A stretch of DNA of 50,496 nt, from assembly GCA_903920435.1 (NCBI GenBank), contig CAIXMB010000140.1:1-50496 (forward strand), written 5' to 3'. Source of the DNA: an uncultured Actinomycetes bacterium. Its GTDB lineage: Bacteria; Actinomycetota; Actinomycetes; Actinomycetales; Microbacteriaceae. The notes under the pieces were generated by a model. It was not told where the DNA came from and ran no database searches. It saw nothing but the letters and a program-made list of their open reading frames with translations. Numbering within the stretch: position 1 is the stretch's first letter; every line of letters starts with the position of its first letter. This document shows, piece after piece, positions 1-50,496 of the stretch. The position numbers and the translations under genes were made by a program.

Positions 1-2937
1 CTCGCTCAGCGGTTTGAGCTCGTCGTAGAGGAAGTACGCGTAGGCGCGCTCGCGCCCGCGACCGACGCGCCCGCGCAGCTGGTGCAGCTGGCTCAGACCG
101 TACTTGTCGGCGCGGTCGATGATGAGCGTGTTGGCGTTGGCGATGTCGAGACCGGTCTCGATGATCGTCGTCGAGACCAGCACGTCGAACTTGCGCTCCC
201 AGAAGTCGACCATCACCTGTTCGAGCAGCGCCTCGCTCATCTGCCCGTGGGCCACGGCGACGCGCGCCTCGGGCACGAGCTCGGCGAGCTGCGAGGCGAC
301 CCGCTGGATCGACGCGACCCGGTTGTGCACGTAGAACACCTGGCCCTCGCGCAGCAGTTCGCGCCGGATCGCCGCCGCCACCTGGCGGTCGGAGTACGGC
401 CCGACGAACGACAGGATCGGGTGGCGGTCCTCCGGCGGGGTCGCGAGTGTCGACATCTCACGGATGCCCGTGACCGCCATCTCGAGGGTGCGCGGGATCG
501 GGGTCGCCGTCATGGCGAGGATGTCGACGTTGGTCTTGAGCTTCTTGAGCGCGTCTTTGTGCTCGACACCGAAGCGCTGCTCCTCGTCGATGATCACGAG
601 GCCGAGGTCTTTGAACTCGATGCCCTGGCTGAGCAGCCGGTGCGTTCCGATCACGACGTCGACGGTGCCGTCGGCGAGTCCGGCGATCGTCTCCTTCGAC
701 TCCTTGTCGGACTGGAAGCGGCTGAGGGCACGCAGGTGCACGGGGAATCCGGCGAAGCGCTCGGCGAACGTCTCCATGTGCTGGCGCACCAGCAGGGTGG
801 TCGGCACGATCATCGCCACCTGCTTGCCGCCCTGCACGGCCTTGAACGCGGCGCGCACGGCCACCTCGGTCTTGCCGTACCCGACGTCGCCCGACAGCAG
901 CCGGTCCATGGGGATGGGCCGCTCCATGTCGGCCTTGACCTCGTCGATCGTGGTGAGCTGGTCGGGCGTCTCGGCGAAGGCGAACGCCTCTTCCAGCTCG
1001 CGCTGCCACGGGGTGTCGGGGCCGAACGCGTGGCCCTTCGACGCCATGCGCGCGGAGTACAGCTTGACGAGCTCGACGGCGATGTCGCGCACCGCCTTGC
1101 GCGCCTTGCCCTTGGCCGCGGCCCAGTCGCTGCCGCCCATCTTGCTGAGCGCCGGGGCCTCCCCGCCGACGTAGCGGCTGAGCAGGTCGAGCTGGTCGGT
1201 GGGCACGTACAGCTTGTCGCCGGGGTAGCCGCGCTTGTTCGGCGCGTACTCGATGACGAGGAACTCGCGCTGCGTCTTGATCGCGTTGCGCCCGCCCGTC
1301 GACACCTCGCGCTGCACGAGCTCGAGGAACTTGCCGATGCCGTGCGTGTTGTGCACGACGAAGTCGCCCGCCTTCAGCTGCAGCGGGTCGACGACGTTCT
1401 TGCGCCGGCTCGCGAGCTTCTTGACCTGGCGGGTGTCGTAGCCGACGGCGCGGCCGTAGAACTCGCTCTCGCTCAGCAGGGCGAGTTTGATCTCGGGCAG
1501 CTCGAACCCGTGGTCGACACTCGCCTTGAGCAGGTAGGCGACGCCCTCCTCCGGCCCCGGCTCGGTGGCCGACGCCTTCGCCGGGAACCACTCCACGACC
1601 CGGCCGGATGCCCCGGCCTCCCCCAGCACCTGGGCCGCACGCTCGACGAGTCCGGGGCCCTCCGCGACGACGGCCACGGTCCAGCCGTCGCGCAGCAGCT
1701 CCTTCACGTGCTGGACCGCCCCCTCGGCCTGCCCGACGAAACTCGGCACGGAGGTGCCGTCGAGTCGCACGTAGGGCTGCAGGCCCGACGCCTCCAGCTC
1801 CTCCGGTGCCCCCGAGTCGAACGCGCTCAGCGTCCACCACGGGCGCCCGCCCGCCGACTCGCGCAGCATGTTCAGGGTGACGAAGTCCCCGGCGTCGAGG
1901 CTGGTCTTGAGGCTCCTCGAAAGGTCGATGGGCGCCTCGGCCCCGGCGGTCGCCGCGTTCCAGGCCGCGGAGAGGAACTCCCGGTTGGTCTCGGCGAGGG
2001 AGACCGCGCGCGTCGCCACCTTCTCGGGCGCGATCACGGCGATCGCGGCATCCGGCGGCAGGTAGTGGGTGAGGGGCACGAGGCGGTCGACGAGCGCGGG
2101 CGCGAGCGACTCCATGCCGTCGACGGGGATGCCCTCACCGATCTTCGCGAGCATCGTGGAGAGGCTCGGGAACTCGTGCTGCATCTCGCGGGCGCGCTGG
2201 CGCACGGCGTCGCTGAGCAGCAGCTCGCGGCTCGGCGGCAGCTCGGCCTCGGTGATCTCGGTGGCCAGGGAGCGCTGGTCGGCGACCGAGAACTCGCGCA
2301 CGGTCTCGAGCTCGTCGCCGAAGAACTCCAGGCGCAGGGGGTGCTCGTCGGTCGGGGCGAAGACGTCGAGGATGCCGCCGCGCACGGCGAACTCGCCGCG
2401 GCGGGTGACCATGTCGACGCGCGAGTACGCGAGGTCGACGAGCCGGCGCGAGAGATCGGCGAGGTCGTACCCGCGGCCGCCCTTGGTGAGCGCGATCGGC
2501 TCGATGCTCGTGAGGTTGTCGGCGAGCGGCTGCAGCGCCGCGCGCACGGACGCGACGAGGATCAGAGGCTCCACCGGGCCCTGAGCCTGTCGAAGGGTCC
2601 ACTCCTTCACGGCGCGCAGCGCCGCGATCCGCTTGCCGACGGTCTCGGCGCTCGGGCTCAGGCGCTCGTGCGGCAGGGTCTCCCAGGCGGGGAACTCGAT
2701 GATCGCGGCATCCGGCAGGTAGCTCGCGAGGGTGCGGCGCAGCGCCTCTGACTCGCGGCCCGTCGCGACGATCGCGAGCGCCATGCGCGGGCCGCCTTCA
2801 CGGGTGAGCAGCCCGGCGAGCAGGGGCGCGCGCAGGCCGTCGACGAGGGAGAAGTCGGCGCTCCGCTTGGCCGACGCGAGTGCGTTCTCGAACGTTTTGG
2901 CGCGCGAAAGGGCCGCGATTAATCCTTCGAGTATCAC
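1..2937 (-). CDS. mfd: Transcription-repair coupling factor Mfd (3' end outside window)
   Basis: Mfd is the ATP-driven translocase that removes stalled RNA polymerase at DNA lesions and recruits UvrA. The first 979 residues are present and the reading frame stays open to base 1, so the gene continues beyond the left edge. Visible parts are a UvrB-like N-terminal half, a CarD-like RNA-polymerase-interacting domain at about residues 520-590 (motif [11 protein letters not shown]), a Walker A loop SGDVGYGKT near 685, a DEEQ box near 782, and helicase motifs ending in [17 protein letters not shown] just before the edge. I chose the GTG at 2937 because a TAGACT hexamer lies six bases upstream, which fits a leaderless start. 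A dispersed repeat is inserted in frame near residue 115. The gene is followed in the genome order by pth and rplY. Confidence 0.97.
2580..2596. repeat. Dispersed repeat copy inside mfd
   Basis: CCTGAGCCTGTCGAAGG contains the core TGAGCYTGTCGAA that I recognise as a very common dispersed short repeat in Microbacteriaceae and related actinobacteria. It lies within the mfd reading frame and is translated as LRQAQGP at about residues 113-119, between well conserved Mfd segments. A second copy, in the opposite orientation, lies at 47701-47713. Confidence 0.75.
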
Positions 2938-2943
2938 CCGACG

Positions 2944-2949
2944 AGTCTA
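2944..2949 (-). promoter_or_regulatory. Predicted -10 element of mfd
   Basis: TAGACT (minus strand) followed by six bases and the GTG start of mfd. The spacing fits transcription starting at the first base of the start codon. Confidence 0.6.
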
Positions 2950-3079
2950 GGCGGGGCGTGCGACAGGGGCGGGCGCGTTCGCTCAGCGCGCGGGAAGCGC
3001 GCACGTGGTCGTGCTTGCCGCACGGGTACGTTCACGCGGGCGGAGGACGAACGCGTGCGCGGTCGGGAGGGCGGGGCGG

Positions 3080-3661
3080 TCAGCGCGGGCTGTGGAACTT
3101 GAGCTGGGCGGCCTCGAGCCCCTGCGCGGCGACGAGCTCCGTCGCGTCTGCGGCGTCGACCAGGAGGTTCGGCAGCACCTGGCGCTCGTCGGCGGTGAAG
3201 TCGCGCAGCACGAAGTCGGCGGCGGGCTGGCGCCCCGGCGGCCTGCCGATGCCGATGCGCACCCGGGTGAAGTCGGGGGTGCCGATCGCGGCGGCGATGT
3301 CGCGGATGCCGTTGTGCCCGCCGTGCCCGCCGCCGGTCTTGAGGCGCACGGTGTCGAACGGGATGTCGAGCTCGTCGTGCAGCACGATGAGGTGCGAGGG
3401 GTCGATCTTGTAGAACCTCAGCAGGGCCGCGACGGGGCCGCCCGACAGGTTCATGTAGGTGTGGGGCTTGGCGAGCACGAGCTTCGGCCCGGCAGCGAAA
3501 CTGCGACCCTCGGCCACCGCGGCGTTCGCCTTGTGGTTCTTGAACGTCACGGATGCCCGGTCCGCGAGCTGGGCGAGGGCCATCTGCCCCACGTTGTGGC
3601 GATTGCCGGCGTAGCCGGGCCCGGGGTTACCGAGCCCGACTACCAGCCATTGGTCGTCCAC
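3080..3661 (-). CDS. pth: Peptidyl-tRNA hydrolase
   Basis: Pth cleaves peptidyl-tRNA released from stalled ribosomes in the cytoplasm, recycling the tRNA. The protein has 193 residues, the usual length. It shows the N-terminal motif VGLGNPGPGYAGNRHNVG with the catalytic His22, the KPHTYMNLSG segment, the HDELD segment with the catalytic Asp, and GGGHGGHNGIRD. The start is a GTG at 3661. It lies 23 bases downstream of rplY on the same strand, the conserved actinobacterial order, and is probably transcribed with it. The 142 bases between pth and the start of mfd hold the mfd promoter. Confidence 0.97.
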   Translation of the reverse strand: MDDQWLVVGLGNPGPGYAGNRHNVGQMALAQLADRASVTFKNHKANAAVAEGRSFAAGPKLVLAKPHTYMNLSGGPVAALLRFYKIDPSHLIVLHDELDIPFDTVRLKTGGGHGGHNGIRDIAAAIGTPDFTRVRIGIGRPPGRQPAADFVLRDFTADERQVLPNLLVDAADATELVAAQGLEAAQLKFHSPR

Positions 3662-3684
3662 GGCCTTGCGGAAGAACGGCGAAA

Positions 3685-4317
3685 TTACTCGGCGTCCTCG
3701 GCGGCAGCCTCGTCAGCCGACTCCGAAGCCGCAGCCTCGGTCGACTCCTCGGGCTCGTCGCCCAGATCCTGCTCGGCCTCGCCGGTGATGCCGACGATCA
3801 GCATCTCGGGGTCGGAGATGAGCGTCGAGCCGGACGGCAGCGCGAGGTCCTTCGCGAGGATCTGCGTGCCCTGCTCCAGACCCTCGATCGACACGACGAT
3901 GCTCTCGGGGATGTGGGTCGCCTCGGCCTCGAGCGACACGGTGTTCGAGTCCTGGTTGACGCTCGTGCCGGGAGCCGACTCGCCCTCGACGTGGATCGGG
4001 ACGTCGATGGTCACCTTCTCGCCCTTGCGGACGACGATGAGGTCGATGTGCTCGATGATCTGGCGCACCGGGTCCTTCTGCACATCCTTGACGAGCGCGA
4101 GCTGCGTCTTGCCCTGGATGTCGAGCTCGAGAACCTGGTTCGACTTGCGCAGGATGAGCGCCGTCTCGTGGCCCGGGAGGGTCACGTGCTGGGGCTCGGT
4201 GCCGTGGCCGTAGATGACGGCGGGGATCTTGCCCGCTGCGCGGATCTTGCGGGCGACGCCCTTGCCGAACGTGGTGCGAACCTCGGTCACGAGGTGGTTG
4301 CTGCTGTTGTCAGCCAT
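3685..4317 (-). CDS. rplY: 50S ribosomal protein L25/general stress protein Ctc
   Basis: This is the long, two-domain form of L25 (210 residues), which binds 5S rRNA in the large ribosomal subunit. The 5S-binding N-terminal part carries the TEVRTTFGKGVARKIRAAGK and PAVIYGHG motifs, followed by the TL5/Ctc-type beta domain to about residue 180 and a low-complexity acidic Glu/Ala/Ser tail of about 30 residues, which is common in actinobacterial Ctc proteins. The ATG at 4317 is chosen over an upstream in-frame ATG because a good Shine-Dalgarno sequence AGGAAG stands just before it. It is one of the few genes here with a long leader, and that leader contains hairpins. Pth follows. Confidence 0.96.
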   Translation of the reverse strand: MADNSSNHLVTEVRTTFGKGVARKIRAAGKIPAVIYGHGTEPQHVTLPGHETALILRKSNQVLELDIQGKTQLALVKDVQKDPVRQIIEHIDLIVVRKGEKVTIDVPIHVEGESAPGTSVNQDSNTVSLEAEATHIPESIVVSIEGLEQGTQILAKDLALPSGSTLISDPEMLIVGITGEAEQDLGDEPEESTEAAASESADEAAAEDAE

Positions 4318-4427
4318 GGTGATACTTCCTGGTAGGTGATGTGTTTTCGCGACGGGAATCACCCACCGCGTCGATAACGGAACCGAGAATGGTTCCCTCG
4401 CCGAAGTTCAGTGGTCGAGTTTACACG
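4318..4427 (-). promoter_or_regulatory. rplY leader with two inverted repeats
   Basis: The space between gntK and rplY holds two possible hairpins. GGAACC-6-GGTTCC (4379-4396) is a perfect six-base-pair stem. GTAGGTGAT/ATCACCCAC (4332-4340 and 4358-4366) pairs at eight of nine positions and ends just before the ribosome binding site. A possible -10, TAAACT on the minus strand, lies further upstream. These elements could give control of L25 synthesis at the leader, which is an inference from position only. Confidence 0.4.
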
Positions 4428-4919
4428 CTACAGGCGGGCCGCCACCGCATCCACGATTTCCTCGGGCTCCCCCGCGATGTCGACGGTGATGCCCTCCCCG
4501 TCGCCGAGCGGCTCGAGCGCCGCGAGCTGGGAGTCGAGCAGGCTCGCGGGCATGAAGTGGGTCTCGCGGGAGCCGAGGCGCGAGGCGAGCAGTTCGCGCG
4601 AGCCCGCGAGGTGCACGAACCGGGAGCCCGGCGCCTCAGCGCGGATCGCGTCGCGGTACGAGCGCTTGAGCGCGGAGCACGCGACCACGATGCCGGTGCC
4701 GGATGCCGCGGCGATCGCCGCCCCCACCTTGGCGAGCCACGGCCAGCGGTCGTCATCGGTGAGCGGGATGCCGGCGGACATCTTGTCCACGTTGGTGATC
4801 GGGTGCAGGTCGTCGGCATCGAGGAACGGCACGGCGAGCCGCGCGGCGAGGAGCGCCCCGATCGTCGACTTGCCCGAGCCGCTCACACCCATGACGACGA
4901 GGAGCGGGGGCTGGGGCAT
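4428..4919 (-). CDS. gntK: Gluconokinase
   Basis: This kinase phosphorylates gluconate to 6-phosphogluconate, the substrate of the enzyme encoded by the divergent gene gnd. The 163-residue protein is the standard length for the P-loop GntK family. It has a Walker A loop GVSGSGKS at residues 11-18, the family segment FLDADDLHP, the KMSAGIPLTDDDRWPWL motif and the VACSALKRSYRD motif. The ATG at 4919 is preceded, six bases away, by TACGGT, consistent with a leaderless transcript. Only 26 bases separate it from gnd, so both are likely controlled from the same short region. Confidence 0.95.
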   Translation of the reverse strand: MPQPPLLVVMGVSGSGKSTIGALLAARLAVPFLDADDLHPITNVDKMSAGIPLTDDDRWPWLAKVGAAIAAASGTGIVVACSALKRSYRDAIRAEAPGSRFVHLAGSRELLASRLGSRETHFMPASLLDSQLAALEPLGDGEGITVDIAGEPEEIVDAVAARL

Positions 4920-4925
4920 CCGTCA

Positions 4926-4938
4926 ACCGTACTAGCCT
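4926..4938. promoter_or_regulatory. Back-to-back -10 elements of gntK and gnd
   Basis: TACGGT on the minus strand (4926-4931) lies six bases before the gntK ATG. TAGCCT on the plus strand (4933-4938) lies seven bases before the gnd ATG. The two hexamers are separated by one base, so each -35 region would lie over the other gene and polymerase could probably occupy only one direction at a time. Confidence 0.55.
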
Positions 4939-4945
4939 GTGATCC

Positions 4946-6394
4946 ATGACTCAGGCGAATATTGGCGTTGTCGGACTCGCGGTGATGGGCAGCAATCTTG
5001 CCCGCAATCTCGCCTCGCGGGAGGGCAACACGGTTGCCGTCTACAACCGCACGTACGCGCGCACCGAGACGCTGCTCGACGAGCACCCCGAGGCCGGCTT
5101 CATCGGGTCGAAGACGATCCAGGAGTTCGCGGACTCGCTGTCGAAGCCGCGCACCGCGCTGATCATGGTGCAGGCGGGCAAGGGCACGGATGCCGTCATC
5201 GACGAGCTGGTCGCGGTGTTCGAGCCGGGCGACATCATCATCGACGGCGGCAACGCCCTCTTCACCGACACGATCCGCCGCGAGAAGGCGGTGCGCGAGA
5301 CGGGGATCAACTTCGTCGGCGCCGGCATCTCCGGTGGCGAGGAGGGTGCCCTCAACGGCCCCTCGATCATGCCCGGCGGGTCGGATGAGGCGTGGGTGAC
5401 CCTGGGCCCGATCCTCGAGTCGATCGCCGCGGTTGCCGAGGGCGAGCCGTGCGTGACGCACGTCGGCCACGACGGCGCCGGCCACTTCGTCAAGATGATC
5501 CACAACGGCATCGAGTACGCCGACATGCAGCTCATCGCCGAGGCGTACGACCTCATCCGCCGCGGCACCGGCAAGAGCCCGGCCGAGATCGCCGAGATCT
5601 TCTCCGAGTGGAACAAGGGCGAGCTCGAGAGCTACCTCATCGAGATCACCGCGGAGGTGCTCAAGCAGGTCGACGCCGATACCGGCAAGCCCCTCGTCGA
5701 CCTCATCCTGGACCAGGCCGGCAGCAAGGGCACCGGCGTGTGGACCGTGCAGACCGCCCTCGACCTGGGTGTGCCGGTCTCGGGAATCGCCGAAGCCGTG
5801 TTCGCGCGCTCACTGTCGTCGAAGCCCGCCCCGCGCGCGGCGGCCTCGACACTGCCCGGCCCCGACGAGAACGCCTGGAAGCCCGGCGACGCCGACGCGT
5901 TCATCGAGGGCGTGCGCCTCGCGCTCTACGCCTCGAAGGTCATCGCCTACTCGCAGGGCTTCGACGCGATCGTGGCCGGCGCCGAGCAGTACGGGTGGGA
6001 CATCAAGAAGGGCAACATCGCCAAGATCTGGCGCGGCGGCTGCATCATCCGTGCCCGGTTCCTCAACCGCATCACCGAGGCGTACGCGGAGAACCCGGGC
6101 CTCGTCGCCCTTGTGACCGCGCCGTTCTTCGTCGACGTGATGGCCAAGGCCCAGACCGCCTGGCGCAACGTCGTCGCCGATGCCGCGCACGCCGGAATTC
6201 CGACGCCCGCCTTCAGCAGCTCGCTCGCCTACTACGACGGCCTGCGCGCCGACCGCCTCCCCGCTGCCCTCGTGCAGGGGCAGCGCGACTTCTTCGGCGC
6301 CCACACCTACAAGCGCATCGACAAGGACGGCACCTTCCACACGCTGTGGTCGGGCGACCGCTCGGAGATCGAGTCCGAGGGCTCGAGCCACTAA
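4946..6394 (+). CDS. gnd: 6-phosphogluconate dehydrogenase, decarboxylating
   Basis: Gnd oxidatively decarboxylates 6-phosphogluconate to ribulose 5-phosphate in the pentose phosphate pathway, producing NAD(P)H. At 482 residues it is the long, E. coli-like form. The N-terminal Rossmann motif is GLAVMG (residues 10-15), and the arginine in VYNRT suggests NADP. The substrate-binding segments GAGISGGEEGALNGPSIMPGG and HFVKMIHNGIEYADMQ contain the catalytic Lys. The C-terminal helical domain is complete (IWRGGCIIRARFL). It diverges from gntK, which makes its substrate. Confidence 0.97.
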   Translation: MTQANIGVVGLAVMGSNLARNLASREGNTVAVYNRTYARTETLLDEHPEAGFIGSKTIQEFADSLSKPRTALIMVQAGKGTDAVIDELVAVFEPGDIIIDGGNALFTDTIRREKAVRETGINFVGAGISGGEEGALNGPSIMPGGSDEAWVTLGPILESIAAVAEGEPCVTHVGHDGAGHFVKMIHNGIEYADMQLIAEAYDLIRRGTGKSPAEIAEIFSEWNKGELESYLIEITAEVLKQVDADTGKPLVDLILDQAGSKGTGVWTVQTALDLGVPVSGIAEAVFARSLSSKPAPRAAASTLPGPDENAWKPGDADAFIEGVRLALYASKVIAYSQGFDAIVAGAEQYGWDIKKGNIAKIWRGGCIIRARFLNRITEAYAENPGLVALVTAPFFVDVMAKAQTAWRNVVADAAHAGIPTPAFSSSLAYYDGLRADRLPAALVQGQRDFFGAHTYKRIDKDGTFHTLWSGDRSEIESEGSSH

Positions 6395-6404
6395 CGGTCG
6401 TGCC

Positions 6405-7667
6405 TCAGCGCGTGGCGCGCTCGAGCGCCTGAACCGCGTGGCGGTGACCGATCGTCTCGTAGCCGACGACGGTCACCGCCGGCGCGGCCGTGAGCACCAG
6501 CAGGCACACGCCGAGGTCGAGACCCAGGGCGGCGAGCGCCACGCCCGCGGCCAGGACGAGGATCGTCCCCACGAACAGAGCGAGGTGGAACGGGTCGGTC
6601 TCGTGCATGAGGAACGTGTACATGCCGTACAGCGCGGCGGAGAACACGAGGATCGGGATCGCGACGGCGAGAACCGCGCCCACCGAGCCGATCGCGGCCT
6701 CACCCTCGATCACGTAGGCAGCCACGTGCAGCCCGGCGCCGGTGGCCGCGATTGACGCGTAGACGAGGATGTGGCTGTAGCCCCACACGTGCGACCGCTG
6801 CCGGTGCTTGGCCAGTATCGCGCCGGACGGCATGATGAAGTAGCTCCACCACAGGCCGAACGTCAGCCCCACGCCGGCGACCACGATGAGCACCGCCTCG
6901 ACGGTCCAGTCCTGCTCTTCGACGAGCGCGGAGACCGCGGCGATGGTGCCGAAGATGCTCTCCCCCAGGGCGATGATCGCGAGGAGGCCGTACCGCTCCG
7001 CGATGTGGTGCGCGTTCCAGGGCGTGCCACCGTTCTTGCGCTCGGCGAGCACCGGACCCGCGAACTCCACGGCGAAGAGGAGGGTCGCGATCCCGAACGT
7101 CGCGGCCGCGGGGAGGTCGAGGATGGCCAGCACGATCCACCCCGCCTGTGCGATGGCGATGTACTTCACGTACGTGAGGGCGGTGCTGCGACGCTTCGGG
7201 TCCTGGATGGCGGCTCGTGACCACTGGGCGATCATCGCCAACCGCATGACGACGTAGCCGACCACCATCACGTCGTTGTCGACCGGCAGTCCCTCGTCGA
7301 GGGACGAGAACACCGCGGGCAGCCCGAGGGCGAGCACGATGACGCCGATCATCTGCACCATCGTGGTGACGCGGAAGAACCAGTCGTCGGTGTCGTAGGC
7401 GGAGGCGAACCACGAGAAGTTGATCCATGCCCAACACACGGCGAACATCGCGAAGGTGAACCCGACGAGCGCGGGCAGGATGTGGCCCTCGGCGACGAAG
7501 TGGCTGAACTGCGAACTCGCGAGCCCGAATGCGACGACGAACGTGAGGTCGAACAGCAGCTCGAGCGGAGTCGCCGTGCGGTGGGACTCGCTGGGGCTGC
7601 GCCCCACCATCCTGAGGAGCCGGTGCCCCATGCCGCCCTCGGTCTCGGTCACGGTCTGATCGCTCAC
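6405..7667 (-). CDS. LtrA family membrane protein (low temperature requirement)
   Basis: A 420-residue multi-pass membrane protein of the LtrA family, first linked to growth at low temperature in Listeria; the biochemical role is unknown. Family signatures are TPLELLFDLTFVVAFG near the N-terminus, WINFSWFASAYDTDDW, and HIAERYGLLAIIALGESIFG in the centre, with about ten to twelve hydrophobic helices. The GTG at 7667 is the most upstream reasonable start, but an ATG at 7631 with a weak GGGCGG ribosome site is an alternative. It converges on gnd with only ten bases between their stops, so there is no room for a separate terminator there. Confidence 0.85.
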   Translation of the reverse strand: MSDQTVTETEGGMGHRLLRMVGRSPSESHRTATPLELLFDLTFVVAFGLASSQFSHFVAEGHILPALVGFTFAMFAVCWAWINFSWFASAYDTDDWFFRVTTMVQMIGVIVLALGLPAVFSSLDEGLPVDNDVMVVGYVVMRLAMIAQWSRAAIQDPKRRSTALTYVKYIAIAQAGWIVLAILDLPAAATFGIATLLFAVEFAGPVLAERKNGGTPWNAHHIAERYGLLAIIALGESIFGTIAAVSALVEEQDWTVEAVLIVVAGVGLTFGLWWSYFIMPSGAILAKHRQRSHVWGYSHILVYASIAATGAGLHVAAYVIEGEAAIGSVGAVLAVAIPILVFSAALYGMYTFLMHETDPFHLALFVGTILVLAAGVALAALGLDLGVCLLVLTAAPAVTVVGYETIGHRHAVQALERATR

Positions 7668-7716
7668 GTGCCCATGATGCCAGCCGCACAGCGGCACATG
7701 GGACAATTGCTGCTCG

Positions 7717-8094
7717 ATGAACGACGACGAGTACGACGACGAGCCCGAGCTCGCGGGCTCCCAGCCCGCGGGCGATCGCCCGTTGCGCAGCCCGCACCTG
7801 AAGACCGTGATGCGGGTGGTCGTCATCGTCGCGCTCGTGGGCCTCCTGCTGCCCGGCGTGCTCGTGACCATCACCACGGCCACTCGCACCGCGACCGTCA
7901 CGTGCTCGATCTACACCGCGTACTACGCGCCGGAAGCCGTGAGCTACTCCGCCCGCTTCGAACTGGTGAGCGCTGCCGGCGTCGGGTGGAACTGCTACGC
8001 GGTCCAGTACGACGGCAGCGAGCTGCTCGTGCGCGCGATGGGCATCATCCCCGGCGGGGTGCGCCTGCCCTCCGCCCCTACTGAGCGCTCGTGA
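7717..8094 (+). CDS. Small membrane-anchored protein of unknown function
   Basis: A 125-residue protein not recognised as a known family. It has an acidic, disordered N-terminus (MNDDEYDDEPE), one hydrophobic segment at about residues 31-52 (VMRVVVIVALVGLLLPGVLV), and an extracytoplasmic domain of about 70 residues with two Cys (CSIYTAYYAPE and GWNCYAV) that could form a disulfide. It diverges from the LtrA gene and its last 17 bases overlap the 3' end of the acyl-CoA ligase gene on the opposite strand. Codon use matches its neighbours, so it is probably real. Confidence 0.7.
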   Translation: MNDDEYDDEPELAGSQPAGDRPLRSPHLKTVMRVVVIVALVGLLLPGVLVTITTATRTATVTCSIYTAYYAPEAVSYSARFELVSAAGVGWNCYAVQYDGSELLVRAMGIIPGGVRLPSAPTERS

Positions 8095-9796
8095 GCCGCT
8101 CGACGAGCCCGTCTTTGACCTGCTTGCGCAGCACCTTGCCGATGAGCGACCGCGGCAGCTCGTCGACCTGGTAGACGCGGCGCGGCACCTTGTAGGCGGT
8201 GAGGTTGTCGCGGCCGTAGGCGCGGATCGACTCCTCGTCGAGGGTCGCGCCGGGCTCGAGCACGACCGCCGCGACGACATCCTCGCCGCTGTGCGCGCTC
8301 GGCAGGCCGACCACGGCGACGTCGACGATGTCCGGATGCTGGCGCAGCGCGTCTTCGACCTCGCTCGGTGCGACGTTGAACCCGCCCGTGATGATGAGCT
8401 CCTTGATGCGGTCCACGATGCGGACGAAGCCCTTGTCGTCGACCGTGACGATGTCACCGGTGCGGAACCAGTCGGCACCCTTGTCTGAGGTGGGTACGAA
8501 CACCGCCGCCGTCTCATCCGGCTTCTTCCAGTACCCGGAGAACACCTGCGGGCCACGCACGATGAGCTCGCCCTCGTCGCCTGCCTTGCGGTCGACGGTG
8601 GGCTTCTCGGGGTCGACGACCCGGATCTCCGTGTTGGGCAGCGGCAGGCCCACGGTGCCGGCGACGCGCGTCGGCCCGACCGGATTCGCCATGAGCACGG
8701 GGCTCGTCTCGCTCAGGCCGTAGCCCTCCACGAGCGTGCCGCCGGTGAGCGCCTCCCACGGCTCGACCACGGAGGCCGACAGCGGCATGGCGCCCGAGAT
8801 GGCGATCTGGATTCCCTTGAGCGAGACGCCCTGCTCCTTGGCCGCTGCCGTCAGCCGCTCGTAGATCGGCGGGACGGCGGGCAGGAACGTCGCCGGGCGC
8901 TTCTTGACCACCTTCAGCACGAGGTCGGGGTCGAACTTCGGGAACAGCACGAGCCGCGCACCCATGCTCATCGCGAAGGTGAGGCAGAGCGTGAGGCCGT
9001 AGGCGTGGAACATCGGCAGCACCGCGTAGACGACGCAGCCCTCTCCGCGCTTCACCGTTGGCACCCACGCGCGCGCCTGCGCGGCGTTCGTCGTGAGGTT
9101 GACGTGCGTGAGGGTCGCGCCCTTGGGCAGGCCGGTGGTTCCGCTCGTGTACTGGATGAGGGCGACGTCGCCCGCCTCCGGCCGGAAGATCTTGGGGTCG
9201 ATGGGAGCGGACTTCTGCAGCTCCTCCCAGCTGATCGTGTTGTGCACGTTCGTCGTGAGCGCGGCCCGCGACTCCTTCGCCTTGGCGATCGGCAGCCGCA
9301 GCAGCGCGCGCGTTGCGAACGGCATGGCCCGCGTGACATCCACCGAGATGAGGTTGTCGACGGCGACATCCTCGGGGAACGCCTGGATGGTGGCGACCAC
9401 GTTGTTCCAGGCGATGACCGTCTTGGCACCGTGATCCTCGAACTGGTGGCGCAGCTCGCGCGGCGTGTACAGCGGGTTGTGCTCGACGACGATGGCGCCG
9501 AGGCGCAGCTCGGCGTCGAACGCGACGATGTGCTGCGGGCAGTTCGGCAGCACGAGCGCGACGGTGTCGCCCTTCTGCACACCGAGCAGCCGCAGGCCCT
9601 CGGCCGCGCGCGCGATCTGCTCGCCCATCTCGGCGTAGGTGGTCTCCTCGCCGAAGAACTCGAGGGCGACGGCGTTCGGGAATTCGGCGATCGCCGACTC
9701 GACGAGGTCGTAGAGCGAGCCCGTGGGCAGGTCGATCTCGTCGGGCACGCCCTCGGCGTACGACGCTAGCCAGGGGCGGGGGGTCGAGATGGTCAC
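8078..9796 (-). CDS. Long-chain acyl-CoA ligase (FadD-like)
   Basis: A 572-residue AMP-forming ligase that probably activates fatty acids to acyl-CoA with ATP, for beta-oxidation or as supply for lipid synthesis. It carries the P-loop YTSGTTGLPKG near residue 217, the adenylate motif EGYGLSETSPV, WFRTGDI, the linker DRIKELIITGGFNVAPSEVE and the C-terminal catalytic Lys in SLIGKVLRKQ. The start is a GTG at 9796 with TAGAGT six bases upstream. Its acyl-CoA products would be the kind of substrate needed by the OleA-like enzyme at 26-27 kb, but no direct link is visible. Confidence 0.9.
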   Translation of the reverse strand: MTISTPRPWLASYAEGVPDEIDLPTGSLYDLVESAIAEFPNAVALEFFGEETTYAEMGEQIARAAEGLRLLGVQKGDTVALVLPNCPQHIVAFDAELRLGAIVVEHNPLYTPRELRHQFEDHGAKTVIAWNNVVATIQAFPEDVAVDNLISVDVTRAMPFATRALLRLPIAKAKESRAALTTNVHNTISWEELQKSAPIDPKIFRPEAGDVALIQYTSGTTGLPKGATLTHVNLTTNAAQARAWVPTVKRGEGCVVYAVLPMFHAYGLTLCLTFAMSMGARLVLFPKFDPDLVLKVVKKRPATFLPAVPPIYERLTAAAKEQGVSLKGIQIAISGAMPLSASVVEPWEALTGGTLVEGYGLSETSPVLMANPVGPTRVAGTVGLPLPNTEIRVVDPEKPTVDRKAGDEGELIVRGPQVFSGYWKKPDETAAVFVPTSDKGADWFRTGDIVTVDDKGFVRIVDRIKELIITGGFNVAPSEVEDALRQHPDIVDVAVVGLPSAHSGEDVVAAVVLEPGATLDEESIRAYGRDNLTAYKVPRRVYQVDELPRSLIGKVLRKQVKDGLVERLTSAQ

Positions 9797-9802
9797 AGGC
9801 TC

Positions 9803-9808
9803 ACTCTA
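9803..9808 (-). promoter_or_regulatory. Predicted -10 element of the acyl-CoA ligase gene
   Basis: TAGAGT on the minus strand, six bases before the GTG start codon; fits a leaderless transcript. Confidence 0.5.
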
Positions 9809-9895
9809 GGAGAATCTGTACTGGCGGGAGGACCGGCGATCGGTGTCCCCCGAATGCGGGTAGCCCAATGATCGAGTGGTATTCACTTTCGGCCT

Positions 9896-9901
9896 TAGCG
9901 T
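9896..9901 (+). promoter_or_regulatory. Predicted -10 element of the kinase gene
   Basis: TAGCGT seven bases before the ATG at 9909. It decides the kinase start in favour of this ATG over the in-frame GTG at 9876, which lies upstream of the hexamer. Confidence 0.5.
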
Positions 9902-9908
9902 AGGCGCC

Positions 9909-10742
9909 ATGAGTTCCGTCACCGACGACCAGGTCGCACGTGCTGCGCGCAAGTTAGGAGTGACCTCGCTCGCCCAACTATTTGACGGGGGCCAGAAACG
10001 CGTATACAGGGCGGACTTGGCTGGGGAGGACGTGGTCCTCAAGGTAGTCGCGACGAGTCCCGCCGATCCATTTGTGATCAGGCGCGCGAAGCGGGAAGTA
10101 GAACTGCTGGCGACCCTCAGTTCCCCGACATTGGTGAAGATGAAGTCTGAATTGATCCAAAAGAAGTCAATGGGCGAGTCCGCTGCTTGGCTAGAAGAGT
10201 ACGTGCCGGGAGCAGACCTGGCCGAGATGCTGACCGCGCCGTGGACCCAGTCCGAGACCATCGACTTAATGACCGATATGTCGGTCGGACTCGCGTTGGC
10301 GCATCGAGCTCGCGTGACGCACAGGGACTTGAGCCCAAGAAACGTGAGAAAACGCGAGGGAGATGGCTGGGTAGTTCTTGATTTCGGGTTCGCACGCCAC
10401 ACACTTCGATCTGGCATCACCGTCGCTGGACACCCGGGCACGCTCGGATTCCTCTCACCCGAACATATTTCTCCTCACTCAAGCGGACCCACCCCTGCTT
10501 CGGATGTTTTCGGGATCGGGATTCTGGCGTACCTCGTGCTTGCCGGCGTTCTGCCCATTCGAGGCAATGAGAACGAGGATTACTTGGCCAATCTGTTGCG
10601 ATGCCAAATTGTGCCTCTGCGCACTTTGCGGCCGGATCTGGACAGGGAGTTCACTGGCATCGTCGATAAGTGTCTGAATCCTCAGAGTGCAAGACGGTTC
10701 CTAAATGCCGACAAATTAACGATCGCCCTTAGGGGGTTATGA
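9909..10742 (+). CDS. Soluble Hanks-type Ser/Thr protein kinase
   Basis: A 277-residue kinase domain with no transmembrane or extra domain, unlike the usual membrane-bound PknB types. Visible kinase elements are the ATP Lys45 (VVLKVV), Glu63 or Glu65 of helix C, HRDLSPRN at 138-145 with the catalytic Asp140, DFG at 158-160, GTLGFLSPEH at 177-186 as the activation and APE segment, and Asp199. The glycine loop is degenerate (FDGGQKRVYRA). All catalytic residues are kept, so it should be active. The gene is of lower GC than its neighbours and uses TTA leucine codons, which suggests transfer. The next gene starts directly after its stop codon, so the two proteins are coupled and the neighbour may be a partner or substrate. 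Confidence 0.88.
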   Translation: MSSVTDDQVARAARKLGVTSLAQLFDGGQKRVYRADLAGEDVVLKVVATSPADPFVIRRAKREVELLATLSSPTLVKMKSELIQKKSMGESAAWLEEYVPGADLAEMLTAPWTQSETIDLMTDMSVGLALAHRARVTHRDLSPRNVRKREGDGWVVLDFGFARHTLRSGITVAGHPGTLGFLSPEHISPHSSGPTPASDVFGIGILAYLVLAGVLPIRGNENEDYLANLLRCQIVPLRTLRPDLDREFTGIVDKCLNPQSARRFLNADKLTIALRGL

Positions 10743-11894
10743 ATGTCCCTCCTGATAGAAGACAGCCCTCGAAACCTGCTGCTCTGGATCACACAAGGCA
10801 TTAAGGATGGGATCGCGGATGGGGCGGTAATAAGCCCGTTCTGTAGCCCGGTCGGGCATCTCGCGCACCGACGGTCTGGCGCCGAGATGGTAGCCGGCGT
10901 TCAAAAGATAGGCGGGGCAGCCTTTTTCGACGCCGCGACGCATGCACTTCAGTTTCCTCGATGTGGAGACTTCCGTTACTACGACAGCTATCGACTTTGG
11001 GGCGGTACTCGAGGCGACCTTTCCAGCCCTAGGCGGTTGGAAGATCATGTTGACCGAGTTTCGGAAACACAGGACTCGCTTGGCGTGCCGCGACTTGCTC
11101 CGACGGTTCTTCTGCGAAGCCCAAGCGGGCCCGACGCTGCAACCGCAGTCGCGATGGCCGACATCGCAAAGACTCGAGACGCCGGGACTTGGTTGACGAT
11201 CGCGGGAGACGAACAGTTCTGGTCGTCGGGACCTTCTCTTGACGCGCACATAGGTGCCATGGCTCAGTTCGAACCGACGGGGTACTTTCTCGTTGTCACG
11301 CGAGCGACCGGGGCCTTGCCCGTTCCTGCCCGGCGCGACGAAACTGCAGGGTTGGCTCGTTCAGCAAGATCGCTGAGCGAGTATTCCCGGGTCCACATTT
11401 CGCACGGCGATCTTGCAGGCCTGCCGGCGGTGGCTGCCGGCGCTGACAGCGTTGGAACCGGCTGGGACCAACGCCAAATGATGTTTAGCGGCGTCCATTA
11501 TGAAGCACGCCCCGCCGATCCCGGTGACGGCGGGGGCTGGTATCAGCGAGCGACCCTCCGACATGTGTTCGGCCGGGTGAAGCCAGCGGAGTACGTTTCC
11601 CTGCACCGAAGAAACAGAACTCTAGCGGAGGCCGTGACTCCGCTACAGATAGCGCCATATGGCCCTAAGACTGTCTATCGTCATCACTTGAGGCAACTGA
11701 GTTCGGTCGTCGACTCAATCTTGTCTGCCGCGCCGGGAGAGGATCGATACAGACTGTTAAGCGACTCTTACGCGGCCGCGAGTGCCACATGGCCGGGGGT
11801 GCAAACGGCAGGCATTACCGAGCAAGCAGCGAAAGACTGGATAGAAGAACTTTCTGCCGGGCTTGAAATCTACGCGCGGGCCGAAGGTTGGTAG
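10743..11894 (+). CDS. Uncharacterised protein coupled to the kinase gene
   Basis: A 383-residue soluble protein I do not recognise. There is no signal peptide and no clear membrane helix. Alternating hydrophobic strands and helices, and a segment near residue 225 reading HGDLAGLPAVAAGADSVGTG, look like part of an alpha/beta barrel such as those of the tRNA-guanine transglycosylase type, but this is only an impression. The C-terminal third is helical. The ATG follows the kinase stop codon with no gap, so translation is probably coupled. Its last 25 bases overlap the 3' end of the convergent gene at 11870-12577. Base composition resembles the kinase and differs from flanking genes. Confidence 0.75.
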   Translation: MSLLIEDSPRNLLLWITQGIKDGIADGAVISPFCSPVGHLAHRRSGAEMVAGVQKIGGAAFFDAATHALQFPRCGDFRYYDSYRLWGGTRGDLSSPRRLEDHVDRVSETQDSLGVPRLAPTVLLRSPSGPDAATAVAMADIAKTRDAGTWLTIAGDEQFWSSGPSLDAHIGAMAQFEPTGYFLVVTRATGALPVPARRDETAGLARSARSLSEYSRVHISHGDLAGLPAVAAGADSVGTGWDQRQMMFSGVHYEARPADPGDGGGWYQRATLRHVFGRVKPAEYVSLHRRNRTLAEAVTPLQIAPYGPKTVYRHHLRQLSSVVDSILSAAPGEDRYRLLSDSYAAASATWPGVQTAGITEQAAKDWIEELSAGLEIYARAEGW

Positions 11895-12577
11895 TAGGGC
11901 AAGGCGTTCACGAAGTGCTCTGAGCCCAAAAGTCGGTGCTCAAAGGCGCCCCGTGCGCGCGGTCGCACTAGCCACTCCGACCCGACGTAAAGGCCGCCGC
12001 CATCTAGTTGCACCTCTGCGACAAGACTTTCCCTCGCCGCGGCGGCCAACCCAGGCATCACGATGACGTAACTGTCGGTCCACAAGGAGTATCTGCGGAC
12101 TTGCTTGAGCGCTCGCTTCCAGTCCCTCATCTTCGCCTCGACGGCAAATAAACGTCCGACGGGCGCCATCGCCGGATGCCGCAGGAAAGTATTCACCCCG
12201 GCCTTCCTGATAGCGCCGCCTTCTAGTAGCCGCTTCAATTGGCCGACCACCTCCTCGCGGGGCCACCCGAGTCGACGGCAGACGCTTTCCGGGGATAGGG
12301 CTCGCCCTGTGGACAACGCCGCCAGCACCGCAACTGCCCTCATCTTGAGTACTGGCTCAATTCCTGCGTTGAGTCGCGCTTCGAGCGCGTCGGCCGACCC
12401 GACCACCACTAGATAGTCCGGCACGCCGAAAGGCCCATGCGCTTCTCGCACGGCAACGTGGCCAACGGCGATGCCAGGCAGGGTCGCAATGGCGCTCTCA
12501 ACTTGCGGCGTCAAGCTCAACTCTTGTACCGGCTCGAAACGTCGACCGTGTCGAGGATTCGCAGTGACCTCGGTCAA
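11870..12577 (-). CDS. Winged-helix protein with possible PD-(D/E)XK nuclease-like domain
   Basis: A 235-residue protein of unknown function. Residues about 90-125 (LSPESVCRRLGWPREEVVGQLKRLLEGGAIRK) look like a winged helix that binds DNA. Residues 141-175 carry LFAVEAKMRDWKRALKQ and then a hydrophobic strand SYVIVMP. The Glu147-x-Lys149 pair and the helix after it resemble the E-x-K half of PD-(D/E)XK nucleases; Asp54 could be the distant acid, but I cannot establish this. The start is a TTG at 12577; nearby TTG codons within the first 25 residues are alternatives. It converges with and overlaps the gene at 10743-11894 and shares its lower GC. Confidence 0.6.
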   Translation of the reverse strand: MTEVTANPRHGRRFEPVQELSLTPQVESAIATLPGIAVGHVAVREAHGPFGVPDYLVVVGSADALEARLNAGIEPVLKMRAVAVLAALSTGRALSPESVCRRLGWPREEVVGQLKRLLEGGAIRKAGVNTFLRHPAMAPVGRLFAVEAKMRDWKRALKQVRRYSLWTDSYVIVMPGLAAAARESLVAEVQLDGGGLYVGSEWLVRPRARGAFEHRLLGSEHFVNALPYYQPSARA

Positions 12578-12619
12578 GGATGCTCAGCTCTCTGGCACCA
12601 CATCAAAGCAATTCGGGCG

Positions 12620-13597
12620 TCATGCTGCTCCGTCGAACATGCTCGTGACGGACCCGTCGTCGAAGACCTCGTGGATCGCGCGGGCCAGGAGGGGGGCGAT
12701 CGGCAGGACGGTGAGACGGTCCCAGCGCTTGTCCTGCGGGATCGGCAGGGTGTCGGTGACGACCACCGAGTCGATGAAGTCGCTCTGCAGCAGGTCGTGC
12801 GCGGGCGGCGAGAACACGGCGTGCGTGGCAGCAACGACGACCTTCGTGGCGCCGTGGGCCTTGAGCGCCTCCGCGGCCTTGACGATCGTGCGCCCGGTGT
12901 CGATGAGGTCGTCGACGATGAGGCAGACGCGACCGTCGACCGGGCCGATGATCTCGTGCACGCTGACCTGGTTGGGCACCAGCGGGTCGCGGCGCTTGTG
13001 GATGATGGCGAGCGGTGCGCCGAGCTTGTCGCTCCAGATGTCGGCCACCCGCACGCGGCCCATGTCGGGGCTCACGACCGTGAGCGTCTCGGGGTCGAGG
13101 ATCGACTGGAAGTGCTCGAGCAGCACGGGCATGGCGAAGAGGTGGTCGACGGGGCCGTCGAAGAAGCCCTGGATCTGGGCGGCGTGCAGGTCGACGCTCA
13201 TGATGCGGTCGGCGCCGGCGGCCTTGTACAGGTCGGCGACGAGCCGGGCCGAGATCGGCTCGCGGCCGCGGCCCTTCTTGTCCTGTCGGGCGTACGGGTA
13301 GAACGGGCTCACCACGGTGATGCGCTTGGCCGACGCGCGCTTGAGGGCGTCGACCATGATGAGCTGCTCCATGAGCCACTCGTTGATCGGGTTGGTGTGC
13401 GACTGGATCACGAAGGCATCGCAGCCGCGGACGCTCTCGTCGTAGCGGGCGTAGATCTCGCCATTGGCGAAGGTGCGGGCATCCGTGTGCACGAGGTCGG
13501 CGCCGAGCTCGTCCGCCACGTCGATCGCCAGCTGGGGGTGCGCGCGCCCCGTCACGATGACGAGGCGTTTCTGTCCGGTGATCTTGATCTCGGACAC
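12620..13597 (-). CDS. prs: Ribose-phosphate pyrophosphokinase
   Basis: Prs makes phosphoribosyl pyrophosphate from ribose 5-phosphate and ATP for nucleotide, His and Trp synthesis. The 325-residue protein has the flexible-loop and ATP-site motifs DARTFANGEIYARY and SPFYPYARQDKK, the Mg-binding segment SVDLHAAQIQGFF, RRDP, and the PRPP-binding loop CLIVDDLIDTGRT. The start is a GTG at 13597. It follows glmU after 38 bases on the same strand, the normal actinobacterial arrangement. Downstream, rplY would normally follow but is displaced by about 8 kb here. Confidence 0.97.
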   Translation of the reverse strand: MSEIKITGQKRLVIVTGRAHPQLAIDVADELGADLVHTDARTFANGEIYARYDESVRGCDAFVIQSHTNPINEWLMEQLIMVDALKRASAKRITVVSPFYPYARQDKKGRGREPISARLVADLYKAAGADRIMSVDLHAAQIQGFFDGPVDHLFAMPVLLEHFQSILDPETLTVVSPDMGRVRVADIWSDKLGAPLAIIHKRRDPLVPNQVSVHEIIGPVDGRVCLIVDDLIDTGRTIVKAAEALKAHGATKVVVAATHAVFSPPAHDLLQSDFIDSVVVTDTLPIPQDKRWDRLTVLPIAPLLARAIHEVFDDGSVTSMFDGAA

Positions 13598-13635
13598 TGT
13601 TCCCGCTCTCTGTCAGACGACGACGTAAGGCGATT

Positions 13636-15057
13636 CTACTCGGCGGCCTCCGCTGCTCGCGCCGCCGCGGTTCCCGCGCGGTTGGCCTGCACCCAGCCCT
13701 CCATGTTGCGCTGCGGTGCGACGGTGATCGCGAGCGCGCCCGCGGGCACGTCCTTGCGCACGACCGTCCCCGCACCCGTGTACGCCCCGTCGCCGATCGT
13801 CACCGGCGCGACGAAGACGTTGTGCGACCCGGTGCGCACGTGCGAGCCGACGACCGTCGCGCTCTTGTTGACGCCGTCGTAGTTCGCGGTGATGGTGCCG
13901 GCCCCCACGTTCGAGTGCTCCCCCACCGTCGTGTCGCCGAGGTAGCTCAGGTGCGGCACCTTGCTGCCGGTGCCGATCGTCGAGTTCTTGGTCTCCACGA
14001 ACGTGCCGATCTTGCCGTCGGCGCCGAGGTAGGTGCCCGGGCGGAGGTAGGCGAAGGGGCCGACACTCGCACCGGCGCCGATCACGGCGAGCGTGGCATC
14101 CGTGCGCTTGACCGTCGCGTTCTCGCCGATCTCGCAGTCGACGAGGGTGGTGTCGGGGCCGACCGTCGCACCGCGCTGCACGAGCGTGGCGCCCTTGAGC
14201 TGCGTGCCCGGGAGCACCTCGACGTCTTCGGCGAGCACGACGTCGGCGTCGATCCAGGTGGTGGCGGGGTCGGTGATCGTCACGCCGTCGAGCTGCCAGC
14301 GGCGCACGATCAGCTCGTTCATGCGGCGGGATGCCTCGGCGAGCTGCACCCGGTCGTTGACGCCCGCGACCATCCAGCCGTCGCGCACGGGCAGCGCCGA
14401 GACCGTGGACCCGGCGGAGCGCAGGAGACCGATCACGTCGGTGAGGTACTTCTCGCCCTGGGCGTTCGCGAGGGTGACGAGCGGCAGCTGCTCGCGCAGC
14501 GCCGACGCGCGGAAGACGTAGGTGCCGCTGTTGATCTCGGTGATCTCGAGCTCGGTCTGGGTCGCATCCTTCTGCTCGACGATGCGGTCGAGCACCCCCG
14601 CGGAGTCGCGCACGACACGGCCGTAGCCCGTCGCGTCGTCGAGGATCGCCGACAGCAGGGTCGCCGACGCGTCGGCGCGGCGGTGCTCGGCGATCAGGGA
14701 GGCGAGGGTGGTGGCGTCGAGCAGGGGCACGTCGCCGCTGACGACCACGACGTCGCCGTCGAAGTCGGCGGGCAGCGCGCCGATGGCGACCTCGACGGCG
14801 CGGCCGGTGCCGGGGATGTCGTCCTGGTCGACGAAGAGGATGTCGGGCATGAGCTCCGAGATCGTCGACACGACGGCGTCGCGCTCGTGCCGCACCACCG
14901 CGATGACGTGGCTCGGTGCGAGGTCGCGCGCCGTCGAGAGCACGTGGCCGACGAGCGTGCGGCCCGCGATCGAGTGCAGCACCTTGGGCCGCGCCGACTT
15001 CATGCGGGTGCCCTGCCCTGCGGCGAGGACGATCACGGCGAGGTTCTGGTCGGTCAT
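13636..15057 (-). CDS. glmU: Bifunctional UDP-GlcNAc pyrophosphorylase/GlcN-1-P acetyltransferase
   Basis: GlmU makes UDP-N-acetylglucosamine for peptidoglycan and other glycans. The N-terminal uridyltransferase has LAAGQGTRMKS at residues 11-21. The C-terminal left-handed beta-helix acetyltransferase includes YLRPGTYLG, FVETKNS, SKVPHLSYLGD with the catalytic His, and TANYDGVNK. At 473 residues it is full length. The ATG overlaps the stop of the upstream DUF1622-like gene by four bases, so they are probably co-transcribed. UDP-GlcNAc from this enzyme is also the likely precursor for the amino-sugar cassette at 31.7-34.8 kb. Confidence 0.97.
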   Translation of the reverse strand: MTDQNLAVIVLAAGQGTRMKSARPKVLHSIAGRTLVGHVLSTARDLAPSHVIAVVRHERDAVVSTISELMPDILFVDQDDIPGTGRAVEVAIGALPADFDGDVVVVSGDVPLLDATTLASLIAEHRRADASATLLSAILDDATGYGRVVRDSAGVLDRIVEQKDATQTELEITEINSGTYVFRASALREQLPLVTLANAQGEKYLTDVIGLLRSAGSTVSALPVRDGWMVAGVNDRVQLAEASRRMNELIVRRWQLDGVTITDPATTWIDADVVLAEDVEVLPGTQLKGATLVQRGATVGPDTTLVDCEIGENATVKRTDATLAVIGAGASVGPFAYLRPGTYLGADGKIGTFVETKNSTIGTGSKVPHLSYLGDTTVGEHSNVGAGTITANYDGVNKSATVVGSHVRTGSHNVFVAPVTIGDGAYTGAGTVVRKDVPAGALAITVAPQRNMEGWVQANRAGTAAARAAEAAE

Positions 15058-15452
15058 TCTGCGTCCTTCTTCCGGGCGGCTGCGGCTCTCGCCATCAATT
15101 GTGGACTAGTCAGGAGGGCCCGCTTCCACGGGGCGACGCCCTCGATCTCGACCTGCAGCGAGAAGCTCAGCACCGTGCGGATGAGCACGATGATCGCGAG
15201 CACTATCGCGTCGGTGAGCGACGGCGTGCTGGTCACCGTGCGCACGAGGTCGGCCGCGACGAGGATCTCGAGGCCCAGCAGGATGACCATGCCGATCGAG
15301 TCGCGCAGGGTCTTGAACGCGCGCGCGCCGTCTCTGCTGCCGACCCACGACCGGATCGCGAGCACGGTCGCCACGACGATGCCGACGGCCATGGCCCCCA
15401 CCCCGACGAACTCGAAGACGCGGGCGACAGTGTCGAAGATCTCGGTATCCAT
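15054..15452 (-). CDS. DUF1622-like membrane protein
   Basis: A 132-residue protein with three hydrophobic helices (about residues 10-32, 53-75 and 84-104). The pattern GMVILLGLEILVAADLVRTV followed by LAIIVLIRTVLSFSLQVEIEG matches my memory of the DUF1622 family of small inner-membrane proteins, whose function is unknown. I chose the ATG at 15452; a longer reading frame upstream would run into tRNA-Gln. Its stop overlaps the glmU start by four bases. Confidence 0.75.
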   Translation of the reverse strand: MDTEIFDTVARVFEFVGVGAMAVGIVVATVLAIRSWVGSRDGARAFKTLRDSIGMVILLGLEILVAADLVRTVTSTPSLTDAIVLAIIVLIRTVLSFSLQVEIEGVAPWKRALLTSPQLMARAAAARKKDAE

Positions 15453-15466
15453 GATTCCCTCCGCAG

Positions 15467-15538
15467 CTCCGCTTCCAGGACTCGAACCTAGACCTAACAG
15501 CTCCAAAGGCTGTCGTGCTGCCATTACACCAAAGCGGA
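15467..15538 (-). tRNA. tRNA-Gln (anticodon TTG)
   Basis: Read on the minus strand the 72 bases form a complete cloverleaf. The acceptor stem pairs TCCGCTT with AAGCGGA and leaves a G discriminator. The anticodon arm ACAGC-CTTTGGA-GCTGT has a seven-base loop with TTG at positions 34-36. The T arm is CTAGG-TTCGAGT-CCTGG. No CCA is encoded. It lies 14 bases upstream of the DUF1622-like gene and may be part of the same transcript. A perfect palindrome GCGCCGATCGGCGC (15541-15554) lies just before its 5' end. Confidence 0.95.
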
Positions 15539-15575
15539 CCGCGCCGATCGGCGCGCATCAAGTCTGCCAGACCGC

Positions 15576-15581
15576 GATAAT
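15576..15581 (+). promoter_or_regulatory. Predicted -10 element of the MarR gene
   Basis: GATAAT six bases before the ATG at 15588; close to consensus and in the leaderless position. Confidence 0.5.
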
Positions 15582-15587
15582 TGACGG

Positions 15588-16079
15588 ATGCCCGCCAGCG
15601 ACGAAGTCGACCGCATCGTCGATGCGTGGGCGCGCGAGCGCGACGACCTCGACTTCTCGCCCCTGCAGGTGCTCAGTCGCGTGGCCCGCCTTGCCCGCCA
15701 TCTGGAACGCGCCCGCCGCACCGCCTTCGCTGCCTCCGACCTCGAGCTGTGGGAGTTCGACGTGCTCTCCGCGCTGCGCAGGGCGGGGGCGCCCTACCAG
15801 CTGAGCCCCAAGGCCCTCCTGCAGCAGACCCTGGTGTCCAGCGGCACCATGACGAACCGCATCGACCGGCTCGTCGATCGCGCGCTCGTCGAGCGCCGCA
15901 CGGATCCGCACGACGGCCGCGGCATCCTCGTGGTCATGACCGAGCAGGGGCGTGAGCGCGTGGATGCCGCGATCAGCACGCTGCTCGAGGCCGAGTCGGA
16001 ACTGCTCGACCGCCTTCCGAAAGCCGACCAGGAGCGCCTGAGTGCCCTGCTGCGCAAGCTGAGCCTTGACTTCGACTAG
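15588..16079 (+). CDS. MarR family transcriptional regulator
   Basis: A 163-residue winged-helix regulator. The central domain includes LELWEFDVLSALRRAGAPYQLSPKALLQQTLVSSGTMTNRIDRLVDRALVERR followed by the wing DPHDGRGILVVMTEQGRE, which are typical MarR features, with dimerisation helices at both ends. It presumably senses a small ligand. The downstream exporter gene begins inside its last codons (14-base overlap), so the regulator probably controls its own operon and thereby the exporter. Confidence 0.9.
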   Translation: MPASDEVDRIVDAWARERDDLDFSPLQVLSRVARLARHLERARRTAFAASDLELWEFDVLSALRRAGAPYQLSPKALLQQTLVSSGTMTNRIDRLVDRALVERRTDPHDGRGILVVMTEQGRERVDAAISTLLEAESELLDRLPKADQERLSALLRKLSLDFD

Positions 16080-17076
16080 CGCCGCTTCGCCACGCAATAG
16101 AGACCTGCTGCCGGGTCTGGGGCTCGCGCTGGCCGGCTTCGTGCTCGCGAGTCTCGCGCACTGGGCCCTGCCCGCGGTGCCGACGCTCACGGCCTGCGTC
16201 GTGCTCGGCATCGTGTTCGCCGCGCTGCCGTGGGGCCACGACGTCATGCGGCCGGGGCTCGCGGTCGCGGCCCGCCGACTGCTGAGGCTCGGCATCGTGC
16301 TGCTCGGCTTCCGCCTGAGCCTTGCCGACATCGCGGGTCTCGGCTGGCTCGTTCTCGGCCTCATCGTCGCGATCGTGCTCGCGACGTTCTTCCTCACGCT
16401 CGGGCTCGGGCGTGCCTTCCGGCTGCCCGGCGACGAGCCGCTGCTGATCGCCGCGGGCTTCTCGATCTGCGGCGCCTCGGCGATCGGCGCCATGGCCGGG
16501 GTCACGAAGTCGAAGGACGCCGACCAGGCGACGCCCGTGGCGCTCGTGACGCTGTGCGGCACGCTCGCGATCGCCGTGCTGCCCGCGCTCGGCTCGCTCT
16601 TAGGCCTCGATGCCGAGCAGTTCGGCATGTGGACGGGGGCGAGCGTGCACGACGTGGGGCAGGTCGTCGCGACGGCGCAGGTCGCCGGGGCGTCCGCCCT
16701 CGCGATCGCCGTGGTCGTGAAGCTCACCCGCGTGGCACTGCTGGCTCCGATGGTGGCGATCACCGGGCTCGTGCTGCGGCGGGAGGGGAGGCATCCGGCG
16801 ATCGTGCCGCTGTTCCTCGTGGGGTTCCTCGGTGCGGTCGTCGCGCGCACGTTCCTGCCGCTGCCGGCGGAGTTCATCAGCGCGACGGAGGACGTGCAGT
16901 TCCTGCTGCTCGGCCTCGCGCTGTTCGGGCTGGGCGCCGCGATCAGGCTCGGCACGCTCGTACGCACGGGCGCGCGGCCGCTCGCCGTCGCGGCGATCTC
17001 GTGGGTCGCGATCGCGGGGATGTCACTGGGCGCGGTATGGCTCGCGACTGCCACCGGGGTGCCCGCCCTGGGATGA
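16066..17076 (+). CDS. YeiH/UPF0324 family putative sulfate or anion exporter
   Basis: A 336-residue membrane protein with about ten hydrophobic helices. The family signature FSICGASAIGAMAGV and the segment ASVHDVGQVVATAQVAG identify the YeiH (putative sulfate exporter) family. The substrate is not established; in some bacteria relatives are linked to sulfur or taurine metabolism. The start is a TTG at 16066, inside the end of the MarR gene, indicating translational coupling. A later start is possible but would remove only the short cytoplasmic N-terminus. Confidence 0.85.
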   Translation: MTSTSAASPRNRDLLPGLGLALAGFVLASLAHWALPAVPTLTACVVLGIVFAALPWGHDVMRPGLAVAARRLLRLGIVLLGFRLSLADIAGLGWLVLGLIVAIVLATFFLTLGLGRAFRLPGDEPLLIAAGFSICGASAIGAMAGVTKSKDADQATPVALVTLCGTLAIAVLPALGSLLGLDAEQFGMWTGASVHDVGQVVATAQVAGASALAIAVVVKLTRVALLAPMVAITGLVLRREGRHPAIVPLFLVGFLGAVVARTFLPLPAEFISATEDVQFLLLGLALFGLGAAIRLGTLVRTGARPLAVAAISWVAIAGMSLGAVWLATATGVPALG

Positions 17077-17085
17077 GCCTCGCGG

Positions 17086-17850
17086 TCAGCCCTCGAAGCC
17101 GATGAGCCGACCGGCCATCGGTGCGAGCAGCCGCTTGGGCACGAGGCGGGTGCCCCACGCGGCGACCGCGTTCGCCGCCCCCGAGACGACGTGCGGCGGG
17201 GTCGAGCGCCGGTCGAGGGCGCGCATGGCCGTCGCGATGACCTGCTGTGCGGTCTGCTGACGGCCGACCGCGGCCTGGCTCGTGCCGACGACGTCGAAGA
17301 ACTCGGTGGCCGTGGCACCGGGCGCGAGGGCGGTGACCTTCACGCCGTGCCGGCGGGCCTCGGCCCACACCGCCTCGGTGAAGCTCATGACGAAGGCCTT
17401 GGAGGCGCCGTAGACGGCCATGCCCGGAATGGGCTGGAACGCCGCGGTGCTGGCGACGTTCACGATGCCGCCGAAGCCGTTCGCGATCATGGCCGGCAGG
17501 AAGGCGCGCGTCGCGTCGACGACCGCGGCGACGTTGAGTGCCACTTCCTGCGCGAGCCGCTCGGGCGCCTCGTCGACGAGTGCGCCGTGCGTGCCGAAGC
17601 CCGCGTTGTTCACGAGCAGGTCCACCGGGCCCGCGGCGTCGAACAGGCGCTTGCCCGCCTCGGGCAGCGAGAGGTCGATAGTGACCACCTGCACGTTCAC
17701 GGGCAGCGACGCTGCGAGCTCCTCGAGGCGGTCGGTGCGGCGGGCGGCGAGGACGAGGTCGGAGCCGCGCGCGGCGAGCACGCGGGCGAACTCCACGCCC
17801 AACCCGGCCGAGGCTCCCGTGACGAGGGAGCGCTGTGGGGTGAAGGTCAT
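17086..17850 (-). CDS. Short-chain dehydrogenase/reductase
   Basis: A 254-residue classical SDR. The nucleotide motif TGASAGLG is at residues 11-18, followed by NNAG, the catalytic Ser in NVASTAAFQ, and YGASK with the Tyr and Lys. The arginines after the first strand (ARRTDRLEEL) suggest NADP(H). The substrate cannot be told from sequence. The ATG overlaps the stop of the upstream TMEM175-like gene by four bases, so the pair is translated together. It converges with the YeiH gene nine bases apart. Confidence 0.88.
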   Translation of the reverse strand: MTFTPQRSLVTGASAGLGVEFARVLAARGSDLVLAARRTDRLEELAASLPVNVQVVTIDLSLPEAGKRLFDAAGPVDLLVNNAGFGTHGALVDEAPERLAQEVALNVAAVVDATRAFLPAMIANGFGGIVNVASTAAFQPIPGMAVYGASKAFVMSFTEAVWAEARRHGVKVTALAPGATATEFFDVVGTSQAAVGRQQTAQQVIATAMRALDRRSTPPHVVSGAANAVAAWGTRLVPKRLLAPMAGRLIGFEG

Positions 17851-18485
17851 GGCTTCTTCCTGCTTCCGAGACGCGGGACGATGATGGAGATCGGGATGAG
17901 CGCGAGCCACGAGTACATGGCGATGTTCGCGTCCCAGAAGATCGCGATGACGATCGAGATGCCGAACACCGCCGGTACGACGAGCAGGTTGCGGCCGACG
18001 AACCGGTACATGTCGGGCTCGACGAGCTTGTCGATCATGCCATGGCGCCAGGCGTAGGCCCACATCGCGAACTGCACGAGGCTCAGGGATGCCACGACCG
18101 CCGCGTACAGCACCACCGACGGCACCTCGCCCGGGTACTCGCTCATCAGGCTCGTCGGGAACGGCGTGAACGCCACGAGGAACAGCAGCACGAAGTTGAG
18201 CTGGATCAGCCGGCTGTCGAACCCGTTGATCACCCGGAACTTGCGGTGGTGCCCGTTCCAGTTCAGCGCGATGACCGCGAACGAGATGACGTACGCGAGG
18301 AACCCCGGCAGCAGCGAGACGATCACCTCGCCCGACGTCTCGCCGTTGTCGACCTCGGGCACGCGCAGGTCGACGACGAGCAGCGTCATCGCTATCGCGA
18401 ACACCGCGTCGCTGAAGAACACGACGCGCTCGGTCATGCGGCCGTGGCCGAAGATCGCGGCGTACCGCGCCCGCAGGGATGGCAT
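17847..18485 (-). CDS. TMEM175-like (DUF1211) potassium channel family protein
   Basis: A 212-residue protein with six hydrophobic helices. Its first helix carries RVVFFSDAVFAIAMTLLVVD, the signature FSD motif of bacterial TMEM175 channels, which form K+-conducting tetramers. The arrangement of a single six-helix unit fits the bacterial form. It starts at ATG 18485 with a TAGATT hexamer six bases upstream that is shared, as part of a palindrome, with the divergent P450 gene. The SDR follows with a four-base overlap. Confidence 0.85.
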   Translation of the reverse strand: MPSLRARYAAIFGHGRMTERVVFFSDAVFAIAMTLLVVDLRVPEVDNGETSGEVIVSLLPGFLAYVISFAVIALNWNGHHRKFRVINGFDSRLIQLNFVLLFLVAFTPFPTSLMSEYPGEVPSVVLYAAVVASLSLVQFAMWAYAWRHGMIDKLVEPDMYRFVGRNLLVVPAVFGISIVIAIFWDANIAMYSWLALIPISIIVPRLGSRKKP

Positions 18486-18491
18486 GCCCTC

Positions 18492-18505
18492 AATCTAGCT
18501 AGATT
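18492..18505. promoter_or_regulatory. Perfect palindrome forming divergent -10 elements
   Basis: AATCTAGCTAGATT is a perfect 14-base palindrome. Read leftward it supplies TAGATT six bases before the TMEM175 ATG; read rightward it supplies TAGATT seven bases before the P450 GTG. The whole intergenic region is 27 bases, so both genes must use this element or nothing. Confidence 0.6.
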
Positions 18506-18512
18506 GGGCAGC

Positions 18513-19763
18513 GTGCCAGTAGCCGAGGATCTCATCGCCCCCGTGCGCGAGCGCACGCTCAACCCCCTCACCGACGGAATCGGCAGCAGCGCCCGCGCGC
18601 ACGAGCACCGCCTGCTGAGTGCGGCACGCCCCGCCCTGCCGTTCCTCAACTGGGTGGGCATGTTCGCCAAGCCCCTCCTCAAGGTGCCGGGCCTCGGCTG
18701 GATCACCGCCGACCCGCTCACCGCGCGCGCCGTGCTCACCGACCCCGACCACTTCACCCTCCTCAGCGAGGGCGGTGTCGGCCACCTGTGGGCGCAGATC
18801 CTGGGCGACTGGGTCTACGACCTGTTCGACGGCCCGGGCCACCACGACCTGCGCACCCGCAGCCGCGAGCTGTTCACCGAGAAGACCAGCTTCGAGTTCG
18901 TCGAGCGCGCCTGGGGCAGTCGCATCACGGATGCCCGGCGCCAGTTCGACGCCGGCGAGCCCCTCGACCTCGCCGACCTGAGCCGCGTGCTCGTGGGGCA
19001 GATGGTCGTGACCCTGCTCGGCATGCCCGTGGCGGAGACCGACGACCCCGACGACGCCTACCGTGAGATCTTCCGCACTGGCGAGGAGCTGGCGGCGACC
19101 GCCCTCGGCACGACGGCCGACACCGTGCTGCCGCCCGAGAAGATCGCCGCCGCCCGCGTCATCGTCGAGAAGCTCACGGGCCATATCGACAGGGCGTTCG
19201 AGACCGCCTCGGGCGACACCATCATCGGGCGCTGCCGCGACCTGGGCCTGACGCTGCAGGAGACGAAGGGGCTGTCGACGCTGCTCATGGTGGCCGGCAC
19301 CGAGACCGCGGCATCCGCGATGTCGCGGACCGCCGCGCTGCTCTACGACACGGGTCAGCAGCACGCCCTGATCGCCAACCCGAAGCTCACGGAGAACGCG
19401 GTGCGCGAGGCGCTGCGCGTCACGTCGCCCGCGCCCATCATCGGGCGCTCGGTGCTCGCCGACCTGACCATCGGCAAGCACACGCTGCGGGCCGGCGAGC
19501 GCATCGTCGTGCTCACCTGGACCGCGAACAACCTCGCGGGCGACTACCGCGTCGACCGCGACTACATCCCGCAGAACCGCCAGCTCTGGTTCGGCGCGGG
19601 GCGCCACCTGTGCCTCGGCGGGCCGCTCGCGCGCGCCGAGCTCACCAAGATCATCGACATGCTCGTGGGCGATGGGCGCCCGTTCCGGATCGTGTCGCGC
19701 CGGTACGGCAAGCGCGTGCTCATCCCGGCCTATGAGAGCCTCGTGGTACAGAAGGGGGTCTGA
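18513..19763 (+). CDS. Cytochrome P450
   Basis: A 416-residue soluble bacterial P450 that would hydroxylate or otherwise oxidise an organic substrate using electrons from a ferredoxin partner. The I-helix motif is VAGTETAAS near residue 260, the ExxR motif is EALR, and the heme-binding segment FGAGRHLCLGGPLA contains Cys367. The start is a GTG at 18513, chosen from the TAGATT element at seven bases. It resembles the P450 at 24564-25709 in several places (VPGLG near the N-terminus, LWFGAG-H-CLG, and a C-terminal VLIPSY-like segment), so the two are probably related. No ferredoxin or reductase gene is nearby. The next gene begins two bases after its stop. Confidence 0.93.
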   Translation: MPVAEDLIAPVRERTLNPLTDGIGSSARAHEHRLLSAARPALPFLNWVGMFAKPLLKVPGLGWITADPLTARAVLTDPDHFTLLSEGGVGHLWAQILGDWVYDLFDGPGHHDLRTRSRELFTEKTSFEFVERAWGSRITDARRQFDAGEPLDLADLSRVLVGQMVVTLLGMPVAETDDPDDAYREIFRTGEELAATALGTTADTVLPPEKIAAARVIVEKLTGHIDRAFETASGDTIIGRCRDLGLTLQETKGLSTLLMVAGTETAASAMSRTAALLYDTGQQHALIANPKLTENAVREALRVTSPAPIIGRSVLADLTIGKHTLRAGERIVVLTWTANNLAGDYRVDRDYIPQNRQLWFGAGRHLCLGGPLARAELTKIIDMLVGDGRPFRIVSRRYGKRVLIPAYESLVVQKGV

Positions 19764-19765
19764 TC

Positions 19766-21346
19766 ATGAAGCGTCCCGTACTCCTCGCGGCGGTGGCCGT
19801 TCTCGTCGGGGCGCTCGTCGTCGCAGCGCCGCTCTCGGCGTCCGCGGCCGCGCCCGTGATCAGCGTCGTCTCGCCCGTTTCGATCACGGATGACTCCACG
19901 CCGGTATCGCCGTTCAGTGGCGACTCGATCGCCGACGCCGACAACGACACCCTGAGCGTCTCGGTGTCATGGACGAGCGGCGGCACCGTCGCAGGGTCGG
20001 CGAGCCCGGTCTCGACCTCGGGCGCTCCGGCGGCCGTCACGACGTGGCTCCGGGCACTCGTGTACACGCCGGCGGTCGGCGTCACGACCACCGCATCCTT
20101 CACCATCAGCGTCGACGACGGCGGCGGCGCCGTCACCGACAGCTCGGTCTCGGTGCAGGTGACCGCCGTTGCGGTCGACCTGCACATCGGGGCCTCCGGC
20201 ACGGGAACGTACGGCGGTGCGGCAACGGTCAGCCCCGTGTATCCGTCGGGCATGACCGGGGTGGATACCTCGGGCGTCGTGTGCACCTCGACGACGACCG
20301 CGACCGACCCCGCCGGCACCTACGCGACCGCGGGACAGTGCTCCGGTGCCGCGTCGCTCCCCGGTTTCACCTACAACTTCATCTACGACCTCGGCGCGGT
20401 CGTCATCGACAAGGCGCCACTCACGGTGACGGCGTCCACGGTGTCAGGGATGTACGGCTCGCTGCCGACGCCGACGCCGGGCTACTCGGGGCTGGTGAAC
20501 GGCGAGACGTCGGTCGCCGGCATCGCGTGCACGACGGTCGCGCCGGTCGTGCCGTCGGCGCCCACCCGGTGCTCGGGCACCGCCGCCAACTACTCGCTCA
20601 CCTTCGTCGACGGCACCGCGACCGTCACGCAGGCGCCGCTCACCCTCACACCGTCGAACGCTCAGGCCACGTACGGCTCCCTCGCGCCGGTGACCGCGAC
20701 CCCGACGGGGTTCGTGAGCGGAGACACCATGGCGTCGCTCACCACTCAGCCGACCTGCACGACCTCGGCGGGAGCCACCGCCCATGTCGGCGGCTACCCT
20801 GCGACCACCACGTGCGCCGGGGCCGTGGCGACCAACTACGCGATCAGCTATGGCGCTAGCGGCACGACGACGATCACGCCCGCGAGCCTCACGATCACCG
20901 CGCTCGGAAAGTCCCGCCTCGTGGGGCAGGCGAACGGAGACTTCTCCGCGACCACTGTCGGGTTCGTCAACGGCCAGACCATCGCCAACCTCACCGGGAC
21001 CCTGCGGTTCACGACCGCGGCCACTGCCGCGAGCGGACCCGGCAGCTACCCCGTGCAGCCCTCCGGCGTCAGCTCGACCGACTACGCCATCACCTTCGTG
21101 CCGGGCGTCGTCACCGTCACCGCGGTCGCACCCACACCGACCCCCACGCCGACGGCGACGGTCACCCCGTCTCCGTCGCCCAGCCCCACTCCCACGCGCA
21201 CCCCGGCTCCGACCCCGACCCCCACGCCCGACCCGACGCCGACCTCGAACGACCTCGGCTGGGTGCCGTGGGTGATCGTGGTCGCGGGAGTCGTGTTCAT
21301 CGCGGCGATCGTCGCCATCATCCTGTGGCGGCGGCGAGCCGCCTAG
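19766..21346 (+). CDS. Surface protein with MBG-type repeats and C-terminal membrane anchor
   Basis: A 526-residue exported protein. It has a signal peptide (MKRPVLLAAVAVLVGALVV, cleavage probably after ASAAA), then an Ig-like or cadherin-like domain, and about three MBG-type beta repeats at roughly residues 140-450, each beginning with a phrase such as PLTVTAS or PLTLTPS and containing a YGSL segment. A Pro/Thr linker of about 40 residues follows, then one transmembrane helix (WVIVVAGVVFIAAIVAIILW) and a short RRRAA cytoplasmic tail. No sortase motif is seen. It begins two bases after the P450 stop, an unexpected partner for a cytoplasmic oxygenase. The role is probably adhesion or cell-surface structure. 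Confidence 0.8.
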   Translation: MKRPVLLAAVAVLVGALVVAAPLSASAAAPVISVVSPVSITDDSTPVSPFSGDSIADADNDTLSVSVSWTSGGTVAGSASPVSTSGAPAAVTTWLRALVYTPAVGVTTTASFTISVDDGGGAVTDSSVSVQVTAVAVDLHIGASGTGTYGGAATVSPVYPSGMTGVDTSGVVCTSTTTATDPAGTYATAGQCSGAASLPGFTYNFIYDLGAVVIDKAPLTVTASTVSGMYGSLPTPTPGYSGLVNGETSVAGIACTTVAPVVPSAPTRCSGTAANYSLTFVDGTATVTQAPLTLTPSNAQATYGSLAPVTATPTGFVSGDTMASLTTQPTCTTSAGATAHVGGYPATTTCAGAVATNYAISYGASGTTTITPASLTITALGKSRLVGQANGDFSATTVGFVNGQTIANLTGTLRFTTAATAASGPGSYPVQPSGVSSTDYAITFVPGVVTVTAVAPTPTPTPTATVTPSPSPSPTPTRTPAPTPTPTPDPTPTSNDLGWVPWVIVVAGVVFIAAIVAIILWRRRAA

Positions 21347-21355
21347 CGGTACCCG

Positions 21356-22264
21356 CTAGTCGTGGGTGGGGTGCTCGTGCGCCCCGTGGCCGGCGGGCTC
21401 GAGCTGGAAGGTCGAGTGCTCGATCTGCACGGCGAAGTGCGCCGAGACGCAGTGCTGCAGGTCGTCGAGCATCCGGGCGTTGTGCCCGTCGTAGAAGCAC
21501 TCGTCGTCGACCACGACGTGGGCCGTGAGCACCGGCAGCCCGGTGGCAATCTGGCTCACGTGCAGGTCGTGCACCGCCTGCACGTGGGGCAGTTCGAGCA
21601 GGTGGTCGCGCACCGAGTCGAGGTCGAGGCCCTTGGGCGTCGACTCGAGCAGGACGCTCGTCGTGTCGCGCAGCAGGAGCACCGCCCGCGGCAGGATGAG
21701 GGCGCCGATGAGGATCGCCGCTATCGCGTCGGCGAGCTGGAACCCGGTGGTCGCGATCACGATCGCTGCCGCGATGACGGCGAGCGAGCCGAGCGCGTCG
21801 TTGAACACCTCGAGGAACGCGGCGCGGAGGTTGAGGTTCTTCGACCGGCTCGAGGCGAGCACCGCGATCGACGCGACGTTGCCGAGCAGGCCGATGACGC
21901 CGAACACCACGAGCTGGGTGCCCGCGATCTCCGGAGGGTCGATGAGGCGCTGCACGGCCTCGACGAGCACGAAGATGCCGACCGCGAGCAGGATCGCGGC
22001 CTGGGCAGTCGCGCCCAGAACCTCGGCGCGCGCCATGCCCCACGTGCGCTTCGAGTTCGCGGGACGCCGCACGAGGGTCGCCGCGGTGAGGGCGACCGCG
22101 AGGCCGCCCGCGTCGGTGAGCATGTGGGCGGCGTCCACGAGCAGCGCGAGACTGCCCGTGATGATCGAGCCGACCACCTCGGCGACGAGCACGGCGGCGG
22201 TGATACCGAGGGCTATGGCCAGGCGTCGGCGGCCCGAACTCTCGTGCTCGTGGTCGTGGCTCAT
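21356..22264 (-). CDS. Cation diffusion facilitator family efflux protein (CzcD/ZitB-like)
   Basis: A 302-residue membrane protein that exports Zn2+ or similar divalent metal ions in exchange for protons. It has a His-rich N-terminus (MSHDHEHES), six transmembrane helices, the metal site in LLVDAAHMLTDAGG (Asp44, His47 or nearby, Asp51) with the matching second site in helix V, a cytoplasmic C-terminal domain, and a His-rich tail (GHGAHEHPTHD). The ATG lies one base after the oleD stop codon, so it may be co-transcribed with the ole-like genes, although its function is not obviously connected. Confidence 0.92.
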   Translation of the reverse strand: MSHDHEHESSGRRRLAIALGITAAVLVAEVVGSIITGSLALLVDAAHMLTDAGGLAVALTAATLVRRPANSKRTWGMARAEVLGATAQAAILLAVGIFVLVEAVQRLIDPPEIAGTQLVVFGVIGLLGNVASIAVLASSRSKNLNLRAAFLEVFNDALGSLAVIAAAIVIATTGFQLADAIAAILIGALILPRAVLLLRDTTSVLLESTPKGLDLDSVRDHLLELPHVQAVHDLHVSQIATGLPVLTAHVVVDDECFYDGHNARMLDDLQHCVSAHFAVQIEHSTFQLEPAGHGAHEHPTHD

Positions 22265-22265
22265 C

Positions 22266-23120
22266 TCACCATTGTTCCGCACCGACCAGCGAAGTGGGCC
22301 CGGGTTCGTACCCGAGCAGCTCTCGCGCCCGGGTGAGGTCGAGGGTGCGCTCGAGTCCGAGCTGCGAGACCGCGTAGCGCGTGAGCCTCGGTCGGCGCTG
22401 CAGCCTCTCGGCGACGGCGGCGGCCGCGAAGGCGGCGCGGTACGGGATCGAGTGCAGCGTGACATCCGGTCGCCCGCGCCGGGCGAGGAACTCGGTGAGC
22501 ACCGCAGACAGCAGCACGTCGGTGTCGTCGCCGACGTTGTAGACGCCCGCGGGGCCGGTGAGTGCGAGGGCGGCCGCGGCGGCGAGGTTTTCCACGTGGG
22601 TGAGCGTGTGCCGCACGCGCGCGCCCTCGGGCAGCACGAGGCGCGAGCCACGGATGCCCGCCAGCACGCGCGGCAGCAGCGTCGTGTCGCCCGGCCCGTA
22701 CACGGCGTGCGGCCGCAGTACCACGGCGTCGGTGGGCAGTTCCCCTTCGGCCGCGGCCTTCGACTCCGAGTAGCTGCTCAGGTATCTGGTCGGCAGCGGA
22801 GTGTCCTCCCGCACCTCGACCGACGGCACGAAGGCGTCGTACACGCTGGAGGTCGATACGTGCACGATGCGCGCGCCCGCCGCGCTCGCAACGACGTTGC
22901 GGGTGCCGATGCGGTTGACGAGCATCGCCTGCCCGAGCGGCGCCGTGTCGTCGGCGAGCGCCGCACAGTGCACCACCGCATCGACGCGGAGGTCGAACGG
23001 CCCCGCCGTGATGTCCCACTCCCGGCGCGTGAGCGGGGTGACGTCGTGGCCGTGCTCCCGCAGGTGGGCGGTGATCGCGCCGCCCACGAAGCCCGCGGCG
23101 CCGGTAACGGCGACCCTCAC
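22266..23120 (-). CDS. oleD: OleD-like NAD(P)-dependent reductase (epimerase-type SDR)
   Basis: A 284-residue extended SDR with TGAAGFVG at residues 6-13, STSSVYD, and the catalytic Tyr117-x-x-x-Lys121 (YSESK). In the olefin and beta-lactone pathways OleD reduces the 2-alkyl-3-keto acid made by OleA to a beta-hydroxy acid. The family alone would also include sugar epimerases, and the OleD assignment rests on its position as last gene after the OleC-like ligase, overlapping it by four bases, and on the OleA homologue upstream. It is shorter than the OleD proteins I recall (over 320 residues). GTG start. Confidence 0.75.
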   Translation of the reverse strand: MRVAVTGAAGFVGGAITAHLREHGHDVTPLTRREWDITAGPFDLRVDAVVHCAALADDTAPLGQAMLVNRIGTRNVVASAAGARIVHVSTSSVYDAFVPSVEVREDTPLPTRYLSSYSESKAAAEGELPTDAVVLRPHAVYGPGDTTLLPRVLAGIRGSRLVLPEGARVRHTLTHVENLAAAAALALTGPAGVYNVGDDTDVLLSAVLTEFLARRGRPDVTLHSIPYRAAFAAAAVAERLQRRPRLTRYAVSQLGLERTLDLTRARELLGYEPGPTSLVGAEQW

Positions 23121-24571
23121 ACGAGACCCCGCAGCGCGGCACGGTCGAGCTTCTGGCTGCGCCCCTTGGTCGGCAGCGCGTCGAGCGTCACGATGCGATC
23201 GGGCATGACTGCGGCGTCGATCAGCCCCGGCAGCGCGGCGGCGACGCGGGACGCATCGCCCACGATCGCCAGCACGAGCTCGTCGTCGCCGATGTCGTTC
23301 GGCACCCCGACGAGCGCCGCCGCTCGTACGCCCGGGATGCCCGCGATCACCGGCTCGTACAGCCCCGGGTACACGTTGGTCGTGCCGCGGATGAACATGT
23401 CCTTGCTGCGTCCGCCCAGGATCACCCGGCCGCCCTCGATGCGCGCGAGGTCGCCGGTGCGCAGCTCGGTGAGCGGAGCCTCGCCGAGGTAGCCGCCGAG
23501 CCCCTCCCCCGCGACGACCAGCTCGCCGTCGTCGATGCGCGCGTCGACGGCCTCCATGAGCTCGCCCACGTAGTCGCCGGCGCCGTCGAACGCGAGCTTC
23601 TCGTCACCGTCCGCGATCGCCACCGGCAGGATCTCCGTCATGCCGTAGATCGCCCGGATGCCCGTGCCCGGAAGTTGCGCGCGCACCCGCTCGAGCAGCG
23701 GCCGCAGCACGGGGGCACCCCCGATGAGCACCAGGCGCAGCTCCGCCCGCACGTCCGAGGTGAGCAGCGCGTCGAGTGCCGCCGGCACGGCGAACAGCAC
23801 GTCGGCACCGGCGAGGAGCGGCAGGTACTTGTCGGGCTTCGCACCGGGGTCGGCGCCCGCGGGAGGCAGCACCCAATGCGCGCCGGCGATGAGCGCGGGG
23901 ATGCCGACCATCAACTGGTCGGTGAGCACGACCTCCCCGGGTACGAAGCCCACGTGGGCGGCGAAGTCGGCGAGCCCCGTACCGAGGGAGGCCCGCGAGT
24001 GCACGACGGCCTTCGGGTGCGCTGTTGTGCCGGAGGTGAAGATGATGAGCGCCTCGACGCCGGGTTTCGATACAGCCGCGGGCGGCCTACTCAACCCGCG
24101 CAACCGGAGCGCGCCGCGCGGCACCCCGGGCAGCCACGGCCCGGAGTAGATGTGGCGGGCATCCGGCACGACGCTGCGGTAGTCGGGCAGGTCGATGCCC
24201 CGTGACCGAGCCAGGCGCCGCAGCGGCCCGCGCGACACCGCGTAGAGCAGCGACTCGGCGGCCACCCACTTCGGCGCCGCGAGCCCTGCCCGCGCGCGGA
24301 ACATCGCCTCGCCCGCCCCCGGGTCGGCGAACACGATGGTGCCGCCGGCCGCGATCGTGCCGAGGGCGAGGCAGATGCCGTCGAGGCCGGGGCGGACCGA
24401 GAACAGCATCCGGTCGCCCGGGAGCATGCCCTGCTCGGTGAGCGCGGCCGCGATGCCGTGGATGCGCGCACTCAGCTGACCGTAGCTGAGGGTGCGACGG
24501 CCGAGGGTCATCGCCGGCGCCCCGGGGGTGCGCTCGCACGCGTCGAGGAGGGCGGCGAGGATGTCAGGCAC
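23117..24571 (-). CDS. oleC: OleC-like AMP-ligase family enzyme (probable beta-lactone synthetase)
   Basis: A 484-residue member of the acyl-CoA synthetase superfamily. The P-loop is FTSGTTAHPKA at residues 178-188, the adenylate motif IYGMTE at 308-313, and TGDL at 372-375. The linker reads RSKDMFIRGTTNVYPGLYEP rather than the usual GFKI or GFNV-S-EVE form, and the C-terminus has GRSQKLDR. OleC enzymes look like ligases but use ATP to close a beta-hydroxy acid into a beta-lactone instead of making a thioester. The ole context supports that reading; a plain acyl-CoA or acyl-AMP ligase is the alternative. GTG start overlapping the P450 stop by eight bases. Confidence 0.75.
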   Translation of the reverse strand: MPDILAALLDACERTPGAPAMTLGRRTLSYGQLSARIHGIAAALTEQGMLPGDRMLFSVRPGLDGICLALGTIAAGGTIVFADPGAGEAMFRARAGLAAPKWVAAESLLYAVSRGPLRRLARSRGIDLPDYRSVVPDARHIYSGPWLPGVPRGALRLRGLSRPPAAVSKPGVEALIIFTSGTTAHPKAVVHSRASLGTGLADFAAHVGFVPGEVVLTDQLMVGIPALIAGAHWVLPPAGADPGAKPDKYLPLLAGADVLFAVPAALDALLTSDVRAELRLVLIGGAPVLRPLLERVRAQLPGTGIRAIYGMTEILPVAIADGDEKLAFDGAGDYVGELMEAVDARIDDGELVVAGEGLGGYLGEAPLTELRTGDLARIEGGRVILGGRSKDMFIRGTTNVYPGLYEPVIAGIPGVRAAALVGVPNDIGDDELVLAIVGDASRVAAALPGLIDAAVMPDRIVTLDALPTKGRSQKLDRAALRGLV

Positions 24572-25709
24572 GCTGCAGCCTCAGAGCCGCGTAGCTCGGG
24601 ATCAGCACGCCGCGCGCCGGCGCGCGGTCGGCGATGCGGAGCTCGCCCGCGTCGAGCAGCGCGTCGAGGGTGAGCCGGATCTGCGCCATCGCGAGCGGCG
24701 CCCCCAGGCAGAAGTGCGTGCCGGCGCCGAACCACAGCTGCTTGAGCTGGGCCGCGACGTTCGTCGCCGGGTCGAACGGGCCGAGCGCGCGGTTCGCGGC
24801 GTAGGTGGCGAGGATGATCCGGTCGCCCGGGCGCACCGCGACGGGCCCGATCGCGCCGCGCGCCACGACGCTGCGCAGCATGACCGGCGAGGGCGTCGTG
24901 ACGCGCAGGCCCTCGGCGATCGCGGGCTCGGCGAGGGAGCGGTCCGCGGCGATGAGCGGCAGCCACCCCGAGTCCACGAGCACGGCGATCAGGCGCGGGA
25001 TGTACGACACGAGTGTCTCGGTGCCGGTGAGCACGAAGGCGCCGACGGCACCCATCGCCTCGTCCTCGGTGAGGCCGAGCGCGCGCATCCGGCCGGGCAC
25101 GGTCTGCTCGTCGCCCGCCCGGTAGGCCTCGCGCGCGTGCGCGGTGAGCTCGTCGAGGATGCCCCGCGCGACGGCGACCTGCGCCGGGGTGAGGCGCGGC
25201 CGGGCGAGCCGCACGAAGCGGGTGATCGACGAGACGCGGTCGAACAGCTCGTCGTCGAGGCTCTCGAGCGGCAGCCCCACGAGCTGGGCGATCATCGCGC
25301 TCGCGTAGCGCTTGACCTCGGCGACGATGTCGACGCTCTCGCCAGCCCGCAGTCGCGCGGTGAGCTGCGCGGTCGGCAGGGATGCCGCGGCGAGCGGCTC
25401 CACGTAGGCGGGGGCGAAGAGCGACCCCAGCTTGCGGCGCAGCGCGAGGTGGTCCGCGCCCTCCATGTTGAGCAGCACCGCCGGCCCGAGCACCGGAGTC
25501 CACAGGTCGCTGGGGCTGCCCGGGCCCGTCTTGGTGAACGTCGCGGTGTCCATCAGGGTCTCGCGCAGCAGGGCGGCGTCACGCACGAGCACGCCCAACC
25601 CCGGCACGCGCAGCACCGGACGGCGGGCGGTCTGCAGCAGCGGGTACACCACCGGGTGGGCGGCGCGCATCACGCGCTCCTCCCACCTCCTCGCGAGGGC
25701 GATGCTCAC
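24564..25709 (-). CDS. Cytochrome P450 within the ole-like operon
   Basis: A 381-residue soluble P450. Its I-helix motif is LTGTETLVS, the ExxR motif is EGLR, and the heme loop FGAGTHFCLGAPLA contains Cys334. Set between the glycosyltransferase and oleC genes with overlaps at both ends, it is likely to oxidise an intermediate or product of the pathway. The GTG at 25709 gives a four-base overlap with the glycosyltransferase stop; an ATG at 25670 with a strong GGAGGAG sequence six bases before it is a credible alternative that would give 368 residues. It shares local sequence with the P450 at 18513-19763. No redox partner gene is next to it. Confidence 0.9.
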   Translation of the reverse strand: MSIALARRWEERVMRAAHPVVYPLLQTARRPVLRVPGLGVLVRDAALLRETLMDTATFTKTGPGSPSDLWTPVLGPAVLLNMEGADHLALRRKLGSLFAPAYVEPLAAASLPTAQLTARLRAGESVDIVAEVKRYASAMIAQLVGLPLESLDDELFDRVSSITRFVRLARPRLTPAQVAVARGILDELTAHAREAYRAGDEQTVPGRMRALGLTEDEAMGAVGAFVLTGTETLVSYIPRLIAVLVDSGWLPLIAADRSLAEPAIAEGLRVTTPSPVMLRSVVARGAIGPVAVRPGDRIILATYAANRALGPFDPATNVAAQLKQLWFGAGTHFCLGAPLAMAQIRLTLDALLDAGELRIADRAPARGVLIPSYAALRLQRA

Positions 25710-26443
25710 CGGATGTCCACGTGCTCGGGCCGGTACTGGTGGTCCTTGTACCAGAGCAGGGTGTTCTTGAGCCCCCACGCGGTGACCCGGCGCGAGCTGC
25801 CGTAGACGACGACATCACGGCGGCGCGCATAGTTGCCCGTGAGCCGTCGCACGGCGTTGACGAGCGCGCGATCCTCGTGCAGGTCTTCGATGGCGGTGCG
25901 CGGGAAGCCGCCGGCCTCGACGTACAGGTCGGCACGGATGCCCACATTGCAGCCCGCGGCCATCATGTACGGCCCGCGGTACTCCGGCGAGCGATTGCCG
26001 GGCCGGATGCGCCCGAAGGCCTCGGCGAGCTCGACCGCGGCGCGCAGCAGTACGCGCTTGCCGAGCGAGAGGCCCTCGTCGTGGCGGGGCACGAGCTCGC
26101 CGCCCACGAGCCCCAGGCCGTCGTCGCCGAGGGAGCGGCGGATCGACGCCGTCCAGTCCGCTCGCGGGAGGCAGTCCGCGTCGGTGCGCGCGAGCAGGGT
26201 CGCGCCCGCGGCGATCGCGGCGCGCATGCCCGTGTCGGCGGCGGCCCCCGTGCCCTTGAGGGATTCACGGATGATGTGCCAGCGCGGGTTGTTCCGTGCG
26301 GAGATGATCGCCACCGAGGCATCCGTGCTGTTGTTGTCGACGAAGTACACGTCGAAGTCGGCGTCGGTCTGGGCCTCAAGGGCGTCGAGGGTGGGCCCGA
26401 TCCCGGCTGCCTCGTTGTACACGGGCACGATGACGGCGAGCAC
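25706..26443 (-). CDS. Family 2 glycosyltransferase
   Basis: A 245-residue GT-A fold enzyme with no membrane helix. It begins MLAVIVPVYNEAAGIG, has the nucleotide-sugar Asp-x-Asp at 88-90 (RTDADC), a GGEL segment near 115, and the acidic acceptor motif IEDLHEDRAL at 185-194. It would transfer a sugar from a nucleotide sugar or polyprenyl-phosphate sugar. The GTG start shares one base with the oleA TAG stop, so translation is coupled. Its place in the operon suggests it glycosylates the lipid product, for example at a hydroxyl introduced by the P450; this is inference. Confidence 0.88.
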   Translation of the reverse strand: MLAVIVPVYNEAAGIGPTLDALEAQTDADFDVYFVDNNSTDASVAIISARNNPRWHIIRESLKGTGAAADTGMRAAIAAGATLLARTDADCLPRADWTASIRRSLGDDGLGLVGGELVPRHDEGLSLGKRVLLRAAVELAEAFGRIRPGNRSPEYRGPYMMAAGCNVGIRADLYVEAGGFPRTAIEDLHEDRALVNAVRRLTGNYARRRDVVVYGSSRRVTAWGLKNTLLWYKDHQYRPEHVDIR

Positions 26444-27468
26444 TAGAGCCGCACCACCATCAGGCCGAGGCTGATGCCGCCCGCGAGCCCGATGAGCAGC
26501 ACGAGGCTGCCGGGGCCCACGATGCCCTGCTCGCGCGCGAGCTCCAGCTGCAGCGGCAGCGTCACCGACGCGAGGTTGCCGTGGTCGGCGATCGTGATCA
26601 CCGACTTGTCGGCGGCGACCCCCAGCCGCTCGAAGATGGGCGGCAGGTACGGCAGCGCGACCTGGTGGATGGCGACGAGGTCGAAGTCGGCCCAGGTGAG
26701 GCCGTTCTTCTCGAGCAGGTCGAGCACGGGCTGCGGACCGAGCTCGAGGAACGCCTGCTGCAGGCCCGAGCCGTCCATGTCGAAGTAGGCGTGGTCCATG
26801 CTGCGGGGGTTCATCGAGCCGCCCGTGGGCAGCGTGCCGATGCCCCAGTGCCTGCTGACCGCGACGAAGCTCGAATCGAGGATGCCCGTGCTCGGGTCGT
26901 CGGTCGCCTCCAGGATGACCGCAGCGCCACCGTCGCTCATCGTGTAGCCCGGGAACGACCTGATGAACTGGTCGTGGTCGCGCAGGTTCCAGCGCACGCC
27001 GTGGCTCGGCTGCTCGCCGCTCGCGACGAGGACGCGGCGGTACTGCCCCGCCGCGATGAGCGCCTCGGCCACCTGCATCGCGTTGATGACGCTGTTGCAG
27101 GCGTTCTTGATGTCCATGACCGGGCACTCGAAGCCGAGCTTCGCGGCGACGATGTGGCTCGTCGCGGGCTCGATGAGGTCTTGGCTGGCGCTCGCGAAGA
27201 TCACCAGGTCGATCTCGCCCGGGCTCTCGGCGAGCGCCTTCTCCGCCGCCGCGACCGCGAGGTCAGACGTCTGCCAGCCCTCGGGCCGCAGGTGCACGGT
27301 CTCCACGCCGGTGAGCCTGCCGATGAGGCCCGTCGCCAGACGCAGCCCGGGGTTGGCGTCGCGCAGGTCGCGCTCGGTCTGCTTCGTCGTGCGCGTGCGC
27401 TCCGGGAGGAAGATGCCGATTCCTGCGATGCGGGCTGAGGCACTGCGGTTTTCGAGAAGCACGGGCAC
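26443..27468 (-). CDS. oleA: OleA-like thiolase-fold condensing enzyme
   Basis: A 341-residue protein of the 3-oxoacyl-ACP synthase III fold. The catalytic triad is Cys124 (DIKNACNSV), His268 (AIHQVALPY) and Asn298 (DHGNLASV). Glu100 in LIEPATS sits where OleA has the glutamate that acts as base in joining two acyl-CoA molecules, a residue FabH lacks. OleA condenses two fatty acyl-CoAs to a 2-alkyl-3-keto acid. I chose the GTG at 27468 because TAGGCT lies seven bases upstream; the longer ATG at 27501 would overlap the start of the divergent zinc-finger gene. It is the first gene of a five-gene coupled operon. Classical FabH or an alkylresorcinol-type role are less likely alternatives. Confidence 0.8.
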   Translation of the reverse strand: MPVLLENRSASARIAGIGIFLPERTRTTKQTERDLRDANPGLRLATGLIGRLTGVETVHLRPEGWQTSDLAVAAAEKALAESPGEIDLVIFASASQDLIEPATSHIVAAKLGFECPVMDIKNACNSVINAMQVAEALIAAGQYRRVLVASGEQPSHGVRWNLRDHDQFIRSFPGYTMSDGGAAVILEATDDPSTGILDSSFVAVSRHWGIGTLPTGGSMNPRSMDHAYFDMDGSGLQQAFLELGPQPVLDLLEKNGLTWADFDLVAIHQVALPYLPPIFERLGVAADKSVITIADHGNLASVTLPLQLELAREQGIVGPGSLVLLIGLAGGISLGLMVVRL

Positions 27469-27475
27469 GAGGGCG

Positions 27476-27481
27476 AGCCTA
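27476..27481 (-). promoter_or_regulatory. Predicted -10 element of the oleA operon
   Basis: TAGGCT on the minus strand, seven bases before the GTG at 27468. It supports a single leaderless transcript for oleA, the glycosyltransferase, the P450, oleC and oleD. Confidence 0.5.
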
Positions 27482-27499
27482 TTCGGAATACTGGGATGC

Positions 27500-27847
27500 A
27501 TGACGCAGACGGGGATCAATGTCACCGTGCCGCCGAGCGGCACCGGGTGCGTGGAGTGCGATGCGACCGGCTCCTGGTGGATACACCTGCGCCGGTGCGC
27601 GGAATGCGGTCACGTCGGCTGCTGCGACGACTCGCTGAACAAGCACGCCACCGCCCACTGGCGCGCGAGCGGGCATCCGGTCATGCAGTCGTTCGAGCCG
27701 GGCGAGGAGTGGTTCTGGAACTACGAGACGGATGAGGCATTCGACGGCCCCGTACTCGCGGCGCCCGACTGCCACCCCGCCGACCAGACGGTTCCGGGGC
27801 CCGCTGACCGCGTGCCCGCCGACTGGCGGGACGCTCTAGGCCAGTAG
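27500..27847 (+). CDS. UBP-type zinc-finger protein
   Basis: A 115-residue protein made almost wholly of a UBP-type (ZnF-UBP) zinc finger. Likely ligands are Cys17 and Cys20 (GCVEC), Cys33 and Cys36 (CAECG), Cys41 or Cys42, and His49, His53 and His59, followed by the WFWNYETDEAF segment typical of the bacterial family. The eukaryotic domain binds the ubiquitin C-terminus; the role in bacteria without ubiquitin is unknown. The ATG at 27500 lies within the oleA promoter region, and the 3' end overlaps the ABC-F gene by 12 bases on the opposite strand. Confidence 0.88.
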   Translation: MTQTGINVTVPPSGTGCVECDATGSWWIHLRRCAECGHVGCCDDSLNKHATAHWRASGHPVMQSFEPGEEWFWNYETDEAFDGPVLAAPDCHPADQTVPGPADRVPADWRDALGQ

Positions 27848-29623
27848 CTCTTCCAACTCCAGCCAGCGCAGCTCGACGGTATCGAGCTGGTTCTGCAGGT
27901 CGGCGATCTCCTTCGCGAGCGCGCCGAGGCCCGTGTAGTCGGACTGGTCGTGCGCGGCCATGCGCGAGTGCACGTCGGCGATCTGGCCGCTGAGCTTCTC
28001 GATCTTGCGACCGGCGGCCGCGTGCTCCTTCTGGGCGTTGCGCAGTTCGGCACCGCCGAGCTTGGGTGTGCCGGTGTGCGCGCTCGCCGCCACCTCGACC
28101 TTGGCGCCCTGACCCTTCTCCTCGTGCGCCCGCAGCTCCAGGTACTGGTCGACGCCCCGCGGCAGGTGCCGCAGGTGCCCACCGAGAATCGCGTACTGGT
28201 TGTCGGTGACGCGCTCGAGCAGGTACCGGTCGTGGCTCACGACGAGCAGGGTGCCGGGGAACGTGTCGAGCAGGTCTTCGATGGCGGCGAGCATGTCGGT
28301 GTCGAGGTCGTTGGTCGGCTCATCGAGGATGAGCACGTTCGGCTCGCTGAGCAGGATGAGCAGGAGCTGCAGCCGGCGCTTCTGCCCACCGCTGAGGTCT
28401 TTCACCTGGGTGCTGAGCTGCGCGCTCTGGAACCCGACGCGCTCGAGCATCTGGCTCGGAGTCATCTCCTTGCCGCCGCTCACATACGTGCTCTTCTGGC
28501 GCGAGATGACGTCGCTCACGCGATCGTTCCAGACGTCCTCGAGCTCGGCGAGCTGCTGGGTCAGCGTCGCGACCTTGATGGTCTTGCCGCGCTTGACCCG
28601 TCCCGTCGTGGGCAGCAGTGTGCCGCTGACCAGGGAGAGCAGCGTGGACTTGCCTGCTCCATTGACCCCGAGGATGCCCGTGCGCTCGCCGGGGGCGATG
28701 CGCCACGTGACATCCGTCAGCACCTTCTTGTCGCCGTACGCGACCGAGACGTTCTCGAGGTCGACCACGTCTTTGCCGAGGCGCTGCATGGCCATCGACG
28801 ACAGGGCGACGGTGTCGCGCGCGGGCGGCTCGTTGGCGATGAGCTCGTTCGCGGCGTCGATGCGGAACTTCGGCTTCGTGGTGCGGGCCGGGGCGCCGCG
28901 GCGCAGCCAGGCGAGCTCCTTCTTCATGAGGTTCTGCCGCTTCGACTCCATGGTCGCGGCCATCTGGTCGCGCTCGACGCGCTGCAGGATGTACGCCGCG
29001 TAACCGCCCTCGAACGGCTCGATGAGGCGGTCGTGCACCTCCCACGTGGCCGTGCAGATCTCGTCGAGGAACCACCGGTCGTGGGTCACGACCACGAGCC
29101 CGCCCGCGTTCGACGACCAGCGGCGCGTGAGGTGGCCCGCGAGCCACGTGATGCCCTCGACGTCGAGGTGGTTGGTGGGCTCGTCCAAGAAGATGATGTC
29201 GTGGTCGCCGATGAGCAGCGCGGCGAGCGCGACCCGGCGGCGCTGGCCACCGGAGAGGTCGCCCACGAGCGCCTCCCACGGCAGGTCGGAGATGAGGCCG
29301 GCGATGACGTCGCGCACGTTCGGATCGCCCGCCCAGACGTGCTCGTCGATGTCGCCGATCACCGTCTGGTGCACGGTCTTCGTGCCGTCGAGCTCGTCCG
29401 CCTGGTCGAGCATGGCGAGGGTCACGCCGCCGCGGCGGGTGACGCGGCCGGAATCCGGTTCGAGGCGGCCGGCGAGCATGCGAAGCAGTGTCGACTTGCC
29501 GTCGCCGTTGCGACCGACGATGCCGATGCGGTCGCCCTCGTCGAGACCGATCGTGAGCTTGTCGAAGATGACGCGCGTCGGGTATTCGAGGTGCAGCGCT
29601 TCAGCGCCCAGGAGATGTGCCAC
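27836..29623 (-). CDS. ABC-F family ATPase (Uup-like)
   Basis: A 595-residue protein with two ABC ATPase domains and no membrane part. The first has Walker A GRNGDGKS (37-44), signature LSGGQRRR and LDEPTNHLD; the second has GVNGAGKS, LSGGQKRR and LDEPTNDLD. A linker follows the first domain, and the C-terminus (about residues 520-595) forms a coiled coil with conserved leucines, as in Uup. ABC-F proteins act on ribosomes, and Uup also affects transposon excision and ribosome assembly. A resistance role is not indicated. GTG start with TACCTT six bases upstream. Confidence 0.93.
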   Translation of the reverse strand: MAHLLGAEALHLEYPTRVIFDKLTIGLDEGDRIGIVGRNGDGKSTLLRMLAGRLEPDSGRVTRRGGVTLAMLDQADELDGTKTVHQTVIGDIDEHVWAGDPNVRDVIAGLISDLPWEALVGDLSGGQRRRVALAALLIGDHDIIFLDEPTNHLDVEGITWLAGHLTRRWSSNAGGLVVVTHDRWFLDEICTATWEVHDRLIEPFEGGYAAYILQRVERDQMAATMESKRQNLMKKELAWLRRGAPARTTKPKFRIDAANELIANEPPARDTVALSSMAMQRLGKDVVDLENVSVAYGDKKVLTDVTWRIAPGERTGILGVNGAGKSTLLSLVSGTLLPTTGRVKRGKTIKVATLTQQLAELEDVWNDRVSDVISRQKSTYVSGGKEMTPSQMLERVGFQSAQLSTQVKDLSGGQKRRLQLLLILLSEPNVLILDEPTNDLDTDMLAAIEDLLDTFPGTLLVVSHDRYLLERVTDNQYAILGGHLRHLPRGVDQYLELRAHEEKGQGAKVEVAASAHTGTPKLGGAELRNAQKEHAAAGRKIEKLSGQIADVHSRMAAHDQSDYTGLGALAKEIADLQNQLDTVELRWLELEELLA

Positions 29624-29629
29624 TGCCTA

Positions 29630-29639
29630 AAGGTAGCTT
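29630..29639. promoter_or_regulatory. Overlapping divergent -10 elements of the ABC-F and MOSC genes
   Basis: TACCTT on the minus strand (29630-29635) lies six bases before the ABC-F GTG. TAGCTT on the plus strand (29634-29639) lies six bases before the MOSC GTG. The hexamers share two bases, so the two promoters should exclude each other. Confidence 0.5.
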
Positions 29640-29645
29640 GGATCT

Positions 29646-30152
29646 GTGATCTCCCACGACGTGACCATCGAGCTGCTGCTCGCGTCGCCCCTGCACCGCT
29701 ACGAGGGGCGGCCCTCCGATGGACCGAGGGATGCCACGGGCCCCGAGCTGCCGGAGTCGGTGGAGGTGCGGGCGGGCCTCGGCATCGTGGGCGACAGGTA
29801 CTTCGGGCAGCGGGCGCACCACACCGCCTCGGTCACGATCATGGACATCGCCTCGATCGAGCGCATCGCACCGGGGCTCAACGCGGCCGACACCCGCCGC
29901 AACATCATCGTGCGCGGGCTCGAGATCGACGCGATGCGCGGCGAGGACTTCTGGCTCGACGGCGTGCTGTTCCGCGCCCACCGCCCCGCCAACCCGTGCG
30001 CATGGATGGACGTCGCGCTCGCCCCCGGTGCCTTCCGGGCCCTGCGCGGCCGGGGCGGCATGCGCTGCGAGCCCCTCACCTCGGGGACCGTGCACCTCGG
30101 AACCGTCGAGGCGCGCACGCTGCGCGCCCCGGCCGCCGTCGCGCTGTTCTAG
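29646..30152 (+). CDS. MOSC domain protein
   Basis: A 168-residue single-domain MOSC protein, related to the C-terminal domain of molybdenum cofactor sulfurase and to YiiM. It has VGDRYFGQRAHHTAS, the DTRRNIIVRG segment and the conserved Cys118 in RPANPCAWM that is expected to handle sulfur or bind the cofactor. It starts at a leaderless-type GTG. Its 3' end overlaps that of the molybdopterin oxidoreductase by four bases on the opposite strand; the shared cofactor theme suggests a functional pairing, though they are not in one operon. Confidence 0.9.
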   Translation: MISHDVTIELLLASPLHRYEGRPSDGPRDATGPELPESVEVRAGLGIVGDRYFGQRAHHTASVTIMDIASIERIAPGLNAADTRRNIIVRGLEIDAMRGEDFWLDGVLFRAHRPANPCAWMDVALAPGAFRALRGRGGMRCEPLTSGTVHLGTVEARTLRAPAAVALF

Positions 30153-31690
30153 CCGACCGCGACCGTGATGGTGTGGTACCCCTCCGAGCCGTTGGGCACG
30201 GAGGGCACGCGCGTCTCGCGCTGGGTGTCGCCGACGGCGCCGGTCGCGCGCACGGCGACGGTGTGGCTGCCCGACGGCGCGTCCCACTCGTAGACCCACT
30301 GGCGCCAGGTGTCGGTCGAGATCGCATCCGCGAGGGTCGCCGCCTCCCACTGGCCGTCGTCCACGCGCACCTCGACGCCCTCGATTCCGCGATGCTGCGC
30401 CCACGCGACGCCCGCGATGGCGACCTTGCCCGCAGCGACCGTCGAGCCGCTGGTCGGCACGTCGATGCGGGATGCCGTCTTCACGGGCCCGAGCGCCGAC
30501 CAACCGCGCGGCGTCCAGTAGCCCATGTCCTTCTCGAACGTCGTGACCTTGAGCTCGACCACCCACTTCGTCGCGGAGACGTAGCCGTACAGGCCCGGGA
30601 CGACGAGCCGCACAGGGAATCCGTGCTCGATGGGCAGGGGCTCGCCGTTCATGCCCACGGCGAGGAGCGACTCGCGGTCGGGTTCGAGCAGCACGTCGAG
30701 CGGCGATCCGGCGGTGAATCCGTCGATGCTCGTCGACAGCACCATGTCGGCGCCGGGCAGCGGGCCGGCCTTGGCGAGCAGGTCGCGGATCGGGTAGCCG
30801 AGCCACGTCGCGTTGCCCACGAGTGAGCCGCCCACCTCGTTGGAGACGCACATGAGGGTGACGGTGTGCTCGACGAGGGGCAGCGCGAGCAGTTCGTCGA
30901 AGGTGATCTCGACCTCGCGCTCGACCATGCCGGTGACGCGCAGCTTCCAGGTCGCGGCATCCACGACCGGCACCTGCAGGGCCGTATCGATGCGGTAGAA
31001 CGTGTCGTTCGCGGAGATGAGCGGCGTGATGCCGGGGATGTCGAGCGATGCACCGGCGGGGAAGGGCGCCTCGGGGGTCGTGGGCGCGGGAAGCGTGAGG
31101 GCCTCGCGCACGCTGTTCGCCGCGGCCGTGCCGGCGTTGATGACTCGCGCGCCGATGCCGACGACCGCAGCACCCGCCGCGGTCGCGCCGATCATCACGA
31201 GGAACCCGCGGCGAGTGACCGCGGCGCGCGCGTTCGACGTCGCCGACGTCCAGCGACGCAGCCGGTCGCTGCCCACGCTCAGCACGATCGTGCCGGCGAG
31301 CACGCCCACAAGGGTGGGGATCGCCGAGAGCGAGCTCGACTCGGCGCGCGTGACCACGGCCGCGAGGGCCACGATGCCGACCACGACGAGCGCGAGGATG
31401 CCGAACGGCGGCCGGCGGTACTGCAGCACCCCCACCACGACGGCCAGCAGCAGCACGAGGATGCCCAGCGCGACGAACAGCGCGATCTTGTCGCCCGTGC
31501 CGAACAGCGCGATGACGACGGTCTTGAACCACCCCGGCACGATGTCGATCACGAAGGAGCCGACGGCGAACAGCGGGCTGCCCGACGGCAGCACCATGAT
31601 GGCGGCCACCGCCTCGGCGACGGCGAGGGTGGCGACGCCCGCGAGCACGCCGACGAGGGCCGACCAGAGGGTAACCCGGCGCGCGCTCAT
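30149..31690 (-). CDS. Membrane-anchored molybdopterin oxidoreductase (sulfite oxidase family)
   Basis: A 513-residue protein. The N-terminal 145 residues form about four hydrophobic helices. A twin-arginine segment TRRGFLVMIG (159-168) then precedes another hydrophobic stretch, so the catalytic part is probably exported by Tat. Residues about 215-400 form the oxidoreductase molybdopterin domain, with the molybdenum ligand Cys281 in LMCVSNEVGG, and the C-terminus (about 415-513) is an Ig-like Mo-co dimerisation domain. Relatives include sulfite oxidase and the MsrP repair enzyme; the actual substrate is unknown. It begins one base after the phosphosugar transferase stop, so it may be read from the sugar operon. 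Confidence 0.92.
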   Translation of the reverse strand: MSARRVTLWSALVGVLAGVATLAVAEAVAAIMVLPSGSPLFAVGSFVIDIVPGWFKTVVIALFGTGDKIALFVALGILVLLLAVVVGVLQYRRPPFGILALVVVGIVALAAVVTRAESSSLSAIPTLVGVLAGTIVLSVGSDRLRRWTSATSNARAAVTRRGFLVMIGATAAGAAVVGIGARVINAGTAAANSVREALTLPAPTTPEAPFPAGASLDIPGITPLISANDTFYRIDTALQVPVVDAATWKLRVTGMVEREVEITFDELLALPLVEHTVTLMCVSNEVGGSLVGNATWLGYPIRDLLAKAGPLPGADMVLSTSIDGFTAGSPLDVLLEPDRESLLAVGMNGEPLPIEHGFPVRLVVPGLYGYVSATKWVVELKVTTFEKDMGYWTPRGWSALGPVKTASRIDVPTSGSTVAAGKVAIAGVAWAQHRGIEGVEVRVDDGQWEAATLADAISTDTWRQWVYEWDAPSGSHTVAVRATGAVGDTQRETRVPSVPNGSEGYHTITVAVG

Positions 31691-31691
31691 G

Positions 31692-32375
31692 TTAGTCAGT
31701 GAGCCAAGCGGGTCTGGCCGGGAGATCGCTGAACGTCCGGTACACGACGTCGGACCCGGGCCGCAGCACCACCCACACCGTGAGCAGCATGAGCCGGAAA
31801 TCGAGCCACAGCGAGCGGTGGGCGAGGTACCACATCTCGAGCTCGCCCTTGAAGGGCGCGATCTCGTCGCGGTAGAAGGCACGCGGGTCGATGCCGGGCT
31901 TCGACAGCAGGCGCTCCTCGTCGCGGAACACTATCGAGCCGATGCCGGTCACCCCGGGCCGCACGTCGTAGATGTGCTCGCGCACGTGCGGGGGGTAGCC
32001 GTCGTAGTCGACCTGCACCTGGGGTCGCGGCCCGACGAAGCTCATCTCACCGGTGAGCACGTTCAGCAGCTGCGGCAGCTCGTTCACCTTGGTCGCACGA
32101 AGCGACCTGCCGACGGGCGTCACGCGCGGGTCGCCGCGCACGGTCAGCGATCCCGTGCCGAGGTTGGGGCTGTCTTTGAGCATCGTCGCGAACTTCCAGA
32201 TGCCGAACGTCGTGTTGTGGTACCCGATGCGCTTCTGGCGGTAGAACACCTCGCCCTCGCCGGTGAGTCGCAGCGCGAGCATCACCGGCGACAGCAGCGG
32301 CGTGAGGATGACGACGGCGATGCCTGAGACGAGCACGTCGAAGAAGCGCTTGAAGAACAGGTACACCGGCGTCAC
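31692..32375 (-). CDS. Initiating polyprenyl-phosphate phosphosugar transferase (PglC-like)
   Basis: A 227-residue small-type sugar transferase with one N-terminal membrane helix (about residues 10-35). It transfers a phosphosugar from a UDP-sugar to undecaprenyl phosphate, the first membrane step of glycan assembly. Motifs include [18 protein letters not shown] and [11 protein letters not shown]. The catalytic Asp-Glu pair of PglC is here Asn98-Glu99 (KVNELPQ), so the nucleophile position is altered; I recall NELPQ variants in other family members, so activity cannot be ruled out. The GTG overlaps the dehydratase stop by four bases. Confidence 0.88.
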
Positions 32376-33583
32376 ATCTTCTGGTCGAGGCTCTTGCCCG
32401 TTTCCACGTGGTGGAAGGTCGGGACGAGGGTCGCGAGCACATCGACGATCGCTTCCTTGGGCAATTCGGTGCGCTCGAAGAGCGCGCGCAGGTCATCCAG
32501 AGTCGACCGGATGCCCGCCACATCGTTGCTCGGACGCCCGTGAACGATGCCGAGCGCAGCGAACGAGTCGAGGTCGATCTCCTCGTCGTCGGTGTAGAAC
32601 TCCTCGAAGGACTTCTCGCCCGCTGTGTCAGAGGTGAAGTAAAAAACGGGCCACGTGGTGTCGTCGGCGTTGCGCGACGCCGCCTTGGCTTTCGCCTCGT
32701 CCTCCGATGAGCAGTGGTCGGGCTCGTAGCCGAGCTCGCGCAGCAGGGCGTCGGCGATGGTCGCGAAGGTGAGCATCTTCGGCTCGTCGAGCTGGGGGAA
32801 GAAGATGTCAGCAGGCTTGCCCAGCACGCACGCGAGCAGGCACAACTGCCCGCTCTCGATCGGAGCGACGAAGTAGCGGCGCACATCGAGGGGTGCGGCT
32901 AGCGGCTGCCCCTTGGCGATGCGCTCGAGGAAGCCTGCGGGCAGGCTGCCATTCGAGAACGCGACGTTCGCGAAGCGCGCCGTGACCGCGGGAAGTTCGG
33001 CGGCGTACGCGAGCACCGCCTCCTCCATGAGCTTCTTGCTCGCGCCCATGACGTTGGCCGGGTTCGCAGCCTTATCTGTGGAGACGCAGAAGAAGTGCTC
33101 GGGTGGCAGCTCGGTCATGAGATCTAGGAGCGCTACGGAGTTCATGACGTTGTTCTCGAGCATGGCTTCGATTGAGTAGCGGTCCTTCTCACTGCGCACG
33201 TGCTTGTGCGCGGCGAAATGGGCGACGATGTCGAATGGACCCTCAGCGCGCAGCATCCGGGCGAAGATCGGCCCACCGAAGTTGATCGGGTAGGTCTTGA
33301 AGTCGTCGGGCATGTACTGGCCCTGAGTGCTCCGAAGATCGCGGGTGAGCTCGGTCAGGCCGTTCTCGTTGAGGTCGACGACGAAGAGACGTGCAGGTCG
33401 GAACGGCAGCAGGGCGCGGATGAACGATGAGCCGATGGTGCCCGCTCCCCCGATCACCAGCACCGACTTGCCCTCGATGGCCTCCCGCAATTCCGCGTCG
33501 TGCGCGAGGAGGTCAGCGGCGAAGAAGCTCTCCCGGCGGCCGATCACATGGTCGGCGATGAAGTCTTCGAGCGAGAACGTCAT
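32372..33583 (-). CDS. UDP-GlcNAc 4,6-dehydratase-like protein (CapD/PglF family)
   Basis: A 403-residue cytoplasmic SDR of the polysaccharide biosynthesis CapD family, lacking the N-terminal membrane region of PglF. It has GGAGTIGS at 45-52, Asp170-Lys171 in VSTDKAANP, and Met179 with Lys183 (MGASKK) where ordinary SDRs have Tyr, as in the 4,6-dehydratases. It would convert UDP-GlcNAc to the 4-keto-6-deoxy sugar used by the aminotransferase encoded just upstream. The C-terminal 120 residues are longer than in FlaA1-type enzymes. It overlaps its neighbours by four bases on each side. Confidence 0.85.
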   Translation of the reverse strand: MTFSLEDFIADHVIGRRESFFAADLLAHDAELREAIEGKSVLVIGGAGTIGSSFIRALLPFRPARLFVVDLNENGLTELTRDLRSTQGQYMPDDFKTYPINFGGPIFARMLRAEGPFDIVAHFAAHKHVRSEKDRYSIEAMLENNVMNSVALLDLMTELPPEHFFCVSTDKAANPANVMGASKKLMEEAVLAYAAELPAVTARFANVAFSNGSLPAGFLERIAKGQPLAAPLDVRRYFVAPIESGQLCLLACVLGKPADIFFPQLDEPKMLTFATIADALLRELGYEPDHCSSEDEAKAKAASRNADDTTWPVFYFTSDTAGEKSFEEFYTDDEEIDLDSFAALGIVHGRPSNDVAGIRSTLDDLRALFERTELPKEAIVDVLATLVPTFHHVETGKSLDQKM

Positions 33584-34791
33584 GCGTTTTCCTCCACGGA
33601 GTCGATGACGGCCTGAATCACTTCGTCGATCTGGTCATCCGTGAGGCCGTTGTACAAGGGCAGGGTGATCTCGTTCGCGTACAGGGCGTAGGTGGCGGGA
33701 TAGTCCTCGATGCGATACCCGCGTGTCTTGAACAGCGTGAGCATGGGCATGGGGATGTAGTGCACGTTGACACCCACGCCGCGGCGCGCGATGGACTCGA
33801 TAATCGAGTCCCGGCGGCTCTCGTCCGCACCAGAAATGCGGAGCATGTAGAGGTGGCACGAGCTCTCGCGCTCGGCGTTCTTCTCGATCGGACGGAGTGC
33901 CCAGTCGTACCCGGCGAATCCGTCCTGGTAGCGCGCGAACATCCGCTTGCGGTCGGGCAGCAGGGTCGACTCGTACTTGCGGATCTGGGCGAGGCCGATC
34001 GCCGCCCCGATGTCGGGCAGGTTCACCTTCAAGCCCTGGTCGATGATGTCGTACCGCCACGCACCCGGCTGGTTCTTCTCGTACGCGCTCTTGGTCTGCC
34101 CGTTGAGAGCCAGTGCGCGCAGGAAGATGTACTCCTCGTCGTTGTCGAACGGTGCGGGAAGGTTGAGCGCGATCGCGCCCCCTTCACCTGTCGTGATGTT
34201 CTTGACGGAGTGGAGCGAGAAGACGGTCGCGTCGGCGAGCTGGCCTGCGGGCTCGCCCTTGTACACCGCCCCGATCGAGTGCGCGGCGTCGGTCACGACG
34301 AAGACCCGACCGAGCTTCTCTTGACGCTCAGTCGACGGCACGAATCTCGCGCGAACCTCGGGCTCGTCGAGAACGGCATGAATGGCGTCGTAGTCGGCGG
34401 GCCAACCCGCGATGTCGACGGGGATGACGGCCTTCGTGCGTTCCGTCACCGCGGCGCGGATCTTCTCGGGGTCGATGGTCACGTCGTCGGAGACGTCGAC
34501 CATGACGACAGTCGCCCCGAGGTTCATGGCGCACAGGGCGGTTGCACTGTAGGTGTATGCGGGGATGATCACCTCGTCGCCCGGGCCGATACCGAGCCAG
34601 CGGAGCATCAGCATCGCTCCCGAGGTCCAGGAGTTCACGCAGAGGACGGGAGTGCGGGTGATCTTCGAGATCTCGTCCTCGAGCAACCTCACCTTGGGGC
34701 CGGTGGTGAGCCAGCCCGTATTGGTGAGTGTGTCGTTAACTTCCGCAATGACGTCCGCGTCGATGAGCGGGAGCGAGAAGCGTATGGACAT
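33580..34791 (-). CDS. DegT/DnrJ/EryC1 family sugar aminotransferase
   Basis: A 403-residue PLP enzyme that probably places an amino group at C4 of the UDP-4-keto-6-deoxy sugar, as PglE does. Lys197 in SLHSVKNITTGEGG is the PLP-binding lysine, Asp168 and His171 lie in VVTDAAHSIGA, and the C-terminus ends in the usual NEITLPLYNGLTDDQIDEV. It is the first gene of a three-gene set with the dehydratase and phosphosugar transferase. No acetyltransferase follows, so the product may keep a free 4-amino group. A TAGATT hexamer eight bases before the ATG could be its own promoter. Confidence 0.93.
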   Translation of the reverse strand: MSIRFSLPLIDADVIAEVNDTLTNTGWLTTGPKVRLLEDEISKITRTPVLCVNSWTSGAMLMLRWLGIGPGDEVIIPAYTYSATALCAMNLGATVVMVDVSDDVTIDPEKIRAAVTERTKAVIPVDIAGWPADYDAIHAVLDEPEVRARFVPSTERQEKLGRVFVVTDAAHSIGAVYKGEPAGQLADATVFSLHSVKNITTGEGGAIALNLPAPFDNDEEYIFLRALALNGQTKSAYEKNQPGAWRYDIIDQGLKVNLPDIGAAIGLAQIRKYESTLLPDRKRMFARYQDGFAGYDWALRPIEKNAERESSCHLYMLRISGADESRRDSIIESIARRGVGVNVHYIPMPMLTLFKTRGYRIEDYPATYALYANEITLPLYNGLTDDQIDEVIQAVIDSVEENA

Positions 34792-34799
34792 GGCTGTTA

Positions 34800-34805
34800 A
34801 ATCTA
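34800..34805 (-). promoter_or_regulatory. Possible -10 element of the amino-sugar operon
   Basis: TAGATT on the minus strand. Its first three bases are the TAG stop of ispE, and the ATG of the aminotransferase lies eight bases downstream. The spacing is slightly longer than in the other leaderless candidates. Confidence 0.35.
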
Positions 34806-35738
34806 GTCGCCGACGATGCGCGCGCCGTGCACGGGGCCCGTCGCACGGACGACTGTCAGCCTCGCCGCGCTCAACGCGATCTGCAGTTCGAGCGCCGAGT
34901 CGAGGTCAGCGGCGAGGAAGGCGACGGTCGGGCCGGAACCGGAGACGATGCCGGCCAGCGCGCCGTTCTGCTCGCCGAGCTCGAGCACGTCGGCCAGTGA
35001 CGGCTCGAGGTGCAGCGCGGGCGCCTGCAGGTCGTTGTACAGGCACTCGGCGAGCATGTCGGGGTCGCCGGCGCGCAGCGCCTGCAGCACGTTGGCGTCG
35101 ACCGAGGGCGCGGTCTGGGCCGGGAAGATGTCTTGCGAGTGGCGGTCGCGATGGCGGTCGAGCTCGCTGTACACCTCGGGGGTCGAGAGGCCGAAGTCGG
35201 CGAGCGCGAGCACCCACTGGAAGGTGCCCTTGGCGAGGGCGGGGCTCAGCTGGTCGCCGCGGCCCGTTCCGATGGCCGTTCCGCCGGTGAAGGCGAACGG
35301 CACGTCGGCGCCGAGCTGGGCGGCGAGCTCGAGCATGTCCTCGCGCGGGAGGCCGGTGCCCCACAGGGCGTCGCAGGCCAGGAGGGTGGCCGCGGCATCC
35401 GCAGACCCGCCGCCCATGCCGCCCGTGACCGGGACGTGCTTGTCGATCTGCAGCCGGACCCCGCCGCGGTAGTCGGTGCGGCGTGCGAGCAGCCGAGCGG
35501 CCTTGATGGCGATGTTGGAGCCGTCGGTCGGCACGCGGCTGAGCTCGACGGTGCCGTTGACCTCGACCGAGAAGTCGTCGGCCGGGTAGGCGCGCACATC
35601 CTCGTAGAGCGAGACCGCCTGGTAGGCGATGGCGACGTCGTGATACCCGTCCTCGAGCAGCGAGCCCACCTTGAGGAAGACGTTGATCTTGCCGGGGGCC
35701 CGTGCATGCACCATCGTCGTGCCCGGCTCCACTGTCAT
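34803..35738 (-). CDS. ispE: 4-diphosphocytidyl-2-C-methyl-D-erythritol kinase
   Basis: IspE phosphorylates CDP-methylerythritol in the non-mevalonate pathway to isoprenoids, which include the undecaprenyl lipid carrier. The 311-residue GHMP kinase has Lys18 in APGKINVFL, the ATP loop [10 protein letters not shown] at 106-115, Asp145 in LGADVPFAF and the C-terminal [13 protein letters not shown] motif. The ATG at 35738 has TAGGTT six bases before it. The usual gene order metG-tatD-rsmA-ispE is interrupted here by a regulator and a membrane protein. Confidence 0.96.
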
Positions 35739-35744
35739 GGAACC

Positions 35745-35750
35745 AACCTA
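35745..35750 (-). promoter_or_regulatory. Predicted -10 element of ispE
   Basis: TAGGTT on the minus strand, six bases before the ispE ATG. Its TAG is the stop codon of the upstream MarR gene. Confidence 0.45.
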
Positions 35751-36224
35751 TCGCGAGGGCGGTGTCGCCTCCGACGCGAGAATGCGCTGGAGCAGCACCC
35801 TCAACTGGTCGTGGCCCGCACTGCCGAGCGCGGCGTCGAGCGACGATTCGATATCGGTGATCGTGAGTTGCGCGGCCTCGACCGCGCGCACGCCCAGCTC
35901 GGTCATGGTGACGAGCTTCGCCCGGCGATCCGCCGGATCGGGGGCGCGAACCACATACCCCTGCGCCTCGAGCTCGTCGATCAGCTCGCCCATGGCCTGG
36001 GGTGTCATATTGGCGCCGCGGGCGAGCGCGCTCGATCGAGCGCCCTGGGGGCCGAGCTGCGCGAATACGGCCGAGTACCGGGGCTTGATGGGGATGCCCG
36101 CCCCCACGACACCGTCGACGATGCGGAAGCCCAGCAGGCTATACGCCTGCCCGAGCATCGAGACCGTATTCAGGCGCGCTGGCCCCTTGTCGCGCTCCTG
36201 TGCTTCTGCCACACTGTCCTTCAT
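35748..36224 (-). CDS. MarR family transcriptional regulator
   Basis: A 158-residue winged-helix repressor-type protein. The recognition region is ALARGANMTPQAMGELIDELEAQGYVVRAPDPADRRAKLVTMTELG. The N-terminal segment includes VGAGIPIKPRYSAVFAQLGPQGARS. It is divergent from a membrane protein gene, with a strong palindrome between them that is probably its binding site, so it likely controls both genes. The ispE gene follows after nine bases but appears to have its own promoter overlapping the MarR stop. Confidence 0.9.
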   Translation of the reverse strand: MKDSVAEAQERDKGPARLNTVSMLGQAYSLLGFRIVDGVVGAGIPIKPRYSAVFAQLGPQGARSSALARGANMTPQAMGELIDELEAQGYVVRAPDPADRRAKLVTMTELGVRAVEAAQLTITDIESSLDAALGSAGHDQLRVLLQRILASEATPPSR

Positions 36225-36229
36225 TCACC

Positions 36230-36256
36230 AAGGTAGCCTTAATATCAGGTTACCTT
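36230..36256. promoter_or_regulatory. Probable MarR operator palindrome
   Basis: Left arm AAGGTAGCCT (36230-36239), seven-base AT-rich spacer, right arm AGGTTACCTT (36247-36256). The arms are reverse complements at nine of ten positions. The element lies six bases before the MarR start and about 30 before the membrane protein start, covering the region where both promoters must be. Size and place fit a MarR dimer site. Confidence 0.7.
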
Positions 36257-36288
36257 CCAAATCTGTGTGAGCCCGGGAAGGACGCGCC

Positions 36289-36882
36289 GTGACATCTACT
36301 CGCAACGCTGGAATCGCCACCCTGATCGCCGGAGTGCTGGGGGCACTCGTCCCGCTCGCGGTCGCCCTCATGCCACCGACCGGCGATCCCGAGCAGTACA
36401 GCTATCCCTCCGCTCCCGGCGGCTTCGTCGCGCTGCAGTCCTTCCTCGCCGTCCAGCACCTCGTGCTCGCGTGGGGCCTCCTCGCCGTCCGGCGGTCGGG
36501 CGGCGCGTCCGGTCGCCTCGGGGCCGTGGGATCCTGGGGCGCGGCCATCGCGATGGTCGCGCTCGGCGCTGTCGAGGCGATCGCCGCGACCGCATCCACG
36601 GCAACGAGCGAGTCGCCGATCGTCGCCTTCCTCGACACCGCCTACGGTGTCGTCACGATTCCGCTTGGCGTCTTCCTGATCCTCCTCGGCGCGTCCGTCA
36701 TCCGCACCCGCGCCTGGACCGGCTGGCGCCGATGGGTGGTGCTCATCGCCGGAATCTGGGTGTTCGTGCCCCTCACGCCGGCGCTCATCGTCGACTTCAC
36801 CATCGCCCGCGTCGCACTCATCCTGTGGATGGTGCTGTTCTCGGGCATGGGCATCGCCCTCATGCGAGCCGCGAAGGGCTAG
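36289..36882 (+). CDS. Multi-pass membrane protein of unknown function
   Basis: A 197-residue protein with about six hydrophobic helices and no recognised family motif. Positive charges (GWRRWVVLIAG, a terminal AAKG) alternate with helices in a regular way. The GTG at 36289 is preceded by GGGAAGGA, a good ribosome binding site, which marks it as a leadered gene. It is divergent from the MarR gene across a palindromic operator, so it is probably its regulatory target, perhaps in export or stress tolerance. Its last four bases overlap the end of rsmA on the other strand. Confidence 0.75.
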   Translation: MTSTRNAGIATLIAGVLGALVPLAVALMPPTGDPEQYSYPSAPGGFVALQSFLAVQHLVLAWGLLAVRRSGGASGRLGAVGSWGAAIAMVALGAVEAIAATASTATSESPIVAFLDTAYGVVTIPLGVFLILLGASVIRTRAWTGWRRWVVLIAGIWVFVPLTPALIVDFTIARVALILWMVLFSGMGIALMRAAKG

Positions 36883-37700
36883 GCGCGCGCAATCGCCAAG
36901 AACTGCGCGACCGTGAGCTCCTCGCCCCGTGCCGTCGGCGCCACACCGGCCGCGTCGAGCCGTGCGACGGCGGAGTCGCCCAGCACCGGCACGAGCGCCT
37001 GCCTGAGCATCTTGCGGCGCTGCTGGAACGCGGCATCCACGAGCGCGAAGGTCGCGAGCCGCTCGGCCTCGGTGCCGGGCTGCTCGTGCCGCTCGAAGCG
37101 CACGAGGATCGAATCGACGTTCGGCACCGGCCAGAACACCTGGCGCGACACCTTGCCCGCCGTCGAGAACGACCCGTACCAAGCCGACTTCACCGAGGGG
37201 GCGCCGTAGACCTTCGAGCCGGGGCCGGCGGCGACGCGCTCCCCCACCTCGGCCTGCACCATGACGAGGCCGCGGTCGATCGACGGGAAGTGCTCGAGGA
37301 AGTGCAGGAGCACGGGAACCGACACGTTGTACGGCAGGTTCGCGACGAACACGGTCGGGTCGCCGGGCAGCGCGTCGATGCGCAGCGCGTCCTCCGTGAT
37401 GACGGTGAGCGTCGCATCCGGCGCCATCTCGGCAACGGTGATCGGCAGCTGGGTCGCGAGGCGGCGGTCGATCTCCACGGCGACGACGGATGCCCCGGCC
37501 TCGAGCAGCCCGAGCGTCAGCGACCCCAGCCCCGGGCCGACCTCCACGACGGTCTCGCCTGCGGTCACCCCCGCCGACTTCACGATGCGCCGGACGGTGT
37601 TGGCGTCGATGACGAAGTTCTGCCCGAGCTTCTTGGTGGGCTGCAGGTCGAGCAGGTCGGCGAGGTCGCGCACCTGTGCGGGCCCCAGCAGGCTAGTCAT
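36879..37700 (-). CDS. rsmA: 16S rRNA dimethyladenosine transferase
   Basis: RsmA (KsgA) dimethylates two adjacent adenines in the terminal hairpin of 16S rRNA, using S-adenosylmethionine. The 273-residue protein has the leader KKLGQNFVID, the SAM site VVEVGPGLGSLT at 51-62, and the catalytic motif NLPYNVSVP at 121-129. The C-terminal helical domain is complete. The ATG overlaps the 3' end of tatD by eight bases. Gene order metG-tatD-rsmA is typical of actinobacteria. Confidence 0.97.
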   Translation of the reverse strand: MTSLLGPAQVRDLADLLDLQPTKKLGQNFVIDANTVRRIVKSAGVTAGETVVEVGPGLGSLTLGLLEAGASVVAVEIDRRLATQLPITVAEMAPDATLTVITEDALRIDALPGDPTVFVANLPYNVSVPVLLHFLEHFPSIDRGLVMVQAEVGERVAAGPGSKVYGAPSVKSAWYGSFSTAGKVSRQVFWPVPNVDSILVRFERHEQPGTEAERLATFALVDAAFQQRRKMLRQALVPVLGDSAVARLDAAGVAPTARGEELTVAQFLAIARA

Positions 37701-38544
37701 CGATGACGACCGGCTCGGAGTCCCACGTGCCGTAGACCTCCTCGGTATTCGACGTGACCTGAGCGGCGAGCATCGTCACGTCGGTCTCGAGGTGCGCCGC
37801 CATCGCCCGCAGCGTGAGCGGGATCAGGTACGGCGCGTTCGGACGGCCCCGCAGCGGGTGCGGTGTGAGGTACGGGGCATCCGTCTCGACGAGGATGCGG
37901 GCGCGCGGGATGACCTCGAGCGCCTCGCGCAGGTAGCCCGCGTTCTTGAACGTAACGGTTCCGGCGAACGAGAGGTACCAGCCGTGGTCCGCACACACGC
38001 GGGCCATGGCCGCGTCTCCGGAGAAGCAGTGGAACACCGTGTGCTCGGGGGCGCCGACCCGCAGCAGCGTCTCGATGACGTCGGCGTGGGCGTCGCGGTC
38101 GTGGATCTGCAGCGCCAGGCCGTGCTTCTTGGCGATGGCGATGTGCGCCTCGAACGACTCGTGCTGGTAGCGCAGGTCGTCGCCCTCCGTGCGGAAGTAG
38201 TCGAGACCCGTCTCGCCCACGGCGCGCACGCGCGGCCGCGAGGCGAGCTCGTCGATCTCCTCGAGCGCCGACTGCAACTGGCCGGATGCCGCGTACCGCG
38301 GCGCCTCGTTGGGGTGCAGTGCCACGGCCGCGAGCACGCGCGGCTCGCGCGCGGCGACGTCGGCGGACCACCGCGACGACTCGAGGTCGCCGCCCACCTG
38401 CACCACCCCGCGCACTCCCACGCTCGAGGCGCGGTCGAGGTGCTCGCGGTAGTCGAGGGGACCGTCATCGAGGTGCGTGTGGTTGTCGTAGACGCCGACC
38501 GTCAACGCCTCGGGCAGAGGCGGGTATTCGGTCGCGTCACTCAC
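37693..38544 (-). CDS. TatD family metal-dependent DNase
   Basis: A 283-residue TIM-barrel hydrolase of the TatD/YcfH family, which acts as a 3'-5' exonuclease in DNA repair or turnover. Metal ligands are visible as His22 and His24 (DNHTHLD), Glu111 (VGETGLDY), the later His residues in QIHDRDAH and FHCFSG, and the Asp in VETDAPYL. The GTG at 38544 overlaps the metG stop by eight bases; the longer open frame upstream lies within metG and is not needed. It stands between metG and rsmA in a coupled operon. Confidence 0.94.
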   Translation of the reverse strand: MSDATEYPPLPEALTVGVYDNHTHLDDGPLDYREHLDRASSVGVRGVVQVGGDLESSRWSADVAAREPRVLAAVALHPNEAPRYAASGQLQSALEEIDELASRPRVRAVGETGLDYFRTEGDDLRYQHESFEAHIAIAKKHGLALQIHDRDAHADVIETLLRVGAPEHTVFHCFSGDAAMARVCADHGWYLSFAGTVTFKNAGYLREALEVIPRARILVETDAPYLTPHPLRGRPNAPYLIPLTLRAMAAHLETDVTMLAAQVTSNTEEVYGTWDSEPVVIDD

Positions 38545-40108
38545 CCTGTTCGATCCTGGGGAACAGCGGGGCCTCGAGCGGGGTGACCGCGCTTCCGCCC
38601 GTCCACTCCCACGCCCGGTCGATCGCCTGCGACTCGATCGCGCCCTCGCCGCCGAGCGCCGTCCACAGCTTGGCGGTCGCCTTCGGCAGCACGGGCGCGA
38701 GGAGTACCGCGAGCGTACCGGCGCCGTGGATCGCCGTGGCGAGCACCTGCGCGAGGCGCTCACGGTCGGCGGCATCCTTGGCGAGCACCCAGGGCTGCTG
38801 CTCGGTGATGTAGAGGTTCAGGGCGTCGACGAGCTCCCAGATGGCGGCGAGCGCCTTGTCGATGGCGAATGCGTCGATCGCTGCGCCCGCGGCATCCGTC
38901 ACCCGCTTCTCGATCGCGGTGATCGAGTCGTCGAGCGCCGAGACCGGCACGGCGCCGTCGAAGTACTTGGTGACCATGGCGATGACGCGCGACGCGAGGT
39001 TGCCGAAGCCGTTCGCGAGCTCGGCCTGGTACCGGGCGCTCAGGTCCTCCCAGCTGAACGAGCCGTCCTGCCCGAACGTGATCGCGGAGAGGAAGTAGTA
39101 GCGGAACGCGTCGGAGCCGAACGTGTCGGTGATCTCGTTGGGCGCGATGCCGGTGAGCTTCGACTTCGACATCTTCTCGCCGCCGACGAGCAGCCAGCCG
39201 TGGCCGAACACCGCGCGCGGCACCTCGAGGCCCGCTGCCATGAGCATGGCGGGCCAGATGACGGCGTGGAACCGCGCGATGTCCTTGCCGACGATGTGCA
39301 CGGAGGCGGGCCATCGCCGCTCGAACTTCTCGCTTTGTTCATCAGAAGCGTCGACGCCGTAGCCCACGGCGGTGACGTAGTTGAGCAGCGCGTCGAACCA
39401 CACGTAGACGACGTGCGACTCATCCCACGGCACCTTGATGCCCCAGTCGAAGCTGGAGCGCGAGATGGAGAGGTCGGCGAGGCCCTGCTTGACGAACTGC
39501 ACGATCTCGTTGCGCACGCTCGCGGGCTGCACGAAGTCGGGGGTGTTCTCGTAGAGGTCGAGCAGGCGATCCTCGAAGGCGCTCATGCGGAAGAAGTAGT
39601 TCTTCTCCTTGAGGATCTCGACCGGGCGGCTGTGGATCTTGCACACGAGCTGGCCCGCATAGTCGCCGTCCTCGGTTTCGAGGAGGTCGTCGAGCTGCTT
39701 GTACTCCTCGCAGCCCACGCAGTAGTAGCCCTCGTACTCGCCCGAGTAGATGTGGCCGTCGTCGTAGAGGCGCTGCAGGAAGAGCGAGACCGCCTTCTCG
39801 TGGCGCTCCTCGGTGGTGCGGATGAAGTCGTCGTTGCTGATGTCGATGGTCTGCAGCAGCGGCTTCCACGCCGTCTCGACGAGGTTGTCTGCCCACGCCT
39901 GCGGCGACGTGTCGTTGGCGACGGCGGTGCGCAGGATCTTCTGGCCGTGCTCGTCGGTTCCCGTCAGGAACCAGGTGTCGTCGCCGCGCTGACGATGCCA
40001 GCGGGCGAGCACGTCTGCCGCCACCTCCGTGTACGCGTGGCCGATGTGGGGAACATCGTTGACGTAGAAGATGGGCGTCGTGATGTAGAAGGAGTCGCCG
40101 GCGGCCAT
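38537..40108 (-). CDS. metG: Methionyl-tRNA synthetase
   Basis: MetG charges tRNA-Met with methionine in the cytoplasm. The 523-residue class I enzyme has HIGH at residues 21-24, the signature KMSKS near 313 (GGEKMSKSKLTG), and the connective-peptide segment YYCVGCEEYKQL. It lacks the C-terminal tRNA-binding EMAP domain, as do most actinobacterial forms. The ATG at 40108 follows TAGAAT by six bases. It heads the metG-tatD-rsmA operon. Confidence 0.97.
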   Translation of the reverse strand: MAAGDSFYITTPIFYVNDVPHIGHAYTEVAADVLARWHRQRGDDTWFLTGTDEHGQKILRTAVANDTSPQAWADNLVETAWKPLLQTIDISNDDFIRTTEERHEKAVSLFLQRLYDDGHIYSGEYEGYYCVGCEEYKQLDDLLETEDGDYAGQLVCKIHSRPVEILKEKNYFFRMSAFEDRLLDLYENTPDFVQPASVRNEIVQFVKQGLADLSISRSSFDWGIKVPWDESHVVYVWFDALLNYVTAVGYGVDASDEQSEKFERRWPASVHIVGKDIARFHAVIWPAMLMAAGLEVPRAVFGHGWLLVGGEKMSKSKLTGIAPNEITDTFGSDAFRYYFLSAITFGQDGSFSWEDLSARYQAELANGFGNLASRVIAMVTKYFDGAVPVSALDDSITAIEKRVTDAAGAAIDAFAIDKALAAIWELVDALNLYITEQQPWVLAKDAADRERLAQVLATAIHGAGTLAVLLAPVLPKATAKLWTALGGEGAIESQAIDRAWEWTGGSAVTPLEAPLFPRIEQGE

Positions 40109-40114
40109 TACTTC

Positions 40115-40120
40115 ATTCTA
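40115..40120 (-). promoter_or_regulatory. Predicted -10 element of the metG operon
   Basis: TAGAAT on the minus strand, six bases before the ATG of metG, near consensus. Confidence 0.55.
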
Positions 40121-40167
40121 CGGATGCCCGTGCTGGTGTTACGGGCGAGGGGCGCGCCCGTACATCA

Positions 40168-40974
40168 CTACGGCTTGCGCAGCGCGCCCTCGTACAAGTC
40201 GCGCTTCGACAGCCCCGTCGCCTCGGCGACCTCGGCCGCCGCCTCCTTGAGCCGGAACCCCTCCTCGACCAGCGCCCGCACCTGGGCGATGCCCGTGGGC
40301 AAGTCGGCGGTGGCGGGCGCAGCGCCCTCGACGACGAGGCAGATCTCGCCCCGAGTGCCGTCGCGGAACGTCTCGGCGAGCTCGGCGGCCGTGCCCCGCG
40401 CGACCTCCTCGTGCAGCTTGGTGAGCTCGCGGCACACCACCACGCGGCGGTCGGGGGCGACGGCGGCCAGGTCGCGCAGCGAGTCGGCGAGCCGGTTCGG
40501 CGACTCGAAGAACACCATGGTGCGCTCCTCGCGCGCGAGAGCGGTGAAGTAGGCGACGCGCCCCTTGCGCGGCAGGAACCCCTCGAAGGTGAACCGATCC
40601 GTCGGCAGCCCGGAGACGGCGAGCGCGGTCAGGACCGCGCTCGGCCCCGGCAGCGCCGTCACGGTCACCCCGGCGGCGGCGGCCGCGGCAACGAGCGGGA
40701 AGCCGGGGTCGCTGATCGCGGGCATCCCGGCGTCGGTGAGCACGAGCACATCGCCCACGCGCGCGAGCTCGACGATCTCGGCAGCCTTCTCCGTCTCGTT
40801 GTGCTCGTGCAGCGGGATGAGACGCGGGCGGTTCTCGATACCCAGCGCCTTCATGAGGTGGATCGTCGTGCGCGTGTCCTCGCTCGCGATCACCTCGGCG
40901 GTGGTGAGCGCCTCGATGAGCCGCCTCGACGCGTCACCGAGGTTCCCGATGGGTGTCGCGGCGAGGATGATCAC
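40168..40974 (-). CDS. rsmI: 16S rRNA (cytidine-2'-O)-methyltransferase
   Basis: RsmI methylates the ribose of C1402 in 16S rRNA near the decoding centre. The 268-residue protein begins IILAATPIGNLGD and carries EDTRTT, HEHNE, VLVLTDAGMPAISDPG and the FEGFLPRKG segment, all typical of the YraL/RsmI family, and ends with a helical domain. Either the GTG at 40974 or an ATG four codons upstream at 40986 could be the start. It diverges from the O-mannosyltransferase gene across about 20 bases that contain the palindrome GCTAGCTAGC. Confidence 0.95.
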   Translation of the reverse strand: MIILAATPIGNLGDASRRLIEALTTAEVIASEDTRTTIHLMKALGIENRPRLIPLHEHNETEKAAEIVELARVGDVLVLTDAGMPAISDPGFPLVAAAAAAGVTVTALPGPSAVLTALAVSGLPTDRFTFEGFLPRKGRVAYFTALAREERTMVFFESPNRLADSLRDLAAVAPDRRVVVCRELTKLHEEVARGTAAELAETFRDGTRGEICLVVEGAAPATADLPTGIAQVRALVEEGFRLKEAAAEVAEATGLSKRDLYEGALRKP

Positions 40975-40980
40975 GCTAGC

Positions 40981-40986
40981 TAGCAT
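40981..40986 (+). promoter_or_regulatory. Predicted -10 element of the O-mannosyltransferase gene
   Basis: TAGCAT seven bases before the GTG at 40994. It adjoins a perfect palindrome GCTAGCTAGC in the short divergent region with rsmI. Confidence 0.5.
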
Positions 40987-40993
40987 TACAGAC

Positions 40994-42601
40994 GTGAGCG
41001 CCCCCGACTTCGACGAGTTGCTCGAGACCGAGCCCGTCGAACCCGAGCCCAGCGGCTCGCGCCTCGACTCCTGGTGGGAGTCGCGCTCGGCACGGGTGCA
41101 GCGGGCAGCGCGCTGGGGCGCGCCCGCACTCGTGGTCGTGACCGCCGCGGTGACGAGGCTGTGGGGCCTGGGGCATCCGTCGACGCTGGTCTTCGACGAG
41201 ACCTTCTACGTGAAGGATGCCTGGACCCTCACCAACCTCGGCTACGAGGCGTCGTGGCCCGCCGAGGCCGACGCGTTGTTCAACGCCGGCCAGACCGACA
41301 TCTACTCGACCGCCGCGTCGTTCGTCGTGCACCCGCCGCTCGGCAAGTGGATCATCGGGCTCGGCATGAGCCTGCTCGGCCCCGACAATCCTGTCGGCTG
41401 GCGCATCGCGACGGCCGTCACGGGCATTCTCGCCGTGGTGCTGCTCATGCTCGTGGCGAAGCTGCTGTTCCGCTCGAACACCCTCGCCGTGCTCGCGGGG
41501 CTGTTGTTCGCCATCGACGGCAACGCGATAGTGATGAGCCGCGTGGCGCTGCTCGACAACTTCGTCATGTTCTTCGCGCTGCTGGGCTTCGGCGCCGTGC
41601 TGCTCGACCGGCGCTGGAGCGCCGTGCGGCTCGCCGCGTGGATAGCCGAGCGCGAGAAGTCGGGCCGCATCACCGACTGGGGCCCCATGATGTGGTGGCG
41701 ACCGTGGCTCATCGCCGCGGGGGTCGCGTTCGGCGCCGCCTCGGCGGTGAAGTGGAACGGCCTCTACTTCCTCGCCGTCTTCGCCGTCTACACGCTCGTC
41801 GTCGACGCGCTCGCCCGGCGACGCGCGGGCCTGCCGTTCTGGTTCACGGGCACTCTGTTCAAGCAGGCCCCCGCCACGTTCATCCTCACGGTGCCCGTCG
41901 CGCTCGCCGTCTACCTCGCAGCCTGGACGGGTTGGTTCGTGACCGACGGCGGGTACTACCGGCACTGGGCGGACGAGGCCGGGCACGCGTGGACGGGCGC
42001 GCTCGCCTGGGTCCCCCACACGCTGCAGAGCTTCTGGCACTTCGAGAGCTCGGTCTACGCCTACAACGTGGGCGAGAGCCGGCCGCATCCGTACCAGGCC
42101 AACCCGCTTACCTGGCTGCTGCTCATCCGGCCGACGAGCATGTACTACCAGTCGATAGCGGGCGGTACCGACGGATGCGCGTCGAACTGCGGTGAGTCGA
42201 TCACGGGTATCGCCAACCCCATCATCTGGTGGGCCGCGACGGCGGCGGCGGTGTACCTCGTCTACCGGCTCGCGCGCTACCGCGACTGGCGCGTGGGGCT
42301 CGTGCTCACGGGGCTCGCGGCGGGCTACCTGCCGTGGCTGCTGTACACCAACCGCACGGTGTTCCAGTTCTACACGATCGCGTTCGAGCCCTACCTGATC
42401 CTGGCGCTCGTGGCCGTCGCGGGAATCCTGCTCGGCACCTCGGCCGACCCGCGCTGGCGACGGGTGAGCGGGCTGCGCATCGTCGCGATCTTCGTCGCGG
42501 TCGCGATCGTGGTGAGCGCCTACTTCTGGCCGCTCTGGTCGGGCACGATGCTCGACTACTGGGTGCTCGCCTCGCACTGGTGGCTGCCCACCTGGCGTTG
42601 A
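40994..42601 (+). CDS. Protein O-mannosyltransferase (PMT family)
   Basis: A 535-residue integral membrane enzyme of the GT39 family, which moves mannose from polyprenyl-phosphate mannose onto Ser or Thr of secreted proteins. The essential Asp-Glu pair is at 68-69 (LVFDETFYVKDAW), followed by HPPLGKWIIGLGM and about ten to eleven further helices. The extracytoplasmic segment with SIAGGTDGCASNCGESITG resembles other actinobacterial members. The start is a GTG with TAGCAT seven bases upstream. It is followed directly by a secreted protein with a Thr/Pro-rich linker, a plausible acceptor. Confidence 0.94.
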   Translation: MSAPDFDELLETEPVEPEPSGSRLDSWWESRSARVQRAARWGAPALVVVTAAVTRLWGLGHPSTLVFDETFYVKDAWTLTNLGYEASWPAEADALFNAGQTDIYSTAASFVVHPPLGKWIIGLGMSLLGPDNPVGWRIATAVTGILAVVLLMLVAKLLFRSNTLAVLAGLLFAIDGNAIVMSRVALLDNFVMFFALLGFGAVLLDRRWSAVRLAAWIAEREKSGRITDWGPMMWWRPWLIAAGVAFGAASAVKWNGLYFLAVFAVYTLVVDALARRRAGLPFWFTGTLFKQAPATFILTVPVALAVYLAAWTGWFVTDGGYYRHWADEAGHAWTGALAWVPHTLQSFWHFESSVYAYNVGESRPHPYQANPLTWLLLIRPTSMYYQSIAGGTDGCASNCGESITGIANPIIWWAATAAAVYLVYRLARYRDWRVGLVLTGLAAGYLPWLLYTNRTVFQFYTIAFEPYLILALVAVAGILLGTSADPRWRRVSGLRIVAIFVAVAIVVSAYFWPLWSGTMLDYWVLASHWWLPTWR

Positions 42602-42711
42602 TGCATCCTCAAAATTGTTAACGCGCCCGAAACCTGTATATCGGTAACATTCCAGTGCCGGTTGAACCCGACCCTCACCGGTGCTCCTCCCTCGATCCCG
42701 CGAGGACTCGC

Positions 42712-45700
42712 ATGACTCACCGCACCCCGTCCCCCGTTCGCCGACGCCTCGGCGCGGCCGCCGCTGCCCTCGCGCTCGTCGCCGCCTCGGTTCTGGGCGG
42801 AGCAGTGGTCGCCGCCTACGCCGTAGGCGAGCCGACCTTCGACCAGGCGACGTACTCGGCCGCGCTCGGCACGACCGTGACGATCGGCGGTACGGGAACC
42901 GCCGGCGACGTGCTCGGAGTCAACGGCATCGGCGGCCAGTGCGAGGCAGTCCCCGTGACCACCGGCGGCACGTGGACGTGCGACGTCGACACGAACGGCC
43001 TGGGAGCAGGAGGCGACTACCCGCTCGAGCTGGTGTCCACCCTGTTCGCCGGGCCGCAGGACACGGCCACCCTCTCGGTGGAGAGCGGCACGATCTCCCA
43101 GCCCGCCGCCCGCGTCACCGGACTCAATGCGAACGGCAACGTCGACGTCTCCGGTAGCACGAGCCTTCCCGACGGGGCCCCGGTCACCGTCTCGGCCTAC
43201 TACGTCTACAACAATGTCCAGCAGGTGCCCCTCGCGCCGTGCGCCACGACCGCTGCCGCGGGCGCGTGGACCTGCGAGATCGTGGGCGCCACGACGACGA
43301 GCGACCTGCACCTCGAGGCATCCGGTTCTGCGCCGACCCCCTTCGCTACCGCGGACGTCGAGGTGCTCCTGCCCCCCACGATCAACCACGACCCCGATGG
43401 CACGATCCGCGTCATCGGCAATGGACAGGCGTCGTTCTCGGGCACCCACGACCAGACCTGGGACGGCAGCCCGCCCAAGAACTCGACTGTCGACATCAAG
43501 ATCAAGACCCTCGGCGGCACCCTCGTCACCACGTGTACCGACGGTGGTCAGGAGACTCCTGACTGGTCGTGCACGACGCCCGACCCGCTGCCCTACGGCA
43601 CCTACGACCTGTTCATCAGCCAGTTCCCGTGGTGGAGTGACGTCGCGTCCGCCGCGGTTCACTACAACCTCGAGGTCAACGAGGCGCCGCAGCCGGTGGC
43701 GATCACCTCCCCCACCACCAGCTCGCTCCTGACCGCCGACTCCGTGACGGTGACGGGCACGACGGGCTATGCGAGCGGCACGCTCACCGTGAAGCTCCAG
43801 GGGGCCACGTGCACCGCGGCCATCAACGCGGGTGCGTGGACGTGCGCGCTCAACCTCGCCAGCTTCGGAAGTACGGCGCCGTCGCAGGCCATCACGGTGT
43901 CTCGGACAGCGGGAGGCGCGGCCCTCGCCTCCGTCGCCGTCAACGTGCTCCGCCCGCCAACCGTCTACGGTGACGACGACAGCGGCAACCTGCTCTCCTA
44001 CACCGGAGCGGTGTCGGCGAGCGGCGAGGGCTACCTGCCCGACGAGGGCGACGGCGACACCATCATCACGCTCTCCCTGACCGACGGCGAGGGCGTGAAC
44101 CACACGTGCTCGACCACCGTGTACGAAGTGCAGGGCGAGGGCACCTACGGAGCCTGGGACTGCACGTTTCCCGGCACCCTACCCGACGGGGAGTACACCG
44201 TCTCGATCACGCAGCGGCCGTCGTGGGCGACGAGCGCGTCAGCGCCCGAGACCAGGAAGGTCTACGTGCAGATCGGCGGAGGCGGCGTCGACGCTCTCAG
44301 CACGTGCTCCTTCGGCCCCGGCTCGATCACCGTCGGCGGTCCGGCGGGCTACGACGCGACCCTGTACCGGGTCGACCCGGGATCGAACTACGGCGCGTCC
44401 AACATCGGCGAGTGCGGCGGAAACCCGGGCATCGCGTACACCGACCGTTTCAACGACACCGAGGTCGGGACCTTCTCCGGATGCGACACCTCGTCGTCCC
44501 TCGGATTCTCGGGCTCGCCCGCCGCCTGCACCGCCTCGGGCCTCACGCCCGGCCTCTGGAACATCTACTACTCCGACGGCGACGGCGGCCCGCACTGGGA
44601 CTGGTTCTTCCGGGTGCCCAACGCCCCCACGATCTCGGCGCAGCCGGGGGTCTTCGACGACCGCGCCCTCTTCACCGGCACGGGCACGCCGGGCGACACG
44701 GTGACGGTCGTCACCGGCGCCGGCGGACCGCTGTGCACGGCGACCGTCACGAACGCCGGTACCTGGTCATGCACGGCTGACGTCGGGTACGGCGCGGCGA
44801 GCTACTACGCGTACCAGCGCGACGCGAGTTCGGGAGGGGCCTCTCCGTTCAGCCTCGTGAGCAACGTGCTCACCCTCGCGCCGATCGCGCCCACCCCCAC
44901 TCCCACACCGACCCCCACGGCCACGGCGACCCCCAAGCCAACCCCGACGCCCACCTGGAACCCCGAGACGTTCGAGTGGACGTTCACCGCGGACGCCGAC
45001 GGCTACCACCCCGGCGACCCGGTGACGCTCACGGGCGCGGGGCTGCCGCCCGCCGCCCTCGTCGAGGCCGAGATCCACTCGACGCCGGTGCACCTCGGCA
45101 CGACCATCGCGCGCGCCAACGGCTCATTCATCATGAACGTGGTGATCCCGCCCGACACCCCGGCCGGCGAGCACGAGTTCTGGGTGACGATCACGCCGGT
45201 CGGCGGCGGCACCTCCACCGTCGTGCAGCCCGCGAAGATCACGATCGTGGGCGGCCCCGGTACCGGCACGGATGACGGCGGCGGCGTGCCCGGTGCGATG
45301 GGAGCCGACCGCAACGACCCTGGCGCGCCCAGCTCCTTCACCCACGGCATCACGACAGTCGGGCACCTCATCGTCAACCCGGTGGCCGTGGCGATCGCGG
45401 GCGGCATCGGGCTCGCCCTCCTGCTGCTCGTCGCCTTCCCCGCCGAACTGCTCAACTCCACCCTGGAGTCGCAGTACGACAGGTTCTCGAAGGTGCTGCC
45501 CAAGGTGCGCGCGCCGTGGTGGGAGCGGTTCGCCGAGTGGGTCGACAAGACACCGCTCGTGAGCGCGAGCATCATGACCCTCGCGGCAGCGGTGATCTTC
45601 GGCTTCGCCGACCCCGGGTTCGGGTTCGATATCACGTCGTTCCGCGTCGTGCTCGGCTGCTTCATCGCGCTCTTCATCGTCGGCTACCTCGCGAGCATCA

Positions 45701-46341
45701 TCTCGGGCCGCATCCTGGGCCGGGCGTGGGGCTTCGACACGGTGCTCGAGGTCAAGCCGCTCACGCTCATCCTCACGGTGGTCGGCGTCGTGGTCTCGCG
45801 CCTGCTCGACTTCTCCCCCGGCTTCCTGATCGGGCTGCTGCTCGGCATGGCCCTCGTGGGCAAGCGCAGCAAAGCGGACGAGGCGAAGTCGACGCTCGTG
45901 CAGACGGGAGTGGTGTTCGTCATGGCGCTGCTCGCCTGGACGGCGTACAGCATCCTGTCGGTGACCACGGTTCCCGACACCTTCGGCAGCACGCTCGTGT
46001 TCGACACCCTCGTGGCGATCACGACGGAGGGCATGACGGCGCTCTTCATCGGCCTGCTGCCGCTGAAGTTCCTCGACGGTCAGGGCATCTTCAACTACTC
46101 GAAGGTGCTGTGGGCGGCCGTGTACGCGGTTGTCGCGTTCGCCTTCGTCGCGATCGTCATCCCCGCCGCGGACAACTGGGGCGACGGCGGCGGCTCCGTG
46201 GCGCTGTGGCTCACCATCGTCGGGATCTTCGCGGCGCTGTGCGTCGGCATCTACCTGTACTTCCGGTTCTGGGCCCCTCCCCTGCCGGAGGAGGACGAGG
46301 GCGAGGCGCAGGAGACGAAGGAACTCGTCGACTCCCACTAG
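42712..46341 (+). CDS. Large surface protein with FGLLP-type membrane domain
   Basis: A 1209-residue protein. It has a signal peptide (RRRLGAAAAALALVAASVLGG region), about six Ig-like beta domains with paired Cys near residues 75-700, a Thr/Pro linker (about 724-750), another beta domain (about 755-850), and a membrane domain of about eight helices (883-1190) ending in an acidic tail. The motif ALFIGLLPLKFLDGQGIF near 1110 matches what I know as the FGLLP motif of actinobacterial membrane proteins; it also resembles the LPxxxLDG helix of site-2 proteases, but no HExxH is present. The ATG at 42712 has a GAGGA ribosome site. The 110 bases before it contain possible AT-rich promoter elements. 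Function is unknown. Confidence 0.85.
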   Translation: MTHRTPSPVRRRLGAAAAALALVAASVLGGAVVAAYAVGEPTFDQATYSAALGTTVTIGGTGTAGDVLGVNGIGGQCEAVPVTTGGTWTCDVDTNGLGAGGDYPLELVSTLFAGPQDTATLSVESGTISQPAARVTGLNANGNVDVSGSTSLPDGAPVTVSAYYVYNNVQQVPLAPCATTAAAGAWTCEIVGATTTSDLHLEASGSAPTPFATADVEVLLPPTINHDPDGTIRVIGNGQASFSGTHDQTWDGSPPKNSTVDIKIKTLGGTLVTTCTDGGQETPDWSCTTPDPLPYGTYDLFISQFPWWSDVASAAVHYNLEVNEAPQPVAITSPTTSSLLTADSVTVTGTTGYASGTLTVKLQGATCTAAINAGAWTCALNLASFGSTAPSQAITVSRTAGGAALASVAVNVLRPPTVYGDDDSGNLLSYTGAVSASGEGYLPDEGDGDTIITLSLTDGEGVNHTCSTTVYEVQGEGTYGAWDCTFPGTLPDGEYTVSITQRPSWATSASAPETRKVYVQIGGGGVDALSTCSFGPGSITVGGPAGYDATLYRVDPGSNYGASNIGECGGNPGIAYTDRFNDTEVGTFSGCDTSSSLGFSGSPAACTASGLTPGLWNIYYSDGDGGPHWDWFFRVPNAPTISAQPGVFDDRALFTGTGTPGDTVTVVTGAGGPLCTATVTNAGTWSCTADVGYGAASYYAYQRDASSGGASPFSLVSNVLTLAPIAPTPTPTPTPTATATPKPTPTPTWNPETFEWTFTADADGYHPGDPVTLTGAGLPPAALVEAEIHSTPVHLGTTIARANGSFIMNVVIPPDTPAGEHEFWVTITPVGGGTSTVVQPAKITIVGGPGTGTDDGGGVPGAMGADRNDPGAPSSFTHGITTVGHLIVNPVAVAIAGGIGLALLLLVAFPAELLNSTLESQYDRFSKVLPKVRAPWWERFAEWVDKTPLVSASIMTLAAAVIFGFADPGFGFDITSFRVVLGCFIALFIVGYLASIISGRILGRAWGFDTVLEVKPLTLILTVVGVVVSRLLDFSPGFLIGLLLGMALVGKRSKADEAKSTLVQTGVVFVMALLAWTAYSILSVTTVPDTFGSTLVFDTLVAITTEGMTALFIGLLPLKFLDGQGIFNYSKVLWAAVYAVVAFAFVAIVIPAADNWGDGGGSVALWLTIVGIFAALCVGIYLYFRFWAPPLPEEDEGEAQETKELVDSH

Positions 46342-46391
46342 CTGCCGACGTCGGCCCGTTCATGCGGCGTAATCACCCGTAGCCGGTCCGG

Positions 46392-46397
46392 TAGCGT
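46392..46397 (+). promoter_or_regulatory. Predicted -10 element of metY
   Basis: TAGCGT six bases before the ATG at 46404, the leaderless arrangement. A short palindrome GCCGACGTCGGC (46344-46355) lies about 40 bases upstream and could be an operator. Confidence 0.45.
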
Positions 46398-46403
46398 GAT
46401 CGC

Positions 46404-47690
46404 ATGGCCGATAGAGAGTACGGATTCCGCACGCGCGCGATCCACGCAGGCAACATCCCCGACGCGGTGACCGGGTCGCGCGCCCTGCCGATCTACCAGA
46501 CGAGCGCCTTCGTCTTCGACGACACCGCGGATGCCGCTGCGCGCTTCGCCCTGCAGAAGTACGGCAACATCTACTCCCGCCTGGCCAACCCGACGGTCGC
46601 GAGCTTCGAGGAGCGCGTCGCGTCGCTCGAGGGCGGACTCGGTGCCGTCGCCACGTCGAGCGGACTCGGTGCGCAGTTCATCACCTTCGCCTCGCTGGCG
46701 GGTGCCGGCGACCACGTCGTGGCCTCCGCCAACCTGTACGGCGGGTCGATCACGCAGCTCGACGTGACGCTGCGCCGGTTCGGGATCGACACCGCGTTCA
46801 TCCGGTCGTCCGACCCCGCCGAGTACGCGGCGGCGATCACCGACAAGACCAAGTTCATCTTCGCCGAGACCATCGCCAACCCGTCGGGCGAGATCGCCGA
46901 CATCGAGGGCCTCGCCGACGTCGCGCACGCCCACCACCTGCCGCTCATCATCGACTCGACGGTCGCGACGCCGTACCTCAACCGGCCGATCGAGTGGGGC
47001 GCGGACGTCGTGACGCACTCGGCGACCAAGTTCTTGGGCGGCGCCGGGACGACGCTCGGCGGGGTCGTCGTCGAATCGGGCCGCTTCCACTGGGCCAACG
47101 AGCACTTCCCGCTCTTCGACCAGCCCGTCCCGACGTACGGCGGCCTCAACTGGCACGGCAACTTCGGCGAGTACGCCTTCCTCACGCGCCTGCGCGCCGA
47201 GCAGCTGCGCGACATCGGCCCCGCCCTCGCGCCGCACTCGGCGTGGCTGCTCGCGACCGGTGTGGAGACGCTGCCGTTCCGCATGCAGGCGCACGTGGAC
47301 AACGCGCGCATCGTCGCGGAGTGGCTCGACGCCGACCCGCGCATCGAAAAGGTGTTCTGGGCGGGGCTGCCCGAGCACCCGCACTTCGAGCGCGCCAAGA
47401 AGTACCTGCCGAAGGGCCCGGGCTCGGTGTTCTCGTTCGTGGTCAAGGGCGGCCGCGAGGTCGGGCAGAAGTTCATCGAGTCGGTGAACCTCGCCAGCCA
47501 CCTCGCCAACATCGGTGACGCGAAGACGCTCGTCATCCACCCCGCGTCGACCACCCACGCCCAGCTCACCGAGCAGCAGCTCCTCGACGCGGGCGTGCTG
47601 CCGGGCGTCGTGCGCATCAGTGTGGGAATAGAGGACCCCGAGGACATCGTTGATGACCTTGACCAGGCACTGACGGAGGCCACGCGATGA
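46404..47690 (+). CDS. metY: O-acetylhomoserine sulfhydrylase
   Basis: MetY makes homocysteine from O-acetylhomoserine and sulfide for methionine synthesis. The 428-residue PLP enzyme has YGNIYSRLANPT, the segment IDSTVATPYL, and Lys209 in THSATKFLGGAGTTLGG as the cofactor lysine. The long form of this family is typical of MetY rather than of cystathionine synthases. The ATG has TAGCGT six bases upstream. A CoA-binding protein gene overlaps its stop by four bases; metX is not in the window. Confidence 0.95.
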   Translation: MADREYGFRTRAIHAGNIPDAVTGSRALPIYQTSAFVFDDTADAAARFALQKYGNIYSRLANPTVASFEERVASLEGGLGAVATSSGLGAQFITFASLAGAGDHVVASANLYGGSITQLDVTLRRFGIDTAFIRSSDPAEYAAAITDKTKFIFAETIANPSGEIADIEGLADVAHAHHLPLIIDSTVATPYLNRPIEWGADVVTHSATKFLGGAGTTLGGVVVESGRFHWANEHFPLFDQPVPTYGGLNWHGNFGEYAFLTRLRAEQLRDIGPALAPHSAWLLATGVETLPFRMQAHVDNARIVAEWLDADPRIEKVFWAGLPEHPHFERAKKYLPKGPGSVFSFVVKGGREVGQKFIESVNLASHLANIGDAKTLVIHPASTTHAQLTEQQLLDAGVLPGVVRISVGIEDPEDIVDDLDQALTEATR

Positions 47691-48274
47691 GCACTGCAGT
47701 TTCGACAAGCTCAACCAGCGAGACAGTCCAGCTCGCCAACGGGCTCACCTGCGACATCCCCGCCGACTCCCCCCTCGCGAAGCTGCTGAAGTCGCAGCGC
47801 ACGTGGGTGGGCCCGAGCGCCAAGGAGCGGCTCGCCATCCTGCGCAAGGCGAAGTCGATCGCCATCGTCGGCGCCTCGCCGAACTCGACGCGCTCGAGCT
47901 ACTTCGTGGCCACCTACCTGCTGCAGTCGAGCGACTACACCGTGTACTTCGTCAACCCCATGGTCGACGAGATCCTGGGCCAGAAGTCGTACAAGTCGCT
48001 CGCCGACCTGCCCGAGGTGCCCGACATCGTCGACGTGTTCCGCAAGGGCAGCGACATCCCCGAGGTCATCGACGAGGCGATCGCCATCGGTGCGAAGACC
48101 GTGTGGGTGCAGCTCGGCATCTGGAACCAGGACGCCGCCATCTACGGGGAGTCGAAGGGCCTCACGATCGTCATGGACCGCTGCATCAAGATCGAGCACG
48201 CGCGTTTCCACGGCGGCCTGCACCTGCTCGGCTTCGACACCGGAGTGATCACGGCGCGCAAGACCGTCCGTTAG
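47687..48274 (+). CDS. CoA-binding domain protein
   Basis: A 195-residue protein with the YccU/CoA-binding Rossmann fold (IAIVGASPNSTRSSYF near residue 59, VYFVNPMVDEILGQKSYKSL, TVWVQLGIWNQDAA, VMDRCIKIEHARF). Actinobacterial relatives often follow metY, but their role is not settled. The ATG overlaps metY by four bases. The first 15 residues include VSTSSTSE, which is the translation of a dispersed repeat (47699-47721) and not part of the conserved fold, so this end may be a recent extension or insertion. Confidence 0.88.
   Translation: MSTAVSTSSTSETVQLANGLTCDIPADSPLAKLLKSQRTWVGPSAKERLAILRKAKSIAIVGASPNSTRSSYFVATYLLQSSDYTVYFVNPMVDEILGQKSYKSLADLPEVPDIVDVFRKGSDIPEVIDEAIAIGAKTVWVQLGIWNQDAAIYGESKGLTIVMDRCIKIEHARFHGGLHLLGFDTGVITARKTVR
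47701..47713. repeat. Dispersed repeat copy at the 5' end of the CoA-binding protein gene
   Basis: TTCGACAAGCTCA is the reverse complement of the TGAGCYTGTCGAA core also found at 2582-2594. The match to the usual form extends about ten more bases. It lies five codons after the start and is translated in frame. Confidence 0.75.
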
Positions 48275-48278
48275 GTCG

Positions 48279-50018
48279 TTACAGCAGCGGTTCCAGCTCG
48301 CTGATCGTGGTCACCGGCAGCCTGCACACGAAGTCCTCGCAGACGTAGGCGGCCTCGGCCGTGCGGCCCTCGAAGAGCTCGAATCCCGCCTCGGCCCATG
48401 CGCGCGACTGCCCGGGCGTCACGACGATGCCGCCGCGCGGTCGCGCGAAATCGGCGAGCTCGCCCCCGCCCACGACCACGAGATGGCGTACCGGGTCGGC
48501 GAGGCGCGCCATGACCGTGAGCGCCGCACCGAGCGATACCGGATGCCGCTGCGCAGCCTCCGCGACGCGAGCCATCGCCGCCCTGGCCGCTGCGCGGTAC
48601 GGCTCGTGCGCCGTGAGCAGGAACAGCGTGTGCTGCGCGGCGGCCATCGCGCTCAGGCCCGACGGCAGCGCGCCGTCGCTCGGGTCGGCCTCGACGGCGA
48701 GCCCCTGCGAGGCGAGCACCGGGTCGGAGTCGATGCCGCCGGCCAGTGCCGTGTCGACGAGCGTGCGCGCGGCGACGGCGTAGCGGCTCTCTCCGGTCGC
48801 GATCGCGAGCTGGAGGAGGCCGCCCGCGAGCATGCCGAAGTCCTCGAGGGTCGCGCGCGCCGACGAGAGCACGCCGCCGATGGAGGTGCGGATGAGCCTC
48901 TCCCCGACGTGGTGCTCGAGGAGGAAGTCGGCTGCGCGCTGAGCCGTCGCAATCCACTCCGGCTTGCCGAGCGCCGCGCCCGCGACGGAGAGCCCCTCGA
49001 TCGCGAGCCCGTTCCACCCCGTGAGGATCTTCTCGTCGACGGGCGGCTCCTCCACCCGCTGCCGGCTCGCGGCGTCGAGCGTGTAGTAGAAGCCCTCGAC
49101 CCGGCGGCCGTCGACGGTGCTCTCGCTGTCCTGAGCGGAGGCGAACCCGCCGGAGGGCAACTGCATCGTGCCGAGCCAGTGCGCGACGCCCTCCGCGATC
49201 TGGGTGCGGCCGGCCAGGGCGTAGACCGCGAGGAGCTGGGCGTTGTCGTAGAGCATGCGCTCGTAGTGCGGGTCGTGCCAGTCGCGCTTGGTCGCGTAGC
49301 GGAAGAATCCGCCGTCGACGGGGTCGCGCAGCGGCGAGGCGGCCATGGCGTCCAGAGTGCGGTCGGCGAGGGGCGCGCGGCGCTCGACGAGGAACCTGAG
49401 CACCGGGGAGACCGGGAACTTGGGCGCTCCGCCGAAACCCCCGAACGAGGCATCCTCCTGGGCTTCGAGGTCGGCGACGACCGGGCCGAACTCGGTCGGC
49501 AGGGTGCTCGCCGACGGATGCCCCTGCGCAAGCACCTCGACGATCGCGGCGCCGTTGCGCTCCACCTCCTCGCGGCGGTTCACCCACGCGTCGAGCACCG
49601 CGTCGAGCACCTGGCGGAACGCCGGATGCCCCTGCACGGGCTCGGGCGGCCAGTAGGTTCCGGCGAAGAACGCTCGGCCCTCGGGTGTGACGAACACGTT
49701 GAGCGGCCAGCCGAGGTTGCTCGTGAAGGCGGCCGCGGCGGCGAGGTAGGTCGAGTCGACCTCCGCATGCTCCTCGCGGTCGACCTTGATCGAGACGAGG
49801 TTGGCGTTCATCATCTCGGCGACGGCGGGATCGCTGAAGCTCTCGCGCGCCATCACGTGGCACCAGTGGCACGTCGAATACCCGATCGACACGAGCACGG
49901 GCACATCGCGCGCGGCCGCCTCGGCGAACGCTTCGGGGCCCCACGGCCACCAGTCGACGGGATTGCCCGCGTGCGAGCGCAGGTACGGGCTAGCGGCGTC
50001 GGCGAGGCGGTTGGGCAT
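48279..50018 (-). CDS. DUF255 thioredoxin-domain protein (YyaL/spermatogenesis-associated protein 20 family)
   Basis: A 579-residue cytoplasmic protein. The N-terminal thioredoxin-like domain has the family motifs NPVDWWPWG and STCHWCHVM (Cys50 and Cys53), DREEHAEVD, and [13 protein letters not shown]. The remainder is an alpha/alpha six-barrel like that of glycoside hydrolases and epimerases ([37 protein letters not shown]). The biochemical role is unknown. ATG at 50018; a CAGACT hexamer six bases upstream is a weak leaderless -10. It converges with the CoA-binding protein gene four bases away. Confidence 0.92.
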
Positions 50019-50060
50019 GGTTCCAGTCTGCCGCGCTGAGCTGCGCTGGGGGCAGCGGAC

Positions 50061-50496
50061 CTAGAACGGCGGCGGGTCGGCGTCTCGGATGTGGCCGGTG
50101 GGGCTCGTCCACACGGCCTGCTCCGCACCCGGCGGCTTCTCGACCTGCCACTTCGTCTGATGCTTCATCACGTGGTGCTTGCGGCAGCGCGGCGCGAGGT
50201 TCTCCACGGTCGTGAGCCCGCCCTCCGACCTCGCCTCGGTGTGGTCGAGGTCGCAGTGCGCGGCTCGGCGGCCGCACCCGGGGAAGTCGCACGTGGCGTG
50301 CTTCACGCGAAGCCACCGCTTCAGGGCGGCCGACGTGCGGTACTGCTTCGGGTCGAGCTGCAGCACGGCGCCCGTCACCGGGTGGGTGAGGAGCCTAGTG
50401 ATCGACGGTGCGTCGGCCCCCAGTCGTCGTGCGGTGTCGAGGTCGATCGGGCCGACGCCCTCCAGGAGCGCGGGCTCGTCGGACGTGCCCAGCAGC
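50061..50496 (-). CDS. HNH endonuclease family protein with DUF222-like context (5' end outside window)
   Basis: The last 144 residues of a protein whose start lies beyond the right edge. It contains the segment LLEGVGPIDLDTARRLGADAPSITRLLTHPVTG and then the HNH domain with CDFPGCGRR zinc-knuckle Cys, CDLDHTEARSEGGLTTVENL, and CRKHH. This layout matches the abundant actinobacterial DUF222-HNH proteins, found in many copies per genome and often near mobile or variable regions. The function of these proteins is not established. Confidence 0.9.
   Translation of the reverse strand, partial: LLGTSDEPALLEGVGPIDLDTARRLGADAPSITRLLTHPVTGAVLQLDPKQYRTSAALKRWLRVKHATCDFPGCGRRAAHCDLDHTEARSEGGLTTVENLAPRCRKHHVMKHQTKWQVEKPPGAEQAVWTSPTGHIRDADPPPF

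Follow-up and report, generated by a model that had tools for sequence, protein, structure and literature searches.

We analysed a 50,496-nt window (the whole stretch of DNA considered here; contig CAIXMB010000140.1, assembly GCA_903920435.1) from an uncultured Actinomycetes bacterium of the Microbacteriaceae, in which a minus-strand operon of OleA-type, GT2, P450, OleC-type and OleD-type genes with intact motifs (22266-27468) is accompanied by a second P450 gene. Judging from sequence, we propose with a probability of roughly 0.55 that these six genes encode a pathway to a lipid that is oxidised and glycosylated, is either a beta-lactone or a beta-hydroxy acid, and is assembled from two head-to-head fatty acids, the individual reactions, the order of the steps and the closed ring all being predictions. 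A product of this type had been suggested by a first-pass annotation of the DNA, and it still appears to be the best reading. OleA would join two acyl-CoAs into a 2-alkyl-3-keto acid, OleD would reduce this to the 2-alkyl-3-hydroxy acid, and OleC would adenylate the carboxylate and then close the beta-lactone, which would persist because OleB is missing. The operon P450 (P450a) may hydroxylate an acyl chain, the second P450 (P450b), where present, may add a further oxidation, and GT2 would place a sugar on a hydroxyl.

Pfam and NCBIfam agreed on the families of all five operon genes, each of which lies on the minus strand. The OleA-type ketosynthase, a condensing enzyme of the thiolase superfamily (26443-27468; assigned by Pfam/NCBIfam, alignment and tree), shares 1 base between its stop and the GTG start of the 245-aa family 2 glycosyltransferase GT2 (25706-26443; family search, motifs and predicted structure), with the overlap at position 26443. 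GT2 overlaps P450a (24564-25709; GTG start; family search and the heme motif FGAGTHFCLG) by 4 bases (25706-25709), P450a overlaps the OleC-type adenylate-forming enzyme, a predicted beta-lactone synthetase (23117-24571; family search, motifs and tree), by 8 bases (24564-24571), and the latter overlaps the OleD-type NAD(P)-dependent reductase, an extended SDR with TGxxGxxG and YxxSK motifs (22266-23120; family search, motifs and tree), by 4 bases (23117-23120). The five minus-strand genes overlapping by 1 to 8 bases that the first-pass annotation had described were thus borne out by the ORFs, Pfam and NCBIfam in both coordinates and families. Its gene list held for the operon but fell short of the system's extent, since it had overlooked P450b on the plus strand (18495-19763; heme motif FGAGRHLCLG; neighbourhood and co-occurrence), whose start is uncertain, with a later one possible at 18543.

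The condensing enzyme was compared with OleA and FabH sequences. Glu100, Cys124, His268 and Asn298, the residues on which the OleA call had been based, were invariant in 16 of 16 aligned rows, the window's row among them. In a 40-row set, the Glu of X. campestris OleA was present in all 36 non-FabH rows and in none of the four FabH-type rows, and the tree of these 40 rows separated the FabH-type rows at 100/99, with several long branches flagged, including the genome's own FabH. The cassette OleA formed its own clade in this tree, except for one long-branched member from an A-B-C-D operon. A FabH-like initiation synthase lying in a chance cluster would agree with the phmmer scores against PDB chains, in which the cassette OleA matched FabH at 126.7 bits and X. 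campestris OleA at only 88.6 bits, and with a profile search that likewise placed FabH chains ahead. However, the tree and the Glu residue point to OleA, the cluster is conserved across loci, and the genome holds two synthase III matches, namely the cassette OleA and, within a row of fatty acid synthesis genes, a separate synthase reading as FabH. Despite the higher PDB scores for FabH, the tree and the Glu residue led us to reject FabH identity, and we regard the chance-cluster explanation as very improbable. The condensing enzyme belongs with OleA, a non-decarboxylative thiolase, and is predicted to carry out a Claisen condensation of two acyl-CoAs. Pyrone synthesis is known for Glu-containing ketosynthases other than OleA, so the P450s and GT2 might instead decorate a different OleA-like product, for instance a PpyS-like pyrone or the outcome of a mixed condensation; but the OleC- and OleD-type partners suit the reduction and activation of a keto acid, and such a product seems unlikely.

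The OleC-type protein of the window contains the motifs TSGTT, YGMTE, TGD, GGRSKD and SQKLDR. In NCBIfam, the generic long-chain acyl-CoA ligase model scored it higher (108.8 bits) than the olefin beta-lactone synthetase model (70.3 bits), whose cut-off of 900 it missed. This cut-off is strict, because the OleCs of an A-B-C-D locus (403 bits) and of an OleBC locus (257.7 bits) miss it too. Since a first tree had few outgroups, the analysis was repeated with 31 retrieved ligases and A domains and, in addition, the FadD of the window. In this quick tree, built without bootstrap and excluding two short cassette rows (L069 and L100), 18 cassette and eight canonical OleC rows grouped together apart from the 32 other adenylate-forming enzymes (SH-aLRT 99), the cassette OleC forming a clade of its own. 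An ordinary acyl-CoA ligase was therefore rejected, and the cassette ligase groups with OleC, from which beta-lactone formation is predicted. For the reductase, a tree against 19 other SDRs of the same genome placed the cassette OleD with canonical OleD (support 91, not starred), and its best NCBIfam match was the OleD model at 101.5 bits, under the cut-off of 580.

The lack of OleB, as claimed in the first-pass annotation, was confirmed at the locus, and in the genome (estimated to be 96.4% complete) a search with an OleBC N-terminus as query gave no match at E<=1e-8. Two independent OleBC genomes served as positive controls (1e-77 and 4e-91); a third genome (2e-209) had supplied the query itself and hence is no independent control. 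An earlier search of the same genome had returned five weak alpha/beta hydrolase matches, the best at 27.1 bits, and an OleB elsewhere in the genome was rejected on both results. The first-pass annotation had named membership of OleA in FabH, an ordinary ligase in place of OleC and an oleB elsewhere as grounds for refuting it, and none of these was borne out. An ordinary olefin pathway, with OleB encoded elsewhere and the P450 and GT2 genes unrelated to it, would be compatible with the OleBC fusions that two members of a single genus, among the 16 cassette genomes, hold elsewhere, with an A-B-C-D operon on a Streptomyces replicon that includes an OleA of the cassette clade, and with an OleB sitting in the missing part of the genome. 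Against this stand the negative genome search and the occurrence of GT2 or P450a with OleA across families, and we consider such an olefin pathway highly unlikely.

GT2 carries RTDADC (DxD) and EDLHEDRAL motifs and a GT-A-like fold. Its predicted structure (mean pLDDT 90.6), used as query, matched only diverse GT2 structures (TM about 0.6, normalised to the query), with no close relative found among solved structures; therefore, no particular sugar or acceptor is predicted. Two loci, one of them L051 of Galactobacter valiniphilus, encode GT2-P450 fusion proteins, which ties oxidation to glycosylation. Of 70 GT2-type loci, 43 had P450b close to the cassette and the other 27 lacked it in their flanks, and among 199 genomes of the family its close copies occurred in 7 of 16 OleA carriers versus 0 of 183 others. 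Because of this conserved neighbourhood and the co-occurrence with OleA, we counted P450b into the system, and its distribution indicates a conserved partner of the cassette. The heme motif was complete in 79/79 P450a and 46/46 P450b proteins of the surveyed loci.

The spread of the cassette was assessed in 83 loci, obtained from 99 loci processed with a home-made gene caller after removal of 11 without a called OleA (which tblastn had found) and five duplicate contigs; one set of 80 loci represents the best 80 of 418 confirmed and is not an unbiased sample. All five genes were called together at 54 of the 83 OleA loci, which argues for a grouping beyond chance and supports the conservation of the gene set; as genes are split, such complete-set counts are lower bounds. 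The cassette extended over at least seven actinobacterial families; cultivable carriers include Salinibacterium sp. G-O1 (L040) and Streptomyces noursei (L095), both with P450b, and Promicromonospora citrea (L065). Sequence patterns were recovered in most proteins for P450a (ExxR, 64/79), P450b (I-helix, 40/46), GT2 (DxD 69 and ED 76 of 78) and OleD (Rossmann 48 and YxxxK 55 of 62), and for OleC in 64 (A3), 49 (A5), 70 (A7), 69 (A8) and 10 (C-terminal Lys) of 71, where shortfalls may stem from the strictness of the patterns, from truncated genes or from genuine losses. A search of viral contigs yielded two pattern matches and no relative.

In a sister layout of eight loci, seen for instance in Herbiconiux (L053, L060), OleC is replaced by an F390-synthetase-type ligase next to OleA, P450a and an OleD-type reductase, and no glycosyltransferase is present; P450a is thus common to both layouts. 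This replacement by a different ligase family speaks against our preferred explanation, and generic activation might be enough. The open 2-alkyl-3-hydroxy acid might then be kept as a small mycolate-like acid, with the OleC-type enzyme acting solely as an activating ligase that passes the acid on and GT2 yielding a glycoside or sugar ester. That acyl-CoA ligase models score the cassette OleC higher than OleC models do points the same way, as does an MMPL-family gene upstream of the cassette in Agrococcus loci (L031 and L032 by Pfam; L035 looks alike), a family known to move envelope lipids. However, the tree joins the ligase to OleC, and none of the 14 most frequent recurrent neighbour families listed reads as an acyltransferase; we hold an open acid to be possible, though rather doubtful, and retain the oxidised, glycosylated product with a predicted ring as the working model.

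Beyond the labelled families, no gene family was shared by over 17 of the loci. Genes for ABC-2 and ABC transporters recurred in 8 to 9 loci, and ABC-transporter genes lie near some Promicromonosporaceae cassettes. An ABC-F gene scoring over 900 bits occurred at 12 of 83 loci; it was not adopted as a self-resistance part, as in L023 it directly follows genes reading as ksgA and ispE. No exporter or resistance gene common to all loci was found, so an envelope lipid would fit better than a secreted antibiotic.

We know of one assayed enzyme from a similar cluster, the OleA of Actinoplanes atraurantiacus, and our literature search found no report of an isolated product of this cluster type. The first-pass annotation had hoped that the combination of P450 and glycosyltransferase was novel, a hope overtaken by the account of Smith et al. 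2020 (PMC7064751), which describes OleA-GT-OleC-P450-OleD without oleB in A. atraurantiacus and proposes an oxidised, glycosylated product of the beta-lactone/beta-hydroxy-acid type. This OleA was reportedly active on an ester substrate but did not condense C8-C16 acyl-CoAs, little protein being available, and this weighs against our reading. The two systems, as far as that account describes the Actinoplanes cluster, share the five functions, the lack of oleB in the genome and the predicted product type. They differ in that P450 precedes OleC in the window, whereas Streptomyces viridifaciens pKVP2 keeps the A. atraurantiacus order, and in the associated second P450, none being named in section 11 of PMC7064751 (a comparison by description). 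Canonical oleABCD and oleA-oleBC-oleD operons (loci L131-L137), as outlined in PMC7158056, share OleA, OleC and OleD homologues and the Glu, Cys, His and Asn of OleA with the window, which lacks OleB and has GT2 and P450 instead. The lipstatin (lst) and nocardiolactone clusters, as presented in PMC7064751 and PMC7413640, likewise combine OleA, OleC and OleD homologues without OleB; GT2 and the P450s are additional in the window, and in lst two OleA homologues, LstA and LstB, are described as forming a heterodimer, in contrast to the single OleA here, the other synthase III of the genome reading as FabH.

The cluster type itself is published; new here are P450b, the occurrence in at least seven families, the GT2-P450 fusions and the F390-type sister layout. 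We tentatively suggest that the locus represents a widespread class of lipids in actinobacteria, built by a constant set of OleA, P450a, OleD-type reductase and ligase and occurring in two forms, one glycosylated (GT2, OleC and frequently P450b) and one not (F390-synthetase-type ligase); this may be a new kind of bacterial glycolipid whose head group is a beta-lactone or resembles a mycolate. A published, little-followed cluster type recurs with a defined core, and its product thereby becomes testable. Beta-lactones are described as potent inhibitors of hydrolytic enzymes, and a glycosylated beta-lactone lipid would, given such inhibition, be of interest to lipid biology and natural product chemistry.

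Five minus-strand genes, which the first-pass annotation had read as an Ole-like operon, were confirmed in the window sequence: OleA (26443-27468; Pfam ACP_syn_III and its C-terminal domain), the family 2 glycosyltransferase GT2 (25706-26443; Glycos_transf_2), the cytochrome P450 P450a (24564-25709; p450), OleC (23117-24571; AMP-binding) and OleD (22266-23120; Epimerase). Neighbouring genes overlap in turn by 1, 4, 8 and 4 bases, and the catalytic motifs of the proteins were checked; the finding of a five-gene operon is sound. None of the displayed NCBIfam matches of the five proteins (for the ligase, the best 25 of 75) reached its cut-off. The top match of the reductase was OleD, below cut-off, and generic acyl-CoA ligase models outranked the olefin beta-lactone synthetase model among the best 25 of 75 for the ligase.

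Phmmer and profile scores placed FabH chains over OleA, and such pairwise scores alone would have misled the placement of OleA. The OleA tree (40 rows) separated the four FabH-type rows at 100/99, and the glutamate marking OleA was present in 36/36 non-FabH rows, X. campestris OleA among them, versus 0/4 FabH-type rows, which bears out the original OleA call. The canonical OleAs of seven OleBC loci fell apart from the cassette clade, in two clades of their own. The OleC assignment likewise held: in a quick tree without bootstrap, 18 cassette and 8 canonical rows were opposed to 32 other ligases and A domains (SH-aLRT 99), with the cassette rows forming one group and the canonical rows another. 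Cassette, variant and canonical OleD proteins separated from 19 other SDRs of the genome with a support of 91, below the starred level. A Streptomyces replicon (NZ_CP081497.1) carries OleA-OleB-OleC-OleD (L036:9070-13593); its OleA (46% identity to that of the window) falls inside the cassette clade and its OleC groups with canonical OleC. Judged by sequence, this operon is a mosaic, both placements being on long branches.

Of the 199 Microbacteriaceae genomes, the window's own counted, 16 have an OleA homologue at E<=1e-30, and these span 11/85 genera; the three other genomes of its genus yielded none at this threshold (0/3). Gene calling covered regions of up to 17 and 19 kb around OleA homologues. 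Once duplicates and loci in which OleA itself had not been called were set aside, 83 remained, of which 70 have GT2, 8 an F390-synthetase-type ligase and 5 neither. The complete five-gene set was called in 54/83 loci, 38 of them also with a second P450 (P450b), and the order OleA-GT2-P450a-OleC-OleD was kept in 54; on the Streptomyces viridifaciens plasmid pKVP2, the ligase precedes the P450. Carriers labelled in the OleA tree were Microbacteriaceae, Micrococcaceae, Promicromonosporaceae, Pseudonocardiaceae, Streptomycetaceae, Thermomonosporaceae and Micromonosporaceae; a Sphaerisporangium record grouping among Promicromonosporaceae was left out of this tally.

Outside the labelled families, no neighbouring gene family recurred in more than 17 loci. 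An ilvD-type dehydratase (17 loci) and a TPP enzyme reading as ilvB (16 loci) lie near the cassette in Promicromonosporaceae and Agrococcus (for example L065, L067, L068 and L070), which hints at an old common chromosomal site. The loci share no common exporter. Genes for ABC transporters turned up repeatedly in the Promicromonosporaceae group (8 to 9 loci), and two Agrococcus loci have MMPL-family transporter genes on the upstream side of the cassette (L031:2174-5098, L032:1179-4106). In L031 a 729-aa protein that matches an ABC-2 membrane family comes next; these are possible lipid exporters.

The sister layout (L030:4378-8787; likewise L033, L034, L053, L055, L059, L060 and L063) occurs in Herbiconiux, Agromyces and family genomes. 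It comprises an F390-synthetase-related ligase (TIGR02304 above cut-off in 5/5 scanned of the 8 loci), an OleD-type reductase, OleA and P450a (8/8), and lacks GT2 and P450b in 8/8.

P450b (18495-19763, plus strand) lies 2.5 kb past the operon, and we count it as a sixth member of the system on four grounds: flank recurrence, co-occurrence, genome P450 content and heme motif. A close homologue was present within the fetched flanks of 43/70 GT2-type loci versus 0/8 F390-type loci, a restriction that is suggestive only, six of these eight coming from two groups of close relatives in a small sample. P450b and OleA were both present in 44 loci. P450b is divergent upstream of oleA in 22 of these; in 16, the window included, it sits downstream in the opposite orientation; and in 6, all Streptomyces, it shares the strand of oleA and lies 14 to 47 bases upstream of it. 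Close homologues occurred in 7/199 family genomes (own and six others at 71-80% identity), namely in 7 of 16 OleA genomes versus 0/183 without OleA (Fisher P = 5e-9, uncorrected for relatedness); a 36% match in G111 was left out, as it overlaps the P450a of that genome. The Pfam P450 model gave two matches in the own genome, both at this locus; since both were weak (23 and 22.5 bits), further divergent P450s could have been overlooked. The heme cysteine motif was present in 46/46 P450b and 79/79 P450a copies, so neither resembles a dead P450 merely assisting a glycosyltransferase. An MBG-domain protein (19766-21346, plus strand) starts two bases past the P450b stop codon.

With the OleB of L036 as query, the own genome yielded five weak hydrolase matches of 27.1 bits at most, and 7/198 order genomes matched at E<=1e-30, with an OleC domain in the same frame in 7/7. 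An OleBC N-terminus query returned nothing from the own genome at E<=1e-8; positive genomes gave 1e-77 and 4e-91 in two independent cases and 2e-209 in the query's source. Given these searches and a genome 96.4% complete, OleB is likely absent, as first proposed. Two of the 16 genomes with the cassette have, at another site, a frame as long as OleBC (G049, 1e-83; G119, 3e-85), so the cassette can coexist with the olefin pathway as a system of its own; G093 gave a weaker hydrolase match to the OleBC N-terminus (84 bits). The cassettes of G119 (L032) and G049 (L035) have no adjacent OleD, and G174, of the same genus code, has OleD inside the cassette and no OleB match. OleD may be borrowed in trans in the two former genomes, a reading from three genomes only.

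In the established Ole pathway (PMC7158056, PMC7064751), OleA joins two activated fatty acids into a keto acid, OleD reduces it, OleC closes a beta-lactone and OleB decarboxylates the beta-lactone. The cassette OleA, OleD and OleC would perform the same condensation, reduction and closure, and without OleB the beta-lactone should persist. Because P450a occurs in both layouts, it would act on the condensed chain whether or not a sugar is added. GT2 and P450a are fused into one 661-aa protein in Galactobacter valiniphilus (L051:10011-11996) and an Arthrobacter MAG (L052:2159-4144), which suggests that oxidation and glycosylation are close together in the glycosylated form. The predicted GT2 structure was confident (mean pLDDT 90.6) and its PDB matches were diverse GT2 enzymes, which point to no particular sugar. 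The proposed chemistry as a whole is plausible.

The novelty hoped for in the gene arrangement was largely pre-empted: Smith et al. 2020 (PMC7064751) had already described OleA, glycosyltransferase, OleC, P450 and OleD together in Actinoplanes atraurantiacus, whose genome they report as lacking oleB, and had predicted a beta-lactone that is hydroxylated and glycosylated. In their work this OleA was active in an ester screen, but the purified protein that could be recovered did not react with the acyl-CoAs tested. Among the open-licence PMC papers listed (for most queries the best 15 or 20), we found none that isolates the cassette product and none that describes the F390-type layout. Over the prior work, the present analysis adds the second P450, the extent of spread, the GT2-P450a fusion and the sister layout.
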